Positions 1-64,000 of a stretch of 64,000 nt of DNA are shown here, piece by piece. The first letter of the stretch is position 1; each line of letters starts with the position of its first letter. The position numbers were made by a program, and so were the translations under genes. The notes under the pieces are model-generated. The model did not search any database and was not told the DNA's origin. It saw only the letters and a list, made by a program, of their open reading frames with translations. This DNA is from Tildeniella torsiva UHER 1998/13D (GTDB lineage Bacteria; Cyanobacteriota; Cyanobacteriia; Phormidesmidales; Phormidesmidaceae): positions 1-64,000 of the forward strand of contig JAHHIH010000002.1 in the NCBI GenBank assembly GCA_019358835.1, read 5' to 3'.

Positions 1-692
<692 letters not shown>

Positions 693-727
693 TCTTGACT
701 GACTACCCCATTGATTGATGGATAGTG

Positions 728-756
728 AAAGCGCTCCCCGAGAGGGGGGCGCTTTT
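728..756 (+). terminator. Rho-independent terminator of psbA
   Basis: Stem AAAGCGCTCCCC (728-739) pairs with the complementary arm at 744-755 around a GAGA loop, with one G-T pair, and the 3' arm ends in a T run. It sits 36 bases after the psbA stop codon. Confidence 0.85.
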
Positions 757-833
757 GCGTTGGATGTTTCTAATCGTTGCTACATGGAACGTAGCAAAGC
801 TATCCACGGCGCTCCTGTGTCATGCAAAGAAAG

Positions 834-880
834 ACGCAGACCCTCGTGTCAACGCAAAGCGTTGGCACGAGGGTCTGCGT
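834..880. repeat. 47-nt near-perfect inverted repeat
   Basis: Arms 834-855 and 859-880 are complementary over about 22 bp with one mismatch around an AAA loop. The element contains the last codons and stop of the flavin monooxygenase gene on the minus strand, and lies between the convergent psbA and monooxygenase genes. It may act as a two-way terminator, although there is no T run, or be a small mobile palindromic repeat that supplied a new C-terminus. Confidence 0.7.
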
Positions 881-2198
881 TGAGGGCGATCGCCCCTAGT
901 TCTAGCAGCGGTTGATTGGCAAACGCGCCGATTCTGCGATCGATGCCCTTAGCCCGGTGCTCAAGCCAGGGCCAGCCCCAGCGCAGCAGATAGAGCTGGC
1001 GAAACACCTGCTGGGGGTCAGATAGGTGAGTGGTGGGTAAGGGCGTGCCGATTTGCTTAAACACCAGCCCTAGGGGAACGGCAATTTGGTCTTGGAGCTG
1101 GAGCAGTCTGGCAAAGAGGGGGCCGTAGGCGGCGATCAGCGACCCTACTCCTCCACGGGCCTGACCCCAGCCGACAAACGCCAGGCCTTTGTAATCAGGT
1201 AAAAATGCGCCGCCGTAGCATTCCACCATTGCGCCGTTTACCCGCTGGAGCGCCGGGGGCAAAAATGGATAGGCCAGATGGAACCCGGTGGCGCAGACGA
1301 TCAGATCCACGGTTTCTACGCTGCCATCGACGAAATGCACGCGATCGCCCTCCAGATAATCAACTTCGGGCTTGGGGGTAATGCGACCGTGGCGCAGATA
1401 GTAGGGGACTTCGTTGTTGAGGGTAGGATGCTTCTCAAACAGGCGGTGCTGGGGCTGGGGCAAGCCGTAGCTGGCGTGGGTGCCAAAAGCGAGGCGAATG
1501 ATGCCGTGGGTGATCAGCCGCTGGAACCATTCCGGCATCCAGATTTGGGCCAGGTCGGCCACGGCCACGCCTGCAAAACTTTTGGGAATAAACCACACCG
1601 AATCGCGCAGGCTGAGGAACGCTTTTTCGCTCACGCGGGCGGCCTCTGCCGCAATGTCGCAGGCCGAGTTGCCGCCGCCGATGACGAGCACCCGCTTGCC
1701 CTGGAGCTGGCTGGGGCGGTGGTAATCTTTGGAGTGCAAAATGGGGCCGGTGAAGGTGCCCTTGAAGTCGGGAAATCGCTTGCACCAGTGGTGGCCATTG
1801 CACAGCACGACACCCTTATAGATGCGGGTTTCGCCGTTTTGAAAGGTTACCTGCCAGCGGTTATTCTCAATCGGGTGAATGTGGGTGACGCAGCGCTGCA
1901 ATTCAATTGCCGCTTTTAGCTCAAAGTGATCGGCAAAGCTGTGTAGGTAGGCATGCAGCTGGCGGGCGCTGGGGAAGGGCGGATAGTCCGCTGGCATGGG
2001 GAAGTGGGTGAACTCTGTCACCGTTTTGGAGGAAATAATGTGGGCGGTTTCGTAGACGCCGTGGTGCCAGTTGCCGCCGATGTCGTCACTGGCATCGACC
2101 TGGTCGTAGGGAATGTTGGCGGCTTTGAGGGCCTGGGCCATACCTAACCCGACAAAGCCTGCCCCGAGAATGAGTTGTTTGTCTTGGGTTTCGATCAT
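849..2198 (-). CDS. Flavin-containing monooxygenase family protein
   Basis: 449-aa FAD/NADPH-dependent monooxygenase of the FMO class, expected to insert oxygen into a nucleophilic N, S or carbonyl substrate; the substrate cannot be read from sequence. The FAD-binding Rossmann motif GAGFVGLGMA is near residue 12, an FMO-type signature (FKGTFTGPILHSKDYH) lies around residues 143-158, and the NADPH-binding GGGNSACDIA is near residue 174. Length fits bacterial FMOs. The gene is followed upstream by an SDR gene on the same strand (143-nt gap), so the two may form one unit. The last ten codons lie inside the inverted repeat at 834-880, so the extreme C-terminus may not be ancestral. Confidence 0.85.
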   Translation of the reverse strand: MIETQDKQLILGAGFVGLGMAQALKAANIPYDQVDASDDIGGNWHHGVYETAHIISSKTVTEFTHFPMPADYPPFPSARQLHAYLHSFADHFELKAAIELQRCVTHIHPIENNRWQVTFQNGETRIYKGVVLCNGHHWCKRFPDFKGTFTGPILHSKDYHRPSQLQGKRVLVIGGGNSACDIAAEAARVSEKAFLSLRDSVWFIPKSFAGVAVADLAQIWMPEWFQRLITHGIIRLAFGTHASYGLPQPQHRLFEKHPTLNNEVPYYLRHGRITPKPEVDYLEGDRVHFVDGSVETVDLIVCATGFHLAYPFLPPALQRVNGAMVECYGGAFLPDYKGLAFVGWGQARGGVGSLIAAYGPLFARLLQLQDQIAVPLGLVFKQIGTPLPTTHLSDPQQVFRQLYLLRWGWPWLEHRAKGIDRRIGAFANQPLLELGAIALNADPRANALR

Positions 2199-2240
2199 GA
2201 ATCCATCAATCGATAGGTCTAACGGGGAAATTCAACAGGG

Positions 2241-2284
2241 CACCAGTGATGAGGCATTTTTGGGAAAACGTTTCCTCACTGGTG
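2241..2284. repeat. Intergenic inverted repeat
   Basis: CACCAGTGATGAGG (2241-2254) pairs with CCTCACTGGTG (2274-2284), with one unpaired base, in the gap between the SDR and monooxygenase genes. Flanking GGGCACC/GGTGCCC arms extend it. There is no T run; its role (mRNA processing signal or dispersed palindrome) is unknown. Confidence 0.5.
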
Positions 2285-2341
2285 GGCGGTGCCCAACCCT
2301 ACAGCCGCTGCGATCGCTGAATTGACGCGCAGATCTGCTAG

Positions 2342-3163
2342 CTACCCCGATAGTCTACTCAGGCCGATTTGGCGGCTGATCCAATTGGGTAGGGCGGGTA
2401 GGTAGCATTTGGCCAGCCGTCCACTGGAGGCGATCGCATCGGGGAAGACCTCGGCTTGGTTGCGCTCAATGGCCCGCACCGTGCGGGCCATCACCCTGGC
2501 CGGATCGGTGGTGAAGGGTATGGGTACGGTTTTGTCGGCTTGATCCCACAGGCCAAAGCGAGGGCACTGGAGCATGGGGGTGCGGCTGAAGCAGGGGTAA
2601 ACGGTGGTCACTTTGACATTGTAGGGGGCGACTTCGTGGCGTAGCCCTTCGCTAAACCCGCGCAAACCAAACTTGCTGGCGGCGTAGGCGGTTAAGCCCG
2701 GTATGGCGATCCACCCCGCGAGGGAAGAAATATTGACGATGTGCCCCTGACGGCGGGCCACCATATCAGCGGCAAACCGGGTGCTCAGGCGCATGGGGGC
2801 CATCAGGTTGATCTGCATCAGCTGTTCCCAATGCTCGGTGGGGATATCGACCATGTGGCCAAGGATTGCGATACCAGCGTTGTTAATCAACACATCGATG
2901 GGCAAATTTAGCGCCTGGGTCTGCCGGTACAAATCGTCACAGCCGGTGGGGGTGGCCAGATCGGCGCTGAGGCAGGCGACGATTTCGCCGGGGGGCTGAC
3001 CCAGGGTTTGCTGGAGCTGGCTGACCTGCGATCGCAGATCGACCTCGGGGCGATCGGTGAGTATCAAGCGGCTGCCTTTCAGCAGTAGCTGGCGGGTGAG
3101 TTCTTGGCCAAATCCCCCGGCAGCTCCGGTAATCAGCACCACCGCAGACTGAAGTTGAGTCAT
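2342..3163 (-). CDS. Short-chain dehydrogenase/reductase (SDR)
   Basis: 273-aa classical SDR using NAD(P)H to oxidise or reduce an unknown alcohol or ketone. The cofactor-binding TGAAGGFG follows the first beta strand, NNAG (in INNAGIAILG) stabilises the sheet, and the catalytic Ser (NISSLAGW) is followed by the YAASK Tyr-Lys pair. I place the start at 3163, immediately before the first Rossmann strand; an in-frame ATG at 3193 would add ten unconserved-looking residues. It lies upstream of the flavin monooxygenase on the same strand, which would suit a shared oxidation pathway, but nothing in the sequence identifies the substrate. Confidence 0.85.
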   Translation of the reverse strand: MTQLQSAVVLITGAAGGFGQELTRQLLLKGSRLILTDRPEVDLRSQVSQLQQTLGQPPGEIVACLSADLATPTGCDDLYRQTQALNLPIDVLINNAGIAILGHMVDIPTEHWEQLMQINLMAPMRLSTRFAADMVARRQGHIVNISSLAGWIAIPGLTAYAASKFGLRGFSEGLRHEVAPYNVKVTTVYPCFSRTPMLQCPRFGLWDQADKTVPIPFTTDPARVMARTVRAIERNQAEVFPDAIASSGRLAKCYLPALPNWISRQIGLSRLSG

Positions 3164-3229
3164 AGAGCAAGGGGTAAAAATCGAGCAAGTCACCCCTACT
3201 AAAGCACACTGGACTTGGATGCGGTTTAT

Positions 3230-3445
3230 TCAACAACTATGGCTACGCCGCCCCCAGCGACGGTCGCGCTCCCATCCCCGTGCCCCCAGCGCCGAAAGGG
3301 CAACCACCGCCGCCCAGCGGATGGTAATCATGACCAAACCCGTACTGCTGGAGTAACGGGCAGACTCAAATCCTAGGCCTAGTGCAAGTGCCCCTGGCTC
3401 GGCCACAGCCCCCACCAGAACTCTCGGATCTAGGCTTTCTAACAT
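3230..3445 (-). CDS. Possible small membrane protein overlapping the AlkD-like gene
   Basis: 71-codon ORF whose ATG overlaps the stop codon of the upstream DNA-glycosylase gene (ATGTTAG), an arrangement typical of translational coupling. The product would have one hydrophobic stretch (LVMITIRWAAVVALSALGA) followed by an Arg-rich tail. I recognise no family, and chance is a real alternative because the stretch is GC-rich with few stops. Confidence 0.25.
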   Translation of the reverse strand: MLESLDPRVLVGAVAEPGALALGLGFESARYSSSTGLVMITIRWAAVVALSALGARGWERDRRWGRRSHSC

Positions 3446-4125
3446 AATTGGCCCTTTGCCTTGAGCCATTTGAGGGATTCTCGCTGGCTCAGGGGGGCCA
3501 GCGACGCCGTAGACACAAACCCCTGTACCGCCTCTGGAGCAGTTTTTGAATACTCTCGCAGCGCCCACCCGATCGCCTTTTGAAGGAAAAACTCTCTGGA
3601 GTCTTTGTTTTGCTCGACCAAAGAAAAGAGCAGCGCATCGTCAGTCTGTGCTTTATAGCCCAGCTGAAACAAGAGGGTGGTACGGCGTAGCCAGATATTT
3701 TCTGACTCTCGCCAGGACTCAATTACAGCCTGTCGGCTCGACGAATACTGACTCAGCAATTTGCCAACGTTGTGGCTAGCCAGCGAGTCCACCGTGTCCC
3801 ACCACGATTTGGTGGTGATGAGATATTCCAGCAGAGGAACATCCTCAGGGGTTAGCTGTTTTTGGTGTCTATCTAAAAACGTCAGGGCCATGTAGTGGTA
3901 CTCGCGCTCCGGCCAGCTCCAGAGTTCTCGCACTATGTCATCTAGCTGAGCTAGGTCAGGCAATCCGTTCTCCGCGACAAATTGCTTAACTAGGGCCTTT
4001 TGCATCGGGCCCCTGATGCCGAGAAACTCAAACTGATTTCTCATGTACTGCTTCATCGGCCCGGCCTGCTCTGGGCTAGCCTGCTGCCCGAATAGAGCTT
4101 TTAGATTCTGCAAGTAAGGGGTCAT
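3439..4125 (-). CDS. DNA alkylation repair protein, AlkD-like glycosylase
   Basis: 228-aa all-helical HEAT-like protein of the DNA alkylation repair family, which excises N3- and N7-alkylated purines without flipping the base. Residues matching the catalytic set described for Bacillus AlkD fall at the same numbers here: Trp109 and Asp113 (KSWWDTVDSL) and Arg148 (WLRRTTLLFQ). Length is normal for the family. Its ATG overlaps, as ATGA, the stop of a short upstream reading frame (4122-4319). Identity is confident; the precise lesion range is inferred from the family. Confidence 0.9.
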   Translation of the reverse strand: MTPYLQNLKALFGQQASPEQAGPMKQYMRNQFEFLGIRGPMQKALVKQFVAENGLPDLAQLDDIVRELWSWPEREYHYMALTFLDRHQKQLTPEDVPLLEYLITTKSWWDTVDSLASHNVGKLLSQYSSSRQAVIESWRESENIWLRRTTLLFQLGYKAQTDDALLFSLVEQNKDSREFFLQKAIGWALREYSKTAPEAVQGFVSTASLAPLSQRESLKWLKAKGQLC

Positions 4126-4319
4126 GGTCTGAACTTGGCAACGGTGCCGTAGGAGTTGAGTAACACCAGCTTCCCTTTGGTTGTATCGGCGGTATGCAGA
4201 GTTTGACCTTTATTTTTCTTAACAACTGCTTCGCCGACAACGGGGCTAAAACGCCCTTTCCGGGGATATAAGCCGTCGAAAGCGCTGCGATATGTAACGA
4301 AAATTGCCTTGACGCTCTC
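4122..4319 (-). pseudogene. Probable remnant reading frame upstream of the AlkD-like gene
   Basis: Minus-strand frame open from an in-frame TAA (4322-4320) to a TGA that overlaps the AlkD-like ATG (ATGA). It encodes a protein-like stretch (…SPVVGEAVVKKNKGQTL…) ending GTVAKFRP, but has no ATG, GTG or TTG start. The overlap geometry and composition suggest the 3' end of a truncated gene once coupled to the glycosylase. No family recognised. The remaining bases 4320-4533, up to the next gene, show nothing I can support. Confidence 0.3.
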
Positions 4320-4533
4320 TTAAAGTTACGCGACACTACATCTAATGGATACGCCGCTCCTGGCATCAATACAGCACATTGACTTTTGCAATGAAAGATG
4401 GCGAAGTTACCTGCCCGACATTTGGATTGGGATTCGGTGAATGCGTCGTCTGTATTGGTAGATAGGGGTTATCCCTGCGGATTGATGCGCTGACACCTTA
4501 GCTCCATTCCGCATTCTTAGAGGCTGAGCAACT

Positions 4534-4749
4534 GTGGAAACCTTAGAGTTCATTATTTACCCCGATGGTCGGGTTAAAGAGACGGTGACTGGTATTGTGG
4601 GTGCCTCCTGCGCTGAGGTAACTGCGGCCATTGAGGCTCAGCTAGGTATCGTGGTGGCGCAGCAAACGACTTCTGAGTATTTTGCTCAGCGGAATGAACA
4701 AACGGCTACCGATACTGTGGCGGCCCAGACTGCCTACAGTCAGTGGTAA
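4534..4749 (+). CDS. DUF2997 domain protein
   Basis: 71-aa cyanobacterial DUF2997 protein (METLEFIIYPDGRVKE at the N-terminus), probably starting at GTG 4534. It is the first gene of a three-gene cluster with the Ycf35/DUF1257 gene 39 bases downstream and a 4Fe-4S ferredoxin after that, a conserved neighbourhood in cyanobacteria. Biochemical function is unknown; the linkage suggests a role together with the ferredoxin. Confidence 0.8.
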   Translation: METLEFIIYPDGRVKETVTGIVGASCAEVTAAIEAQLGIVVAQQTTSEYFAQRNEQTATDTVAAQTAYSQW

Positions 4750-4788
4750 TTTTTCGATTCTTATAGTCCCCTATATCACCCGTAGAAA

Positions 4789-5181
4789 ATGTCACACTTT
4801 AGCCAAATCAAAACCAAAATCCGCAATCTAGATTCTCTCAAGCTGGCTCTAAACGACCTGGGTACTGACTGGAAGGCCGGTCCCTGCGACGTGAGAGGCT
4901 ACCAGGGCCAGACCCAAACGGCGGATGTGGTGATTTCCCAAGACAACGGCTATGACATTGGCTTTCGCCGCAACCCTGAAACCAGCGACTACGAACTGGT
5001 GGCCGACCTGCAATATTGGCGTCAGCCGCTGACCGTTGAAGGGTTTCTGAGCCAGGTGACCCAGCGCTATGCCTACAACACCGTGGTCAGCGAGACCTCT
5101 CGCCAGGGTTTTCAGCTGGCTGAAGAGCAGGTGCGGGAAGATGGCTCGGTGCGACTGGTGGTACAGCGCTGGAATGGCTAA
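4789..5181 (+). CDS. ycf35: DUF1257 / Ycf35 family protein
   Basis: 130-aa protein of the DUF1257 family, called Ycf35 where it is encoded in algal plastids. Family features are the N-terminal MSHFSQIKTKI, the LNDLG.DW segment and the C-terminal QRYAY block. No enzymatic motif is visible and no function is established. It sits between the DUF2997 gene and the ferredoxin gene on the same strand with short gaps, so the three are probably co-transcribed. Confidence 0.88.
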   Translation: MSHFSQIKTKIRNLDSLKLALNDLGTDWKAGPCDVRGYQGQTQTADVVISQDNGYDIGFRRNPETSDYELVADLQYWRQPLTVEGFLSQVTQRYAYNTVVSETSRQGFQLAEEQVREDGSVRLVVQRWNG

Positions 5182-5277
5182 CGCGCCAGCCTTTTGAAGC
5201 TTGGGAGGGGGCTACTCGGCCCCTTTCTTTGTATTGGCCCACCCTTGGGCATTCTGAACCACAAGGGGTATAACCCG

Positions 5278-5742
5278 ATGACACAATTCGATGGGCAGCC
5301 CGATGCCACTGGCTATGAGCCCGAACTGGGCGGCCAGCTGCGCCAGACGGAAGACCGCACCGGCTATGAGCCGGAACTGGGCGGACAGCTGCGCCAAAAG
5401 GGCGTCTATGTAGATGAAATCACCTGCATTGGCTGCAAGCACTGTGCCCACGTAGCCCGCAACACCTTTTATATTGAGCCTGACTATGGGCGATCGCGCG
5501 TTTACCGCCAAGATGGCGACTCTGAAGACCTGGTTCAAGAGGCGATCGACACCTGCCCAGTAGACTGCATCCACTGGGTAGATTACACCGAGTTGACGCA
5601 GCTAGAGCGCGATCGCAAGCACCAGGTGATTCCCGTCGCTGGCTTCCCAGTAGATAAAGCGATGTCTACTCTGCAAATGCGCAAGGTCAAGCGCCGCAGC
5701 CAGCGTCGCTCAGAGACGGGTTCCCAAGAGCGATCGTCCTAG
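5278..5742 (+). CDS. 4Fe-4S ferredoxin-type protein with N-terminal repeat
   Basis: 154-aa iron-sulfur protein. Cys50, Cys53 and Cys56 (CIGCKHC) plus Cys93 (CPVDC) can bind one [4Fe-4S] cluster; the 36-residue spacing before the last Cys is longer than in bacterial 2[4Fe-4S] ferredoxins. The N-terminus holds two near-identical 13-residue repeats (TGYEPELGGQLRQ at residues 11-23 and 28-40). The C-terminus is basic. ATG 5278 is chosen because the repeat and cluster domain follow it directly; an earlier in-frame start at 5194 would add an unlikely extension. Last gene of the DUF2997-ycf35-ferredoxin cluster. Its stop shares CTAG with the stop of the convergent DUF4335 gene. Confidence 0.88.
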   Translation: MTQFDGQPDATGYEPELGGQLRQTEDRTGYEPELGGQLRQKGVYVDEITCIGCKHCAHVARNTFYIEPDYGRSRVYRQDGDSEDLVQEAIDTCPVDCIHWVDYTELTQLERDRKHQVIPVAGFPVDKAMSTLQMRKVKRRSQRRSETGSQERSS

Positions 5743-7076
5743 GGATTCGGCGGTACCACCACCACAGCTCCGGTGGGTAAAAACTGCACCTCCACCGTGA
5801 TTGATGCATCGCTGCTGACTCTAGGAATGGTTTCACCGGGCTGAGGCAGGGTGGCGTTGGTCTGGTACGTGGCCGAGAAGTCATTGAGAGGTTCCAGCGC
5901 TGTTACGGTGCCAGCGGGGTCGAAGGTAAGGTTGTAGCGCAGGGGCGCGGCTAGGTTGGCTGGCGGTCGCCACCGCTCCTCAAGGGCTTGGGTGAGGTTG
6001 CTAATCCAAGCAAGGGCAGAATCGGGGGCGCTGGTGGCGGCGATGCTAGGGCTACTGTCGAAGGTCTCAGGGCTGGTAGGAGCCGTTAGGGCCTCGGGAG
6101 CGGGCCGAGCGGCATTCGGAGCCTGCTCGGCGGCCATATCTGTATCAGGGCTTGCAACCTGGCCCCCAGCGCGGGCCGAGGCCTGGGGCGGATAGGTGGG
6201 GACGGGTGGGGATGCTTGGGGTGCCGGGGCTGAGGCGGTAGGGGAAGGCGAGGGCGATACTTTGGGTGTCCCCGGCTGAGTCGATGGGCCTGGGACGGCG
6301 GCGGGGCTGGTTGGGGCTGTTGTGACGGGCGCTGGCAGAGCCTCGCCTGCGGCAGCCGGGGAAGCGTCTTCCGCTGCGGTATTGTTGGCGGCGGTGGGCG
6401 CAGGTTCGGCTTGGGGCAGCTGTGTGCTATCGGCAGGATTTTGGGCCGGTGACCCATTGGTCGGTTGAGACTCGCTGGGGGAAAGCACCACGGAGCTAGG
6501 GGCGGTGGTGAGCAGTTGGTTGCCCAGGAGCGCCGCAATGCCCACTGCCGCCACAGACCCCAGCCAAAGCGGCAGGCGGGGGCGAACTCGGCGAGCCTTG
6601 GGCGTTGCCGCATCGGGAAGAATCTGAAGGTTGCTGTCGGCCTGCTCTAGGGCATCGGCCAGGTCAGACAGTTGTAGGGTAGAGATCTCAACTACTCTAG
6701 GCAGCTCTGGGGGCACAGCCAAGGTGAGCCGATGGCGGGTTAGCCCCACCGGCTGAAGTGAATTTTCACCCTGGGAAACGGTGCCTCCAGCGGCTAGCGC
6801 ATCGGCACTGAGGTGCTTCTGGACGTAGGTTTGCACCAAATCGGCCAGGGCTGAAAACTGCGGCTCTCGGCCACTGATCTCCAGAACCACGGCCTGGCTA
6901 GCGAGAGTTCTGGCTTCCCTTGACGCATCGCTCTCCTGCACTTGTAGGTGAAACCGCGATCGCACCAGCACCGGCCTATCCGTCACCTGGCTCAGGGGCG
7001 ATAGCTCGCCCACCAGCCGTAGGGTGCAGGTACCCGCCGCATATTCGTAGGAGGTGACCGATGCGATCGCAGCCAT
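5739..7076 (-). CDS. DUF4335 domain protein, Pro/Ala/Ser-rich
   Basis: 445-aa cyanobacterial protein. The N-terminal ~150 residues are the DUF4335 domain (SYEYAAGTCTLRLVGELSPLS…), followed by a cytosolic-side Arg-rich stretch, one hydrophobic segment (LWLGSVAAVGIAALLGNQLL, about residue 170), a ~170-residue low-complexity Pro/Ala/Ser/Thr linker and a C-terminal ~80-residue globular part. Topology suggests a single-pass membrane protein with a long flexible linker. It lies 62 bases downstream of a DUF3038 gene; these two families are a conserved cyanobacterial pair of unknown function. Confidence 0.85.
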   Translation of the reverse strand: MAAIASVTSYEYAAGTCTLRLVGELSPLSQVTDRPVLVRSRFHLQVQESDASREARTLASQAVVLEISGREPQFSALADLVQTYVQKHLSADALAAGGTVSQGENSLQPVGLTRHRLTLAVPPELPRVVEISTLQLSDLADALEQADSNLQILPDAATPKARRVRPRLPLWLGSVAAVGIAALLGNQLLTTAPSSVVLSPSESQPTNGSPAQNPADSTQLPQAEPAPTAANNTAAEDASPAAAGEALPAPVTTAPTSPAAVPGPSTQPGTPKVSPSPSPTASAPAPQASPPVPTYPPQASARAGGQVASPDTDMAAEQAPNAARPAPEALTAPTSPETFDSSPSIAATSAPDSALAWISNLTQALEERWRPPANLAAPLRYNLTFDPAGTVTALEPLNDFSATYQTNATLPQPGETIPRVSSDASITVEVQFLPTGAVVVVPPNP

Positions 7077-7138
7077 AGCACTAGCTCAACAACACCCCAA
7101 AAACATTATCCAATCCCAAACTTCCAAGCCCAAAATCT

Positions 7139-7723
7139 CTATGCCTCAGCCCTTTCCAGCAGCGCCACCCACAGCTTCCGACTGCCGCCGGAGCTACTGT
7201 AGAACAACAAATCGACCAGTAGCTTGAGCCCCAGGGCGGTCAGCTCGTCGGTGGTAGCGGTTTGATCCCCCTCCATCCGATCTTGGTAGGCGTTGCTAAA
7301 GGCATCGAGGTAGTCGCCCAACTGGGCGGCACGGTGGGGTGCTTGCCCCTGGGCAAGCGCCTGTTCGAGGCGGGCGACAGCCTGGCGGATACTGTCGCGG
7401 TGGTTGACGGCTAACTTGCAACTTACCAGCACCAGGGCGCGGGCTTCGTCCACATCGAGCTTTTTGCGGCCCTGGCCTTTGCGCAGGGGGCTGGCCTGGC
7501 GCAAGCGCCACAGATTGACGCGATCGCTCAGCAAATCCGACACCCCCAGAGCGTCAGCCGCCGCCAGCATAGCGTCGGACCCCAGGCCCGTGAGGGCTTC
7601 TAGGGCCAGCAGCACCAGGTCGAGCTGAGCTTTAATGCTGCTCAACTGCCGTGGGGTTGGTGGCCCCTGCGGCTGAACCGGGTTTGGCTCACTGTTTAGC
7701 TCTCTGGGGGAAGACGGTTCCAC
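7139..7723 (-). CDS. DUF3038 domain protein
   Basis: 194-aa cyanobacterial DUF3038 protein, predicted helical and soluble. Characteristic segments are LDLVLLALEALTGLGSDAML and the Leu/Arg-rich DLLSDRVNLWRLRQASPLRKG; an N-terminal ~30 residues are Pro-rich. It precedes the DUF4335 gene on the same strand, and both are probably transcribed together from upstream of 7723. No catalytic motif is seen. Confidence 0.85.
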   Translation of the reverse strand: MEPSSPRELNSEPNPVQPQGPPTPRQLSSIKAQLDLVLLALEALTGLGSDAMLAAADALGVSDLLSDRVNLWRLRQASPLRKGQGRKKLDVDEARALVLVSCKLAVNHRDSIRQAVARLEQALAQGQAPHRAAQLGDYLDAFSNAYQDRMEGDQTATTDELTALGLKLLVDLLFYSSSGGSRKLWVALLERAEA

Positions 7724-8087
7724 CGGGCGGCCCTGTTACTAACGTAGGGGACTGGGCTAATTGTGGCACGGGGGTTGCAGTTCTTGAAACGGATTTTTAG
7801 GGCGACTGAAGTCAGTATTGCGCTATCTGTGCATTGTCCTTTGCGGCATAGTTAAACTCTGCGGGGTCAATATTTCCAGGCGGATTAGCTTGCTCCCACT
7901 CATGCTAAATCCTGCTTGGCTACCCCCAATTCAGCAGGGCGAATGCCATAGAACCGCTGGCTCGGCTACACGCTAGCCAACGATAAAACCGGTATGTGAA
8001 GCCGAGGGAACTGGCCAGCCCAACTATTTGAGTCGGGCTGGCAACCAGCGCTAAATCACTGACTTAACCATGGAATCTTGCTGCGCG
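7724..8087. other. Gene-free stretch with one hairpin
   Basis: No convincing ORF. GCCAGCCC (8014-8021) and GGGCTGGC (8035-8042) form a strong stem 46 bases beyond the stop of the small ORF at 8088-8381; it could end that transcript although no T run follows. The rest, which should hold the promoter of the DUF3038 gene, shows nothing I can call. Confidence 0.45.
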
Positions 8088-8381
8088 CTACTCCAGCAGG
8101 ATGGTTTTGGTCATGATCACCATCCACTGGGCGGGGGCGGCCCCTTCGGCGCTGGGCGGCACGGGGATGGGGTCGCTCCAGTCGTTGGGGTCGGCGTAGC
8201 CGAGGGCATGGAGGATTTTGATGGTGCGGTCTAGGGCGGCGAGGCTGCCGTAGAGCATGTGGCGCACTTTCTCGGGAGTTAGGGGTCGGCTCCCTTTGCT
8301 GTTTGCGCCAGATCTAGGCGGCAGCGGTAGGGAACCGGCCTCTGGGTTGTCGTTGGCGTCTGGTTCGAGATATTCAAACAT
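8088..8381 (-). CDS. Conserved small cyanobacterial protein, copy 1
   Basis: 97-aa protein of unknown function with a paralogue at 33110-33388. Shared blocks are the N-terminal MFEYLEPDA, a variable Pro-rich linker, the core VRH.LYGSLA..DRTIKILHA.GYADPNDWSDPIPVP, and the C-terminal WMVI.TKT.L.E. No signal peptide or membrane segment. It is preceded by a structured leader of about 220 nt and a promoter, both conserved in the second copy, so expression is probably controlled in the 5' UTR. The shadow of conservation (variable linker, fixed core) supports it being a true protein. Confidence 0.8.
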   Translation of the reverse strand: MFEYLEPDANDNPEAGSLPLPPRSGANSKGSRPLTPEKVRHMLYGSLAALDRTIKILHALGYADPNDWSDPIPVPPSAEGAAPAQWMVIMTKTILLE

Positions 8382-8603
8382 CGGTTCTGTTTTCCTTTTT
8401 TGGGTTGAGGAAGACAGAACGCGAAAACCCTAGCCACCCGCAGTTGAAGTGCAAACTGGAGTGACTAGGGTACGATCTCCCTAGCCTCGCAATCTGCTCG
8501 GTAGATTTGCGGGGTTAGCTGTCTGTTGGTGCTGGAACACCTTCAGGCAGCGCCAAAGTTTTCGAGTTCTGTGTGGCCACCGTTCTGCTCAAACGGCTTA
8601 ATG
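8382..8603 (-). promoter_or_regulatory. Structured 5' leader RNA, candidate riboswitch, copy 1
   Basis: Leader of the small ORF at 8088. Helices: closing helix 8558-8564 + 8566-8571 with 8422-8428 + 8415-8420 (13 bp, one mismatch); hairpin A 8544-8551/8518-8525; hairpin B 8503-8514/8485-8495; hairpin C 8465-8470/8428-8433, followed in the transcript by TTTTCG. The last closing strand (8415-8420) can alternatively pair with 8385-8390 in a hairpin (8385-8419) that hides the AGGAA ribosome-binding sequence. All helices recur in the copy at 33389-33611; in hairpin A the arms change together. I do not recognise a known riboswitch class. Some pairs are G-U only if read on the plus strand, so strand is assigned from the promoter, not from pairing alone. 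Confidence 0.65.
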
Positions 8604-8607
8604 GATG

Positions 8608-8636
8608 ATGATAGTGGTGCGATCGCTCTCCGTCAA
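8608..8636 (-). promoter_or_regulatory. Sigma70-type promoter of small-ORF cassette, copy 1
   Basis: On the minus strand TTGACG (8636-8631), a 17-nt spacer, then TATCAT (8613-8608). The copy at 33616-33644 has TTGACG, 17 nt, TATTCT. Transcription would start near 8602, exactly where the structured leader begins. Confidence 0.7.
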
Positions 8637-8761
8637 CCGTGGAGCACAAGATGGAAAGATAAAACTTTAATAAATTGAAATACGAATAGTCTGCTTATAT
8701 ACATTCAAGGAAACTATCATGCAGATCAAAAGGTTAACTCGTGAGGTTAATTTGCGAGTCA

Positions 8762-8807
8762 TCTGCTTGTGTTACTCCTATGAATCTGCCTATGTTACTC
8801 CTATGAA
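8762..8807. repeat. Tandem 23-bp direct repeat
   Basis: Two adjacent 23-bp units (8762-8784 and 8785-8807) differ at two positions and share TGTTACTCCTATGAA. They lie just upstream of the palindrome and the 464-aa gene and could be iterons or operator sites; function unknown. Confidence 0.6.
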
Positions 8808-8818
8808 TGAGAGTATAG

Positions 8819-8836
8819 CTAGATTGATCAATCTAG
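8819..8836. promoter_or_regulatory. 18-bp perfect palindrome, candidate operator
   Basis: CTAGATTGATCAATCTAG is a perfect dyad ending 16 bases before the GTG at 8853. Size, symmetry and position suit a binding site for a dimeric repressor of the accessory gene; no regulator gene lies next to it, so this is an inference. Confidence 0.45.
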
Positions 8837-8852
8837 CAGGTTATCAGCTATT

Positions 8853-10247
8853 GTGAATAGCCAAAAATCATTACGAAAAACAATGCTCAATGTGACGAAG
8901 CATGACATCAATCCAATCATTCAAATATCAAAGAGGCTGGATCCCAGTGCTGACCTTGCACAAATGAGTGGCTGGGGAATATTATTTTTGGTTTGTGGTG
9001 CATTAGCGGGGCAGTCTGAAAAAAGAATTTTGAAGAATGAGGCAAGAGTTATAAAGCCTGAAACTATTGACGAAGCTAATACCATAAAATTTTCTAAATA
9101 CATCAAGACTTGGTCGCAAAACACAGCTGCTCAAATGCTGGCGAAAAAGAGGATAAATGACTTTGGAGTCAAAATAGCTAATCGCCAAATTCGCGATAAT
9201 TTAATCTCATATTTTTCAATGGCTATCATGCTAGATAGCTTGGGTAGCTCAAGTATGGAGGAGTTTGTTGAGTTAAGGAACTGGGTAGAAGATAATGATC
9301 TAGGATGGGCTGGGATGTTTTTCGGTGCAGGTCTTTTATTAAGCGAGGATTCAGAAGTAAGATGGGACGATTGGAGTTCTTCTATTATAAGCATTAGTAA
9401 TTCTACAAAGTCGCAGGTGAAAGAACTATTTGATAGCTACTCCTCACTTCAAAATCTGCAAAACGCTATACGAATACTTCATAAATCTCAGAAAGCTTTT
9501 CGATTTTCAGCAAATACCCTCTTGGCAGACATTGCCCTTTTTGGACTGGCATTTGATGTGCTTGATAGCGCATACGCTGTTGAGATCCTTTCAGAAACTA
9601 GGCTTCCACATAGAGGCTATCCTATTGCACGTACTGCCTTTGAAGCTGCGCAACAAGCTATGGTTTTAGCAACTCAGGAGAACTATGCTTTAGCAGGAGC
9701 ACGGGCTTGGATTTATTTCTGCAAAAAAGATAGTGAATGGCTTGCCCAATCATGTCCTGAGGGTTCTGGCATTAACAATCGAGAAGATGCAGAAATTTGG
9801 TTTAAAGAGAAACTTGCTGAAATGTTAGTCACATGGGGAGAGTTCTCGCCTGGTAAGCAGATCCTAATTTCTAATGCCGTAGATCTTTTAAATAAGCAAT
9901 CTCGACGTCCTGATAATTGGCTCGGTCAAAGTATGGGAAGTCTACAGGATGAAGCTTATAAAAAAATAGCAAAGTTTTTTGGCAATGATATAGTGGAGGG
10001 CAGTGTTGAAATGAATCGCTCTATATATAGCCGCCTCTCAAAGGAAACTCATGCCAGAGCAAGATTAGAACCTGTTTCTTTTGGGCTTGGCGCTGATGGC
10101 TTCATAAATGTTGAGTTTGCCACTCGTGACACGGAAGTTAACTCAAAGTCAGTATCATTAAGCACGGCTTTGTCTGTACAAGAAGCTGCTATGTCATTGG
10201 TTTATCGTATGAATTCAAAAACTGATAATCATGATGAAATTGATTGA
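8853..10247 (+). CDS. Unrecognised 464-aa protein of AT-rich accessory island
   Basis: I do not recognise this family with confidence. It is a largely helical soluble protein without signal peptide. The segment SAYAVEILSETRLPHRGYPIARTAFEAAQQ and the later NRSIYSRLSKETHARAR resemble helical proteins of the DUF5677 kind often seen near defence genes; this is a weak resemblance from memory. Start is GTG 8853, with ATG 8883 as the alternative. Codon use and AT content differ sharply from the flanking GC-rich genes, a sign of transfer. An AbiU2-like HEPN gene follows 259 bases downstream on the same strand; the gap contains no gene. Confidence 0.7.
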   Translation: MNSQKSLRKTMLNVTKHDINPIIQISKRLDPSADLAQMSGWGILFLVCGALAGQSEKRILKNEARVIKPETIDEANTIKFSKYIKTWSQNTAAQMLAKKRINDFGVKIANRQIRDNLISYFSMAIMLDSLGSSSMEEFVELRNWVEDNDLGWAGMFFGAGLLLSEDSEVRWDDWSSSIISISNSTKSQVKELFDSYSSLQNLQNAIRILHKSQKAFRFSANTLLADIALFGLAFDVLDSAYAVEILSETRLPHRGYPIARTAFEAAQQAMVLATQENYALAGARAWIYFCKKDSEWLAQSCPEGSGINNREDAEIWFKEKLAEMLVTWGEFSPGKQILISNAVDLLNKQSRRPDNWLGQSMGSLQDEAYKKIAKFFGNDIVEGSVEMNRSIYSRLSKETHARARLEPVSFGLGADGFINVEFATRDTEVNSKSVSLSTALSVQEAAMSLVYRMNSKTDNHDEID

Positions 10248-10506
10248 AAATTTATTGTCCTTTGTTTAGACACTTTCAACCGCTAACTGATTGCCTTAGA
10301 TTACAAACAAAAACTTTTATTTCTGACTTGTACTTAACTAGATACTCTGAAATGTCTAGTGAGTAGTGTAGTTCATGTTCCTCCACTTTCCTGACATCAA
10401 ATTCAAGGTATACATTTGAGCTTAGAGATGTAAATATAGCGCTCTTCACTCTACCAAGGTGCTAATCTATTATTCCTTATTCATTGTCTTCGAAGTGAGG
10501 TTAGAC

Positions 10507-11211
10507 ATGTCAGTTTCTAAGGAAGAATTTACAGCGAAAATAGAGTATATAGGTGACAATCTTTATATTGCTCATTTTCACTTGAAAATTCATGAGAAGA
10601 TGACAATCGAACTAAACAAGCGCCTCAGTAGTTATCCAGATTTTTATGGCTGGTCCCGAATGGCTCACTACGAGGCTGGGGTATTGAGGTTAACAAAAGC
10701 TTACGATAACGACAGCTTAGGGTTAGTTAAAATAATCAACATTTTCCAGTCTAACCATCATCGTTGGATATCAGTAAATCCAGCTGACGCTAAAACCTTA
10801 AATAAGGAAATAAAAGACGATCTTGATTTCCTTAATTCGGAAGATCTAATTCAAAAACTAGTACATCTGAGGAATAAAGTTATTGCTCATACAGACAATC
10901 AACTATATCCACACAAGCTTAGCCTCAACATATTTGAAATATATGAAGGAGACTGGATATATAAAGATGGAAGATTGACAACAAATGAAATCGAAAAGCT
11001 TCCTCCAAATGAAAGAGATGAAGTCTTGATGCAAAAGAGCCTTGAACTTTATCACGCTGCAAGTGATGAAAGAGCTAAGGTTTTAGGTCAAGAAGTTCCA
11101 TCTTTCTCTCAGTTTTATGAATTAACCGAAAAAGGAGTTGGCATCTGTAACAGATACATGGCTAGGCTCGGGATTGACCCTATTGAATTGAAGCTTTCAG
11201 GAATTACTTGA
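10507..11211 (+). CDS. HEPN-domain protein, AbiU2-like
   Basis: 234-aa helical protein with the HEPN nuclease signature R-x5-H (Arg122 to His128 in LVHLRNKVIAHTD), set in the pattern typical of AbiU2-type HEPN proteins, which are implicated in abortive infection. Members cut RNA when active; whether this one does is inferred. ATG 10507 is preferred to the earlier in-frame start at 10459 because GAGG lies six bases upstream of it. The gene is AT-rich like the 464-aa gene before it, and the two form a small accessory island between a cyanobacterial small-ORF cassette and an SDR gene. No antitoxin-like partner is obvious unless the 464-aa protein plays that part. Confidence 0.65.
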   Translation: MSVSKEEFTAKIEYIGDNLYIAHFHLKIHEKMTIELNKRLSSYPDFYGWSRMAHYEAGVLRLTKAYDNDSLGLVKIINIFQSNHHRWISVNPADAKTLNKEIKDDLDFLNSEDLIQKLVHLRNKVIAHTDNQLYPHKLSLNIFEIYEGDWIYKDGRLTTNEIEKLPPNERDEVLMQKSLELYHAASDERAKVLGQEVPSFSQFYELTEKGVGICNRYMARLGIDPIELKLSGIT

Positions 11212-11387
11212 AAGATTTCTATTACATCTAGCGCGATGGAAAGCCGCAGGCGATCGCTGATTTTCTGTAGGTAGGGTTGAGCGCAGAACCCTGCACGTAC
11301 CAGAAATGCTCGTTCTGCACCAACCTTTTCCGGCAAGCAACCTTCGCCGTTAGCCTCCCAATGTTTAGTCAAGCTAAGCTGCACCAA

Positions 11388-12080
11388 TTACCCTTCAACC
11401 GGTGGTGTTGGTAAAACCACAAGTTCACCAATATCAACATTGGGAGGTTGCGAGAGCGCAAAGAGAACCGTCCGAGCCACATCATCGGGACGCAGAGCAT
11501 CGGGCTTCGGGTCATCAAAGAATGGGGTATCCACCATCCCCGGCTCAATCAGAGTGACACGCACCCCCGTGCCTCGCATCTCCTCTCGCAGGTTATAGCC
11601 GATCGCTGAGACAGCCCATTTCGAGGCGGAATACATAGAACCTTTCAGCACTGTGCGCCCTGCGATCGAGCCAGTAATGATGACGTGACCTTTGGCTTTC
11701 TTTAGTTCTGCTAGGCTGGCCCGCAGCGTGTAAGCAACGCCCAAAATATTGGTGTTGACGATGCGCTGCCAAGACTCAACCGGAGCCCCCGAAAACCCAC
11801 CCGGCTCACCGCCACAACCAGCATTAGCAAACACCGCATCTAGACTGCCAAACGCCTCTACTGCATGGGCTACTAACTGTTCTTGAGCCGCATAATCAGT
11901 GACATCACAGGCAAAAGTCTGAACTCTATCGGCACCTAGTTCTTGCGCCAATTTATCCAGCTTCTCAGTAGAACGGGCCGCCAAGACCAAGTTGAAGTTT
12001 TGCGCTGCTGCCTGTCGGGCAGTAGCGGCACCGATACCTGTAGATGCGCCGGTAATCAGGAGAGTTTTAGAATTCGACAC
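11388..12080 (-). CDS. SDR family oxidoreductase
   Basis: 230-aa classical SDR. Cofactor motif TGASTGIG at residue ~10, NAG (FANAGCGG) in place of the usual NNAG, catalytic Ser in TGSIAGR and YSASK Tyr-Lys pair. NAD(P)-dependent alcohol or carbonyl oxidoreductase; substrate unknown. It is the nearest relative of the YdfG-like SDRs by pattern. GC content has returned to the genome level here, marking the right edge of the AT-rich island. About 110 bases separate it from the downstream-facing sensor kinase gene, which is on the same strand. Confidence 0.87.
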   Translation of the reverse strand: MSNSKTLLITGASTGIGAATARQAAAQNFNLVLAARSTEKLDKLAQELGADRVQTFACDVTDYAAQEQLVAHAVEAFGSLDAVFANAGCGGEPGGFSGAPVESWQRIVNTNILGVAYTLRASLAELKKAKGHVIITGSIAGRTVLKGSMYSASKWAVSAIGYNLREEMRGTGVRVTLIEPGMVDTPFFDDPKPDALRPDDVARTVLFALSQPPNVDIGELVVLPTPPVEG

Positions 12081-12190
12081 GTTGAGTATTTGCCATAGGT
12101 CTTCACGGTTATCTTGCCATAGTCGATTGGGGACGTGTGGTACGCAGCTAAACCTGCTGTGAGCGACAAGCGCTCAAATTCCTTTGAGAG

Positions 12191-13609
12191 CTAGGATGCT
12201 TCTGCTTTGCCCAGGGGTAGGCAGACCGCAAAGCAGGTATGACCCGGCTCAGACTCTACAGAAATGGTGCCGTGGTGGCGGTTTTCTACAATGCGAAGCA
12301 CCGTTTCGAGACCCAGACCTGAGCCTTTGCCCACCCCCTTGGTGGTAAAAAACGGCTCATAAATGCGCGACTTGATTTCTGGCGGAATGCCCGGCCCCGT
12401 GTCGATAATTTCTACCCGAGCGTCGCCCTGGAAATGGCAGGTGCGCAGAGTAAGGGTGCCTTTGTCGCCCATGGCGTCAATCGCATTGTCGATCAAATTC
12501 GTCCACACCTGGTTGAGTTCGCTGCCGTGGGCCATCAGCTTGGGCAACGTCGCATCGTAGTCGCGTTCCACCTTAATGCCCTGCTTCAGCTTGAAGGCAA
12601 ACAGCCGCAGGGTGTCTTCTAGCCCCTGGTGCAGGTCAACCATCTGCTGCGCGCCCTGATCCATATAGCTGTAAGACTTCATCGACTTAACCAGGGTGGC
12701 GATGCGCTCGGCCCCGTGCTGGCCGCTCTGAATCATCGACATCATCTCAAAGGAGAGGGCCAGCCAGCGAATGCCCATGTCGCGCAGCTGGGTGGGGTTA
12801 TCGCGCCAGGGGGCCATCAGCTTTTCTAACGTGGGGATATCGATACCCGCCTGGGCCAGGGGTTCGGCCAGCTTCCAGGCTTCCGTAGCGCCGTAGTCTT
12901 CGAGCCAGTCGAGCAGTTCCTCTTCGCGATCGCTCAGGGTCGCCGCATTGGCTCCGCAATTGAGAATGGTCTCGTAGCCCGCATCGCGCACTCGCTGCCA
13001 CTCCGCCGATTCTGCTTCGGTGGCGTTGGTCTGGCCGTAGAGCATATTCATTTTCTCTAGCTCGCGAATGGCGGGCACCACTTCGCTGAGCGATCGCACC
13101 AGGGCCGCCGCCGGGTTATTCAGCTCATGGGCCAGCCCAGCCGACAGCGTGCCCAGAGCCGCCATCTTTTCGCGCCCGCGCAAAAACGACTCCAGCCCCC
13201 GCACCCGCTTCTGCATCAGGCGAAACACCACGCGCTCAAAGTCGCGGCACTCGTGCAGCAGGGTGAGAAAGTCGGCCCCGGCGATCGCGTGGATTTGGCA
13301 ATCCGACATGGCCTGTAATGTTACCGGAGCGGGCTCATCCGTCAGCACTGGAATTTCGCCAATATAGCCGGGGCCTTCGTGCTGACCGATGGGCATGGCA
13401 ATGCCCTCACTCTGGCGGGTAATGCCCAGGCGGCCCGAGACAAAGATGTAGATCGTGGTGGTGAGGTCGCCCTCTTTGACCAGGTAGTCGCCCTTGGAGA
13501 GCTGGAGGGATTTGGCGCGATCGCACACCCACTCCAGCCGGGGCTGGGGCAGATGGTTAAAGGGCGCGATCGCCTGTAAATGTTCTAAACACAGTGCCGA
13601 CGCGCTCAT
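12191..13609 (-). CDS. Sensor histidine kinase with cyclic-nucleotide-binding-like domain
   Basis: 472-aa kinase. Residues ~12-130 form a Crp/cNMP-binding-like beta-roll (GDYLVKEGD, GYIGEIPVL), then a dimerisation/phosphoacceptor domain with His161 (LAHELNNPAAAL) and a HATPase domain (N box LIDNAIDAMG, G1 DTGPGIP, F box YEPFFTTK, G2 GKGSGLGL). No membrane segment, so it senses a cytosolic signal. Its ATG overlaps, as ATGA, the stop of the response regulator/thioredoxin-reductase-like gene, so the two are translated together and form a cognate pair. Confidence 0.92.
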   Translation of the reverse strand: MSASALCLEHLQAIAPFNHLPQPRLEWVCDRAKSLQLSKGDYLVKEGDLTTTIYIFVSGRLGITRQSEGIAMPIGQHEGPGYIGEIPVLTDEPAPVTLQAMSDCQIHAIAGADFLTLLHECRDFERVVFRLMQKRVRGLESFLRGREKMAALGTLSAGLAHELNNPAAALVRSLSEVVPAIRELEKMNMLYGQTNATEAESAEWQRVRDAGYETILNCGANAATLSDREEELLDWLEDYGATEAWKLAEPLAQAGIDIPTLEKLMAPWRDNPTQLRDMGIRWLALSFEMMSMIQSGQHGAERIATLVKSMKSYSYMDQGAQQMVDLHQGLEDTLRLFAFKLKQGIKVERDYDATLPKLMAHGSELNQVWTNLIDNAIDAMGDKGTLTLRTCHFQGDARVEIIDTGPGIPPEIKSRIYEPFFTTKGVGKGSGLGLETVLRIVENRHHGTISVESEPGHTCFAVCLPLGKAEAS

Positions 13610-15267
13610 CGCACCGCCCCCAAATACTGGTGAACAAACTGCACGCAGATCGACCCTTCCCCCACCCCAGAGGCCACCCGTTTGATCGACCCGCAGCGCA
13701 CATCACCCACCGCAAACACGCCGGGTAGGCTGGTTTCGAGCAGAAAGGGAGGCCGCTCCTGCGACCATACCTGGTGGGGCGGCACGCCAGCACTGGCCAA
13801 GTCTGGCCCAGTGAGCAGATAGCCCCGGCCATCCCGCTGCACCAAATCCTCTAGCCAGTCGGTGTGGGGAGTGGCCCCAATGAAGATAAATAGGGACTGA
13901 GCGGGCACAGTTTCAGTGGCCCCGGTAACGGCGTTTTGCAGCACCAGCGCCTCTAGCTGCGTACCGCCCTTGGCCTCGATCACGCTGGTGTGGGTCTGCA
14001 CCGTGATGTTGGGCGTTGCGGCGATTTGGTCGATTAGGTACTGCGACATACTCTTGGTCAGCGAGTCGCCTCGCACCAGCATTGTCACCGACTTGGCATA
14101 CTTGGCAAAGTTCATCGCCGCCTGCCCAGCAGAGTTGGCCCCGCCGATGATGTAGACATCTTCCCCTTCGCAGGCCAGGGCTTCGGTTTGGGCCGCGCCG
14201 TAGTAGACCCCCGCTCCGGTAAACTGCTCCAGCCCCGTCGTGGCAAGCCGCCGCCACGAGACCCCCAGTGCCAAAATCACCGCCTGGGTGCTGATTTCGC
14301 TGCCGTCGCTGAGGGTGAGCAGCCGGTAGTCGTTATCAGTGCGCAGGGCCTGCACCGACTGGGGGGTGAGAATTTCGACCCCAAAGCGGCGAGCTTGGCT
14401 GACGGCGCGGCGGGCCAGGTCGCTGCCGCTCAGCCCCACCGGAAAGCCCAGATAGTTTTCAATGCGGGAGCTGGTGCCCGCCTGGCCACCGGGAGCCTCG
14501 CGCTCGATCAGCACCGTGTGCAGCCCTTCGGAGGCACCGTAGACCGCCGCCGCTAGCCCAGCGGGGCCACCGCCGACAATCACCAGGTCGTAGAAGGGCT
14601 TGGCCGCCGCAGTTTGCAGACCAATGCGAGTCGCCAGTTCTGTAGTGCTGGGCTGGCGTAGGGGTTCCCCATCGGGAAACAGCACCAGGGGCAGCTTGGC
14701 CTGGGTCACGCAGCCCGCCAGGGTGCGGGCCTCTTCGCTGCGCTCCACATCCAGCCAGCGGTAGGGGATCTGGTTGCGGGCCAAAAAGTCTTTGATTTCG
14801 TGGCTCTGGGGGTTCCAGCGATCGCCCACCACCCGAATGCCCTCAAACGGGGGCCGAAAGTTGGCCTGCCAATCGGCCAGCAGATCATCCACCACTGGGT
14901 AAAGCTGCTCCTCAGGCGGATCCCAGGGCTTCATCAGGTAATAGTCGAGGCCGACCTCGTTGATGGCGCGAATGGCGGCATCGGTGTCGCTGTAGGCAGT
15001 GAGCAACGCCCGCTTAACGTCGGGCACCAGGTCAATGGCCTGCTCTAGAAACTCCACCCCGCTCATCTCGGGCATGCGCTGATCGACCAGCAGCAGGGCC
15101 ACCGGGTCGCCGCGCTGGACGATTTGTCGGAGGGCTTCGAGGGCGATCGCCCCAGAGCTGGCCCGCATGACGCGGTAGTGCTCGCCGTAGTGCCGCCGCA
15201 GGTCGCGGGCGATCGCTTGCAGCACATCCGGGTCGTCATCGACGGTGAAAATAATGGGTTTGGCCAC
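13606..15267 (-). CDS. Fused response regulator / thioredoxin-reductase-like flavoprotein
   Basis: 553 aa in three parts. Residues 1-125 are a receiver domain with phosphoacceptor Asp62 (VDQRMPEMSG), Thr90 and Lys113 (LMKPW). Residues ~140-205 look like a thioredoxin/glutaredoxin-fold segment without CxxC. From ~225 follows a two-domain FAD/NAD(P)H module (VGGGPAGLAAAVYG; GGANSAGQAA; GVFAVGDVR) like thioredoxin reductase. The redox CxxC of true TrxR is replaced at the equivalent place (YYGAAQTEA), so disulfide reduction by the usual route is unlikely. Phosphorylation by the adjoining kinase (4-nt overlap) may control flavin chemistry or NADPH oxidation. Confidence 0.92.
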   Translation of the reverse strand: MAKPIIFTVDDDPDVLQAIARDLRRHYGEHYRVMRASSGAIALEALRQIVQRGDPVALLLVDQRMPEMSGVEFLEQAIDLVPDVKRALLTAYSDTDAAIRAINEVGLDYYLMKPWDPPEEQLYPVVDDLLADWQANFRPPFEGIRVVGDRWNPQSHEIKDFLARNQIPYRWLDVERSEEARTLAGCVTQAKLPLVLFPDGEPLRQPSTTELATRIGLQTAAAKPFYDLVIVGGGPAGLAAAVYGASEGLHTVLIEREAPGGQAGTSSRIENYLGFPVGLSGSDLARRAVSQARRFGVEILTPQSVQALRTDNDYRLLTLSDGSEISTQAVILALGVSWRRLATTGLEQFTGAGVYYGAAQTEALACEGEDVYIIGGANSAGQAAMNFAKYAKSVTMLVRGDSLTKSMSQYLIDQIAATPNITVQTHTSVIEAKGGTQLEALVLQNAVTGATETVPAQSLFIFIGATPHTDWLEDLVQRDGRGYLLTGPDLASAGVPPHQVWSQERPPFLLETSLPGVFAVGDVRCGSIKRVASGVGEGSICVQFVHQYLGAVR

Positions 15268-15398
15268 GGCAATAGACCTGAAGGGGGCAATTTCGGTCTA
15301 GCCCTTGACGGTGAAGAGATGACAGCCAAAGGCGTTGATGCTCAGTGTAGCTGACCGGCCTTCTAAAAATCTGCGTGGGGCTATACCTGGGCGATCGC

Positions 15399-16022
15399 CT
15401 ACAGATCCACCGGGTGCTGGCCGTAGTAGGGCAGCACGGCAGACCAATCGGGGCGATCGCCCCTCAACCAGCGCCCATAGGCTAGATCCAAAACCTGCAC
15501 CACCGTCGCTGCCAGGTCATCCCCCGTTACCACTCGGTGAAACGGCTGGGGATACTGAGCCAGCGCCTGTTCCCAGGTCTCTGCGGTGAGCACCTGATCG
15601 GGGTGGGATGGCTCAAGGCCGTCAACCGTCGATGTGTAAACGGCAGTGAATAGCTGCTCTCGCCGGGCCTGCATTTCTACGGCAATATCTGCAATAGATC
15701 CGGCGGGCGATTCATCTAAGGCTCGTTGGGCCACTGCCGCCAAGCTCGACACTCCAAACAGTGGTATCTCTAGTTGCTGAGCCAGGGTACGAGCTGTAAC
15801 GACCCCAATGCGGGTGCCTGTAAACCCCCCCGGCCCCTGGGCGACCGCTAAAAACGAGAAGTCTGTCCAGCTATAGGGCGAGATAAACTCCATCAGAATG
15901 CGGTGCAGCTGGGTGGACAGATCACGCCCCAGGGGCCAGGTCTGGTGGCGGGTTTCGCCGTCAAAATTGCTCAGGGCCAGCCCCAGGTCGGGGCCGCAGG
16001 TGTGAATCGCTAGACCTAGCAT
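15399..16022 (-). CDS. tsaB: tRNA threonylcarbamoyladenosine biosynthesis protein TsaB
   Basis: 207-aa TsaB, the ASKHA-fold scaffold partner of TsaD in making t6A37 on ANN-decoding tRNAs. The family signature GPGGFTGTRIGV is at residue ~63, and the N-terminal strand LAIHTCG replaces the usual LAIDTS. Length is typical. It stands alone, with 131 bases to the response-regulator fusion downstream. Essential housekeeping gene in most bacteria. Confidence 0.92.
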   Translation of the reverse strand: MLGLAIHTCGPDLGLALSNFDGETRHQTWPLGRDLSTQLHRILMEFISPYSWTDFSFLAVAQGPGGFTGTRIGVVTARTLAQQLEIPLFGVSSLAAVAQRALDESPAGSIADIAVEMQARREQLFTAVYTSTVDGLEPSHPDQVLTAETWEQALAQYPQPFHRVVTGDDLAATVVQVLDLAYGRWLRGDRPDWSAVLPYYGQHPVDL

Positions 16023-16323
16023 GACCGTAAATTGGGTATCCAGAAGACCAGGAGTTTAAGAATACAGGAGCCAGGAGCCGGGTAGATCTGCGATTGCATC
16101 TTCTACTGTCTTGACTATCGAGGGGTGGGGAGTGAGGGAGTAGGGGGTGAGGAAGGCGATGGTTAAAGACTGGCCTTGGGCTATCGCACGCCTATCAACA
16201 CCAATCGCTAGCCTAGTTCACACTTGTAGTCGTTGTAATTTTCAAACTTTGGCCCTTGCTGTAGAGTGATGGCATTCTTGCTCGGGCACTGCGCCAAAGC
16301 GGTACGGAACCTGAAATTCCGCC
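16023..16323. other. Gene-free stretch upstream of tamB
   Basis: Divergent promoter region between tsaB and the tamB-like gene. It contains a G-rich low-complexity run around 16117-16153. No ORF, RNA gene or clear promoter hexamers could be supported. Confidence 0.4.
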
Positions 16324-19300
16324 ATGACTCATGGGTCTTCACCAGATTTAGATCCTCCATCACTTCCTCCTCGGCGGCGCTGGCTGAGGGCGCTGGCGCT
16401 GGTGGGCGGCGGGCTGGCCCTGGGTGGCGTCAGCTTCTGCTGGTGGGGCTATGCTCTGGCTCGGCGCGAGCTGCCCGAGTTTTTGCAGCGCAACCTCAGC
16501 GATGCCCTGGGTCGCCCGATCAAAGTGGGCGAGTTTGAGCGGTTTAGCCCCACCGGAGTGCGCCTGGGGCCGTCGATTGTGCCACCCACTGAGGAAGATT
16601 TTTCCTGGGTGCGATCGCAGTCCCTCGAAGTCAATTTCAACCCGTTAGAGCTACTGTTCACCCGCACCCTGCGCCCCAGCCTGATTTTTATCGACCCGCA
16701 GGTATCCCTCAAGCAAGGGTTCGACGGCGAGTGGCGACTCCAGCCGCCCCAGTCGGTGGGCGAAGACGGACTCTTTAGAACCGAACTGCGCAGCATCCAG
16801 ATTCGCAATGCCAACCTGGCGATTGGCCCCCTGTCGCGTACCTCCATTGTCGAACTGCCGGAGGGCGTTTCCAGCGCCACCCTGGTACTGCTCGAAAACG
16901 TCAATCTGCGGGTGCGTTTTAGCGGCCCCGATAACCAAACCATGTCCATGGTGGTGGGCGGGCGGCTCAACACCGGGGCCTTTCAAATTCGCGGGGAAGG
17001 GCAAATCGACACCCGTCAGGTGAACCTGGCCATCCAGGCCCAGCAGTTGCCCATCGAGTCGGTGAATCCGCTGCTGGGCGGGGGGTTGTTTGTGCGCAGC
17101 GGCCTGCTGTCGTCAAACCTCGACCTCAAATATCGCCCTGAGGCCGGCGACCCGCTCACCGTGCGGGGCACCGCTCGGCTGCGCAACGGCGACATTGTGC
17201 TCAGCGATTTGCCCTCGGCCCTGCAAGACATCAATGGCACCCTGCTGCTCAATGGGGTGGGCGGCAGCCTAGAGAATAGCTCCCTTAAATTTGGCCCCAT
17301 TTTGGTCAAGGCCGCAGGCCGTGTTGATGCTCGCCAAGGGCACGACATGGCCATTACCATTCCCGAAGTCAGTCTGGCTCAGGTAGCCGAGGCCTTTGCC
17401 CAACCGCTGCCGGTAAAGGCGGCGGGACGGTTTCGGGTCGAAACCCAGGTGACTGGGCCGATGGCGTTACCCCTGGTGTCGGGCAATGTGGCCAATCTGG
17501 GAACGGTGCAGATCGATCGCCTGGGTTTCGACAGCATTGCGGCCCAGTTTGGGGCCACCCTCGATGGCACCACCCTACACCAGGCCACCCTACGCCCCGC
17601 AACGGGCGGCACGATTACCGCCCAGGGCAAAGCTCTCTTCAACGGAGCCCTACAAGATCGCTACCGGAATCGCAACCGTCAACGACTGGCCGCAGCGCCC
17701 CCACCTTCCCCCGATCTGGAGCTGACGGCCCAAACTGATCTGCCCCTCGATGGCCTAGTGGCTCTCTACGATCTGGCCCTGCCCCAAACCTGGCGACTGG
17801 GGCCGCTGCTGGCCGAGGCCCGGCTATTTGGCCCCCTGGCAAATCTTCAGGGAGAGGCCGATTGGCAACTGCCCCAGTCCACCTTTCCGGGGCGGGGGCG
17901 GGTAAGCTACAGCGATCGCCTGCTCACCGCCGAAGATGCTGTCTTTGAGGTGGGGGCGGGTAAGCTGCAAGTTGGGGCGATCGCCGACCTCAACCGCCGC
18001 AATTGGCAGGCTAACCTGGCGGGTAACAGCCTGGCTCTCGGCCTTGTGTCTCCCCAGCTCCGAGGCACACTAGACACCAGCCTCCAGGCTTCGGGATCGC
18101 TTGCGATGCTGAAGCCGGAGAGTATTCGCGCCCAGGGCCAGGCCCGCTTTTCCCACGCCGTGCCTTTAAATCTGGCGGACATAGCTGTGCCTAGGGTGAA
18201 CTTAGCGGGGGTCGATCAAGTGCTGCCCGGTGCGCTTAGTACCCGCTTTGCCTGGACGGGGCGGCGGTTAGAAATTGCTGAAGCCACCACCCCCAACCTC
18301 TCTGCCCAAGGCGGTGTCGATATTCGCTTTTTGCCCCAGCAAAGGCTGCCTCAGATCAGCAATATCGACTTGGCTGCTCGGCTTTCTGATATCAATCTAG
18401 GCGCTGCCTACGGGCTGGTCGATGGCCCCCAATGGCTGCGACCCCGAGGCACCCTCGCCTTTGACGGCACCCTGCGCGGCAGCCTGAACGATCCGCGTTT
18501 GGCAGGCACCGTGGGCCTACGCCAGGTGGGCATGAACGCGTTCACCCTAGTGGAAGCCGTTTCGGGGCCAGTACAGGCCTCCCGCACCGCCGGGGCCACC
18601 GTCAACCTGCGGGGGCAGAATGAAGAGATTTCTGCCAGCCTTGCCCCTGACCTCAGACCCTATGCCTTTCGGTTGGCCAGCGGCGATTTTGTCGCCAGCG
18701 GCCAGCGGCGAGGCAACAGCTTGGATACCGAAATTCAGAATTTTGACTTGACCGCCGCGGGGCTGCGGCCTGTGCCCCGCCCCGATTTGGGATTGCTGAG
18801 AGGCATGCTCAACGCCACGGCTACCCTAGATCTAGCCGATTGGACCAACCCGGCGGCAGTAGCCCAGTTTGCCCTCGATCGCCCGGCATTGGGGAACATA
18901 GGGGGCGATCGCCTCACCGGCAATATCCAATATCGCGATGGCCTGGCTCTGCTCACGGGCGGCTCACTCCAGCTCAGCCCCGACACCGAGTTTATGATCA
19001 CCGGCACCGGACGGCTGTTTCCCCAGTGGCAGGGCCAGGCCGAGATCACCACTGCTGGAGCCAACTTCCAAGACATCTTGCATGTTCTGAGCCTTTACAG
19101 CTACGCCGACTTTGGCCGCTGGCTGAATCCCCTCAATCTGGGCCACGCTGAGGATCTGAGCGTCAGTTCGGTGGGAGACGACAGCGCCCCACTGCTGGAG
19201 CAGGCCGAGCTAGCCCAGGCGTTGCGGGAACTTGGAGAAAGCCGCGCCGACAGCCGAGCCACCGCCCTGCTCCCAGCCCTCGACCAGCTCGAAGGGCGCG

Positions 19301-21255
19301 TGGCTGGTACCCTGGGCGTGAAAGCATCCCAAAATGAGGATCTCGCCGCCGACTTTGAGTTCACCGGCCAAAACTGGGTCTGGGGCCGCTACGATTTCGA
19401 CAATCAGTTTTTGGCGCGGGGGCAGCTGCGCGATCGGGTGCTCTCCCTTGACCCGGTCGAATTTCGCGCGGGGGAAAGCCGCCTCAGCCTGGTCGGCGAT
19501 ATTAGTCCCCAAAATTCTGATTTGGTTGTTGGAGCCGAAAACCTGCCCCTCACCGCTGCCGCCACTCTGCTCGAAAGCCCCGTGGAAGTCACCGGCTTGC
19601 TCAATCTCAATGCTCACCTCACCGGCCCCTACACCAACCCCAATCTGGTCGGCCAGTTGGCGGTGACTGAGGCCAGCGTTAACCGCCAACCCCTCACCGA
19701 AATCAGCAGCGGGTTTGAGTATCAAAACGCCGCCCTCAAGGTTGAGGGTCGAGTCGTCGGTTCAGAGCCAGAACCCCTCACCTTTGCGGGTACCATTCCC
19801 TACGCGTTGCCCTTTATGGCGGTGCGGCCTGCCAGCGACCAGATGAACCTCCAAGTGTCCCTTAAAGACGATGCCCTCTCGCTGGTTAACCTATTCACCC
19901 CCGCCCTGGCCTGGGGTGGCGGTAGCGCCACGGTTGACCTGCGCCTGGGGGGCACGCCCCGCCGCCCTCTGCTGTCGGGGCTCATTGCCTTTGACGACGC
20001 CAGCTTTGTTAGCCCCTGGCTAGGGGCCTCCCTCGACAATCTCACTGGGGCGATTCAGCTTCAGGGCACCCAGGTGAGGGTGGAGTCGCTCACCGGCAGC
20101 CTGTTCGACGGCAGCTTTGCCCTGGCGGGGCAGATTCCGCTCATTCCCCAAGATGCCGCTGCCACTGACGCTGGCCTAAGCCTAGCCCTGGCCGACATCG
20201 ACTTTAACTACGCCAATGAGGTGCGCAGCCAGGTCAACGGCGAAATATCCCTCACCCGTGCTCTGTTAGCGCCTACCCTTGGCGGCCAGGTGCAGCTGCA
20301 AAATACCCAGGTGACTGTAGGGCGCGAGCTTACCGCGCTGGCTAGAGAGGTGTTGAGCAATCCCACCCGCCTGGGCAATTTCAGAGACCGGTTGGCCCAA
20401 GTCAGCCCGCTATTACCGGTGCAGCTCAACAATCTGCGGGTGAGCCTCGACTCGGTGCGGGTCAAGGCGCTGCCGATCTTGTCCCTGGGGCTAACGGGGG
20501 ATGTGGCCCTCAGCGGCTCGGTACCGGCAGTCTCGGCCGACGGGGCCATTTACTTGACCGATGGCTGGATCAACACCATCACCGCTGAGTTTTTTCTGGT
20601 GCCGGGCCGGGAAAATGTGGTGCGCTTTAGGCCCGAAGACCCCCTCGACCCCCATCTCGATTTGGTCTTAGAGGCAACCGTGCCCCTCCAGCGGCAGTAC
20701 AGCATCAACACCCTCAACTCCACCACGGGGGCGGCTGAAATTCCGGATCTCAATCGCCTGGCTGCTTCCACCATTCTCGACGAGCTGCAAATTGAGGCGC
20801 GGGTCCAGGGGCAGGCCAGCCATCTGGCCAACAGCCTGACCCTCACCAGCAATCCCCCCTATTCCCAAGACCAGCTTTTGGGCATGGTAACTGGCGGCTC
20901 GCTAGCCGGATTGGGAGGGGCAGAGCCGGGTTTGGCGTTGGGGTCTAATCTGCTAGCAGCCTTTACCGCCGACAGTCAGGATGCGATCGCCCGCTCCCTC
21001 GGCCTGCGCCGCCTGCGGCTAATCGGCACCACTGTGCTCCCCACCGCCAACAAGGACACCCTGGGCATAGGGGTGGGGGCCACCGTGGGCATTTCCGAAA
21101 ATCTCTCGGCTACCCTGGTGCAGGTGCTCAACCAAAACCAGGCGCTTTCTCTCACGGCTCGCTACCGCATTAGCGACAGCTGGAGCATTGGCGGGTCAAC
21201 CAACGTCAATAACCAAGGCCAAGGATTTGTAGAATACCGGGTCAACTTCCGGTAA
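16324..21255 (+). CDS. tamB: TamB-like translocation and assembly module protein (DUF490)
   Basis: 1643-aa envelope protein related to TamB of proteobacteria and TIC236 of plastids, thought to bridge inner and outer membranes and help outer-membrane biogenesis or lipid movement. A short Pro-rich cytosolic tail is followed by one membrane anchor (about residues 22-45) and then a very long beta-rich region of repeated amphipathic strands, ending with the DUF490/TamB domain (last ~400 residues, e.g. DQLLGMVTGGS) and a C-terminal YRVNFR beta strand typical of the family. It occupies nearly 5 kb with no frameshift. No Omp85/TamA gene lies beside it in this window. Confidence 0.93.
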   Translation: MTHGSSPDLDPPSLPPRRRWLRALALVGGGLALGGVSFCWWGYALARRELPEFLQRNLSDALGRPIKVGEFERFSPTGVRLGPSIVPPTEEDFSWVRSQSLEVNFNPLELLFTRTLRPSLIFIDPQVSLKQGFDGEWRLQPPQSVGEDGLFRTELRSIQIRNANLAIGPLSRTSIVELPEGVSSATLVLLENVNLRVRFSGPDNQTMSMVVGGRLNTGAFQIRGEGQIDTRQVNLAIQAQQLPIESVNPLLGGGLFVRSGLLSSNLDLKYRPEAGDPLTVRGTARLRNGDIVLSDLPSALQDINGTLLLNGVGGSLENSSLKFGPILVKAAGRVDARQGHDMAITIPEVSLAQVAEAFAQPLPVKAAGRFRVETQVTGPMALPLVSGNVANLGTVQIDRLGFDSIAAQFGATLDGTTLHQATLRPATGGTITAQGKALFNGALQDRYRNRNRQRLAAAPPPSPDLELTAQTDLPLDGLVALYDLALPQTWRLGPLLAEARLFGPLANLQGEADWQLPQSTFPGRGRVSYSDRLLTAEDAVFEVGAGKLQVGAIADLNRRNWQANLAGNSLALGLVSPQLRGTLDTSLQASGSLAMLKPESIRAQGQARFSHAVPLNLADIAVPRVNLAGVDQVLPGALSTRFAWTGRRLEIAEATTPNLSAQGGVDIRFLPQQRLPQISNIDLAARLSDINLGAAYGLVDGPQWLRPRGTLAFDGTLRGSLNDPRLAGTVGLRQVGMNAFTLVEAVSGPVQASRTAGATVNLRGQNEEISASLAPDLRPYAFRLASGDFVASGQRRGNSLDTEIQNFDLTAAGLRPVPRPDLGLLRGMLNATATLDLADWTNPAAVAQFALDRPALGNIGGDRLTGNIQYRDGLALLTGGSLQLSPDTEFMITGTGRLFPQWQGQAEITTAGANFQDILHVLSLYSYADFGRWLNPLNLGHAEDLSVSSVGDDSAPLLEQAELAQALRELGESRADSRATALLPALDQLEGRVAGTLGVKASQNEDLAADFEFTGQNWVWGRYDFDNQFLARGQLRDRVLSLDPVEFRAGESRLSLVGDISPQNSDLVVGAENLPLTAAATLLESPVEVTGLLNLNAHLTGPYTNPNLVGQLAVTEASVNRQPLTEISSGFEYQNAALKVEGRVVGSEPEPLTFAGTIPYALPFMAVRPASDQMNLQVSLKDDALSLVNLFTPALAWGGGSATVDLRLGGTPRRPLLSGLIAFDDASFVSPWLGASLDNLTGAIQLQGTQVRVESLTGSLFDGSFALAGQIPLIPQDAAATDAGLSLALADIDFNYANEVRSQVNGEISLTRALLAPTLGGQVQLQNTQVTVGRELTALAREVLSNPTRLGNFRDRLAQVSPLLPVQLNNLRVSLDSVRVKALPILSLGLTGDVALSGSVPAVSADGAIYLTDGWINTITAEFFLVPGRENVVRFRPEDPLDPHLDLVLEATVPLQRQYSINTLNSTTGAAEIPDLNRLAASTILDELQIEARVQGQASHLANSLTLTSNPPYSQDQLLGMVTGGSLAGLGGAEPGLALGSNLLAAFTADSQDAIARSLGLRRLRLIGTTVLPTANKDTLGIGVGATVGISENLSATLVQVLNQNQALSLTARYRISDSWSIGGSTNVNNQGQGFVEYRVNFR

Positions 21256-21360
21256 CTTTTGTAAAGCCTTTTTCGGTATACAGAAAATTTGCCAGACGCT
21301 TTCAATAATGAAGGTATCCGGCTATCGGTCTTGGTATCTGGTATTGCTACGGTTGCCCCC

Positions 21361-21552
21361 ATGAAAAATCGCTGCCTCCCCACCTGCCTCATTCTTCGCA
21401 ACGTGTGCGCCATTCTGACCCTGGTCGCTGGCAGCGTGTTGATAGCCGCAGATATCCACGCCTCGGCTAACCAGCAGCAGCAGCAGACCGCATCTCTGAG
21501 GCAGCTGTTTGTCTACCAAATCTTGCTGAGCGCCGAGCAAAAACAGCCCTAG
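21361..21552 (+). CDS. Possible small secreted or membrane protein
   Basis: 63-codon ORF from ATG 21361. The product has an N-terminal basic region and a hydrophobic stretch (ILTLVAGSVLIAADIHASA) resembling a signal peptide with an Ala-rich cleavage site, then a Gln-rich segment and SLRQLFVYQILLSAEQ. No family recognised. It lies between tamB and a TfoX-like gene, the only candidate in an otherwise empty 319-base gap. Confidence 0.35.
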   Translation: MKNRCLPTCLILRNVCAILTLVAGSVLIAADIHASANQQQQQTASLRQLFVYQILLSAEQKQP

Positions 21553-21574
21553 AAGGCCTCGTTCTGTTGGGAGC

Positions 21575-21928
21575 ATGCCTATGGCTGATGCCAAAGCTGC
21601 GGCCAGCGCGTTTAAGACAGCGGTGGTCAGCCATCTCAACCAGGTCGCTCCGGTAACGGCCCGCGCCATGTTTGGCGGCTATGGGCTGTACTGCGAAGGC
21701 ATTATGTTTGCCCTAATTGCCTACGAAACGCTGTATTTCAAGGTCGATGCGGGCAACCAGGATCGCTTCACCGAGGCAGGCATGGGGCCGTTTGTGTACC
21801 ACCGCAACGGCAAGGCCATAACCATGTCGTACTATCAGCTTCCCGCCGCTGTTTATGACGATTTGGGCCTACTGCACAGCTGGGTTGAGGCTTCGGTAGC
21901 CGCCGCCCGACGGGGCAAACGCAAATAG
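21575..21928 (+). CDS. TfoX/Sxy N-terminal domain protein
   Basis: 117-aa stand-alone TfoX N-terminal domain. Family marks are the RAMFGGYGLY block at residue ~28, the MFALIAYETLYFKVD strand pair and the MSYYQLPAAVYDD segment. In gamma-proteobacteria TfoX activates competence genes; the single-domain forms in cyanobacteria have no settled role. Basic C-terminus (RRGKRK). The stop codon is inside a 26-bp palindrome that separates it from the convergent transporter gene. Confidence 0.85.
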   Translation: MPMADAKAAASAFKTAVVSHLNQVAPVTARAMFGGYGLYCEGIMFALIAYETLYFKVDAGNQDRFTEAGMGPFVYHRNGKAITMSYYQLPAAVYDDLGLLHSWVEASVAAARRGKRK

Positions 21929-21951
21929 GGGCACAGCATGCTGTGCCCCTA
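21926..21951. terminator. 26-bp perfect palindrome between convergent genes
   Basis: The sequence centred on GCATGC is a perfect dyad running from TAGGGGCACAG to its complement. It starts at the TfoX-gene stop codon and lies before the convergent ABC-transporter gene. It can fold as a hairpin from either strand and probably blocks read-through; it also looks like a dispersed palindromic repeat of cyanobacterial genomes. Confidence 0.6.
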
Positions 21952-21996
21952 CAAAATTCACGCTCAGAGAACGGCTGTTTGCCCCAGAGCGATCCC

Positions 21997-23541
21997 CTAG
22001 ACCCCGATCGCCGAGGGTACCGGGTCTTTCTTCACCTTCTTAGGCCGGTTGATCGGGTCCATATAGGCTTCCAGGCGCTTGAAGACAAAGGAGGCCAGAG
22101 AGGTCATCACCAGGTAGACGATCGCCACCGCTAGATACACCTCAAAAGCGCGGTAGGTGGTGGCCACCGTCAGCTGGCCCTGGCGGAACAGCTCTTCAAA
22201 ACCAATTACGGCGGCTAAGCTGGTGTCTTTAATCAGGGTGATGAACTCGTTGCCCAGGGGCGGCAAAATGCGCCGAAAGGCCTGGGGAAAGACCACGTAG
22301 CGCATGGTCTCGACCGGGTTCATAGCGAGGGATTCGCCCGCTTCCCACTGGCCGCGATCGATGGACTGAATGCCGCCGCGCAAAATCTCCGCCAGGTAGG
22401 CCGCCACGTTGAGGCTGAGGGCCAGCACGGCGGCAAAGATGCGGTTAAAGCTGAGATCAAAGCCCAGGCTCTGAAACAGGGCGGGCAGGCCGAAATAGAT
22501 CATAAACAGCTGCACCAGCATGGGCGTGCCGCGAAAGAAATCCACGTAGATGCGGCACAGCCATTGCAGGGGTTTAAAGGGCGAAATCATGGCAAAGGCT
22601 ACCAGCGACCCGCCAATTAGGCCGATGAAGAATGAAGACGCGGTCAGCAGAATGGTGATCCACGCGCCCTTCATCAGGTTTTGGAATAGCCGCCCCCAGG
22701 CCAGGCCCGTAGCGGTGCCAGCCTCGGCCAGCGACGGGGCCACCACCGGTAGCTCTGGCGGGTCAGCGGAGAACCAGCGCTGATAGATCTCGGCGTAGGT
22801 GCCGTCTTGCAGCAGGGTGGCGAGGGCGTCATTCATCGCCGCCAGTTCTTCAGAATTTTTGGGCAGGGCAATTCCGTAGTACTCCTCAGTGACCAGCTCG
22901 CCAACAATTTTGAGGCCTTCTAGGTTGGCCTCGCGAATGGCGTAGAGGGTAACGGGCAGGTCGTTGACCACGGCGTCTACTCGACCGTTGAGCAACTCTT
23001 GCAGGGCCAGGGGAGAGTTGTCAAAGGTGCTGACGGTGGCCCCTTCTACCTGGCCAGCCTGGTCGGCTCCGGTGGTGCCAATGGCCACCGCAATGCGCTT
23101 GCCCTCTAGATCTTCGAGGGTTTTAATGTCGTTGTTGTCTTGGCGAACGGCGATCGCCAAACCCGCCTCAAAGTAGGGTCGGGTGAAATCGATCGTTTGG
23201 GCCCGTTCGGCGGTAACGGTCATGCCGCTAATGGCCGCGTCGATAGTTCTCGATTGCAGCGCCGGAATCAAGCCATCAAAGGGCAGGGTAATGAATCTCA
23301 CCTCTCGCCCAGCGGCTTCCCCCATCGCCGTCATTAACTCAATGTCAAAGCCGACTAGGTCGCCAGTGGCTTCGTCCTTCATTTCAAAGGGCGGAAAGGC
23401 AGGTTCGGTGCCGACTTCCCAGACTGCTGGCGCATCCTGAGCCAGACCCGCGAGCTGAGCCGCCCCAATCCCGAGCACCAGTCCTAGCACCAAAGCCAAG
23501 CAGCGTTTCAACCAGCGTGAGCCAAACGGACGAAAAACCAT
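21997..23541 (-). CDS. bgtB: Amino-acid ABC transporter, fused substrate-binding and permease protein
   Basis: 514-aa fusion. After a signal peptide (LKRCLALVLGLVLGIGAAQLAG) comes a polar amino-acid binding domain (~40-275: VGTEPAFPPFE, GFDIELM, SGMTVTAERAQTIDFTRPYF), then a HisM/GlnP-type permease (~310-510) with the ATPase-docking EAA loop (GQWEAGESLAMNP). This architecture matches cyanobacterial BgtB of the basic amino acid/glutamine system. ATG 23541 is preferred because the signal peptide follows; the ORF opens at 23610. The ATPase gene is divergent, 162 bases away from start to start, which suggests a shared control region. Confidence 0.88.
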   Translation of the reverse strand: MVFRPFGSRWLKRCLALVLGLVLGIGAAQLAGLAQDAPAVWEVGTEPAFPPFEMKDEATGDLVGFDIELMTAMGEAAGREVRFITLPFDGLIPALQSRTIDAAISGMTVTAERAQTIDFTRPYFEAGLAIAVRQDNNDIKTLEDLEGKRIAVAIGTTGADQAGQVEGATVSTFDNSPLALQELLNGRVDAVVNDLPVTLYAIREANLEGLKIVGELVTEEYYGIALPKNSEELAAMNDALATLLQDGTYAEIYQRWFSADPPELPVVAPSLAEAGTATGLAWGRLFQNLMKGAWITILLTASSFFIGLIGGSLVAFAMISPFKPLQWLCRIYVDFFRGTPMLVQLFMIYFGLPALFQSLGFDLSFNRIFAAVLALSLNVAAYLAEILRGGIQSIDRGQWEAGESLAMNPVETMRYVVFPQAFRRILPPLGNEFITLIKDTSLAAVIGFEELFRQGQLTVATTYRAFEVYLAVAIVYLVMTSLASFVFKRLEAYMDPINRPKKVKKDPVPSAIGV

Positions 23542-23703
23542 GGTCGGCAGTACTCTACGACAAATAGGCCCCGGATAGTTGCAATCCGGATTGTGTTGCA
23601 CAATAGTCAATTCCCTCTGGGATAAAATGTATTCCGCGATACAGATGTCTCCGGTTGCCAGTGATTCTCTGATAGAGACTACGTCCTGTCATTGCACTTG
23701 CCC

Positions 23704-24474
23704 ATGACGACCACCATGCCCGCGATCGCCACGCCCGTAATTGCCTGCGAAAACTTGCACAAAAGCTACGGTTCGCTGGAGGTCTTGAAGGGGGTAAGCA
23801 CTACCTTTACTAAGGGCGACGTGGTATCGATCATTGGCCCCTCGGGCTGCGGCAAAAGCACGTTTTTGCGCTGCCTCAACCGGCTAGAGGCCATCAACCA
23901 GGGCCACCTAGAGGTAATGGGCCAAGACATGTCGGCCCATAAGCTGCCCTGGAATGCGCTCTACCACCTGCGCAGCCAGGTGAGCATGGTGTTTCAGCAC
24001 TTCAACCTCTTCCCCCACCTGACGGTGATTGAGAATCTGATGCTCTCGCCCCGTAAGGTGCTCAAGCACTCTGAGGCCGACTGCCGCGACTTGGCGGGCC
24101 AGTATTTGAATAAGGTAGGGCTGGGCGATCGCGCCGATGCCTACCCCGAGCAGCTTTCCGGCGGGCAAAAACAGCGGGTGGCGATCGCCCGCAGCCTCTG
24201 CATGCGCCCCGAAGCCATTCTGTTTGACGAGCCCACCAGCGCCCTCGACCCCGAGCTAGTGGGCGAGGTGCTGGGCGTCATGCGCCAGCTGGCCGAAGAG
24301 GGCATGACCATGATTGTGGTCACCCACGAAATGCAGTTTGCCCGCGAAGTCTCTAACCGGGTGCTGTTCTTTAACAGCGGTGTTATTGAAGAAGAAGGCA
24401 TCCCCGCCGAGGTATTTAGCAACCCCCGCAGCGATCGCCTCAAATCCTTCCTCAGCCGCCTGAGCCAGCATTAG
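23704..24474 (+). CDS. bgtA: Amino-acid ABC transporter ATP-binding protein
   Basis: 256-aa ATPase of the polar amino-acid class that powers the adjoining fused permease. Walker [11 protein letters not shown] loop [13 protein letters not shown], signature [15 protein letters not shown], Walker [13 protein letters not shown] and switch His in VVTHEM are all intact. ATG 23704 is chosen; an upstream TTG at 23692 is possible. Divergent from the permease/binding-protein gene. The symbol rests on its pairing with a BgtB-like partner, since ATPases of this class look alike. Confidence 0.9.
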
Positions 24475-24498
24475 AAAGGTATAGGTTACAAGGTTTTA

Positions 24499-24530
24499 GG
24501 GTATAGGGTTCAGGCGGGTGCCCTATACCT
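24499..24530 (+). terminator. Hairpin downstream of bgtA
   Basis: GGTATAGGG (24500-24508) pairs with CCCTATACC (24521-24529) shortly after the ATPase stop. The surrounding GGTATAGGTTACAAGG-type sequence looks like a dispersed repeat, so termination is only a suggestion. Further on, TCTAATC (24603-24609) and GATTAGA (24625-24631) form a small hairpin in the rpsD leader. Confidence 0.45.
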
Positions 24531-24681
24531 TATACCCGGTTCACCCCAAGGCATTCTCTCCTCTGTCACCGATCCCAGCAAAATTCCATTCACAAAGATT
24601 GATCTAATCGTGGATCAACGCTAAGATTAGAATCTTTGGAAATTGCTTCCAACCTAGACATTGTTCGGAGAGTAAACGTTT

Positions 24682-25290
24682 ATGTCGCGATATAGAGGCG
24701 CTCGCCTGCGGGTTGTACGCCGCTTGGGTGAGTTACCGGGTCTGTCCCGCAAATCCCCCCGCAAGGCGTATCCGCCGGGGCAGCACGGCCAAGACCGCAA
24801 GAAAAAGTCTGAGTACGCAGTCCGACTTGAAGAAAAGCAAAAGCTTCGCTTCAACTATGGTCTGACCGAACGGCAGCTGCTTCGCTACGTGAAGAAAGCC
24901 CGTCGGGCCGGTGGTTCGACCGGGTTAGTGATTCTCCAGCTGCTCGAAATGCGGTTGGATAACACCGTGTTTCGCCTTGGGTTTGGGCCGACCATTCCTT
25001 CGGCGCGGCAGGTGGTCAACCACGGCCACATCTGCGTCAATGGCCGCGTGGTGTCGATCCCCAGCTATCAGTGTCGCCCCGGCGATGTGATCACCGTGCG
25101 CGATCGCGATGCCTCTAAGAAACTGGTGGAAGCCAACCTGGAGTTCCCCGGTTTGGCCAACGTGCCCGCCCACCTCGAGCTTGACAAAGCCAAGCTCATC
25201 GCCAAGGTCAACGGCATCATTGAGCGTGAGTGGGTCGCCCTCAACGTCAATGAACTGCTTGTGGTTGAGTACTACTCCCGTAAGGCCTAA
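24682..25290 (+). CDS. rpsD: 30S ribosomal protein S4
   Basis: 202-aa ribosomal protein S4, which binds the 5' domain of 16S rRNA and starts small-subunit assembly. The N-terminal S4 domain ([20 protein letters not shown]) lacks Zn-binding cysteines, and the S4 RNA-binding domain ([12 protein letters not shown]…[14 protein letters not shown]) is near residue 90. It is a single gene with its own terminator, as usual in cyanobacteria. Confidence 0.98.
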
Positions 25291-25382
25291 GGCTGCTGGC
25301 TTTTACTGGAGTTTGTTTGCTGGCCGACCGGTCATCGCTTACCGCCTATAACGCATTACTCTTACTCAGTTATTTATGGTTT

Positions 25383-25416
25383 GGCTCCTGGCCCGTCAGC
25401 TAGGAGCCATTTTTTT
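25383..25416 (+). terminator. Rho-independent terminator of rpsD
   Basis: GGCTCCT (25383-25389) pairs with AGGAGCC (25402-25408), followed by ATTTTTTT. It lies about 93 bases after the rpsD stop. Confidence 0.85.
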
Positions 25417-25536
25417 GCCCTCTCCGGCTCAATCCGTGAGCGCAAAACTACCCCCGATCGCGGCTGAACCTGTGCCTGGCCAGCTGTCGCGATCGATAGC
25501 GCCATCAGCAAGTGAAGACGCTATCGGTAGGTAACG

Positions 25537-26067
25537 TTAGGCGGTTGTACTGGCCGCAGTGGTCTCAGCAGGCGCGGTTAGCTTACCGTTGTTGTGATGC
25601 ACCACCAGCACCGAGCAGTTGGCATGGTGCATGACGTAGTTGCTGACGCTGCCCAACAGCAGCTCGCTGAGGCCCTTGCGACCGTGGCTGCCCACCATAA
25701 TTAGATCAGCGCCCCAGGAGCTTGCCACGTTGCAGATGGTGGCGGCGGGTTCCCCAGAGGTCTGGGTGAATTCGGCGGTAACGCCAGCGTCTCGGGCGCG
25801 ATCGAGTTCTTGCCGCAGTTGGGCAATGCCCTGGGCCTCAAATTCTTCCCAGCGTTTTTGGTAGAGCCGCCAGGTCGAGTCTTCGAGCACGGGGTAGTAG
25901 GCCTGGTACGAGCGAATGGGAATGCCGGGGCTGCCTTCTTCGTAGGCCGAAAGCACATGCACGAGCATTAGGTCTGCTTGGGTGGCTTTAGCTAGGTCGA
26001 GGGCTTTTTGAAAGATCTCTTGCCGGTGGGCAGAGTTGTCGAGAGCAACCAGAATTTTTTTGAACAT
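25537..26067 (-). CDS. Universal stress protein (UspA family)
   Basis: 176-aa single Usp domain. N-terminal MFKKILVALDNS and the ATP-binding G-x2-G-x9-G-(S/T) motif (GSHGRKGLSELLLGSVS) are present, so it probably binds ATP. An insert around residues 45-70 (GSPGIPIRSYQAYYPV) is common in cyanobacterial members. The C-terminus is an Ala/Thr-rich tail. Stands alone. Confidence 0.92.
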   Translation of the reverse strand: MFKKILVALDNSAHRQEIFQKALDLAKATQADLMLVHVLSAYEEGSPGIPIRSYQAYYPVLEDSTWRLYQKRWEEFEAQGIAQLRQELDRARDAGVTAEFTQTSGEPAATICNVASSWGADLIMVGSHGRKGLSELLLGSVSNYVMHHANCSVLVVHHNNGKLTAPAETTAASTTA

Positions 26068-26400
26068 GGCGGTGAGTCTCCTGTTTTGCAGGCCCGCGTT
26101 TTAGGCTCTCCGTTTCACAATGTTGGGATGCAGCGATAGAGACAGTGATGGAGCCAGGCCAGGGGCAATTCGGCTACACCTCTATTATAAAAAGCCTTGT
26201 AGTCTTGCAAGGCTCGTCGTAACAATGCCTTACGGGAACCGCGAGAATCGGGCAGTTAGCTTCACAGTTCTTAAGGGGATGCATTGCGCCAACGTATCTA
26301 GAATTAATGACCTTTGGGATCATGCATGACAGGCTCTATTCAAGTAACTTTAACCGATCGACCCCATCAGGATTGCTTGACTCAAGTTGGTGACCCGTGT
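26068..26400. other. Gene-free stretch
   Basis: Divergence region upstream of the universal stress gene. The hairpin AGCCTTG…CAAGGCT lies near 26191-26212. A 69-codon frame (26120-26329, plus) looks like chance. No RNA gene seen. Confidence 0.4.
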
Positions 26401-26979
26401 CTAATTTGTCTTTAGCTGAAGCAGTCGATTTTCAAATTCTTTTGCATTGCGAACTTGCTTGAATCCCATCTCTTCAGTATTTGTGTTGTTATCATAGTCC
26501 TTAGATGTATGAATATAAACGATGACATCTCCGCTTCCATCTCTATTTTCTTTGCGTGAAATGACTCTTAGCTCGGATGGCACGAAAGACGTAATTGTTC
26601 TAGGCCATCCACCTACAAGGATAAAAGCTCGTTGATTAGTTATTACATAAATGGTTTGAACCGCGTTCAACCAGCTTAGTAGAGGAATAAGAAAGATAAG
26701 AATTAGCTGTATAAAGCCCATGGCAAGAAAAATAATCAAACCTGCGATTTGAGGGAATTCATACAGAGGTATGCCGGTGCTTTGTGCCTGTTCATACATA
26801 CCAAAGCCAAGGAATAAAACGAAGCTGAGTCCGGCAAGCAAAGTCAGGCAAATACCTATGGTGGCACGAGTAAAGAGGCGGGGGATAGTCTGCTCAATCC
26901 ACTGTACCGTTTCCGATAAGCTAATCTCTTTTTCCAAATCTCTGCGCAACTTGATTGGCAGCTTATGGTTCTCTGTCAT
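26401..26979 (-). CDS. Membrane protein with bacterial PH-like domain
   Basis: 192-aa protein with a short cytosolic N-terminus, two membrane helices (about residues 38-62 and 78-103) and a C-terminal domain opening with VQTIYVITNQRAFILVGG, the typical start of bacterial PH (bPH) domains. Function unknown; such proteins are membrane-associated and often stress-linked. The gene is more AT-rich than its neighbours, which may point to separate ancestry. No operon partner. Confidence 0.65.
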   Translation of the reverse strand: MTENHKLPIKLRRDLEKEISLSETVQWIEQTIPRLFTRATIGICLTLLAGLSFVLFLGFGMYEQAQSTGIPLYEFPQIAGLIIFLAMGFIQLILIFLIPLLSWLNAVQTIYVITNQRAFILVGGWPRTITSFVPSELRVISRKENRDGSGDVIVYIHTSKDYDNNTNTEEMGFKQVRNAKEFENRLLQLKTN

Positions 26980-27172
26980 CTTTCCCCTAGAGCAAAGCTT
27001 CTTATTCTATTCGGTTGGTGGATGCAAAGTAGCTGCTAAATGGTATGTCAATTTAGAAAAACTACAAGCACTTTCTGCATTGTTTGTGTACGACATTTTG
27101 GCTGTCGAATCACAGGAACCAAAAATTGATCTTCTGCTATCTCCTACTTTATGCTAAGTACCGCAAATTCTC

Positions 27173-27994
27173 CTATGCGTCATCTATAGAAGATGTATGT
27201 GACACTGTCTCTGGGTTATATAGTGCTTTGCGAATCGCCTGCTCAATGGGTACATACGACGATTCATGCTTGCCCTCAAATTTAAAGGGTTCAGCGGCAA
27301 ACAGCGGTGGTTGGGCCATAAAGCGAGGTTGAGAGCCACGGTTTATCTGCGCAGCATGCACCAGAAACGGGTGGCAGAGATACACGGTTCCGGCCTCCCC
27401 CGTTGCGGCTATCTCGGGGCAGTTGTCTGTGGCCGATAACAGGTTACTCAACTCTAGGGCCGTCAGGCCTTTTGCTCTAGCAGGCGCGAGCAGGCGGGCC
27501 ACCGCTTGATGGGAGCCCACTCGAATTCGCGTTGGCGCATCTGACTCACCCACATCTGAAAAGAGAAACAGCATCAACAGCGCCCGGCCCCGCGAATGAA
27601 TGTTGATGCGCCACGACAAAAAGTTGTTGGCATCTGAGTCTGCCCCCGGAAAACTGGCATCCACGTGCCAGCCGGTATCTCCGGTGTCTTCCTTCGTTGG
27701 GAAGCGGATGGGGAAAGACCCGACGCTAAATCTGGGTTTCCATTGCCCTGGCCCAGCGAGCTGGTCAAAAATGGCGTGCAGTTTTGGCCCGTTGGCGGCC
27801 TGAACAAAGAGGGCTTGGGTGTAGTCGCCGAGCCAAACAACGGGCTTTTGCCAGGTGGCGCGATCGCCAGGGTCGCACCCCGTATCGGCCCAGAGAATAG
27901 CTCGGCAGGTATCTGCCAGTTCGCGCGAAAACGCCTGCTCTATCCGGATATAGCCGTTGGTGATGAATTGTTCGATGTCTGGCGGTGTCAACAT
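27173..27994 (-). CDS. Phytanoyl-CoA dioxygenase (PhyH) family protein
   Basis: 273-aa Fe(II)/2-oxoglutarate-dependent oxygenase. The metal triad is suggested by HVDASFP (His-x-Asp) and the distal His in HPFLVHAAQ, with a 2-oxoglutarate-binding Arg in GSQPRF. Substrate unknown; PhyH members hydroxylate lipids or secondary metabolites. ATG 27994 is used because it overlaps the stop of the PepSY gene as TGATG; the frame stays open further upstream inside that gene, but that part is a shadow. Co-transcribed with the PepSY gene. Confidence 0.8.
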   Translation of the reverse strand: MLTPPDIEQFITNGYIRIEQAFSRELADTCRAILWADTGCDPGDRATWQKPVVWLGDYTQALFVQAANGPKLHAIFDQLAGPGQWKPRFSVGSFPIRFPTKEDTGDTGWHVDASFPGADSDANNFLSWRINIHSRGRALLMLFLFSDVGESDAPTRIRVGSHQAVARLLAPARAKGLTALELSNLLSATDNCPEIAATGEAGTVYLCHPFLVHAAQINRGSQPRFMAQPPLFAAEPFKFEGKHESSYVPIEQAIRKALYNPETVSHTSSIDDA

Positions 27995-29439
27995 CAACCC
28001 AAAATACGCCGAAGCGCAGGAATGCGGTTCAACACAATGTAGTCCAACAGCAGCACAATGACTAGTGAAAGACCAACCAGGGGAAACACCAGCCCCAGAA
28101 CCGCAACAATGGCCAGAGGAATGCGCCAGTTCTGGACATAGGCGGGCATAGCGGGGGCTCCGATTAGTCCAGATCCCTGGGGCCGCCGCTGCCACCACAT
28201 GACAGCTCCGGTGATGGCTAGCAGCAGCACGATCAACGCCGCCGCCAGCATGAGCAACTGATTGGCGAAACCAAAATATTTGCCCATGTGAATAGCCGTT
28301 CCCATCTCCACGGCCTTAGGCACTAGACCGTAATCTTGCCAGCGCACGTCGGCCAGCACGGCACCGCTGTACTGATCGACATGCAGGGTCACCTCTTGGG
28401 TGGGGTCGGGCGGGAAGGCCGAAATGGTAAAGACCCCGGTCTCGCCTTCCGGCAGCGTGACATTGAAGCCAGGGGGGGCACCTTCAGCCTGGGCTAGGGC
28501 AATCACAGCATCAAGGCTAACGGGGGTGCCCGAGGTTAGGCCATTCTGAGCTGGAGTCGAATCGCTATGGTGACCCGAGTGATCGGTTTGGCCCGAGGGA
28601 GACGACTGAGGCATGGGTAGCTGTTCTACGGCCCAGGGCACCACCTGGCCTCGCTGATTTAGGGAGCCTGTGAGCACGGCAGATTGGGGAATGTCGTCCC
28701 ACATTTGGGCTGGGAATTGGCCCCAAACTTGGGCAAAGGTGTCTCCCCAAAAACCTGTCCAGGGCAAACCGGTAAGAATTAAAAACCCGATTAAAAGGAC
28801 GCCATAAAATCCTGGGACGGCATGTAGGTCTCGCCAGAATATCCGTTTGTTCTGGCTCCAGAGGCGCGGAATGAAGGTGCCCAAAACCGCAAACTTTTGG
28901 CGGGGCCACCACAAATATAGCCCTGTGATCAGCAGCACTAAACCCCAGCAGGCGGCTAGCTCAACTAAATAGTCGCCCAGTTTGCCAATCATCAACTCGC
29001 CGTGAATCTTGCGGGCGATCGCCTGTAGGTTATTGTCCTCATCGCGATCGCCCAAAATCTCGCCGCTGTAGGGGTTGACGAACACCATAAGGTTGCGTTC
29101 ATCCGCCGTGGTCAGCAGCACTTCACTACTGCGATTTGCGGCAGCGGGCGGCGTAACTTGAGTAATGACTGCGGCGGAATAAGCGCTTTCGACGGATTGG
29201 ATCTGCTCTACGTAGGGCAGCGTAGCCAGGTCGGGCTGCACAAACATGAGGTTGTTGTACATAGCCGCATCCAGCTGCGGCTTGAAGAGATAAATAATGC
29301 CCGTCGCGGCCAGAACCACCATGAAGGGAATCACAAACAGCCCAGCATAGAAGTGCCAGCGCCACACCGTGCGATAAAACCGATTTCCAGGCGATGCCGT
29401 TTGTAAAACCTGCTCTTCAGTCCGTTTCGAGGTATTCAT
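27994..29439 (-). CDS. PepSY-associated membrane protein
   Basis: 481-aa protein with four membrane helices (near residues 30-55, 165-190, 215-240, 395-420 and a C-terminal pair). It has the PepSY-TM signature FYRTVWRWHFYAGL at the N-terminus, HGELMIGKLGDYLVELAACWG in the middle and periplasmic PepSY-like domains. Relatives include PiuB-type iron-uptake proteins and flavin/ferric reductase-like proteins. A His-rich stretch (DHSGHHSD) in the large loop may bind metal. ATG 29439 has AAAGG seven bases upstream; a TTG at 29466 is less likely. Its stop overlaps the PhyH start. Confidence 0.83.
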   Translation of the reverse strand: MNTSKRTEEQVLQTASPGNRFYRTVWRWHFYAGLFVIPFMVVLAATGIIYLFKPQLDAAMYNNLMFVQPDLATLPYVEQIQSVESAYSAAVITQVTPPAAANRSSEVLLTTADERNLMVFVNPYSGEILGDRDEDNNLQAIARKIHGELMIGKLGDYLVELAACWGLVLLITGLYLWWPRQKFAVLGTFIPRLWSQNKRIFWRDLHAVPGFYGVLLIGFLILTGLPWTGFWGDTFAQVWGQFPAQMWDDIPQSAVLTGSLNQRGQVVPWAVEQLPMPQSSPSGQTDHSGHHSDSTPAQNGLTSGTPVSLDAVIALAQAEGAPPGFNVTLPEGETGVFTISAFPPDPTQEVTLHVDQYSGAVLADVRWQDYGLVPKAVEMGTAIHMGKYFGFANQLLMLAAALIVLLLAITGAVMWWQRRPQGSGLIGAPAMPAYVQNWRIPLAIVAVLGLVFPLVGLSLVIVLLLDYIVLNRIPALRRILG

Positions 29440-29515
29440 ACCAGCGCCTTTGCCCCGCAGCAGCAAATCTAGCTACCATGCCTGATGCGCAAAGACGTTG
29501 TCAAAAGACAGGTCG

Positions 29516-29935
29516 TCAACTCTTTACCCGTTTCCCCAGGGGGCACGGGAGCGGTCGCACCATAGTTGCCAGCAGGTGTTCGATCACAGCCGGTAGATCT
29601 CTACACAGACCGGTATGCACCCGTGAGGTTTGAATGATCGTGCTGCGGGGGGCCACCAGCCAGCCAAATCGTTCTCGCTGGGGCAGTTGACCAATGGGGC
29701 CCGCCTGGGTTTCGCCAGCACAAATAATCGGAATGGTGTTTAAGTAACCTTCGACTGTTTCTAAATCTAGGGTCGGGTCAAGGGCGAGCAGCCGTTGCGG
29801 AATGAGTTCAATTTTGGCTTCGAGAAATTTGCGCGTCGCGCATGAAACGATCGCACCCACATTGACAAATTCTTCTCGCTCAACCTTAGGCACCACCCGA
29901 ATGATGGCGTAGTCATAGGTGACCTGATCGTGCAC
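29516..29935 (-). CDS. DUF3037 family protein
   Basis: 139-aa DUF3037 protein (YDYAIIRVVPKVEREEFVNVG is the family opening). Function unknown. Its start overlaps the end of the HipA-like kinase gene by 23 bases, the conserved arrangement of these two families, so they are translated together and probably act together. Confidence 0.85.
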   Translation of the reverse strand: MHDQVTYDYAIIRVVPKVEREEFVNVGAIVSCATRKFLEAKIELIPQRLLALDPTLDLETVEGYLNTIPIICAGETQAGPIGQLPQRERFGWLVAPRSTIIQTSRVHTGLCRDLPAVIEHLLATMVRPLPCPLGKRVKS

Positions 29936-30701
29936 GAATGGCCTCCTCTAAAAAAGCGTGGGGTGGCTCTAGCCGCTTCAGCAGATACTCAATATAAGCC
30001 TCGCGATGGTGTTGGCTATTGGTAAACGGAGAACCCTCCAGCAGCCAGGGCTCTGGAATTAGGTTGACGATGTGAGTGATGACGTCTGGCGTTAGCTGGG
30101 CCGTCATTTTGCCATCAACTTCCTGTAGCTGACTGGCAAACCGCAGCAAGACGTGATCTTTGATGCCGGGGAAGGGGGTGCGGCTGCGCTCTAAGTAGTT
30201 GTTCCAGCTGTGATGAAAGTAAAGGGCAACGCCGTGATCAATCAACCAGAGGCGGCGGTGCCACATCAGCATATTGGTGTTGCGGGCAGTGCGATCGATA
30301 TTGGTGACGTAGGCATCGAGCCAGACAATGGCCGAGGCCAGGGCGGCATCGGGCTGTTGGGCAACGGGGTCAAAGGTGATGGAGCTGGGCAGGTAGTCGA
30401 GGGCCAGGTTGAGGCCTACACTGGCCCGAATTAAATCTTGAATTTCGGGATCGGGTTCGGTACGGGCCAGTTCAGCATCGACTTCGATCAGGACAATTTC
30501 GGGCACCAGCAGGCCGACGGCCCGCGCAATTTCTCCCGCCACGAGTTCGGCAATCAGAGATTTGACCCCCTGACCGGCACCCCGAAACTTCAGCACATAC
30601 ATGCCATCATCGTCAGCTTCCACAATGGCGGGGAGAGAGCCTCCCTCCCGCAGGGGAGTGACGTAGCGGGTGGCAACAACGGTTCGCAACACAGTTCGCA
30701 A
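29913..30701 (-). CDS. HipA-like kinase family protein
   Basis: 262-aa protein with a HipA-type kinase fold. YVLKFRGAG carries the ATP-contacting Lys, LDAYVTNIDRTARNTNML resembles the catalytic loop (Asp and Asn), and LIDHG stands for the metal-binding DFG. Unlike toxin HipA it lacks the N-terminal HipA domain and a HipB repressor gene; instead it is linked to DUF3037. Whether it is a toxin or a normal regulator is unknown. Confidence 0.85.
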   Translation of the reverse strand: MRTVLRTVVATRYVTPLREGGSLPAIVEADDDGMYVLKFRGAGQGVKSLIAELVAGEIARAVGLLVPEIVLIEVDAELARTEPDPEIQDLIRASVGLNLALDYLPSSITFDPVAQQPDAALASAIVWLDAYVTNIDRTARNTNMLMWHRRLWLIDHGVALYFHHSWNNYLERSRTPFPGIKDHVLLRFASQLQEVDGKMTAQLTPDVITHIVNLIPEPWLLEGSPFTNSQHHREAYIEYLLKRLEPPHAFLEEAIRARSGHL

Positions 30702-30944
30702 ACGGATTCTCGGTTACAGAGCCTCAGCCCATTTTAGTGGAACTGACCGTCGCGATCGCCCCAGGCAGTGGCTGGTGCAAGGTTTGCTCAGGCTGAAGGG
30801 GTGACGCATGCAGGCGCTAAGGGCGATCGCTCGCTGGCTACAATCCCTACCCAGATAGCCCGGTTGGGTAATTGCCGTAACCACCATCTGGGGCAAAATC
30901 AGGCATCATGAAGAAGCGTAGTAGTGTCTTTGTACCGTTGACCC

Positions 30945-32948
30945 ATGGGCGACTTCAACATTCAGGCTCCCTTTGAACCTGCGGGAGACCAGCCAAAGGC
31001 GATCGCGGGCCTGACCCAGTTTCTGCAAGACAACACCAAGTACCAAACCCTGCTGGGGGCTACGGGCACGGGCAAAACCCACACCATTGCCCGCGTTGTT
31101 GACAACATTGGCAAGCCTGCTCTGGTGCTGGCCCATAACAAAACCCTCGCCGCGCAGCTCTGCAACGAACTGCGCGAGTTTTTCCCCGACAACGCTGTCG
31201 AGTACTTCATCAGCTATTACGACTACTACCAGCCCGAGGCCTACATTCCCACCACCGACACCTACATCGCCAAGACAGCGTCGATCAACGACGAGATCGA
31301 CATGCTGCGGCACTCGGCGACGCGATCGCTGTTCGAGCGCAAGGACGTGATTGTGGTCGCCTCGATCAGCTGCATCTACGGTCTGGGAATTCCGTCGGAA
31401 TACCTGAAAGCCTCGATTCCGCTGCATGTGGGTATGGAGGTGAACCAGCGCCAGGTGCTGCGCGACTTGGCCTCGATTCAGTACGCGCGCAACGATTTAG
31501 ACCTGGGTCGAGGTAAGTTTCGGGTTAAGGGCGATGTGCTGGAGATCGGCCCCGCCTACGAAGACCGCATCATTCGCATCGAGTTTTTTGGCGACGAAAT
31601 CGACGCCGTGCGCTACGTAGACCCGATTACCGGGGCCACCCTGCAAAGTATGGATGGGGTGAGCATTTACCCCGCCAAGCACTTTGTCACCCCCGACGAT
31701 CGCATCGAAGAAGCCTGCCAGGCGATTAAAGATGAGCTGTTAGAGCGTCTAGGGGAGCTAGAGAAAGAGGGCAAACTGCTGGAGGCCCAGCGCCTAGAGC
31801 AGCGCACCCGCTATGACCTGGAAATGATTCGCGAGGTGGGTTACTGCAACGGGGTGGAAAACTACGCCCGCCACCTGGCTGGGCGCACTGCTGGGGCACC
31901 GCCAGAGTGTCTGCTCGACTACTTCCCCAAAGACTGGCTGCTGGTGATTGACGAATCCCACGTCACCATTCCGCAGATTCACGCCATGTACAACGGCGAT
32001 CGCAGCCGCAAAATGGTGCTGATCGACCACGGCTTTCGGTTGCCCAGCGCCGCCGACAACCGCCCCCTGAAGGCCGAAGAATTTTGGGAGAAGGTGAACC
32101 AGTGCATCTTTGTCTCGGCCACCCCCGGCAACTGGGAAATGGAGATCTCTGGAGGCAAAGTGGTCGAGCAGATCATTCGCCCCACCGGGGTGCTCGACCC
32201 CGAGATCTCTGTGCGCCCCACTGAGGGGCAGGTGGATGATTTGCTGGGCGAAATCAAAGAGCGGGCGGCGCGGCAGGAGCGGGTGCTGATCACCACTCTG
32301 ACCAAGCGCATGGCCGAAGACCTCACCGACTATTTCGACGAACACGGCATTCGGGTGCGCTACCTGCACTCCGAGATCCACTCCATTGAGCGGATTGAGA
32401 TCATCCAAGATCTGCGGGAGGGGCTATACGACGTGCTGGTGGGGGTCAACCTGCTGCGGGAGGGGCTAGATTTGCCGGAGGTATCCCTGGTAGCGATTCT
32501 CGATGCCGACAAAGAAGGGTTTCTGCGGGCAGAACGCTCCTTGATTCAAACCATCGGTCGCGCGGCCCGCCATATTAGCGGGCAGGCCATCCTCTACGGC
32601 GACAACCTCACCGACAGCATGGCCAGGGCAATCAGCGAAACCGAGCGCCGCCGCGCCATCCAAACCGCTCACAACGAGGCGAATGGTATTACGCCTACGT
32701 CGATTATTCGTCGCAACAGCAACTCGATTTTGTCGTTTCTCGAAGTGTCGCGCCGCCTCAGTGCCCACGAGCTAGAGGAGGTCTACGAGCACAAGGAAGA
32801 GCTGCCGTTGGAAGAAATTCCTGAGCTGATTGGCCAGTTTGAAAAGCAGATGAAAGAGGCGGCGAAGAACCTCGATTTTGAAGAGGCGGCTAAGTTTCGC
32901 GATCGCATTAAATCCCTGCGCGATCAGCTCTTGGGCAAGCGATCGTAA
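30945..32948 (+). CDS. uvrB: UvrABC excision nuclease subunit B
   Basis: 667-aa UvrB, the damage-verifying helicase of nucleotide excision repair. Walker [11 protein letters not shown], the DNA-wedging beta hairpin ([18 protein letters not shown]), Walker B DESHVT, helicase motifs V-VI ([19 protein letters not shown]) and a C-terminal UVR motif for UvrC contact ([15 protein letters not shown]) are all present. Full length, single gene. ATG 30945 fits the family N-terminus. Confidence 0.98.
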
Positions 32949-32980
32949 AATAGGTTCAGTAAATTGCAAAGTCCTTGTTA

Positions 32981-33077
32981 GCCCTCTCCCCCAGCCCCTC
33001 TCCCAGGGAGGAGAGGGGAGCCGGAAAACCTTTCAAAGCCCCTCTCCCAAGGTTGGGAGAGGGGTTTGGGGTGAGGG
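32981..33077. repeat. Dispersed CCCCTCTCCC-type repeat
   Basis: Two palindromic modules. The second, CCCCTCTCCCAA (33039-33050) with TTGGGAGAGGGG (33053-33064), is a perfect stem; the first is an imperfect version. Repeats of this type are common between genes in Leptolyngbya-like genomes (from memory). It may also end uvrB transcription. Confidence 0.6.
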
Positions 33078-33109
33078 TCGAGTCAGTGCTGAGAGAACCC
33101 TTTTGAGGC

Positions 33110-33388
33110 TTACTCAATCAGCAGGGTTTTGGTCAAAATGACCATCCAGGTCTGAGCTCTGCTGGGCGATCCTGTCTCGACGGTGTTGGCGGGCACGGGG
33201 ATGGGGTCGCTCCAGTCGTTGGGGTCTGCATAGCCGTAGGCGTGGAGGATTTTGATCGTGCGATCAATTCCGGCTAGGCTGCCGTAGAGCAGGTGCCGCA
33301 CCCGCTCGGGGCGGGGCTGAGGCGTTGCAGAGTGAGACGGCGGAATGTTCGACGCGCCACTGGCGTCGGGTTCGAGATATTCAAACAT
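33110..33388 (-). CDS. Conserved small cyanobacterial protein, copy 2
   Basis: 92-aa paralogue of the protein at 8088-8381. Identical blocks include MFEYLEPDA, the core IDRTIKILHA.GYADPNDWSDPIPVP and the end WMVI.TKT.L.E; the linker after the first block is different. ATG 33388 follows the same leader as copy 1; the frame runs upstream to 33490 but that part is the leader. Function unknown. Confidence 0.8.
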   Translation of the reverse strand: MFEYLEPDASGASNIPPSHSATPQPRPERVRHLLYGSLAGIDRTIKILHAYGYADPNDWSDPIPVPANTVETGSPSRAQTWMVILTKTLLIE

Positions 33389-33611
33389 CGGTTCTGTGTT
33401 CCTTCTATGGGTTTGAGGAAGACAGAACACGAAAACCCTAGCGCCCGCAGCTGAGGTGCAAACTGGGGGAGCTAGGGTACGATCGACCATAGCCCGGCAA
33501 TCTGCTGAGTAGATTTGCGGGGTTAGCTGTTCGTTGGTGTGCCACCACCTTCGGACAGCGCCAAAGTTTTCGAGTTCTGCATGGTCGCCGGTCGGGTTGA
33601 ACGGCTTAATG
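33389..33611 (-). promoter_or_regulatory. Structured 5' leader RNA, candidate riboswitch, copy 2
   Basis: Same architecture and almost the same length as copy 1. Closing helix 33566-33572 + 33574-33579 with 33430-33436 + 33423-33428; hairpin A 33552-33559/33526-33533, whose arms differ from copy 1 at paired positions; hairpin B 33511-33522/33493-33503; hairpin C 33471-33477/33436-33442; ribosome-site hairpin 33416-33427/33392-33403, mutually exclusive with the closing helix. The block CAGAACTCGAAAACTTTGG of hairpin A's flank is identical in both copies, and might hold a binding site. Confidence 0.65.
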
Positions 33612-33615
33612 TAAG

Positions 33616-33644
33616 AGAATACTGGTACAGACGCTCGGCGTCAA
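33616..33644 (-). promoter_or_regulatory. Sigma70-type promoter of small-ORF cassette, copy 2
   Basis: TTGACG (33644-33639), 17-nt spacer, TATTCT (33621-33616) on the minus strand, in register with copy 1. Similarity between the two loci ends about seven bases upstream of the -35 box (GTGGAG), where the AT-rich insert begins. Confidence 0.7.
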
Positions 33645-33651
33645 CAGTGGA

Positions 33652-33950
33652 GGAGAGGTTAAAGGAAGGGGGTGCAATCGTAACCTGCAACAAATAGGGG
33701 GTTACACATTGAAACTTTCCGCTCGATTTTCAGTATAAAAATATTAGCCTGATTAATTTCTACCTAATCACCCTCTACAGGGGTATTAAACTGCTAAAAT
33801 TTCGTCTAACCATCCGCACGGAGATACTGGACTACAAAATCCTTTTAACAACGAGTTATGTATAGTTGTTTAGTCAAGATGAATCTCATAGCTACCTTGA
33901 AAGCCACGAAAACTGCCATAGATTGAAAACTTTAAACATTAAAAAACTTC
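33652..33950 (+). other. AT-rich region upstream of the reverse transcriptase, possible ncRNA
   Basis: No ORF. Short stems occur in series: GTAACC/GGTTAC (33680-33685/33700-33705), TGATTA/TAATCA (33750-33755/33765-33770), CCCT/AGGG (33771-33774/33779-33782), AACAAC/GTTGTT (33847-33852/33865-33870). Several defence-associated reverse transcriptases need a neighbouring noncoding RNA; this stretch is the natural candidate here, but that is inference. Confidence 0.3.
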
Positions 33951-35564
33951 ATGACAGAGCAGATTCATATTAGAGACTTACTTCTCAATAAAGGCTTTTT
34001 CCCTGAAGTTTTACCACCTTGCTTTGATAGTGAGAATTTGGCCGCAAGCTTTGAGGGAAAGACTCAAGATATAGAAGCGCGGAAGTTCCATAATCGGTCA
34101 ACAGATTACGTTCGCTATAGCGGTACAAAACATGACGGTCATCGGAGAGCTTATGGAACAGTAAATCCTATTCCTTATTTCAATGCTTGCCAGTTTATCT
34201 TCAGCAATTGGGAAATATTTGAGACTAAGTTTAAGTCATCGAAGCTGTCATTAGATAAAGTCAGATTAGGCCGCGACACAGAGGATCGAGCTATTATTGT
34301 TCCGACTTTGAGCGAGCTAACAGATCGAATATCATCTCAGCTCCGTTTTTCACCTTACATATTGAAAACCGATATTGCGCAGTTTTTCCCAAGCATCTAC
34401 ACTCATGCCGTGTCTTGGGTGGCCCATGGTCGTGATGTTGCTAAAGCCAATCTTAAACATAATTCTACCGCTGCAACGTTCAATGCATTTGACTGGTTCA
34501 CTCAGCAATGCCAAAGTGGTCAAACTAGAGGAGTGACTGTTGGTCCTGACTCATTTAGGATTTTTGCTGAATTTATAAGCTGCGAAATTGACAATCAACT
34601 TCTCGAAAGGATAAACAACATAGACCCTCATATAATCATTGGGGGAGTTCGACACGTTGATGACTTTTATATTGGAGTAAGAAGCGAAGTCGATGCGGCA
34701 GTGGTTCTGTCGGTTCTGCGCGATGTTCTACAAACATATGAACTCCAGATCAACGATACTAAGACGAAAATAATTAGCGGTCTTGAGGCATTCGATGATG
34801 TGTGGGCTCAAGAACTCAGGACTATATCGCTCGAAGTGTGGTCGGGTAAGTACTCGTATGCAATTGACAAAGCACATGAAGTTGCAAAGTCAATCAAATC
34901 ACAGAGCCCGATGAAATTAATCTTAAGACGTCTTGATGTAGCAAGATGCTATAGCTCAAATTCATGGGAAAGCATTGAGGCTATGCTTCAGCGTGTTTTG
35001 TGGCACTACGAGCATTGTACTGACTATGTCTGCCTTCTACTAACGAAGAGATTCGCGATACAACAGAGTTATGATCAAGAAGGTTGGTCAGAGACGGTAG
35101 CAATGTTGATCAAAAGACATTTGACATTCAATCAACACCATGAAATAGCATGGCTTCTGTGGACGGCCTTCGTATGCGATTTACAGCTTGACGAAGACCT
35201 CATATCCCAAGTGAGTAAGATGCAAAACTCACACCTGCGTGCGCTGATCATCGCTGCTTATCAAAAAGGTAAGTTAAATAAAAAGCCGCCTATTACACTT
35301 GGAAGCAGCCTCTCGACATCTGATTCAAATTGGCTCCATAATCTCGTGGGAAAGTCATCAGGCTACTCCAAAGCCAGATTTTCTGGCGACTTTGCAGATG
35401 AGTTTGAACATCTTGCAGAGAAAAAGGTTGAGCTTATAAACTTTGACAAGCATATGACATCTGTCTCGAGATCTAACAAAGCAGCGATAAGTTCGTCGAA
35501 GTACGGCTACGATGCTCAGGAGGATGTAAACGAAGACGAGATTGATTTTAGTCTTCAATTCTAG
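33951..35564 (+). CDS. Abi/UG-type reverse transcriptase (DRT-like)
   Basis: 537-aa RNA-directed DNA polymerase-like protein. Motif A is KTDIAQFFPSIYTH (Asp141), motif B TRGVTVGPDSFRIFAEF replaces the PQG of retroviral and intron enzymes, and motif C is RHVDDFYIGV (Asp237-Asp238), followed by motif D INDTKTKI. The GP-S-R-AE form of motif B and the RYVDD-like motif C are typical of abortive-infection and unknown-group enzymes (AbiA, AbiK, DRT) that defend against phage. The C-terminal ~230 residues are helical and unassigned. No maturase, integrase or retron marks. The gene is AT-rich compared with its surroundings. I cannot assign a DRT subtype from sequence alone. Confidence 0.8.
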   Translation: MTEQIHIRDLLLNKGFFPEVLPPCFDSENLAASFEGKTQDIEARKFHNRSTDYVRYSGTKHDGHRRAYGTVNPIPYFNACQFIFSNWEIFETKFKSSKLSLDKVRLGRDTEDRAIIVPTLSELTDRISSQLRFSPYILKTDIAQFFPSIYTHAVSWVAHGRDVAKANLKHNSTAATFNAFDWFTQQCQSGQTRGVTVGPDSFRIFAEFISCEIDNQLLERINNIDPHIIIGGVRHVDDFYIGVRSEVDAAVVLSVLRDVLQTYELQINDTKTKIISGLEAFDDVWAQELRTISLEVWSGKYSYAIDKAHEVAKSIKSQSPMKLILRRLDVARCYSSNSWESIEAMLQRVLWHYEHCTDYVCLLLTKRFAIQQSYDQEGWSETVAMLIKRHLTFNQHHEIAWLLWTAFVCDLQLDEDLISQVSKMQNSHLRALIIAAYQKGKLNKKPPITLGSSLSTSDSNWLHNLVGKSSGYSKARFSGDFADEFEHLAEKKVELINFDKHMTSVSRSNKAAISSSKYGYDAQEDVNEDEIDFSLQF

Positions 35565-35573
35565 TAAACGTAA

Positions 35574-35624
35574 GGTGCGTTATCGGCTCTAATATTTTGG
35601 CAATTCTCCTAACCGCAACGCACC
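35574..35624 (+). terminator. Inverted repeat after the reverse transcriptase gene
   Basis: GGTGCGTT (35574-35581) pairs with AACGCACC (35617-35624) with further pairing inside. It starts ten bases after the stop and may terminate the transcript or mark the right edge of the AT-rich insert. The rest of the gap to 35787 shows nothing more. Confidence 0.45.
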
Positions 35625-35787
35625 GATCTCTCCATTAGAATGCTTAAAACTACCAAAAGTGCATCATGCTGCGCGATAACACACCCTACCTAAGAAATTG
35701 TTTTGTGGATCGCCCTACAGCACTGGCCCTGCAATGTAGCCAGCAGTAGCCAAGGCAAATTCCTATTCCATTCCATTATCAAACGAA

Positions 35788-36459
35788 TCACGAGGCGGCG
35801 AAGCCTTTACAGGCTACTTTGGTTGACTTCGATGACGCTGAAGCAAACTTGAGGATATCAGGCTTGGGTCTAGGGCGATGCTGTTTCTGTGCCTCATACC
35901 GTTCGTTGATCTCAACTTGTTTGCGATAAAAATAATATTGTTCTTGAAAATACTGATAAACCTCCTCGTAGGATTGTTCAATATTAAAATCTATCTCTTC
36001 CAGCTCTAGGGAAGTCAACGTTTTTTCGAGCAGTAGTGTCTTGATTTTGACATCCTCGATACTGTGCTTTCCACAGGACTTCAACAGTTCTATGCGCCAC
36101 TTGAGCGGCACATAGGGCTCAATATCGATCGCAAAGTCTTTAGTGCCATTGCTGCGGATATAGCTAACCACTCGGCCAACCGCCGCGTATCCGCCAAACC
36201 GTTCAAACTTAGTCTCGATCTCGGCATCTTTGTCTACATACAGCCAAACATGGTCTAGGGTTCTGATTTGCGCCTGACAGCCTTTGTAGGGCACCACCTT
36301 GACATGGCGCAGCAGATAAGCCGTGTCTCCAGTTTTGTTAGCCGTTTCCCAATGACTTAAATATCCCTGAAAGCGAACATTTTGCCCTAGCCAATCGGCA
36401 AGCGGTCTACAGGCGATCGCTGACTTCTGCATCCTGATGCTCCCCTGACCCAGATTCAT
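35788..36459 (-). CDS. Conserved hypothetical protein
   Basis: 223-aa protein I do not recognise. Residues ~15-125 look beta-rich (WLGQNVRFQGYLSHWE, AVGRVVSYIRSNGTKDFAIDIEPYVPL) and may form an OB-like fold; the second half is charged and helical (EEIDFNIEQSYEEVYQYFQEQYYFYRKQ) and ends in a basic tail. An internal ATG at 36432 could be the true start. It lies alone between the reverse transcriptase and a glycosyltransferase gene. No membrane segment or signal peptide. Confidence 0.6.
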   Translation of the reverse strand: MNLGQGSIRMQKSAIACRPLADWLGQNVRFQGYLSHWETANKTGDTAYLLRHVKVVPYKGCQAQIRTLDHVWLYVDKDAEIETKFERFGGYAAVGRVVSYIRSNGTKDFAIDIEPYVPLKWRIELLKSCGKHSIEDVKIKTLLLEKTLTSLELEEIDFNIEQSYEEVYQYFQEQYYFYRKQVEINERYEAQKQHRPRPKPDILKFASASSKSTKVACKGFAAS

Positions 36460-36592
36460 TTACTCTTAAAGGCCAATCCGTTATTTTTTCAGATTGCCCA
36501 ATTGCGAGCCAATGATCTTAAAAGCGAGGGTAGAACTCAGGCAGTAGTGATGGGTTTGTTGAGGCGATCGCGCAGCACCCTTCTACAACCCA

Positions 36593-37750
36593 CTAGGCCC
36601 GCTGTCCACACATCAGCCGCTGTTCTGCCGTCACCTGACTGTACATGGCCTCTAGAGCAGAAATGTTGTCCTTCAGCGTATAGCGCTGGAGCACCCGCTC
36701 ACGGGCCTTATACCCCAACAGCTGGGTGATCTCGGCATGATCGCGCAAAATCGGCAAAATAGTTTGTAGCTGAGTTGCCACCCGCTGGGTATCGAGCACA
36801 ATGCCCGCCCCCTCCGCCAGCACTTCACCATCGGCTCCGGCATCGGTGGCAATGCAGGCCGTGCCGCAGGCCATCGCCTCCAGCAGCGACAGCGACAGCC
36901 CCTCTACCAGAGACGGCAAAATAAACCCATCCGCCGCCCGCAAAATATCGATGCGGCGCTGCTCGTTGGCCAGGTAGCCCAGCCAGATAATGTCATCCTC
37001 GTCGCCGTAGTAGCGCTTCAGAGACGCCTCCAGGGGGCCGCTGCCGACGATCGCCAGCTTGCAGTTTGGCCCCATGTCGGCCTGACGCCAGCCCCGCAGC
37101 AGCGCCTCCACATTCTTCTCAAGGGAAACGCGCCCTTGGTAGACAAACAGCTGGCTGGCGTAGAGATCGGCCTTGACCGCCGACGGCCCCGGTGAGTAGC
37201 GGCGAGTATCGACCCCGTTGGGAATGACGACCAGCGTATCGTCGGGCACCCCGAGCTTAGTCAGCAGATCGCGCTGGAGATCGGAGAAGACGATGACGCG
37301 ATCGTAGTTGGCCAGGCAGGGGGCGTAGAGCTGGTAGGTGAGGTGCTGGGTGCCCGAGGTCAGGCTGCGCACCCGGCGATCGAAGGCGGGGTGAAAGGTG
37401 GCCACCAGGGGAATGTTTAGCTCGGCGCAGATCTCTGGCAGCCGGAAATCGAGGGGCGACAGGGTGAGCGACGCGTGCACCAGGTCGGGCTGGATGCGCT
37501 CTAGCGCCTCTGCCAGCAGCTTGCCCGACTTCAGCGAGGGAATGGTGAGAATCTGCGACTTAAAAAGAAAGGGGAGGGGGACTTCCTGCGATCGCTCCGC
37601 AGAACTGCCCCGGTTGTGGCCATCCTGAGACTGGGCAAAATGGAGAAACGTTACCCGATGGCCGCGTTCAAGCAACGCGTTGGTGACCTCTCGGCCATAG
37701 GTGACGTTGCCGCAAAAGGGCGATTTCTTGCCAAGCCACGCGATGTGCAT
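36593..37750 (-). CDS. Glycosyltransferase family 4 protein
   Basis: 385-aa GT-B-fold enzyme transferring a sugar from a nucleotide donor with retention. The N-terminal domain opens MHIAWLGKKSPFCGNVTYGREV, and the donor-site EGLSLSLLEAMACG (E-x7-E motif) is at residue ~295. Acceptor unknown; such genes serve glycolipid or polysaccharide synthesis. Single gene; the MFS gene upstream is on the same strand with a ~100-base gap. Confidence 0.9.
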   Translation of the reverse strand: MHIAWLGKKSPFCGNVTYGREVTNALLERGHRVTFLHFAQSQDGHNRGSSAERSQEVPLPFLFKSQILTIPSLKSGKLLAEALERIQPDLVHASLTLSPLDFRLPEICAELNIPLVATFHPAFDRRVRSLTSGTQHLTYQLYAPCLANYDRVIVFSDLQRDLLTKLGVPDDTLVVIPNGVDTRRYSPGPSAVKADLYASQLFVYQGRVSLEKNVEALLRGWRQADMGPNCKLAIVGSGPLEASLKRYYGDEDDIIWLGYLANEQRRIDILRAADGFILPSLVEGLSLSLLEAMACGTACIATDAGADGEVLAEGAGIVLDTQRVATQLQTILPILRDHAEITQLLGYKARERVLQRYTLKDNISALEAMYSQVTAEQRLMCGQRA

Positions 37751-37848
37751 GCTGTTCAGCGTTATCCGTTAACAACCTAACCCAGCGCCAGCAAAATGCC
37801 GCCGCGACTGCCAAGCCCGCAGATCTGCCTTTGGTAAAAAAATGGAAC

Positions 37849-39321
37849 CTAGCTTGGGGCCTGGGTCTTTCTCATTGCCGTATCGGCAATATACCAGGTT
37901 ACAACTCCCCCTAGCCCTACCAGGGCTCCCATGCCGACAAAAACGTTAGCCAAACCCAGATGCGCTTCTATCACGCTAGCCAAGGCCAGGGGCAGGCTAA
38001 GGGCAATGTTGACCATGTTGTTCTGCAGCCCAAACACCTTGCCGCGCATGGCTTCCGGCGTTTTTTCTTGAATCAGGGTTTGCATCGGTATGCCAACAAA
38101 GGCCCCGCACAGCCCCAGGGTGGCAATAATCGCCATCGAAGCCCACAGCTGCTGCGTTGTCCAGGCCAGGGCAATCAGGCACACTCCCATCCCCAGGGCA
38201 CCCCACAGACTCAGGTAGCGCCTTGGAAAACGTGGCCCAAAATTCCCCACCAGCACGGCCCCCAGGCCCAGGCCCAAGCCACCCGCCGCCAGCAAAAAGC
38301 CAAACTGCGACGCCTTGATAGCCGGAATCATCTCCGCTAGACGCACCGCCAGCACTGCTAGGGCCGCAAACACCGACGACAGCAGCACCAGCTGAATAAT
38401 CGCTACCCGCACCTGCACCTGCTCTCCCAGGTAGCGCCAGCCGTCTTTGATGTCGGCCCAAAATTGAGATATATCTTCGTGGGCAGCGGATAAATTTTCT
38501 TTGCCAGGATCCATATTCATCAGGCAGAGCCCGGCTACCATATAGCTCAGGCCGACCAGAATCGCCGGGCCGTTGTTGGCGATACCGAGGATCAGCATTA
38601 GGCGATCGGCTAGGGCCAGAACCGGTTCCCCTACGGCAAACCCGATGATCACCGAGGCCATCATGGTGGTGGTGTAGAGCGAGTTGGCCGAGAGCAAATC
38701 TCCCTCAGCCACAATCAGGGGAATAATCGACTGCTCTGCCGGGGCAAAAAACTGAGTCAGGGTCGAGATCAAAAACGTGACGACCAGCAGCAGCAAAAAG
38801 GCCACCGGCAGTCCCATCACTGGCCCCCAGCCCGCCGTCAGCCAAATCCCGAGGGGCAGCGCAATCACCAGGCCGCCGCGCAGCAGGTTAGACCACACCA
38901 GCACCGGACGCTTGCGCCAGCGATCGACAAACACCCCCGCCAGCGCCCCGAACAGCACCGCCGGTATGGTAAACGCAATCATCACTGCCGAGACCCAGCC
39001 GCTGATGCTCTGCCCAGGGGTATCAAACCGGGCGGCGATGATGGCAATCATCAGCACCAGATAGACTTTGTCGGCGAGCTGAGAAAACAGCTGCCCCGTC
39101 CACAAAATCAAAAAGTTGCGATTCTTAAAAATGGCCCGAAACCCATTCTCAGGCTCTGGGTCAGCGGCCTCAGCGGCAGGAGCAGCGGGCAAAGTGGCGG
39201 TTTGGGATTTGGCATCTGCCCCAGCGCCTAGGTCGTTGCCGTGGCTAGACCCGCGATCTTCTGCCTGGGGCAAATAGTTTGCCTCGGTGGCCTCTGTATC
39301 AGCTTCAAACTCACGGAGCAT
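37849..39321 (-). CDS. MFS transporter
   Basis: 490-aa major facilitator with about 12 predicted membrane helices. The cytosolic N-terminus (~60 residues) is acidic and Ala-rich. Motif A-like GALAGVFVDRWRKRPVLVWSNLLRGG lies between helices 2 and 3. The sequence resembles the Bcr/EntS-like efflux group with the FAPAEQSIIPLIV segment. Substrate unknown. ATG 39321 is preferred to TTG 39357. The gene follows recO on the same strand at a short distance, a pairing often seen in cyanobacteria. Confidence 0.88.
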   Translation of the reverse strand: MLREFEADTEATEANYLPQAEDRGSSHGNDLGAGADAKSQTATLPAAPAAEAADPEPENGFRAIFKNRNFLILWTGQLFSQLADKVYLVLMIAIIAARFDTPGQSISGWVSAVMIAFTIPAVLFGALAGVFVDRWRKRPVLVWSNLLRGGLVIALPLGIWLTAGWGPVMGLPVAFLLLLVVTFLISTLTQFFAPAEQSIIPLIVAEGDLLSANSLYTTTMMASVIIGFAVGEPVLALADRLMLILGIANNGPAILVGLSYMVAGLCLMNMDPGKENLSAAHEDISQFWADIKDGWRYLGEQVQVRVAIIQLVLLSSVFAALAVLAVRLAEMIPAIKASQFGFLLAAGGLGLGLGAVLVGNFGPRFPRRYLSLWGALGMGVCLIALAWTTQQLWASMAIIATLGLCGAFVGIPMQTLIQEKTPEAMRGKVFGLQNNMVNIALSLPLALASVIEAHLGLANVFVGMGALVGLGGVVTWYIADTAMRKTQAPS

Positions 39322-39368
39322 GGGGTAACCAACGAACCTGGGCACTGGGCGGCGCAATATCCAGCAGT

Positions 39369-40208
39369 TTAAAGGGTAGCTAAACAGACATCAACTAAAG
39401 CCGCCGACCGAATAGGACGTTCAAAGTAGTTCTCAGTATATTCTCGCAGAAGCCGCTCGACTCGTGCCCATAGCTGCTGAGTTTTTCCGGTCGTAGGGTC
39501 TTTATGCTCTAGCCCCATGGATAGGGTAGATAAAATCTCCGGCTTGGTGAGCTGCTGGAGCAGGGCCACATCGGTGGCGGTGAGCAGCAGGGGGCGCTTG
39601 GGGGGGTGGCCGTAGTGGCCTTGCCCTTCGCTGAGTTGAGTGGCCCCGTTGGCCTGCACTAGCCCCCCCGATTCGCAGCTAAATTCTACTCGCCAGGTGG
39701 GGTCGAGCAGATTGGGCACGATCGCGACCCGGCTGAGGGTGCATCGCTGCACCTCTGGGGCCACCCCCGCCAGAGCCAGCAGGTGGTATAACCCGTGGCA
39801 CAGGGCCGCCAGCACCGCCCCGGACGATGCCGTTTCCAGCCGCTCTAGATGTTCTACAAAAACGTGAAATAGCTCGCTCTGGGGAGAGTCGCTGAGGGCC
39901 ATCAGCAGCACGACCTCCGCCAGATATTGGCTGGCGGTGAGTCGGGCCAAGTGACGGCTCAGCCCCGGAAAGGTGCGCACGGTTTCGGCCTGAATGAGCT
40001 TGTCGAGCCGCTTGCCCTTTACCACCAGGCACTCATTAATTACAAAGAGATCGCTGCGTCCGCCCAGCCGCGACTGGTGCTTACGCGACCCTGGTGCCAC
40101 CGCCCGCACCAGTCCGACATCGGGGGTGAGGATGGTGAGCAGGCGATCGCTTTCCCCTAAGGGCATGGCCTTGAGGTTGATGCCGGTAGCTTTGTAAGTT
40201 TGGCTCAT
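39369..40208 (-). CDS. recO: DNA repair protein RecO
   Basis: 279-aa RecO, which loads RecA on SSB-coated DNA in the RecFOR pathway. The N-terminal OB fold (MSQTYKATGINLKAMPLGESDRLLTILT) and the helical C-terminal domain with LARLTASQYLAEVVLLM are clear. Of the four zinc-finger cysteines of many RecO proteins only two remain (VQRCTLSR and FSCESGG), so the finger is probably lost. The MFS gene lies downstream. Confidence 0.93.
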   Translation of the reverse strand: MSQTYKATGINLKAMPLGESDRLLTILTPDVGLVRAVAPGSRKHQSRLGGRSDLFVINECLVVKGKRLDKLIQAETVRTFPGLSRHLARLTASQYLAEVVLLMALSDSPQSELFHVFVEHLERLETASSGAVLAALCHGLYHLLALAGVAPEVQRCTLSRVAIVPNLLDPTWRVEFSCESGGLVQANGATQLSEGQGHYGHPPKRPLLLTATDVALLQQLTKPEILSTLSMGLEHKDPTTGKTQQLWARVERLLREYTENYFERPIRSAALVDVCLATL

Positions 40209-40442
40209 GGGGCAGTAGAGGGCTAGAGCTTTAGCATAACGTTCTAGCTAAGGAAGGTTTGCTCTGGGACGGGTTGGCGGGGGAGAGGGCGATCAGACTA
40301 AAACTCCAGGGAAAGGCTGATCCTGACTACGGGCTTAATCCTGCGGCATTCGCCGACATTAACCACGAAATACGCTGACAGTAATAGGCCAGTTCAGCAC
40401 ATTGCCTTAAACTGTAGAGGCAGATCAGAAGCATTAGTCATC

Positions 40443-40628
40443 ATGATTTTTCCTGGGGCTCCGGTTACGGTGATCAACGTCAACGATACCTACTACGGGT
40501 TTCAGGGTCTGGTGCAGCGCATTACCGACGGCAAGGTAGCGGTGCTATTCGAGGGCGGCAACTGGGACAAGCTGGTCACCTTTGAAATGTCTGAGCTAGA
40601 GCCAGTCAGCTCTGGCAAGCGGCGCTAG
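40443..40628 (+). CDS. ndhS: NDH-1 subunit NdhS (ferredoxin-binding)
   Basis: 61-aa NdhS, the SH3-like peripheral subunit where ferredoxin docks on photosynthetic NDH-1. The family core [20 protein letters not shown] and [14 protein letters not shown] is complete. First gene of a tight three-gene cluster: the HAS-barrel gene starts eight bases after its stop. Confidence 0.92.
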
Positions 40629-40636
40629 GTACCGCC

Positions 40637-41293
40637 ATGCGCTTACCCCTGCCCCAGACCACGGCCCAGGCGCGGCAGCCCGATCACATCGCCGAGGTGA
40701 TTGAAACTGCAACTACTGAATTTTTGGCCCAGTGCCTAGAGCCTGAGGCGCTGGCGTTTTCGGCCATGCCCCCCTTTGGCAGCTGGGTCACCGCCTTGGA
40801 TGAGGAGTCAGGCAATACCGTCTATGGGGTGGTCTACCACGCCACCACCAGCCCCATCGACTCGGTGCATCGGGCGCGGGCGCTGGGGCTGTCGCTCGAA
40901 GATTTGCGCCAGCAGCAGCCGCAGATTTTTGCCATGCTCAAGACCGAGTTTAAGGCGGCAATCGTGGGCTTTCGCGCCCCTGACCTAGCCGGGCGACCCC
41001 AGGGGCCGATCTTTCAGCACCTGCCGCCCCGCCCGCCCCAGGTACACCAGGGGGTGTATGCCTGCTCGCCCGAAGTCGTGATTGAGTTTACCGAACAGCT
41101 CGATTTTTTAAGAACCCTGCTGGCTATGGGCAGCGCTCCGGTCGATAGCCTGGTGGCGGCGGTGCTGCGCCAGGGCTACCAGCTCCGCAAGCTCGATCGC
41201 GCCTGGCTGGTGCAAGCGGGCCGCACCCTCAGCATTTTTCTAAAGGATGACTACGATCGCCTGCGGATCATCCTGGGGCAAATCTACGCTTAA
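40637..41293 (+). CDS. HAS-barrel domain protein
   Basis: 218-aa cyanobacterial protein with a HAS-barrel-like beta domain (FGSWVTALDEESGNTVYGVVY) followed by helices (DRAWLVQAGRTLSIFLKDDYDRLRIIL). HAS barrels otherwise cap HerA/ATP-synthase-type ATPases; no ATPase domain is present here. Function unknown. It lies between ndhS and an FAD oxidoreductase with gaps of eight and two bases, so all three are one operon. Confidence 0.82.
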   Translation: MRLPLPQTTAQARQPDHIAEVIETATTEFLAQCLEPEALAFSAMPPFGSWVTALDEESGNTVYGVVYHATTSPIDSVHRARALGLSLEDLRQQQPQIFAMLKTEFKAAIVGFRAPDLAGRPQGPIFQHLPPRPPQVHQGVYACSPEVVIEFTEQLDFLRTLLAMGSAPVDSLVAAVLRQGYQLRKLDRAWLVQAGRTLSIFLKDDYDRLRIILGQIYA

Positions 41294-41295
41294 CT

Positions 41296-42477
41296 ATGGA
41301 AACCTTTGACTGGATTGTGGTCGGCAATGGTCTGGTGGGGGCAGCGGTCAGCTACGAACTGGCCCGGTGTGGTCTCTCAGTGCTGCTGATCGATCGCGCC
41401 CTAGAGCCCAGCAATGCCACCCGCTACAGCTATGGCGGTATCCCTTACTGGTCGGGCAGCACCGCGCTCACCCAGCAGCTCTGTCAGGAGGGCATTGCCA
41501 AACAGCGCCAGCTCAGCGACGAGCTGGAGGCCGACACCCAGTTTCGCGAGCTGGATCTGGTGCTGACCCTAGCGGCGGACGGGAACCCCGATGTCGCCGC
41601 CAAAGCTTACGCCAAATGTGCGACGCCGCCCCGGTTTGTGTCGGCTGCTGAAGCCCAGGAGTTGGAACCGCTGCTGAATCGGGATGCGATCGCCGGAGCT
41701 TTCACCGTACGCCACGGCCATGTCTCCCCAGTAGCCCTGGTCAGCGCCTACAACCAGGCGTTTCAGCGCTTAGGCGGCACCCGCATGATTGCCGATGTGG
41801 TAGATGTGGTGCGAATCAAAGACCGCATCACGGGCGTGTTAACCACCGAGCAGGCCTGCCCCGCCAAGAACGTTCTGGTGGCGGCGGGGGCCTTGAGCCG
41901 ATCGCTGCTGCACCAGGCCCAGGTCAATATTCCGCTTTACTACACCCACGCCGAGCTGATCGAAACACCGCCGCTTGATCTCAGGCTGCGATCGCTGATT
42001 ATGCCCGCCCAGACCCAGCGCTTTGCACAGGAATTTGAGGCGAGTCAGCCCGATACCGACGGACAGTGGGATGAGCCGGGCCATGAGCTGACCCCTGCCA
42101 TTCTTGATAGCGGGGCGATTCAGTTTTTAGACGGCCATATCTGTCTGGGCCAGATCAGCCGCACGCTGACCGATTTGGATGCAGAGCTGGATGGGGCGGA
42201 GAGCGATCGCACCCTGCGGGCCGCCATGGCGGTTCAAATTCCTGCTCTGGCGGATGTGCCGGGCTCCTGGCGGCGCTGCCGTGTCAGCTTTAGCCGCGAT
42301 GGGTTGCCGCTGGTAGGCGCTGTCCCTGGAGTTGAGGGGCTGCACGTGATGGCCGGGTTTAGCGCTCCTTTTGTGTATTTGCCGCCGGTTGCCCAGCGCT
42401 TTGCCCAGGCGGTGGTGGGTGAGGCGGATACGGCGATCGCAGCGATGGCCCTCGATCGCTTTTCCCAGCCATCTTAA
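41296..42477 (+). CDS. FAD-dependent oxidoreductase (DAO family)
   Basis: 393-aa flavoprotein of the D-amino-acid oxidase/glycine oxidase type. FAD-binding [17 protein letters not shown] at the N-terminus, TRYSYGGI after the first helix, and the C-terminal FAD-contacting segment [24 protein letters not shown]. Substrate unknown. Starts two bases after the HAS-barrel stop. Its stop overlaps by four bases the stop of the convergent murB. Confidence 0.87.
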
Positions 42478-43385
42478 ATATTCGGAAACTCTCCCATAAA
42501 CTTCACTTCGGTTTGCAGGCGCACGGCCCAGCGGGCTTCTACCTCATCCTGCACGTGGTGAATCAGGTGTTGAATGTCGGTGGCGGTGGCACCGCCCAGG
42601 TTCACAATGAAGTTGGCGTGGCGTTCAGATACCTGGGCATTGCCAATGCGGTAGCCTTTCAGTCCGGTTTTCTCAATCAGCGTCCCCGCCGTGTAGGGAT
42701 AGGGGTTGCGAAACACACTGCCGCAGTTGGGCAGGTCGTAGGGCTGGGTGGCCCGCCGCTGGTTGAGCCCCGCCAGGGTGTCGGCCACCACCACCTCGGG
42801 GTCGTGCCCCGGCTCCAGCTGAAAGGTGGCATCCAGCACCACCCGCCGTCCCCCTTGAAGGATGGAGGTGCGGTACTGAAACGCCAAATCCTTGGGAGTC
42901 AGAGTCAGAATGCCGGTGTCTGGGTCGAGGACGGTGGCTGAAACCAATACGTCCGCTGTGCAGCCCCCATGGGCACCGGCATTCATCACCACCGCGCCGC
43001 CCACCGTACCAGGAATGCCCACGGCCCACTCCAGGCCGCGACAGCCGCGCTTGGCGGCCTTCCACGCCAGGGTGGGCAGCGGTTCACCCGCCGCCACAGT
43101 GACACGACCCGCTTCGCCAAACTCAGTGCCGCGCCAGCGACGGGTGCAGAGAACGAGGCCGGGGATACCGCGATCGCTGATCAGCAGATTCGACCCTGCC
43201 CCCAGGGGGGTGATCTTGAGATTGGCGGCGATCGCCCAGTCTAAAACCTGCTCCAGCTCGCTCTGGCAGCGCGGCATAGCCAGCCACTCCGCTGGGCCTC
43301 CCACGCGAAAGGTGGTCAGCGGCTGGAGCGACACCTGAGATTTTAGACAAGCAAAATTAGGAGCGACTCCAAGGGTTTGGTTCAT
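42474..43385 (-). CDS. murB: UDP-N-acetylenolpyruvoylglucosamine reductase
   Basis: 303-aa MurB, FAD enzyme that reduces UDP-GlcNAc-enolpyruvate to UDP-MurNAc. FAD motifs [15 protein letters not shown] and [31 protein letters not shown], and the catalytic Ser in [11 protein letters not shown] are clear; the second catalytic Glu is near the C-terminus (QTEVKF). ATG 43385 is used; the frame opens at a TTG five codons earlier. It lies 83 bases downstream of murC, as in many cyanobacteria. Confidence 0.95.
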
Positions 43386-43468
43386 GGTCCCAGCTCTCAA
43401 CAGTCGTTCCCTAGGCTAGTCAACTCCGTCGCGATTCCGGCACGGATCGCTCCGCGAATCGCTGGTGC

Positions 43469-45001
43469 CTAGCAGGCCTCTTGCAGCGAGGGCACTTCGG
43501 CCTCGGCATAGTAAGCCATCACCTGAGGAATAATCTGGTTGAGGTTGCCCGCCCCCATAAACATTACTAGGTCGCCAGGGCGCAGGCTGTGAGCCAGGGC
43601 CGCCTGAATGTCATCTAGGGTGTGGCCGTACAAGACTCTCGGGTGGGCATGGCCCACGGCATCGGCTAATTGGCGACCCGAGACCCCAAAGGTATTCTTC
43701 TCGCCCGCGCTGTAGATGTCGGCCATAATCACCTGGTCGGCATCGACAAAGGCATCGGTAAAGTCGTTCAGCAGCGCCGCCGTACGGCTAAATCGGTGGG
43801 GCTGAAACACGGCCACCACGCGACGGTTATCCTGACGGCTATCCGCCATCAGGGTCTGGTCGGCTTTGATGCGAGCCGCCGCCAGGGTGGCGCGAATTTC
43901 GCTGGGGTGGTGGGCGTAGTCATCAAAAAACTGAATGCCGTTGTAGCTGCCCCGGTGCTCAAATCGACGGCGAGCGCCGCAAAATTTCTCCAGCACATCG
44001 GTGATTTTGTCAAAGGCGATGCCCAGGTGCCGACCCACGGCCACAGCGGCCAGAGCGTTGCTGAGGTTGTGACAGCCCAGCACCCGCAGGCGTAGCACCC
44101 CCATTGGTTGGCCCAGTTCCCAGACCAGGGCCGAAGTGCCCTCGGCCCCAAACTGCACGTCGGTGACGTGGTAGGTCGCACCGCTGTCGGGGCTGAGACT
44201 GTAGGTCACATCGGGGTTGAGGCTGGTGCGCACTACCTCGCAGTCGGCGCTGGCGACCAGCAGACCGCACTGGCGCTGAAAGGTCTGAAAGATCTGCACC
44301 ACATCTTCCAGGTCTCGGTAGTGGTCGGTGTGGTCTAGCTCGATGTTGGTGACAATGCCAATGCTGGCCGACAGCTTCGCCAGGGTGCCGTCTGACTCGT
44401 CGGCCTCGGCCACCAGGTAGGGGCCGTGGCCCAGGCGAGCATTGCCGCCCCAGCTCGACACCTCACCGCCCACCACAATGGTGGGATCGAGGTTGGCATT
44501 GAGCAGCAGGTGGCCAATCATGCTGCTGGTGGTGGTTTTGCCGTGGGTGCCGGCAACGGCGATGCTGCTATACTCGCGAATCAGCGCCGCCAGCAGGTCA
44601 GAGCGGTGCAGGATAGGGCAGCCCAGCTCTAGAGCCGCCTGATACTCAGGGTTACGGGTGTCGATCGCGGTGGAACAAACCACTTGAGGAGTCGCGTCTG
44701 GAACCATAACTGGTGTCGCAACCTTAGACCCTACCGCTACGCTGGATCCGGTGCGGCCCGCTGCGGTGGCGAGGACAGGCTGGTTGGTGTTGAGAAAATA
44801 GCTGAGGTTAGCGGCTTCTTGTTGCCAAAAGATGTGGGCACCGGCCTCTTGCAGGCGTCGGGTGATGTGGGTTAAACGCAGGTCAGACCCCGATACGGGC
44901 AGGTTTCGTTTGGTCAGAATGTAAGCCAGCGCCGACATGCCAATGCCGCCTATCCCAATGAAATGAAAGGGCCTGCCGGTAAAATCTACGGAAATCGGCA
45001 T
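43469..45001 (-). CDS. murC: UDP-N-acetylmuramate--L-alanine ligase
   Basis: 510-aa MurC, which adds L-Ala to UDP-MurNAc with ATP. N-terminal Rossmann motif FIGIGGIGMSALA, ATP loop VAGTHGKTTTSSM, metal/substrate loop VAEADESDGT, and DDYAHHPSEIRA of the C-terminal domain are all present. A ~20-residue insert around NQPVLATAAGRTGSSVAVGSK is longer than usual. ATG 45001 begins directly before the first strand; the frame opens at 45034. First gene of the murC-murB unit. Confidence 0.96.
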   Translation of the reverse strand: MPISVDFTGRPFHFIGIGGIGMSALAYILTKRNLPVSGSDLRLTHITRRLQEAGAHIFWQQEAANLSYFLNTNQPVLATAAGRTGSSVAVGSKVATPVMVPDATPQVVCSTAIDTRNPEYQAALELGCPILHRSDLLAALIREYSSIAVAGTHGKTTTSSMIGHLLLNANLDPTIVVGGEVSSWGGNARLGHGPYLVAEADESDGTLAKLSASIGIVTNIELDHTDHYRDLEDVVQIFQTFQRQCGLLVASADCEVVRTSLNPDVTYSLSPDSGATYHVTDVQFGAEGTSALVWELGQPMGVLRLRVLGCHNLSNALAAVAVGRHLGIAFDKITDVLEKFCGARRRFEHRGSYNGIQFFDDYAHHPSEIRATLAAARIKADQTLMADSRQDNRRVVAVFQPHRFSRTAALLNDFTDAFVDADQVIMADIYSAGEKNTFGVSGRQLADAVGHAHPRVLYGHTLDDIQAALAHSLRPGDLVMFMGAGNLNQIIPQVMAYYAEAEVPSLQEAC

Positions 45002-45545
45002 CGTTACACTCCTTAGAACACCACACCACACCAAGTGTCAGGCGTAATCATAGCAAGAATTGCCGAATTGGCCTAAACATCGCTATTAGCCTGACTGGGC
45101 GGCGGTTCGGCAGTTTTTTGACTCTGATCCCCGCCAGGGCTGAGGTGGGTTCAATCGTTTGGCCAGCCCTCAGGAGGCCTGTCTGCCCAAGGCTTGACTG
45201 ATGCTTCAAAGAGCGCTGCCATGGGGCAATGGTCGACATAGGGTGGGTCAAGCCTTTGCCTATCCTCATCTCTATATAAAGAGCCCATAAGGGCCGCATA
45301 TCAATTTTCTATGTAAACAGAAGGGACGAAGTAGAAATACTTATGCTGTTTCCCAGAATTGAGTCCAAAGCGTGGGTCGAGAGGGGGCGATCGCCAGACC
45401 CTACCATAGACTCACAAAGTCTATCTTGAATTATGGATAGATTCAGTTCAATGGCTGGCCCCTATAAAGTGGATCATGCTTTGCGATATTATGGTGTCGT
45501 CTAAGAATAGATACCTAGTCCGACTACAACAGAGGGTTAAACGCA
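45002..45545. other. Gene-free divergent region murC/gap2
   Basis: 544 bases between divergent genes. TATAAA (45463-45468) and a TCTAT…ATAGA dyad (45422-45441) lie upstream of gap2, but I cannot pair them with a convincing -35 element. A TATATAAAG run occurs at 45270-45280. No ORF above 30 codons, no RNA gene seen. Confidence 0.35.
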
Positions 45546-46559
45546 GTGGTTAGAGTAGCAATTAATGGTTTTGGCCGCATTGGCCGTAATTTTCTGCGCT
45601 GCTGGTTGACGCGCGAGAACAGCCAGCTTGAGGTGGTCGCTATTAACGATACGTCTGATCCTAAGACTAACTCCCACCTGCTGAAGTATGACTCGATGCT
45701 GGGTCGCCTCGATGCCGACGTCAGCGCCGGAGAGGACACCCTGATCGTCAATGGTAAGAGCATTAAGTGCTACTCCGATCGCAACCCCAACAACCTGCCC
45801 TGGGCCGCTTGGGATATCGACCTAGTGATTGAGTCCACCGGAGTATTTGTCAGCGAAGAGGGGGCCTCTCGCCACATCGAAGCGGGCGCTAAAAAAGTGC
45901 TGATTACCGCGCCGGGCAAGGGCGGCGGCATTGGCACCTATGTTATGGGCGTCAACCACCAAGAGTACACCCACGATCGCCACAACGTGGTCAGCAACGC
46001 CAGCTGCACTACCAATTGCCTGGCCCCCGTGGTCAAGGTGCTGAACGACAACTTCGGCATCATCAAAGGCACGATGACTACCACCCACAGCTACACGGGC
46101 GACCAGCGGCTGCTCGACGCTAGCCACCGCGACCTGCGCCGGGCTCGCGCTGCTGCGTTGAACATTGTGCCCACCACCACCGGGGCAGCCCAGGCTGTGG
46201 CTCTGGTGATTCCTGAAATGGCGGGCAAGCTGAACGGCATCGCCCTGCGCGTGCCTACCCCCAACGTGTCGGTGGTTGATCTGGTGATTCAAGTCGAGAA
46301 GCCTGCGATCGCAGACCAGATCAACCAGGCGTTGAAGTCTGCTGCCGAAGGCCCCATGAAAGGCATTCTGGCCTACAGCGACCTGCCCCTAGTCTCCAGC
46401 GATTACCGCAAGACCGACGAGTCTTCCACCGTTGATTCAAGCCTGACCATGGTGATGGGCGGAGACATGGTGAAAGTGGTGGCCTGGTACGACAACGAGT
46501 GGGGTTACAGCCAGCGCGTCGTTGACTTGGCTGAGATGGTAGCCGCTAACTGGAAGTAG
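45546..46559 (+). CDS. gap2: Glyceraldehyde-3-phosphate dehydrogenase (Gap2 type)
   Basis: 337-aa phosphorylating GAPDH of the photosynthetic Gap2 class, which can use NADPH in the Calvin cycle. N-terminal [18 protein letters not shown], the NDTSDPKTN segment typical of Gap2 dual-cofactor specificity, and the catalytic Cys in [13 protein letters not shown] are clear. Start is GTG 45546, giving the N-terminus seen in relatives. Single gene with its own terminator. Confidence 0.96.
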
Positions 46560-46598
46560 ACAGCGGCACTCCGCTAACTAAATTCCTTAAGCACTATG

Positions 46599-46629
46599 AA
46601 AAGGGGGCCGCGATCGCGCCCCCCTTTTT
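46599..46629 (+). terminator. Rho-independent terminator of gap2
   Basis: AAAAGGGGG pairs with CCCCCTTTT across a loop containing CGCGATCGCG, with a T run at the 3' end, 40 bases after the stop codon. An embedded HIP1-like CGATCG makes the loop palindromic. Confidence 0.8.
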
Positions 46630-46662
46630 GCGTTTTAGAGAGGAAATTTTAGGCGTGATGGA

Positions 46663-47619
46663 CTACATCGAGGACAGCTCGGGCCGCAGCACCGCCACCC
46701 GAGCTTCACTCAGGGCAACATAGCTGCGCTTGAGGTCATCGAGCAGAACAGCGGCCCCTTTGGTGTCGCCCAGGGCGCAGGCGATCGACAGGTGGTGCTG
46801 AAGGTGCACGATCGCCCGGTTGTGATCGCCCATGGCAATGCTGGCCTGGGTGAGCTGGGTGAGAATACGGCGGTTAGTGCGGTTGTCGGTAGCCCCCTCG
46901 CCGCTTTCGCTGACGGTTAAGAAGCGCTCGTAGCAGTCGATGGCCTGGGGATACTCCCGCAGGGTGAGGTAGGTGTTGCCCAGGTTCTGCAAAATTTGCA
47001 GCTTGGTGGTGCGATCGCCCAAACTGGTGGCCATCATCAGGCTGGCTTCGTAGAGGGTGGCGGCCTGACGGGTCAGCCCCTTGGCGCGATAGATCATGGC
47101 CAGGTTGTTGAGCGATCGCATTTCGCCGGGGCGATCGCCAATTTTTTTCGCTAGGGTCAGACTCTGGCCCATGTACTCTAAGGCCCGCTGGAGGTTGCCC
47201 AGGTGGCGGTAGCTGTTGCCTAGATGGCCCAGGGTCTGCTGCATCAGGGCATCGTCGCCCAGCTCACGGGCAATGCGCAGGCACTGCCGCCCGTAGTCTG
47301 CCGCCCACAGGTAGTCGGCCACCCGGTAGTACAGGCTGGCCAGGGTGAGCAGTACCTTGGCCTGGCGCTCCTTGTCCCCCAGGTTGCGGTAGCTCTGAAG
47401 CGCCTGCTGCAACAGGGACAGGGCTGGGGTGTACTGCCCCTGCCGCAGGTGGGCTAAACCTTGCTTCAGCCATTGGGAAGCTTCTGCTGCCTGGCACTGG
47501 TGGTAGCCCTCAGCAATGCGCTCGGCCTGGGCGAGCAGCGATGGATCGCGGGGCACGCGTACCGTGGTCTCGTCGGCAAGAATATAGGTGGGGCGAATGG
47601 GAGGCATAGAGGAAGTCAT
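46663..47619 (-). CDS. Tetratricopeptide repeat protein
   Basis: 318-aa protein with about five to six TPR units (e.g. GKYTPALSLLQQALQSYRNLGD, ALEYMGQSLTLAKKIGD, QAIDCYERFLTVSES), the pattern of scaffold proteins. The last ~40 residues have no repeat. The first ~45 residues are unstructured. No signal peptide, so cytosolic. Partner unknown. Single gene convergent with gap2. Confidence 0.87.
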   Translation of the reverse strand: MTSSMPPIRPTYILADETTVRVPRDPSLLAQAERIAEGYHQCQAAEASQWLKQGLAHLRQGQYTPALSLLQQALQSYRNLGDKERQAKVLLTLASLYYRVADYLWAADYGRQCLRIARELGDDALMQQTLGHLGNSYRHLGNLQRALEYMGQSLTLAKKIGDRPGEMRSLNNLAMIYRAKGLTRQAATLYEASLMMATSLGDRTTKLQILQNLGNTYLTLREYPQAIDCYERFLTVSESGEGATDNRTNRRILTQLTQASIAMGDHNRAIVHLQHHLSIACALGDTKGAAVLLDDLKRSYVALSEARVAVLRPELSSM

Positions 47620-47986
47620 AGGCCGAAGCCGCAGAGCTGCTGCGGTAGCGTTTATCGAAGTGTCATAACGGTGAGGGAATCAGGTAGATCGCGTTGTCTT
47701 AATCGTAGGTTTATGAACCTCAAGGTGACACCGTGCTATTACGACATCTTCACGAGGGAAGACCCCACCTCCTGCGCAAATCAACTGATCTGGACTCGGT
47801 TTATGGGAATAAAAATGTCGTTTTCTCAGCTCAGTTAAGCGATTGGCATTAGGCCGGTGCGGAACCTACGTAAAGCGCTATTGCCGCCTCTGTAGTCTCA
47901 CGGGGCGTTGGTTTGCCGTTCCTGCTTGGGTGAAGACGGCTGCCACTGATTACACTGGAGAAGCTTCATTATGTGTAACGCTGCCT

Positions 47987-49606
47987 GTGCCCTCCCTCCC
48001 CCTTCAGGATGAAACCCTGCTGTTTGAGCCCGCTACCCCCTCGGAGGATGCGCTGTCCGTGGTGTTCGCTTTCCCCAACGAGTACAGCGTGGGCATTACC
48101 AGCTTGGGCTATCAGGTGGTGTGGGCCACCCTGGCCCGCCGCGCCGATATCAGCGTCAGTCGGCTGTTCACCGATGGCCATGAGCCGCTGCCTGCCGTGG
48201 TGGATGTGCTGGGCTTTTCACTGTCCTGGGAATTGGACTACGCCAACCTGCTGACGCTGCTAGAGCAGCTCGATATTCCGCTGTTTGCGGGCGATCGCAC
48301 CGCCGATCACCCCTTGGTCTTTGGCGGAGGCCCGGTGCTCACGGCCAACCCCGAGCCCTTTGCTGACTTCTTCGACGTGATTTTGCTGGGGGATGGCGAG
48401 ACTCTATTAGATGACTTTTTTGATGCCTTGGTTGAGCTAAAGGCTGCTTCCCGTGCTGAAACCCTGCGCCGCTTAGCGAGGGTGCCGGGCATTTATGTCC
48501 CTTCTCTGTACGAGGTTACTTACGATGGGCCGACGGGGGGTGTCCGGGCGATCGCGCCAGTAGATGACGATATCCCCGCTGCGGTACAAAAGCAGACCTA
48601 TCGGGGCAATGTGCTGTCGGCTTCGACCGTGGTTACCCCCCACGCCGCCTGGGAAAACATTTTTATGGTGGAGGTGGTGCGCAGCTGTCCAGAGATGTGC
48701 CGCTTTTGCCTGGCTAGCTATCTGACGCTGCCCTTTCGCCCCGCCAGTCTAGAAGAATCCCTAATGCCCGCCATTGAGCAAGGGCTTGCGGTCACCAGTC
48801 GCTTGGGATTGCTCGGGGCTTCAGTGACCCAGCATCCCGAGTTTGACCAGCTGCTTGACTATTTAAATCGGCCCCAGTTCGACGATGTACGGATCAGCCT
48901 TTCCTCGGTTCGGACCAACACCGTCACCCCTAAGCTGGCTGAGACCCTGACCCGTCACGACAGCCGCTCGATCACCATTGCGATCGAGAGTGGGTCAGAG
49001 CGGGTGCGCCAGATCGTCAACAAAAAACTCGAAACCGACGACATCGAGCGCGCCGCCGTCAACGCCAAGGCCGGGGGGCTCAGCGCCATGAAGCTCTACG
49101 GCATGGCGGGCATACCGGGTGAGACTATGGATGATCTGGAGCAAACCGTCGCCCTGATGCGGCGGCTCAAGAAAGCCGCCCCCGGCCTGCGGCTCACCTT
49201 TGGGTGCAGCACCTTTGTGCCCAAGGCCCACACCCCGTTTCAGTGGTGCGGGGTCAACCGCGAGGCCGAGAAACGGCTCAAGTATCTGCAAAAGCACCTG
49301 CGCTCAAAGGGCATCGACTTTCGGCCCGAGAGCTACAACTGGTCGGTAATACAGGCGCTGATTTCGCGGGGCGATCGCCGCCTCGCCCCCCTGCTAGAGC
49401 GGGTACGCCACTACGGCGATAGCTTAGGCAGCTACCGCCGCGCCTTCAAAGACTTCCAGGGCCAGATTCCGCCGCTAGACTACTACGTCCACGAAGACTG
49501 GGATCTCGATCAACCCCTGCCCTGGGATCACCTGCTGGGGCCGCTGCCAAAGGCGACTCTACAAAAGCACTTTGACTCGGCTGGGGTAGAAGCCGTACCC
49601 GCTTAA
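47987..49606 (+). CDS. B12-binding-type radical SAM protein
   Basis: 539-aa radical SAM enzyme of the TIGR03960-like group. The CxxxCxxC cluster motif is CPEMCRFC (about residue 230), preceded by a B12-binding-like Rossmann domain (YSVGITSLGYQVVW, VVDVLGFSLSWELDY, FGGGPVLTANPEPFA, VILLGDGE). The SAM-binding GESG-like region is IAIESGSERVRQ. Function in cyanobacteria unknown. The start is uncertain: the frame is open from 47843, and GTGs at 47930 and 47987 are candidates; I take the one nearest the conserved region. Confidence 0.85.
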   Translation: MPSLPLQDETLLFEPATPSEDALSVVFAFPNEYSVGITSLGYQVVWATLARRADISVSRLFTDGHEPLPAVVDVLGFSLSWELDYANLLTLLEQLDIPLFAGDRTADHPLVFGGGPVLTANPEPFADFFDVILLGDGETLLDDFFDALVELKAASRAETLRRLARVPGIYVPSLYEVTYDGPTGGVRAIAPVDDDIPAAVQKQTYRGNVLSASTVVTPHAAWENIFMVEVVRSCPEMCRFCLASYLTLPFRPASLEESLMPAIEQGLAVTSRLGLLGASVTQHPEFDQLLDYLNRPQFDDVRISLSSVRTNTVTPKLAETLTRHDSRSITIAIESGSERVRQIVNKKLETDDIERAAVNAKAGGLSAMKLYGMAGIPGETMDDLEQTVALMRRLKKAAPGLRLTFGCSTFVPKAHTPFQWCGVNREAEKRLKYLQKHLRSKGIDFRPESYNWSVIQALISRGDRRLAPLLERVRHYGDSLGSYRRAFKDFQGQIPPLDYYVHEDWDLDQPLPWDHLLGPLPKATLQKHFDSAGVEAVPA

Positions 49607-49651
49607 CGACAGAATGCTCTGGCAAATCGGCAACCTCGGCTCTGAGTCCAG

Positions 49652-50149
49652 TTAGGGGCTGATGACCTCACCCAGGGTTTGCTCGTATTCCTCCAAAGCC
49701 GCCAGCACCGCTTCTAGCTCTCGGCGGTGGGGTGCACTGGGGTCGAGCTGATATCGGAGCCGGGCTTTTCGGTAGCGTATTTCCTGTCGATCGCGTCGAG
49801 TTTCGCGTCGATCGCGTCGAGCTTCGCGTCTTGCTCCCTCAGCTTCTCGTCTTCCTCTCTCAGCTTCGCGTTCTGCTCTCTCAGCTTCGCGGTCTCGTGC
49901 TTCAGTCTCGCGGTCTCCTTCTCGATTTCGACGGTTCCACTCAACGCCGAAATTAGCCAGTGTAGCCAGGAGGGCTGCCACAGTGAGTCGGTTGCTCCAG
50001 AGTTGGGGCTGGGCGACGGCGCTGAGGAATTGGAAGTCTTGTTGGTCATAAAACCGGAGGAATGCGACGGCAATAGCGAGAACTGTCACCAGACTGCCGG
50101 GAAGCAGGCCCAAAAAGTTAATCCACACCTGACGGCTGAGCAATTTCAT
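49652..50149 (-). CDS. Membrane protein with charged coiled-coil tail
   Basis: 165-aa protein with two N-terminal membrane helices (LLPGSLVTVLAIAVAFLRF; LTVAALLATLANFGVEW) followed by a ~60-residue Arg/Glu-rich coiled coil and a conserved-looking C-terminal segment (RRELEAVLAALEEYEQTLGEVI). The coiled coil is encoded by a 21-bp tandem repeat, so the -1 frame (49714-50073) also reads as a heptad coiled coil; membrane segments and a sensible C-terminus favour this frame. ATG 50149 is preferred to 50194. No family recognised. Confidence 0.65.
   Translation of the reverse strand: MKLLSRQVWINFLGLLPGSLVTVLAIAVAFLRFYDQQDFQFLSAVAQPQLWSNRLTVAALLATLANFGVEWNRRNREGDRETEARDREAERAEREAERGRREAEGARREARRDRRETRRDRQEIRYRKARLRYQLDPSAPHRRELEAVLAALEEYEQTLGEVISP
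49786..49930. repeat. 21-bp tandem repeat in the coiled-coil gene
   Basis: About six units of 21 bp, read on the plus strand as variants of CTCTCAGCTTCGCGTTCTG. The period equals one heptad. Copy-number changes would not shift the frame. Confidence 0.7.
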
Positions 50150-50273
50150 TTTACGCCATCTCACCTTGGCCCTGGGGCGACCCACGCAGAGCAAGTCTTG
50201 CTAAGGATTCCCCAGCTGAGGGCCGACGGCGCACTGGGGTTGAACCAGGCAGGGCAACGAGGGGGATTCTGCG

Positions 50274-50786
50274 TTACCGGCAGCCCAAACTATCCCTGGT
50301 CGCCACCCCGGTGGTCTCATTCACGCCGTCGGCGTACTTGCACATCTGGGCGGTCTGAAAGCGATCGACGATCGCCCCCGAAAAATCAGCCCCGGTGATA
50401 TTGGCATCGCCAAAGCTGCTGCTGGTGAGCAGGGCATCGATAAAGATAGCGTTAGAGAGGTCAGCGCCGTCGAAAATGACGCGATCGGCAAAGGTGCCTG
50501 TCAGGTTGGCCCCAGCCAGGTTGGCCCGCAAAAACGACGCCTTGGTGAGAATGGTTTTGCTCAGGTCGGCTTTCTCAAAGTTGGCCTCCCGCATCTCTGC
50601 CGCCGCAAAGGAGGTGCCCGAAAGCTTCTTGCCTGAGAAATCACGGAAGCTGAGGTCGGTGAGGGTGTAATCGACCGTATTGTCTTGGGCATGGGCAGTG
50701 GGGGCAACACCGAGCCACCCGGCGACCATGACGACCAGGGCGCAGACAATCGCAAAGGCTTGGGGGAGGGGGAGAAACATATCCAA
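50274..50786 (-). CDS. Pentapeptide-repeat protein, probably lumenal or periplasmic
   Basis: 170 aa with a signal peptide (AFAIVCALVVMVAGWLGVAPTAHAQ, cleavage after AHA) and about 15 A(D/N)LxX-type pentapeptides (FEKADLSKTILTKASFLRAN…) forming a quadrilateral beta helix, then a C-terminal Cys-containing tail (MCKYADG…LGCR). Similar in plan to thylakoid-lumen pentapeptide proteins of plants. Function unknown. Single gene. Confidence 0.88.
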   Translation of the reverse strand: MDMFLPLPQAFAIVCALVVMVAGWLGVAPTAHAQDNTVDYTLTDLSFRDFSGKKLSGTSFAAAEMREANFEKADLSKTILTKASFLRANLAGANLTGTFADRVIFDGADLSNAIFIDALLTSSSFGDANITGADFSGAIVDRFQTAQMCKYADGVNETTGVATRDSLGCR

Positions 50787-50939
50787 GGCATCTGTAAGGG
50801 GGCAAAGGGCGCTAGACCGTGCCCATAGAATTTCAGATCTAGGGCTTGATTGGCACGCTGCGCTTTGCTCATCCTACAAAGTTTTAGGGCAAAGTTCTGG
50901 GGCGAAGTTTTGGGGCTGTGCCGTAGGGGAGTTAGAGCC

Positions 50940-51359
50940 TTAAAGAATAGAATTCAGGGCAGTCTGTAGGTGCTCAGGGAGGCGGCGCAGTATCCGGCGA
51001 GTTGCGAAATCTACTGGAGCTAGGGTGACGGTGCCTTCGATGCAGGTTTCTTGGGTGGCGGCGTTTTGAATGTCGTAGTGCCAGACAAAGCGGACTCCTT
51101 TGGTGGGTTTAAGGTGGGCTTTGACTAAAGCTGTGTCGCCTAGGGTGAGCGATCGCCGATACTTCAACCCCAAATCCACCACGGGCAAATCGACCCCGGC
51201 CTTGACCCAGTCGGTAAAGGTGAGCCCGCAGTTGCTGAGATAGTTCACCCGAGCTTCCTCCATCCAGGCAATGTAGGTACCGTGCCAGACAACGCCTGCG
51301 TAATCGGTGTGGTGGGGTTGTACTACGACTCGGTGCTCATACCAATGGGACTGTTTCAT
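50940..51359 (-). CDS. Acyl-CoA thioesterase (4HBT hotdog fold)
   Basis: 139-aa hotdog thioesterase with the 4HBT catalytic motif HHTDYAGVVWHGTYIAWMEEAR (Asp in HTDYAG). In cyanobacteria a protein of this type (DHNA-CoA thioesterase) serves phylloquinone synthesis; this one may do so or act on other acyl-CoAs. No men genes adjoin it. Length normal. Confidence 0.82.
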   Translation of the reverse strand: MKQSHWYEHRVVVQPHHTDYAGVVWHGTYIAWMEEARVNYLSNCGLTFTDWVKAGVDLPVVDLGLKYRRSLTLGDTALVKAHLKPTKGVRFVWHYDIQNAATQETCIEGTVTLAPVDFATRRILRRLPEHLQTALNSIL

Positions 51360-51592
51360 CTATAAGCCCAACCAGCGGGCGAACTCTACTACAAATTATG
51401 AATCGCGCCAAAATAGGCTCAAAACCAGTGCCTATGATGGTTGAGAACACCTTAGCTCAGTTTTATATCCCGTTGAGCCGATGGTCTTAGACGGTTGGGA
51501 GAGGGCATCACCTCAGGCTTTCTGCATCGAGACCTGCCCTTGGACACCGGCCCATCCTTCTTAACCCTTGAGCTCAACCACACGAGGACACC

Positions 51593-52447
51593 ATGATCGA
51601 AAAAATTCTTTTGGCCGACTCTGGCACTGGCAACACCGAAGCCATGATGAAAGCACTAATGGAAATTCCGTTAGTGCAGCGAGCCTCGGTGACGGTGCTG
51701 CACGTGGTGCCATCCCAGGTGTCTGCGGAGACCATGGCCGAGCGCTGGGAGGCTGGGGGTCGCACCCTGGCCAATGCCATTACCAACCTCAACCTTGACC
51801 CTAGCCGAGTCAACGCCGTGCTGCGGGAGGGCGATCCTAAAGATGTGGTGATTCAGGTGGCCGACGAGGTCGATGCCGATCTGATCATTATGGGCTCACG
51901 CGGGTTGCAAGGGCTCAAGGCAATTCTCGAAAATTCTGTCAGCCAGTACGTGTTTCAGCTGTCGTCGAGGCCCATGCTGCTGGTCAAAGACGATCTCTAC
52001 AGCATTCGCCCCATGAAGCGGGTGATGGTCGCCATGGATAAATCTGACTCAGCGCGCGAAGGGCTAAACATTGCTATTTCTCTGCTGCGCGACGTTAAGG
52101 GCGGTGAGCTGACCCTGGTGCATACGGTCTCTAGCCTGAAAACCAAGCCTTTTGATGTGGCCACCGCCGACCCTAACCAAGACCCCATTTTGACAGCGGC
52201 GGCGGCTGAAGCGAAACGGTATGGCATCGCCTATAAGCTGTCGGCCCCTGAGGGTAAGCCAGGTCGCCGCATCTGCCAACTGGCCGAAGAGCGCAATGTG
52301 GATCTGATTATTCTGGGCTCCCCCGATCGCCGTCCGACCATTGCCAAGGGCCTGCCCGACCTAGACAAGATACTGGGCGAGTCGCTGACCGACTTCGTGC
52401 GGGTGTACGCCCCTTGCCCAGTGCTCTTGACCCGGATGGCAGGCTAG
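51593..52447 (+). CDS. Tandem-domain universal stress protein
   Basis: 284 aa made of two Usp domains. The first starts IEKILLADSGTG and ends with an ATP-site GSRGLQGLKAILENSVS; the second (from ~142: KRVMVAMDKSDSA) has ILGSPDRRPTIAKGLPDLDKILGESLTDFV with a longer insert, so its ATP site may be degenerate. Single gene, distinct from the one-domain Usp at 25537. Confidence 0.9.
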   Translation: MIEKILLADSGTGNTEAMMKALMEIPLVQRASVTVLHVVPSQVSAETMAERWEAGGRTLANAITNLNLDPSRVNAVLREGDPKDVVIQVADEVDADLIIMGSRGLQGLKAILENSVSQYVFQLSSRPMLLVKDDLYSIRPMKRVMVAMDKSDSAREGLNIAISLLRDVKGGELTLVHTVSSLKTKPFDVATADPNQDPILTAAAAEAKRYGIAYKLSAPEGKPGRRICQLAEERNVDLIILGSPDRRPTIAKGLPDLDKILGESLTDFVRVYAPCPVLLTRMAG

Positions 52448-52721
52448 ATGACGTTGACCATTGTGCCTTTACCCTGGCGGTAGAGGCGCTTGGGTTTAGA
52501 GTCTTGGCTTGATTCTGTGAAGGGCATGGCGTTGGGTAACTGCCTGTAAAAATTCGTAATGCAAACGATCGTCAAATAGGTCTAAGTTAAACAAATGTGG
52601 CTTTTGTCAGGGCATGTTACGGCTTCTCATAATTGAAGCCGGTCTGGCTGGCCAAGTATTGTCTAACCGAAACTCCGTTTAAACCTCACCTTTTAATTCA
52701 CCCTAGAGCGAGACAGTCAGC

Positions 52722-53438
52722 ATGAGCAGTAACCTATCCACCGAACTGCGCGAAGGCACCAAGAAAGCCCACACCATGGCCGAAAACATGGGCTTTGTGC
52801 GCTGCTTTTTGCGGGGTGTGGTTGAGAAGAACTCTTACCGCAAGCTGGTGGCCAACTTTTATTACGCCTACGCGGCGATGGAAGAGGAGCTAGAGCGCCA
52901 TAAAGACCATCCGGTCGTCTCTAAGATTTACTTCCCTGAGCTACACCGCAAGGCCTCGCTAGAGTCCGATCTGGCCTACTACTACGGCCCCAACTGGGCG
53001 AATGAAATTTCGATGACTCCTGGCGGTCAGCGCTACGTCGATCGCATTCGTGAAGTGGGCAACAGTGCGCCTGAGCTGTTGGTAAGCCATTCCTACACTC
53101 GCTACATTGGCGATCTGTCAGGTGGGCAAATTCTCAAGGGCATTGCTCAGCGGGCGATGAACCTCTCTGAGGGCGAGGGCACGGCGTTTTACGAGTTCCC
53201 TGAAATTTCGGATGAGAAGGCGTTTAAGGCCAAGTATCGCGAGTCGATGGATGCGGCTCCGGTGGATGATGCCATGATTGCCCGCATTGTCGAAGAGGCC
53301 AACGATGCCTTTGGCGTCAATATGCAGATGTTCCAAGAGCTGGAAGGAAATCTGATTAAGGCGATCGGTCAGATGCTGTTTAATACGCTGACCAGCCGTC
53401 GTCGTCGGGGCAGCACTGAGTTGGCTACCGCCGAGTAG
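52722..53438 (+). CDS. ho1: Heme oxygenase (ferredoxin-dependent)
   Basis: 238-aa HO1, which opens heme to biliverdin IXalpha, CO and iron, the first step to phycobilins. The proximal heme ligand His17 (EGTKKAHTMAEN) and the distal-helix GDLSGGQILKG motif are conserved. Length is typical of cyanobacterial HO1. No downstream pcyA or hemN in this window; it is followed by a 380-base repeat-bearing gap. Confidence 0.96.
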   Translation: MSSNLSTELREGTKKAHTMAENMGFVRCFLRGVVEKNSYRKLVANFYYAYAAMEEELERHKDHPVVSKIYFPELHRKASLESDLAYYYGPNWANEISMTPGGQRYVDRIREVGNSAPELLVSHSYTRYIGDLSGGQILKGIAQRAMNLSEGEGTAFYEFPEISDEKAFKAKYRESMDAAPVDDAMIARIVEEANDAFGVNMQMFQELEGNLIKAIGQMLFNTLTSRRRRGSTELATAE

Positions 53439-53818
53439 AATCTCCGGTTTATTCCAGACCGTTGATTTCTGTTTTCAACTACCGTATTGAGGAAGTGACT
53501 CACCGTCGCTTCCTCAATTTTTTGGAGCGTAGGGTGCATTCGCGCAGCAATGCACCGCCCTGGAGGAGATCCATTGGTCTTAAATCCAGATCTACCGCTG
53601 GGGGCGTTTCGATTGCCCCCAGACCCCATCGACCAGGGCCGTTCCGCCGCCCTGGACCCAACGGAAAGGATTGATCTGCCATCGGTTTAAACCTCTGTAT
53701 TGCCAATTGACTGATTCGCAGATCTGGTCGGTACTGTAGGGTGGGCATTGCCCACCATCTGATAAGACACTTGTAAGACAACCACCTGGTCGGGCTGGAG
53801 GGATAGCTGAGGTTAAAA
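53439..53818. other. Gene-free stretch with two palindromic repeats
   Basis: GGTGCATT/AATGCACC (53533-53540/53549-53556) and GGTGGGC/GCCCACC (53740-53746/53750-53756) are short palindromes of the GTAGGGTG type common between cyanobacterial genes. A minus-strand frame of 125 codons (53500-53877) runs into lnt and looks like chance. Confidence 0.5.
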
Positions 53819-55432
53819 GTGAAGGCAGTGGCAACGTTTGTTCGAAATCTTAACTCTGGCTGGAGTTGGCGACACACAGGTCTAGTTGCCCTCAGCGGGG
53901 TTTTGATGGCGCTGGCGCTGCCGCCATGGAGTCTTTGGCCATTGGCCTGGGTAGGGCTGGTGCCGCTGTGGTGGGTAGTGTTAGCGACGCCCTCAATGGA
54001 GTTAGCAGCTACCTATGGTCTGCTGTGGGGGCTGGTGTATTACGGTATTTCGCTGGCGTGGATTACCCACCTGCACCCGTTGATGTGGATGGGGGTGCCC
54101 TGGGGAAGTAGCGTTGCGATCGCGCTTTCCTCCTGGCTCTTTATCGTTCTCTGGGGTTCTGTTTGTATTGCGGTGTGGGGTGGAACGATCGCCTGGGCTT
54201 CCCATCGCTGGCCTAAGCGCTCATTTTGGCTGGTGCTCACCGGTACTGCTCTGTGGTGCTTCCTCGAAGCGCTACGCAACCACAGTCCTCTCGACTGGTC
54301 GCCCCTCAGCCTCACCCAAAGCCCCAACAACCTGTGGATTTTGCACCTGGCTAGAGTTTCCGGGCCAGGAGCCATCACCGCCATTCTGGTCGCTACCAAC
54401 GGTCTCCTCGCCCTCGCCTTTTCCCCAGTCCCCAAGCTACTGGGCAGCCCGCCCCCATCCCCCCATCCCCCCATCCACTCATCCACCCGCCGCTCCCTGA
54501 CCCTCACAGCGATCGCACTAGTACTGCTCGGCCATACCCTCGGTGCTATCCTCTACGCCCGCACCGAGACCGTTCCCGCCAGCCAGTCCCTCACGTTGGG
54601 GCTGATTCAGGGCAATGTGCCCACCCGCGAGAAGCTCACGCCCCAGGGAGTCAACCAGGCATTAGAGGGCTACACCAGCGGCTACCGTTCCCTAGTGGCC
54701 CAGGGGGTAGATGCGGTGGTGACACCAGAAGGGGCGATGCCGCAGCTGTGGAATCCGAATGCGCCCCAGATTGCGGCCATCATTCGCATGGTGGAGCAAG
54801 CCGGAGTTCCCCTGTGGTTGGGGACGTTTGCGCCAGTGCTCGGGGAGGGGCGATCGCAGTACACCCAGAGCCTGCTCGAAATTCGCCCCAACGGCCAAAC
54901 CTACGGGCGCTACGACAAGGTGCAGCTAGTGCCCCTGGGAGAATACGTGCCATTTGAGGCGGTGCTGGGTCGCCTGATCAGTCGCCTGTCGCCGTTGGAT
55001 AGCTATCTGGTGCCAGGGGCAGCCGACCAGCGGTTTGTGACTAGCGTTGGCCAGGGCATTGTTGGCGTGTGCTACGAGTCGGCCTATAGCCGTCTGTTTC
55101 GCCAGCAGGTAAAAAGCGGCGGCGAGTTTATCGTCACCGCCTCTAACAACGACCCCTACCCGGTGTGGATGATGAGGCAGCACCACGGGTTTGACGTGCT
55201 GCGAGCGGTGGAGAGCGATCGCTGGGCGCTGCGCGTGACCAACACCGGGCTTTCTGGCCTGGTCGATCACCACGGTCGCACACTCTGGCTGGGAGAGCCC
55301 CACACCTACCTCACCCACCGCGCCGAGCTAGATCGTCGCCAGAGCCTCACCCCCTACATTCGCTGGGGCGACTGGCTGACGCCGCTGTTGGTGGGAGCAA
55401 CGCTGGTGCTGGGATGGGGCGATCGCCGCTGA
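53819..55432 (+). CDS. lnt: Apolipoprotein N-acyltransferase
   Basis: 537-aa Lnt, which N-acylates the lipoprotein N-terminal Cys in the membrane. About six to seven N-terminal helices precede a nitrilase-like periplasmic domain with the Glu-Lys-Cys triad: VTPEGAMPQ, YDKVQLVPLGEY and VGVCYESAYS. Start is GTG 53819. Between helices and catalytic domain there is a Pro/Ser-rich stretch (SPPPSPHPPIHSSTRRS) coded by an 8-bp repeat at 54449-54488; most Lnt proteins lack it. Confidence 0.93.
   Translation: MKAVATFVRNLNSGWSWRHTGLVALSGVLMALALPPWSLWPLAWVGLVPLWWVVLATPSMELAATYGLLWGLVYYGISLAWITHLHPLMWMGVPWGSSVAIALSSWLFIVLWGSVCIAVWGGTIAWASHRWPKRSFWLVLTGTALWCFLEALRNHSPLDWSPLSLTQSPNNLWILHLARVSGPGAITAILVATNGLLALAFSPVPKLLGSPPPSPHPPIHSSTRRSLTLTAIALVLLGHTLGAILYARTETVPASQSLTLGLIQGNVPTREKLTPQGVNQALEGYTSGYRSLVAQGVDAVVTPEGAMPQLWNPNAPQIAAIIRMVEQAGVPLWLGTFAPVLGEGRSQYTQSLLEIRPNGQTYGRYDKVQLVPLGEYVPFEAVLGRLISRLSPLDSYLVPGAADQRFVTSVGQGIVGVCYESAYSRLFRQQVKSGGEFIVTASNNDPYPVWMMRQHHGFDVLRAVESDRWALRVTNTGLSGLVDHHGRTLWLGEPHTYLTHRAELDRRQSLTPYIRWGDWLTPLLVGATLVLGWGDRR
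54449..54488. repeat. 8-bp microsatellite inside lnt
   Basis: Tandem CCCCCCAT-type units with a degenerate tail (CCACTCAT, CCACCCGC). Because 8 is not a multiple of 3, gain or loss of a unit would shift the lnt frame. Confidence 0.65.
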
Positions 55433-55485
55433 TATTAGTTTTGAGTTTTAGGTTTTGAGTGTTGAATTATTCCCCAATTCAAAAT

Positions 55486-56379
55486 TCAAAATTTGCCTGC
55501 CTGGGGCCTAAAGAAATCGAGCGTCGCCAACAGGGCACCGCCGACGATTAGCGCGCAGGCCAACCCCACCACCGCTGTGGCCTCGGCCCGGCCAAAGACG
55601 ATCAGCAGCAGGGTCGAGAGTAAGGGAGCTGCGTAGGAGAGCGCCCCGAGCACGCGAATATTGCCGCGTTTCACCCCGTAATCCCAGGTGAAGAAGGCTA
55701 GCCCCACCGGCCCCAGCCCTAGGGCGAGAATGGCGGCCCATTCCCAACCCACCGGAGCCACTGTTGTTTCAAACAGAGCGTGACAGATCCAGGCCAGCAG
55801 GGCCGTGGCTCCGCAAAAGCCCCCCACGGCATTGGTCGGAATCGCCCCAAAGTATCGAGAGAGAATCGAGTAGCCCGACCAGGTGAGGGCGCAGACCAGC
55901 GCCGCCAGGTAGCCGGTGGTGTATTGGGCGTCAAAGCTAAACCCCTGCCCCTTGGTGACCAGCAGACCCGCGCCGAGAAAGCCAGCGATCGCCCCCGCCC
56001 CGTGAAACCACCGCAGTCGCTCGCCCGGCAACAGCGCCGAAAAAAACACGATTAGCAGCGGCCACAGGTAGGCGATCAAACTCGCTTCCACCGCCGGGGC
56101 GTGGCGCAGCGCCATGAAATAGAAAAAGTGGTAGCCAAACAGCCCAACGATACCCAGCAGCCAGACCTGCCAGGGCAGCCGCAGGTGCCGCAGCACACTG
56201 CCCCCGGCCCGCAGCCAGGCGGCCAGGCCAATGCAGAATGCGATCGTAAACGCCATCGCCGTTAGCTGAAAGGGCGGCACGGTGCCGCTCAGGTCGGTCA
56301 GCAGGGCCAGGGTGGCCCACATGAGCACCGCCGAAAATCCAATCATGGTTGGCCGTCGTTGGTTCTGGGCTGGCTCCAC
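55486..56379 (-). CDS. EamA/DMT-family transporter
   Basis: 297-aa membrane protein with about ten helices in two EamA halves (first half ends with GFLGAGLLVTKG; second with ALSYAAPLLSTLLLIVFGRAE). Drug/metabolite exporter superfamily; some relatives export aromatic amino acids (YddG-like). GTG 56379 has AAGGAAGAG just upstream; ATG 56346 is the alternative. AATTCAAAATTCAAAATT-type repeats lie just past its stop. Confidence 0.88.
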   Translation of the reverse strand: MEPAQNQRRPTMIGFSAVLMWATLALLTDLSGTVPPFQLTAMAFTIAFCIGLAAWLRAGGSVLRHLRLPWQVWLLGIVGLFGYHFFYFMALRHAPAVEASLIAYLWPLLIVFFSALLPGERLRWFHGAGAIAGFLGAGLLVTKGQGFSFDAQYTTGYLAALVCALTWSGYSILSRYFGAIPTNAVGGFCGATALLAWICHALFETTVAPVGWEWAAILALGLGPVGLAFFTWDYGVKRGNIRVLGALSYAAPLLSTLLLIVFGRAEATAVVGLACALIVGGALLATLDFFRPQAGKF

Positions 56380-56478
56380 AATGCTCTTCCTTAGCTATCC
56401 CCTAGCTGTGTATTGTAGAGAGGCCATGCACCCAAACAGCTTTAGAGCAGAATCTGTCGATTCCTCTAAGAACTATAG

Positions 56479-57276
<798 letters not shown>

Positions 57277-57277
57277 C

Positions 57278-57661
57278 TCAAGGCGTGGGGTCAGAAACCC
57301 CTATTGCGGCCAGCTTGCGCTCACGCACAAACATAAATAGCGCAAAGCCAAAAGCAAAGGAGATCGCAAACATCAGGGCAATATAAATGCCCCAGAACCT
57401 GAGCTTTAGCTGCCGCCCCTCGGTCACAATAAATGTGATCACCAGCAGCAGCGCAATGGTGAGATCGACGGCGACAAAGCTAGAGGCGGGGTTAGCCCAG
57501 ACCTGCTCGATAAAGGCAGATAGGTCAAAGTTCAGCAGGTTGGTGGCGGTGAACTCGCCCTTGGTGGCAACGGTGAACTGCACCAGGTAGTGGTTCGTCC
57601 AAACGAAGCCGATCAGGGTCAGCGCGGCGTAGATAGCTTGACGAATGAGCGTTCCGGGCAT
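57278..57661 (-). CDS. DUF2834 membrane protein
   Basis: 127-aa protein with three to four helices. DUF2834 core WTNHYLVQF…FIEQVWANPASSFVAVDLTIALLLVITFIV then EGRQLKLRFWGIYIALMFAISFAFGFALFMFVRER. Function unknown; probably inner or thylakoid membrane. ATG 57661 is chosen since homologous sequence begins there; the frame runs up to 57742. Confidence 0.82.
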   Translation of the reverse strand: MPGTLIRQAIYAALTLIGFVWTNHYLVQFTVATKGEFTATNLLNFDLSAFIEQVWANPASSFVAVDLTIALLLVITFIVTEGRQLKLRFWGIYIALMFAISFAFGFALFMFVRERKLAAIGVSDPTP

Positions 57662-57882
57662 GGGCAAGACTCGGTAAACTGGGCCGGTTGATTGTCCCCA
57701 AGCAATGACTCTAACAGGACTGCTGGGTGAGTTATGCGGCAAAAGAACAGAAAAACGAAAACATCCCGCTGGGCGTGACTTCTGGCATTGCGGGCCGTTG
57801 CTGTCGTAACTCAGATTTCACTAGTTCCATCAACCGCTCAAGGCAGGCAGGGGATGCTAGAGGTGCTCTAAGCCTGCGATCG

Positions 57883-58113
57883 CTACTCTGAAAGGCGGCA
57901 GCGGCTAAAGTCGATCTGTGGCCCGGTAGAATACTGCACCAGGCTACGGCCAGCGGCCAGGGCTGCACCGCTGGTGGTGTAGGTTTCGCCATCGGTAAGG
58001 GTAGACAATTCGGGCGTAATCACCCAGCAGCAAAAGCCCTTCGCAGGCCGATAGGTGACAGCCACAATCCAATCGGTAAGGGCAATTAGAGTATTGAGCT
58101 GAACGTTTGCCAT
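57883..58113 (-). CDS. Small conserved hypothetical protein
   Basis: 76-aa protein (MANVQLNTLIALTDWIVAVTYRP…). Its pattern, DWIVAVTY.P.KG.CCWVI, looks like a known small cyanobacterial family. GGAGG precedes the ATG by about 11 bases. Two adjacent cysteines (Cys28-Cys29) are notable. No function known. Divergent from recA. Confidence 0.6.
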   Translation of the reverse strand: MANVQLNTLIALTDWIVAVTYRPAKGFCCWVITPELSTLTDGETYTTSGAALAAGRSLVQYSTGPQIDFSRCRLSE

Positions 58114-58222
58114 GGGTTAACCCCCTCCACAGGTTTGGGAGGCTTGTTTTCAGGACTATCTAGTGCATCAATTTGGCTTCAGGAATCTAGGATTTCTGAA
58201 AGGCGAACTAGATAACTACCTA

Positions 58223-58250
58223 TTGTGATTTAGGTCAATTGTACTATACT
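58223..58250 (+). promoter_or_regulatory. Candidate recA promoter
   Basis: TTGTGA (58223-58228), 16-nt spacer, TATACT (58245-58250), about 60 bases before the recA ATG. I could not match the cyanobacterial LexA box in the region. Confidence 0.45.
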
Positions 58251-58311
58251 GGTTTTCTGAAGACAACTGTCCTGGGGTTCAGGGGTCTTGTCCTAAAGCA
58301 TTGAGGCGACT

Positions 58312-59394
58312 ATGGCGGCAAAAAAAGGCGGAAGCAAAGAGCAAAGCGAGAAGGAAAAAGCCCTGACGATGGTGCTGGGCCAGATTGAGCGCAACTTTGG
58401 CAAAGGCTCCATCATGCGCCTCGGCGATGCTGCCCGCATGAAGGTTGAGACTATTCCCACAGGTGCCCTCACCCTCGACCTGGCCCTTGGCGGCGGTCTA
58501 CCCAAAGGGCGCATCATCGAAATCTACGGCCCTGAAAGCTCGGGTAAAACCACCGTGGCCCTGCACGTGCTGGCCGAGGTGCAGAAAATGGGCGGCGTCG
58601 CGGCCTTTGTGGATGCTGAGCACGCCCTCGACCCGATCTACGCTGCCGCCCTCGGAGTCAATGTCGAAGAACTGCTGGTGTCTCAGCCCGACACGGGGGA
58701 AATGGGGCTAGAGGTGGTCGATCAGCTGGTGCGATCGTCGGCCATTGATGTCGTCGTGGTTGACTCGGTAGCTGCCCTGGTGCCCCGAGCTGAGATTGAA
58801 GGCGAAATGGGCGATGCCCACGTCGGCCTGCAAGCGCGACTGATGAGCCAGGCCCTACGGAAGATCACCGGCAGCATCGGCAAGTCGCAGTGTACGGTTA
58901 TTTTCCTCAACCAGCTGCGCCAAAAAATTGGCATCTCCTACGGCAACCCCGAAGTTACCACTGGGGGCAACGCGCTCAAGTTCTACGCCTCGGTGCGTCT
59001 CGATATTCGCCGCATTCAAACCCTGAAGAAGGGCACCGAAGAGTACGGCATTCGCGCCAAGGTCAAGGTGGCCAAAAATAAGGTGGCCCCACCCTTCCGC
59101 ATCGGTGAGTTTGACATTCTCTTTGGTCAGGGCATCTCCAGCATGGGCTGCCTGGTTGACCTGGCCGAGCAGCACGGCGTCATCGTCCGCAAAGGGGCCT
59201 GGTACAGCTACGAAGGCGACAATATCGGTCAAGGGCGCGAGAACACGATTCAGCGTCTGCAAGAGGATGCTGAGTTCGCCGCCAAGGTTGAAGCTCAGGT
59301 GAGAGAAAAGCTCGAAATTGGTGGCGCGGTGGCCGATGTGGCCGATGTGGAGATCGAGGTCGAAGACGAAACCTACCTGGACGAAGACGAGTAA
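58312..59394 (+). CDS. recA: Recombinase RecA
   Basis: 360-aa RecA, the strand-exchange ATPase. Walker [10 protein letters not shown], Walker [12 protein letters not shown], the L2-adjacent [11 protein letters not shown] and the acidic C-terminal tail (…ETYLDEDE) are intact. The N-terminal [17 protein letters not shown] is the cyanobacterial form. Own promoter and terminator. Confidence 0.98.
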
Positions 59395-59421
59395 ATCCGG
59401 CGTTTATCTTACGAACCGTCG

Positions 59422-59460
59422 AAAAGCCCCGATGCTCAGGCCTAAGCATCGGGGCTTTTT
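59422..59460 (+). terminator. Rho-independent terminator of recA
   Basis: AAAAGCCCCGATGCT (59422-59436) pairs perfectly with AGCATCGGGGCTTTT (59444-59458) and ends in T5. It is 27 bases after the stop codon. The gap onwards to 59758 (300 bases) holds no other feature I can support. Confidence 0.9.
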
Positions 59461-59758
59461 AAGTAGAGCGGGGCGCGGACGTAGTTCAGGTTTTGCTGAC
59501 ACAAGCTGATCAGCTATTAGCGCGTGATTCGTCTGCTGCACCACGCTACTGGTGCAGGTGCCTCTGCGATCGCCCCAAAATTACCAATAGTTTCAAGGGT
59601 TAGAAAGCCGCTACAGAAACCTCTCGATCCCAAAGAAAGGCTTAAACAGAAGGTACCCGTGCGGGTCATAGGAAAGCGGCGGTGAATTTGACAGCATGAG
59701 ACTTCACGCTCTCGCTTGGCAACAACTCTCCCTCTCCGACCCAAACACGAGGTACACC

Positions 59759-62131
59759 ATGGCAACCGATTTTCTCCCCATTCCCGGCTGGGTGTCTTGG
59801 GAAAACCAGGGCGCAGGCATCGCCGTGGCAGACCTAGACGGCAACGGCAGACCGGATCTAGTCATGTTTCAAATCGATAATCCCCCTGGTGCTAACCAGG
59901 GGTTTTACAAGGTCGGCAAAAACTTAGATACCGCTGGCACCGTAACCGGGGGATGGAGCGATTGGATCGCCGTGCCCGACTGGTTTGCTTGGGAGAACCA
60001 GGGCGCAGATATTGCGATCGCCGATCTCAACAACGATGGCCAGCCAGAGCTAATTATCTTCCAGATCGACAGCCCGCCTGGTGCCAACCAGGGCTACTAC
60101 CGCATCGGCTGGAACCTAGATGGCAACGGCAATGTGACCGGGGGCTGGAGCGACTGGATTGCCGTGCCCGACTGGTTTGCCTTTGATAACCAGGGCGGCG
60201 GTATTGCTGTAGCCGATCTGAACAACGATGGCCGCCCCGAGCTGGTGGTGTTTCAGGTGGATAGCCCAGAGGGGTTGAACCAGGGCTATTACCGGGTCGG
60301 ATGGAGTCTTGGCCTCGATGGTTTAGTGACCGGCGGCTGGAGCGACTGGATCGCGGTGGATTGGTTCTCTTGGGACAACCAGGATGCCAGCATTGCGATC
60401 GCCGATCTCGATGGCAACGGTCGCCCTGAACTGGTGGTCTTTCAAATCGACAATCCCCCTGGTGCCAACCAGGCCTTCTACCAAATTGGCTGGGATCTCG
60501 ACGCCACCGGCAAAGTCGCGGGCGGCTGGAGCAACTGGACGGCGATTCCCGACTGGTTCTCCTGGGAAAATCAGGGAGCGGGGGTGGCGATCGCCGCCCT
60601 CGGCCCCAATCAGCGCCCCGAACTGATTTTGGCTCACATTGACGCGCCACCCCAGGTCAACCAGGGCTATTACCGCACTGTTGAGCTGTCCCTGGATCTA
60701 GACACCGCCGCCACCGAGGGCATTTGGCGATTGCTGCCCGACACCTCGCAAATCCTCGCGATCCATGCCGCGCTGTTGCGCACGGGCAAGGTGCTGTTCT
60801 TCTCAGGTTCGAGCAACAACCCCGATAACGCCAACGGCGAATTTGGCAGCGTCGTGTGGGACTACAGCCAAAACACTTTCCAGTTCCCCGACACCCCCGC
60901 CGACTTCTTTTGCGCTGGGCACTCTTTTTTGCCGGACGGTCGGTTGCTGGTGGCGGGCGGCACCGAGGAATACGACTTTGGGCATCCCTTCATCGGGCTG
61001 CGCGACGCCTACACCTTTAACCCGCTCACCGAGCAGTGGGATAAGCAGCCCTCGATGGCCGACGGTCGCTGGTATCCGACCCTCGTCACCCTGGCCGATG
61101 GGCGAGTCTTTACCGTGTCGGGCTTAGACAAAGACGGCAACCTCAACCAGACCGCAGAAATTTACCAAGACGGCACGGGCTGGACGACGTTGCCCCAGGC
61201 CCTCAACCAGCGCTACCCCCTCTATGCCCACCTGTTTTTGCTGCGCGATGGCCGCATCTTTTATTCTGGCGCTCAGTATGGCACCAACGAAGGCACCCCG
61301 CTCAGCCTGATCGATCTGCAAAGCAACACTGTGACGGCGGTTCCTGGGTTGAGCGAACCCAACCACCGCAACCAGGCGGCCAGCGTGCTGCTGCCCCCGG
61401 TGCAGGCGCAAAAAGTCATGATTATGGGCGGTGGGGTTCTGGGCGGTGGCGCGGCTCACCAGCATGCCCAGGGGGCCACCGACAACGTGGATATCGTCGA
61501 TCTCACCGCTGCCGCGCCGGTCTACCAGGCCGCGCCAGCGTTGCACCACGCCCGCACCCATGCCATGGCCGTCACCCTGCCCGATCGCACCGTTCTAGTC
61601 TGCGGCGGCAGTGGGGCCGACGAATCGCGGGCTGAGGCCACCCTGGAAGCCGAAATCTACGCCCCCACCACCAATACCTGGACGGAAGTTGCGGCGGCCC
61701 GAGTGCCCCGCCTATACCACTCCGTTGCCATCCTCTTGCCCGATGGTCGGGTGATGACGGCGGGGTCTAACCCAGCCCGCAAAGACGAAGAACTGCGCCT
61801 GGAGATGTACTATCCGCCCTATCTGTTTAAGGGCTCGCGTCCAGTAATCACAGCGGCTCCCCAGACCGTTGCCTATGGGGGTGCGATGGAAATTCAAACG
61901 CCCCAGGCGTCGTCGATTCAGTGGGTTAGCCTGATCAAACCGGCTGCCCCCACCCACACCCTCGATACCGAGCAACGGCTGGTGGAATTATCGTTTACGC
62001 AGATCGGCGGCGATCGCCTCAAAATTGACCTGATCGACGAACCCAACCTGGCTCCGTCGGGCTGGTACATGCTGTTCGTCACCGATCGGCAGGGCGTTCC
62101 TTCGGTGGCCAGATGGGTGCAGCTCGCTTAA
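59759..62131 (+). CDS. Galactose-oxidase-like protein with FG-GAP-type repeats
   Basis: 790 aa. Residues 1-~310 are five tandem ~60-residue repeats (…WFSWENQGAGIAIADLDGNG.PELVVFQIDNPPGANQ…) with Ca-binding-like DxDGNG loops, then a Kelch beta-propeller and a C-terminal DUF1929 domain as in galactose oxidase/GlxA radical-copper oxidases. All copper-site residues have counterparts: Cys385 (FCAGHS) for the Tyr-Cys crosslink, Tyr439 (RWYPT), Tyr653-His654 (RLYHS) and His733 (THTLDT). ATG 59759 has GAGG six bases upstream; the frame opens at 59696. No signal peptide is visible at either start. Confidence 0.88.
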   Translation: MATDFLPIPGWVSWENQGAGIAVADLDGNGRPDLVMFQIDNPPGANQGFYKVGKNLDTAGTVTGGWSDWIAVPDWFAWENQGADIAIADLNNDGQPELIIFQIDSPPGANQGYYRIGWNLDGNGNVTGGWSDWIAVPDWFAFDNQGGGIAVADLNNDGRPELVVFQVDSPEGLNQGYYRVGWSLGLDGLVTGGWSDWIAVDWFSWDNQDASIAIADLDGNGRPELVVFQIDNPPGANQAFYQIGWDLDATGKVAGGWSNWTAIPDWFSWENQGAGVAIAALGPNQRPELILAHIDAPPQVNQGYYRTVELSLDLDTAATEGIWRLLPDTSQILAIHAALLRTGKVLFFSGSSNNPDNANGEFGSVVWDYSQNTFQFPDTPADFFCAGHSFLPDGRLLVAGGTEEYDFGHPFIGLRDAYTFNPLTEQWDKQPSMADGRWYPTLVTLADGRVFTVSGLDKDGNLNQTAEIYQDGTGWTTLPQALNQRYPLYAHLFLLRDGRIFYSGAQYGTNEGTPLSLIDLQSNTVTAVPGLSEPNHRNQAASVLLPPVQAQKVMIMGGGVLGGGAAHQHAQGATDNVDIVDLTAAAPVYQAAPALHHARTHAMAVTLPDRTVLVCGGSGADESRAEATLEAEIYAPTTNTWTEVAAARVPRLYHSVAILLPDGRVMTAGSNPARKDEELRLEMYYPPYLFKGSRPVITAAPQTVAYGGAMEIQTPQASSIQWVSLIKPAAPTHTLDTEQRLVELSFTQIGGDRLKIDLIDEPNLAPSGWYMLFVTDRQGVPSVARWVQLA

Positions 62132-62145
62132 CTCGATGCGATCGA

Positions 62146-62177
62146 GGGCGTTCAGCGTATCCCACCGCTGAACGCCC
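62146..62177 (+). terminator. Hairpin after the galactose-oxidase-like gene
   Basis: GGGCGTTCAGCG (62146-62157) pairs perfectly with CGCTGAACGCCC (62166-62177) over an 8-nt loop, 15 bases after the stop. No T run follows, so it may be a weaker or Rho-assisted stop. Confidence 0.65.
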
Positions 62178-62259
62178 CATTAACTGCTGGCAACTTCAGA
62201 TTTTTGAGGCGTAAAATGACGTTATCTTTAGCCTTAATGCTGTTTTTGCGGAACCAGCC

Positions 62260-63197
62260 ATGTCGATCTCTACCTACGAGCCCCCCGTTGCTGAGCTGTT
62301 GAGCTATGGCGAGGCCGAAGGCAACACCTCAAACGACTGGCCCAACTATGTGCAAAATCTGGGGCTCACCGCCGAGCATGTTCCGACTCTGATTCACATG
62401 GTTCAAGATGAGCAGCTGTGGAAGCTGTTCATGGGCAATTTCGACAAGGAAGACGACTTCACAGACGCAGGCATAGACCCTGAGGCAGCGCTTTGGGCTC
62501 CTATCCACGCCTGGCGATCGCTGGGGCAACTGCAAGCCATTGAAGCCATTCCACCCCTCGTCCAGATTTTGCAGCAGCACGACCTGGACTGGTGTTGGGA
62601 AGAACTGCCCCAGGTCTTTGGCCTGATGGGGGCGGGAGCGCTTGACCCTTCGGAAGAACTGCTCTCTACAAAATTGACTACAACAACAAAATTACCCTGG
62701 TGGAGGGAATTGGCGGAGTTGCCAAGGCGTTTCCTGAGCTGCGCGATCGCACCGTAGAAGCCCTCACCCGCCAGCTCAGCCACTTCAAAAACCACCACCG
62801 CTCCGTCAACGGCTCCATCATTGCCCAACTGCTCGATTTTAAGGCGACTGAAGCGGTGCCGGAGATGGAAGCCGCCTACGGTGCCAGAAAGGTTGATGAA
62901 ATGTTTGTGGGCTCTTGGGCCAGGGTACAGATCGACCTGGGGCTCAAACAGGAGGCAGATTTTACTGCCGAAGAGCTGGAGATTCACTACACTCCCAGGC
63001 AGGAGCAGATGATGGCCAATATCAGGGCGTCTCTCGATCGCCCCAAGCCCAGCAGGAAAAGCCTCCCAAACGTTGAGAAACCGCCAGAATTTAAGGATAT
63101 TGTGGCTCAGTCGGGCACCAAAAAGCTGGCTGACAAAGCTGGCTTTGGCGGCGGGCTATCAGTTGCCCTCAAAAAGAGCAAGAAAAAGAAGAAGTAG
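62260..63197 (+). pseudogene. Helical-repeat protein gene with frameshift
   Basis: Two overlapping frames make one protein. The first (from ATG 62260) encodes MSISTYEPPVAELLSYGE… to GLMGAGALDP; the second (frame -1, from about 62652) continues LYKIDYNNKITLVEGIGGVAKAFPEL and runs to a Lys-rich end at 63197. The whole resembles the DUF1186/HEAT-like family with a C-terminal basic tail. Joining needs one added base near 62650-62660. No classic slippery heptamer is at the junction, so a one-base deletion or a sequencing error is likelier than programmed frameshifting. Confidence 0.75.
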
Positions 63198-63209
63198 AAG
63201 TAGCGCCGA

Positions 63210-63851
63210 TTAGGCTAAAGCCTCCATTAGCCAGTGCATGAGGGTGGTGTCGTCTTCGGTCTGCGATCGCCCCAGCGCCTCTTCAACCAACGCTAGTTCT
63301 AGCCCCGGCAACACCCCAGATGCTCGGATTTGTCGGCTCCCCCCCTCAGCCACCGCAAAGGCTAGCACCTGCTGTTCTGCCACGTTCACTACCCAGTATT
63401 CGCCCACCCCTAGCCGCTCGTAGAGCAATCGCTTGGCCCCCAGGTCGTCTTTGAAAGAGCTGCCGCCAATCTCGATCGCCAGTGTCGGCGGGCCAAAGAC
63501 GTTGACATCAATGGGGGAATTGTCTTGAGGTGGTAGCTGAAAATCTTGCCCAATGTAGAAAGCAGCATCCGGCTGGCAGCCCCGCTCTCCCGATTTGTGA
63601 AAGCTGCCATTGATGAACTTGGCAATCCGGATTTTGTTCACTACGGCAAAAATGCTGACAACATCCATCGCAACTGAGTTTTGCCGCGCATGTCCGCCAC
63701 CTAAAGGAGCCATCTCAATCCTCATGTAGCCGTTGTCGAAGTAACCTCGGCCCTCGTCGTAGGGGGCGGTGTCTAGGGTGGCGACGAAGTCGTCCCAGGT
63801 GGCCTTAACCCAGGTGTCGGTCTGTAGGGCGGTGGGCGTGGAGGGTGCCAT
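63210..63851 (-). CDS. Uma2 family endonuclease-like protein (DUF820)
   Basis: 213-aa protein of the restriction-endonuclease-like fold. The PD-(D/E)xK core is spread over PDAAFYIG, LAIEIGGSSFKDDLGAK (Glu and Lys) and LLYERLGVGEYWVVNV. These genes are abundant in cyanobacteria; their substrate is unknown. ATG 63851 is preferred to the ORF start at 63929. Confidence 0.85.
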   Translation of the reverse strand: MAPSTPTALQTDTWVKATWDDFVATLDTAPYDEGRGYFDNGYMRIEMAPLGGGHARQNSVAMDVVSIFAVVNKIRIAKFINGSFHKSGERGCQPDAAFYIGQDFQLPPQDNSPIDVNVFGPPTLAIEIGGSSFKDDLGAKRLLYERLGVGEYWVVNVAEQQVLAFAVAEGGSRQIRASGVLPGLELALVEEALGRSQTEDDTTLMHWLMEALA

Positions 63852-63933
63852 GGTGCAGGGTTCCCTTGGTGCAGGGTGGCCAGTGATATTGATCTTAACC
63901 GATGCGGTGTCGGAGCCTTTACCCACCACGGGC

Positions 63934-64000
63934 CTACTCTCTCGGCAAAAACTTCACCAACGCTTTCATGAACTCATGGGGCTGAAATTGCAGAGGGCGA
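63934..64000 (-). CDS. 3' end of an unidentified gene
   Basis: Minus-strand frame entering from the right edge, ending at TAG (63936-63934) after QPHEFMKALVKFLPRE. Only about 22 codons are visible; no family can be named. Confidence 0.35.
   Translation of the reverse strand, partial: RPLQFQPHEFMKALVKFLPRE

Follow-up and report, generated by a model that had tools for sequence, protein, structure and literature searches.

A repeated cassette of promoter, structured leader RNA and small-protein gene, with a putative translational switch, at the edge of apparently exchangeable gene slots in Nodosilinea-group cyanobacteria

The window, i.e., the whole stretch of 64,000 nt analysed here, contains two cassettes on the minus strand, at 8088-8636 and 33110-33644 (Table 1). 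An earlier note had described a promoter-leader-ORF cassette at two loci, and both were found where it placed them, with the promoter boxes, spacers and ORFs of 92 and 97 aa as described. The leader is ~225 nt long in both. Cassette similarity begins ~10 nt ahead of the -35 box, and the flanks upstream of that point are dissimilar (by eye). The strand, which the earlier note had assigned by the promoter since the hairpins were ambiguous, is settled as minus: promoter, ribosome-binding site (RBS) and ORF are all encoded there, and on this strand the closing helix varies between G-C, A-U and G-U. Among 85 cassettes of the Nodosilinea set with enough flank, a TTGAC box was present in 81, followed at 17 nt by TANNNT in 76 of these. 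Elsewhere in the window, a tandem repeat of a 192-nt unit (3.3 copies, 59945-60576) lies inside a large ORF.

Table 1. Positions of the two cassettes, of the competing strands in copy 1 and of the neighboring genes in the window.
Feature	Positions	Strand	Remarks
Promoter, copy 1, sigma-70-type	8608-8636	-	TTGACG 8636-8631, 17 nt, TATCAT 8613-8608; read directly
Leader RNA core, copy 1 (start codon included): P1, hairpin P2, inner helices, RBS hairpin	8379-8571	-	R1 212.9 bits (not independent, R1 being built from copy 1 and 11 other copies)
CAGAAC, outer P1, 5' strand (partner in state A)	8566-8571	-
GUUCUG, shared strand	8415-8420	-	Pairs with 8571-8566 (P1) or 8389-8384 (RBS hairpin)
3' strand of RBS hairpin	8384-8396	-	AGGA Shine-Dalgarno 8396-8393 and CAGAAC 8389-8384
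Small-protein ORF, copy 1, 97 aa	8088-8381	-
Promoter, copy 2	33616-33644	-	TTGACG 33644-33639, 17 nt, TATTCT 33621-33616
Leader RNA core, copy 2	33386-33579	-	R1 190.8 bits
Small-protein ORF, copy 2, 92 aa	33110-33388	-
Neighbor of copy 1, divergent, 464 aa	8853-10247	+	DUF5677 E 0.0048, below cut-off; no PADLOC or PDB match
Second ORF of copy-1 slot, 250 aa	10459-11211	+	No PADLOC match
Neighbor of copy 2, divergent: defence reverse transcriptase, DRT6/DRT4-like	33951-35564	+	PADLOC Drt6 E 1.8e-141

The 5.84-Mb genome, a member of the Nodosilinea group, carries 12 leader-ORF copies and four fragments. Promoter and open ORF are intact in 11 of the 12 copies; in the exception, L020, the TTGAC box is lost and the ORF frameshifted. 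The fragments (L021, L022, L023, L024), which include leader pieces without an ORF and one promoter joined to mid-ORF, are decaying cassettes. Past the stop codon, several copies have 21-nt arrays in common, and L010 and L011 share one further gene. Degenerate tandem arrays of this kind lie directly 3' of the ORF in L010, L011, L012, L013, L017 and L019 and occur at many cassette sites; the units are able to form small hairpins. A coding interpretation of the arrays (coiled-coil-like heptads) was also considered, but stops break the frames read.

Among named genomes, Nodosilinea and allied Leptolyngbya-like strains come closest; 118 relatives were confirmed and 80 kept. By blastn the leader is at least partly present in 79 of the 80, two of these with just 24-40 nt. 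R1, a covariance model built from the 12 own leaders, detected the leader in 45 of the 63 family genomes, which represent 12 of its 14 genera, and fuller scoring of 24 genomes gave up to 55 matches in one genome. A second model of 17 pairs (R2), which served the phylum scan only, detected it in 13 of 386 sampled genomes, one weakly (E 4.6e-4), with six candidates scored per genome.

The consensus of the 12 own leaders comprises P1 with 13 pairs, P2, three inner helices and an RBS hairpin of 12 pairs. Paired cells in these leaders amount to 98.5%, as compared with 35.6-49.3% when partners were slid. Two-sided changes were found in five pairs vs. 2.6 for shuffled data, a count as high arising in 13 of 500, and the covariation score was 0.117 vs. 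0.086 (0 of 500 as high); the count of further pair types was not above shuffles (388 of 500 as high). The base-pair swap that had been noticed in hairpin A is real, U-A at 8545/8524 corresponding to C-G at 33553/33532 (column pair 27/49 of A2: UA in five, CG in three, GC in three, other in one), and so is the 13-bp closing helix.

We then compared covariation with a phylogenetic null in which all pairs were tested and substitutions re-placed along the tree in 80 null sets (a test of our own modelled on R-scape rather than R-scape itself). In 53 diverse leaders, thinned from a larger alignment by dropping rows with >10% gaps or ≥78% identity to a kept row, the P2 pairs 25-57, 26-56 and 30-52 exceeded all 80 null sets, 25-57 barely so. 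Other P2, P1 and P5 pairs ranked high, each with E ≥0.8. With 120 leaders (of 121 rows), two P2 pairs passed the null. No single pair outside P2 rose above it in either set. Covariation beyond phylogenetic expectation, on which the earlier note had made its proposal depend, was seen in helix P2 and, pair by pair, in no other helix.

No Rfam match at the gathering threshold was obtained for the window. In E-value mode the leader region gave a match to symR on the opposite strand (8483-8554, plus strand, 28.4 bits vs. a threshold of 61). Among 20 relatives, symR again scored below threshold opposite one leader (L152, 1596-1667, plus strand, 31.0 bits vs. 61) and R1162 antisense on one leader (28.1 vs. 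55), and the sole match above threshold, HIV-1_SD, covers 19 nt at L144 outside the leader. A description of the RNA or the cassette was not found in open-licence PMC full text, as judged by titles and abstract starts. The earlier proposal, a duplicated cassette whose conserved structured RNA falls into no known class, is supported, with copies throughout the genome and Rfam scores on the leader below threshold. The arrangement of a type III toxin-antitoxin system was not seen, as there is a single leader without tandem repeats (by eye) and no Pfam toxin match.

We examined 180 leaders, comprising the 12 own ones, 74 from the 80 loci of Nodosilinea type and 94 others, for the two helices that the shared strand could form, one with the 5' strand of P1 and the other with the segment next to the start codon (Table 1). 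Both are strictly Watson-Crick in 97 leaders; with G-U pairs allowed and the best position taken, 124 leaders have both at 6/6 and 162 have both at 5/6 or better. The shared strand is other than GUUCUG in 31 leaders, of which 10 pair 6/6 both ways with G-U (five of them strictly) and 17 at least 5/6. Plain GUUCUG, used as a control, fits six of the same 31 leaders both ways with G-U, and the search chose the best among many positions; weight is therefore placed on the strict cases only. In these, all three strands have changed together: CAAAGC/GCUUUG/CAAAGC in L174, L177 and L210, CAAAAU/AUUUUG/CAAAAU in L176 and CAGAGC/GCUCUG/CAGAGC in L191, from three genomes (G013, G059 and G020). An overlap of ~3 nt between the two helices is seen by eye in leaders of the CCCAAAAA type (L038-L042, L152-L154). 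Insertions of 40 to ~150 nt, palindromic by eye, are found in the loop of the RBS hairpin in L011, L052, L064, L066, L093, L105 and L120, with the stem kept. The comparison supports one strand having been kept complementary to two partners, and at the sequence level the leader can apparently form the two exclusive folds, one touching the RBS, that are expected of a riboswitch. A second alternative pairing is likely from the modelled folds: in some single-sequence folds CCUAGCC has either of two GGCUAGG segments as its partner, one upstream and one in P1, and a longer P5 appears in the R2 consensus.

We infer that the leader acts as a translational switch. In state A, the 5' CAGAAC would pair with GUUCUG, P1 would have its full length and the RBS would be free. 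In state B, GUUCUG would pair with the CAGAAC by the start codon and bury the RBS, and the longer P5 hairpin may replace P4 and the inner part of P1. State A would presumably be on and state B off, and the trigger could be a metabolite or the small protein itself.

With a metabolite as the trigger, the leader would be a riboswitch in which the ligand steadies P1 and frees the RBS. The mutually exclusive helices fit such a reading, and conserved unpaired stretches such as CUAACCC and UUUGCAC, seen by eye in leaders of 12 genera, could form the ligand pocket. The high copy number also has a parallel in the Downstream-peptide RNAs, for which PMC2864571 gives 634 cyanobacterial examples. However, one and the same protein family, with no recognisable enzyme or transporter, stands behind nearly all leaders, and no Rfam riboswitch was matched. 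We regard a metabolite riboswitch as quite possible, at somewhat short of even odds.

Behind 170 of the 180 leaders lies a member of the same small-protein family; further copies upstream of this ORF family, which the earlier note had named as a condition of its proposal, are present. The start codon falls exactly at the end of the model in 12 own, 69 Nodosilinea-type and 65 other leaders. All ten misses are within the 94 others: four have no 60-aa ORF in the available stretch and six an unrelated frame, with at least two of the latter (L150, L171) frameshifted by eye. Since the protein profile was trained on the proteins of the 80 loci, only the 12 own and the 94 other leaders are independent (12 of 12 and 84 of 94). 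In the phylum samples, six non-own genomes have both leader and protein, and the protein follows directly behind 18 of 18 listed leaders. As in an autogenous leader, a recognised gene behind the RNA was always that of the one protein, the ten remaining leaders having no recognised family ORF.

The ORF is under purifying selection, with a median dN/dS of 0.32 over 2762 overlapping, non-independent pairs (all <1) and 0.32 between the two window copies. AlphaFold predicts a beta-alpha-beta fold (mean pLDDT 78, pTM 0.56), and conserved core residues are present. PDB searches gave no match to the predicted fold at E <0.1 (best 0.11) and none to the sequence (best 0.13). Pfam gave no credible match for 98 family members (best E 0.026) and no toxin family, NCBIfam none for P0001 and P0002, and PHROG none for five members (best 0.1); no phage records were found for P0001. 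Tandem 7-aa repeats (RSSSGVET type, 21 nt) are inserted between the conserved core of the ORF and the C-terminal strand in relatives such as L056, L060, L091 and L097. A distant family member starts at the end of the window (63949-64000) and reaches 64155 on contig C28.

The protein family is distributed more widely than the leader: it was found in 17 of 194 sampled phylum genomes, of which ten are not among the 13 leader genomes (strict filters, six candidates scored per genome). Protein relatives with 32-47% identity occur in nine Nostocales plasmid records, and no defence clue was seen in three annotated neighborhoods of these.

If the small protein were itself the trigger, it would bind its own leader and steady one of the two states. 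Such autoregulation would agree with the pairing of RNA and protein at the 180 loci and at the 18 listed leaders elsewhere, and with the conserved core of the protein. The ten genomes with protein outside the leader set argue against it, and so does the predicted fold, which matched no RNA-binding protein at E <0.1. We hold this reading tentatively, as possible rather than probable.

We next consider the genes beside the cassettes. The gene upstream of the promoter is divergent in all 12 own copies and in 83 of 100 loci with enough flank; of the downstream neighbors, 54 share one orientation and 42 have the opposite one. Among the own divergent neighbors are the reverse transcriptase next to copy 2 (NCBIfam Drt4 at 2.8e-54, short of the cut-off of that model; PDB 9wy8 2.2e-45), Shedu SduA, a full-length, Thermus-like Argonaute (1.2e-67), an HNH protein, a DNA methylase and Thoeris ThsA. 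Three others (L009, L011, L016) belong to no clear family, L017 has a weak ZorA match, the neighbor at L019 is astacin-like, and that at L020 is a pentapeptide-repeat protein. For the Nodosilinea-type set, PADLOC at E ≤1e-5 returned 382 model matches for 61 upstream neighbors (dereplicated divergent, of 65) vs. 27 for 58 downstream neighbors (dereplicated, of 84); these figures are model matches and not proteins, because one protein may match many models. The defence genes found next to Nodosilinea cassettes are reverse transcriptase, Argonaute, Shedu, Thoeris, CBASS and methylases. Pfam assigned SMC/AAA, ThsA_Macro, SMODS, methylase and NACHT families upstream, as well as TPR, WD40 and others, and mostly housekeeping families downstream, with Uma2 (putative restriction endonuclease) in four. 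In other genera the numbers were 23 model matches for 27 upstream vs. 11 for 28 downstream neighbors, with 17 of the 27 upstream genes divergent.

Starting from the defence genes of the genus, an R1 leader was found in the flank (1.5 kb or to the contig end) of the one Shedu gene, of two of three ThsA, two of six SMODS and three of four DRT6 genes (E <1e-100), i.e., eight of 14, a share that is inflated because the families were chosen after being seen beside cassettes. By our estimate (~15 leaders per 6 Mb), ~1% would be expected by chance. Weaker reverse-transcriptase matches had a leader nearby in one of 26 cases, and outside the genus none was found beside three Shedu genes and one ThsA gene. 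At L303 (G043:C12), a 602-aa reverse-transcriptase ORF has two degenerate leaders nearby (46 and 67 bits). The defence link, as judged by these matches, applies to the neighbor sets of the Nodosilinea genus as a whole, and the loci behind the neighbor counts are not independent.

Two cassette sites were followed in five genomes each. At the copy-1 site, the window backbone from 39.5 to 11.37 kb is colinear in four relatives. All four have the orthologs of the two copies in facing orientation at a distance of ~11 kb, an arrangement from which the window differs downstream of copy 1. The promoter-proximal 1.0-1.4 kb differs among the relatives, each with its own ORF of 218-276 aa. Beyond this variable stretch, a small gene of 77-83 aa is common to G045, G031, G034 and G033 beside the backbone, with a second gene (69-124 aa) behind it in three of the four; we take the pair to resemble an antitoxin and a PIN-type toxin. 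In the window, the slot consists of 2.7 kb without similarity to any of the four relatives, and the conserved backbone resumes at ~11372. At the second site (own contig C19), the 2.4-8 kb between the cassette promoter and the resuming backbone are dissimilar in the five genomes, with the exception of 0.3 kb common to the own genome and one relative. At both sites, 1-8 kb next to the promoter differs while the cassette and the outer backbone stay, and genome comparison shows what appears to be exchange of genes at a fixed edge. The own methylase (L014) is the only individually identified defence-type gene at these two sites.

A third site, next to uvrB, was compared in the 25 genomes of the genus that have the gene. 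Cassette and reverse transcriptase are present in the own genome and at L227, partial cassettes at L223, L225, L226 and L230, and none was found in the rest (one without flank). Across 80 loci and 2893 cross-genome pairs, the downstream flank alone is shared in 229 pairs, a number inflated because many of them stem from the 21-nt arrays, the upstream flank alone in eight and both in seven. In another genus, where 325 pairs were examined, L147 and L148 share the downstream flank only.

The two parts of the cassette show discordant histories. The nearest relative by the 5' part agrees with that by the ORF at 29 of 80 loci, as compared with 59 of 80 (ORF) and 39 of 80 (5' part) in odd/even-column controls. 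In 15 pairs with a shared upstream flank, the promoters are 0.89 identical on average vs. a background of 0.73, and in three of these pairs (0.71-0.77) their identity does not exceed that background. Similarity at site S1 is far above background for the ORF and barely above it for the leader; at site S2 both are above. Such discordance would fit recombination within the cassette and is suggestive only.

We favor, with a probability of about 0.7, the reading that the cassette encodes a small beta-alpha-beta protein behind a promoter and a translational RNA switch acting in cis, and that in the Nodosilinea group it forms the fixed edge of an exchangeable slot. The divergent genes upstream, often of defence type, would be replaced between a constant cassette and a constant far backbone, perhaps via homologous recombination inside the repeated cassette.

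The cassette could instead be a regulator or immunity partner of the divergent defence gene, held in place by selection. Its divergent orientation in every own copy, the concentration of defence-model matches on the promoter side, the purifying selection on the ORF and the retention of both cassette and reverse transcriptase at the uvrB site in the own genome and L227 would all be consistent with a partnership. The neighbors, however, are of mechanistically different types, the ORF at site S1 tracks the site more than the promoter does, and the RNA-protein pair also occurs in genera in which no defence link was shown. In addition, the conserved block stops ~10 nt before its own -35 box (by eye), leaving no shared operator that faces the neighbor; this lack of a conserved neighbor-facing element argues against a simple shared divergent operator. 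We consider such a partnership rather unlikely. Unlikely, too, is an extended scheme in which the cassettes are docks: the switch would sense the cell state (perhaps infection), the protein would tune the docked defence gene and recombination would swap genes between docks. A selfish or passive dispersed repeat, whose inverted repeats work as DNA (e.g., as recombination sites) and whose RNA switch has no function, might account for the many copies and fragments, the discordant histories and the exchanged neighbors, but is improbable given the promoter in 81 of 85 cassettes, the low dN/dS, the three-way strand changes with two-sided helix changes, and cassette ends at which no terminal repeats or transposase were noticed (by eye).

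The cassette contributes a structured RNA class and a family of small proteins for which no credible match was obtained in Rfam, Pfam or NCBIfam, along with evolutionary support for a strand-sharing switch in the leader. It also offers a sequence handle for defence genes in this cyanobacterial group: since its divergent neighbor often belongs to a known system, neighbors of unassigned type, such as the 464-aa ORF at 8853, become candidates for new defence systems. The question raised is why a translational switch and a small protein persist at the edge of exchangeable slots.

Several known systems resemble the cassette in part. The glnA and Downstream-peptide RNAs (RF01739, RF01704) are glutamine riboswitches. 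The present leader matches neither family and differs from them in its 13-bp P1, P2, inner helices and competing RBS hairpin. Like the leaders described in PMC2864571, it is a cyanobacterial RNA that precedes small ORFs of no known family (17-100 aa there); the table in that source covers cyanobacteria and marine samples, whereas the RNA reported here comes from Leptolyngbya-like genomes.

In translational riboswitches, two exclusive helices have a strand in common and one of them buries the RBS. Exclusive helices and RBS sequestration are indicated here by sequence comparison, but unlike in such riboswitches a single protein family follows 170 of 180 leaders. Autogenous leaders of the ribosomal-protein type are tied to one protein family, as is the present RNA; they differ from it in that up to dozens of paralogous copies per genome are found here. 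BrxR is a winged-helix WYL protein encoded upstream of BREX on the same transcript, according to PMC9122589. It shares with our cassette the recurrence of a regulator-like gene beside defence systems; here, in contrast to BrxR as described in that source, the protein is small, of predicted beta-alpha-beta fold, encoded divergently and preceded by a putative RNA switch.

Defence hotspots of integrative elements or core-gene anchors have fixed edges and swapped defence cargo. The slots described here appear alike in their fixed edges and exchanged cargo; what sets them apart is that a cassette of RNA plus protein, repeated across the genome, forms one of the edges, so that the same anchor is present at many sites.
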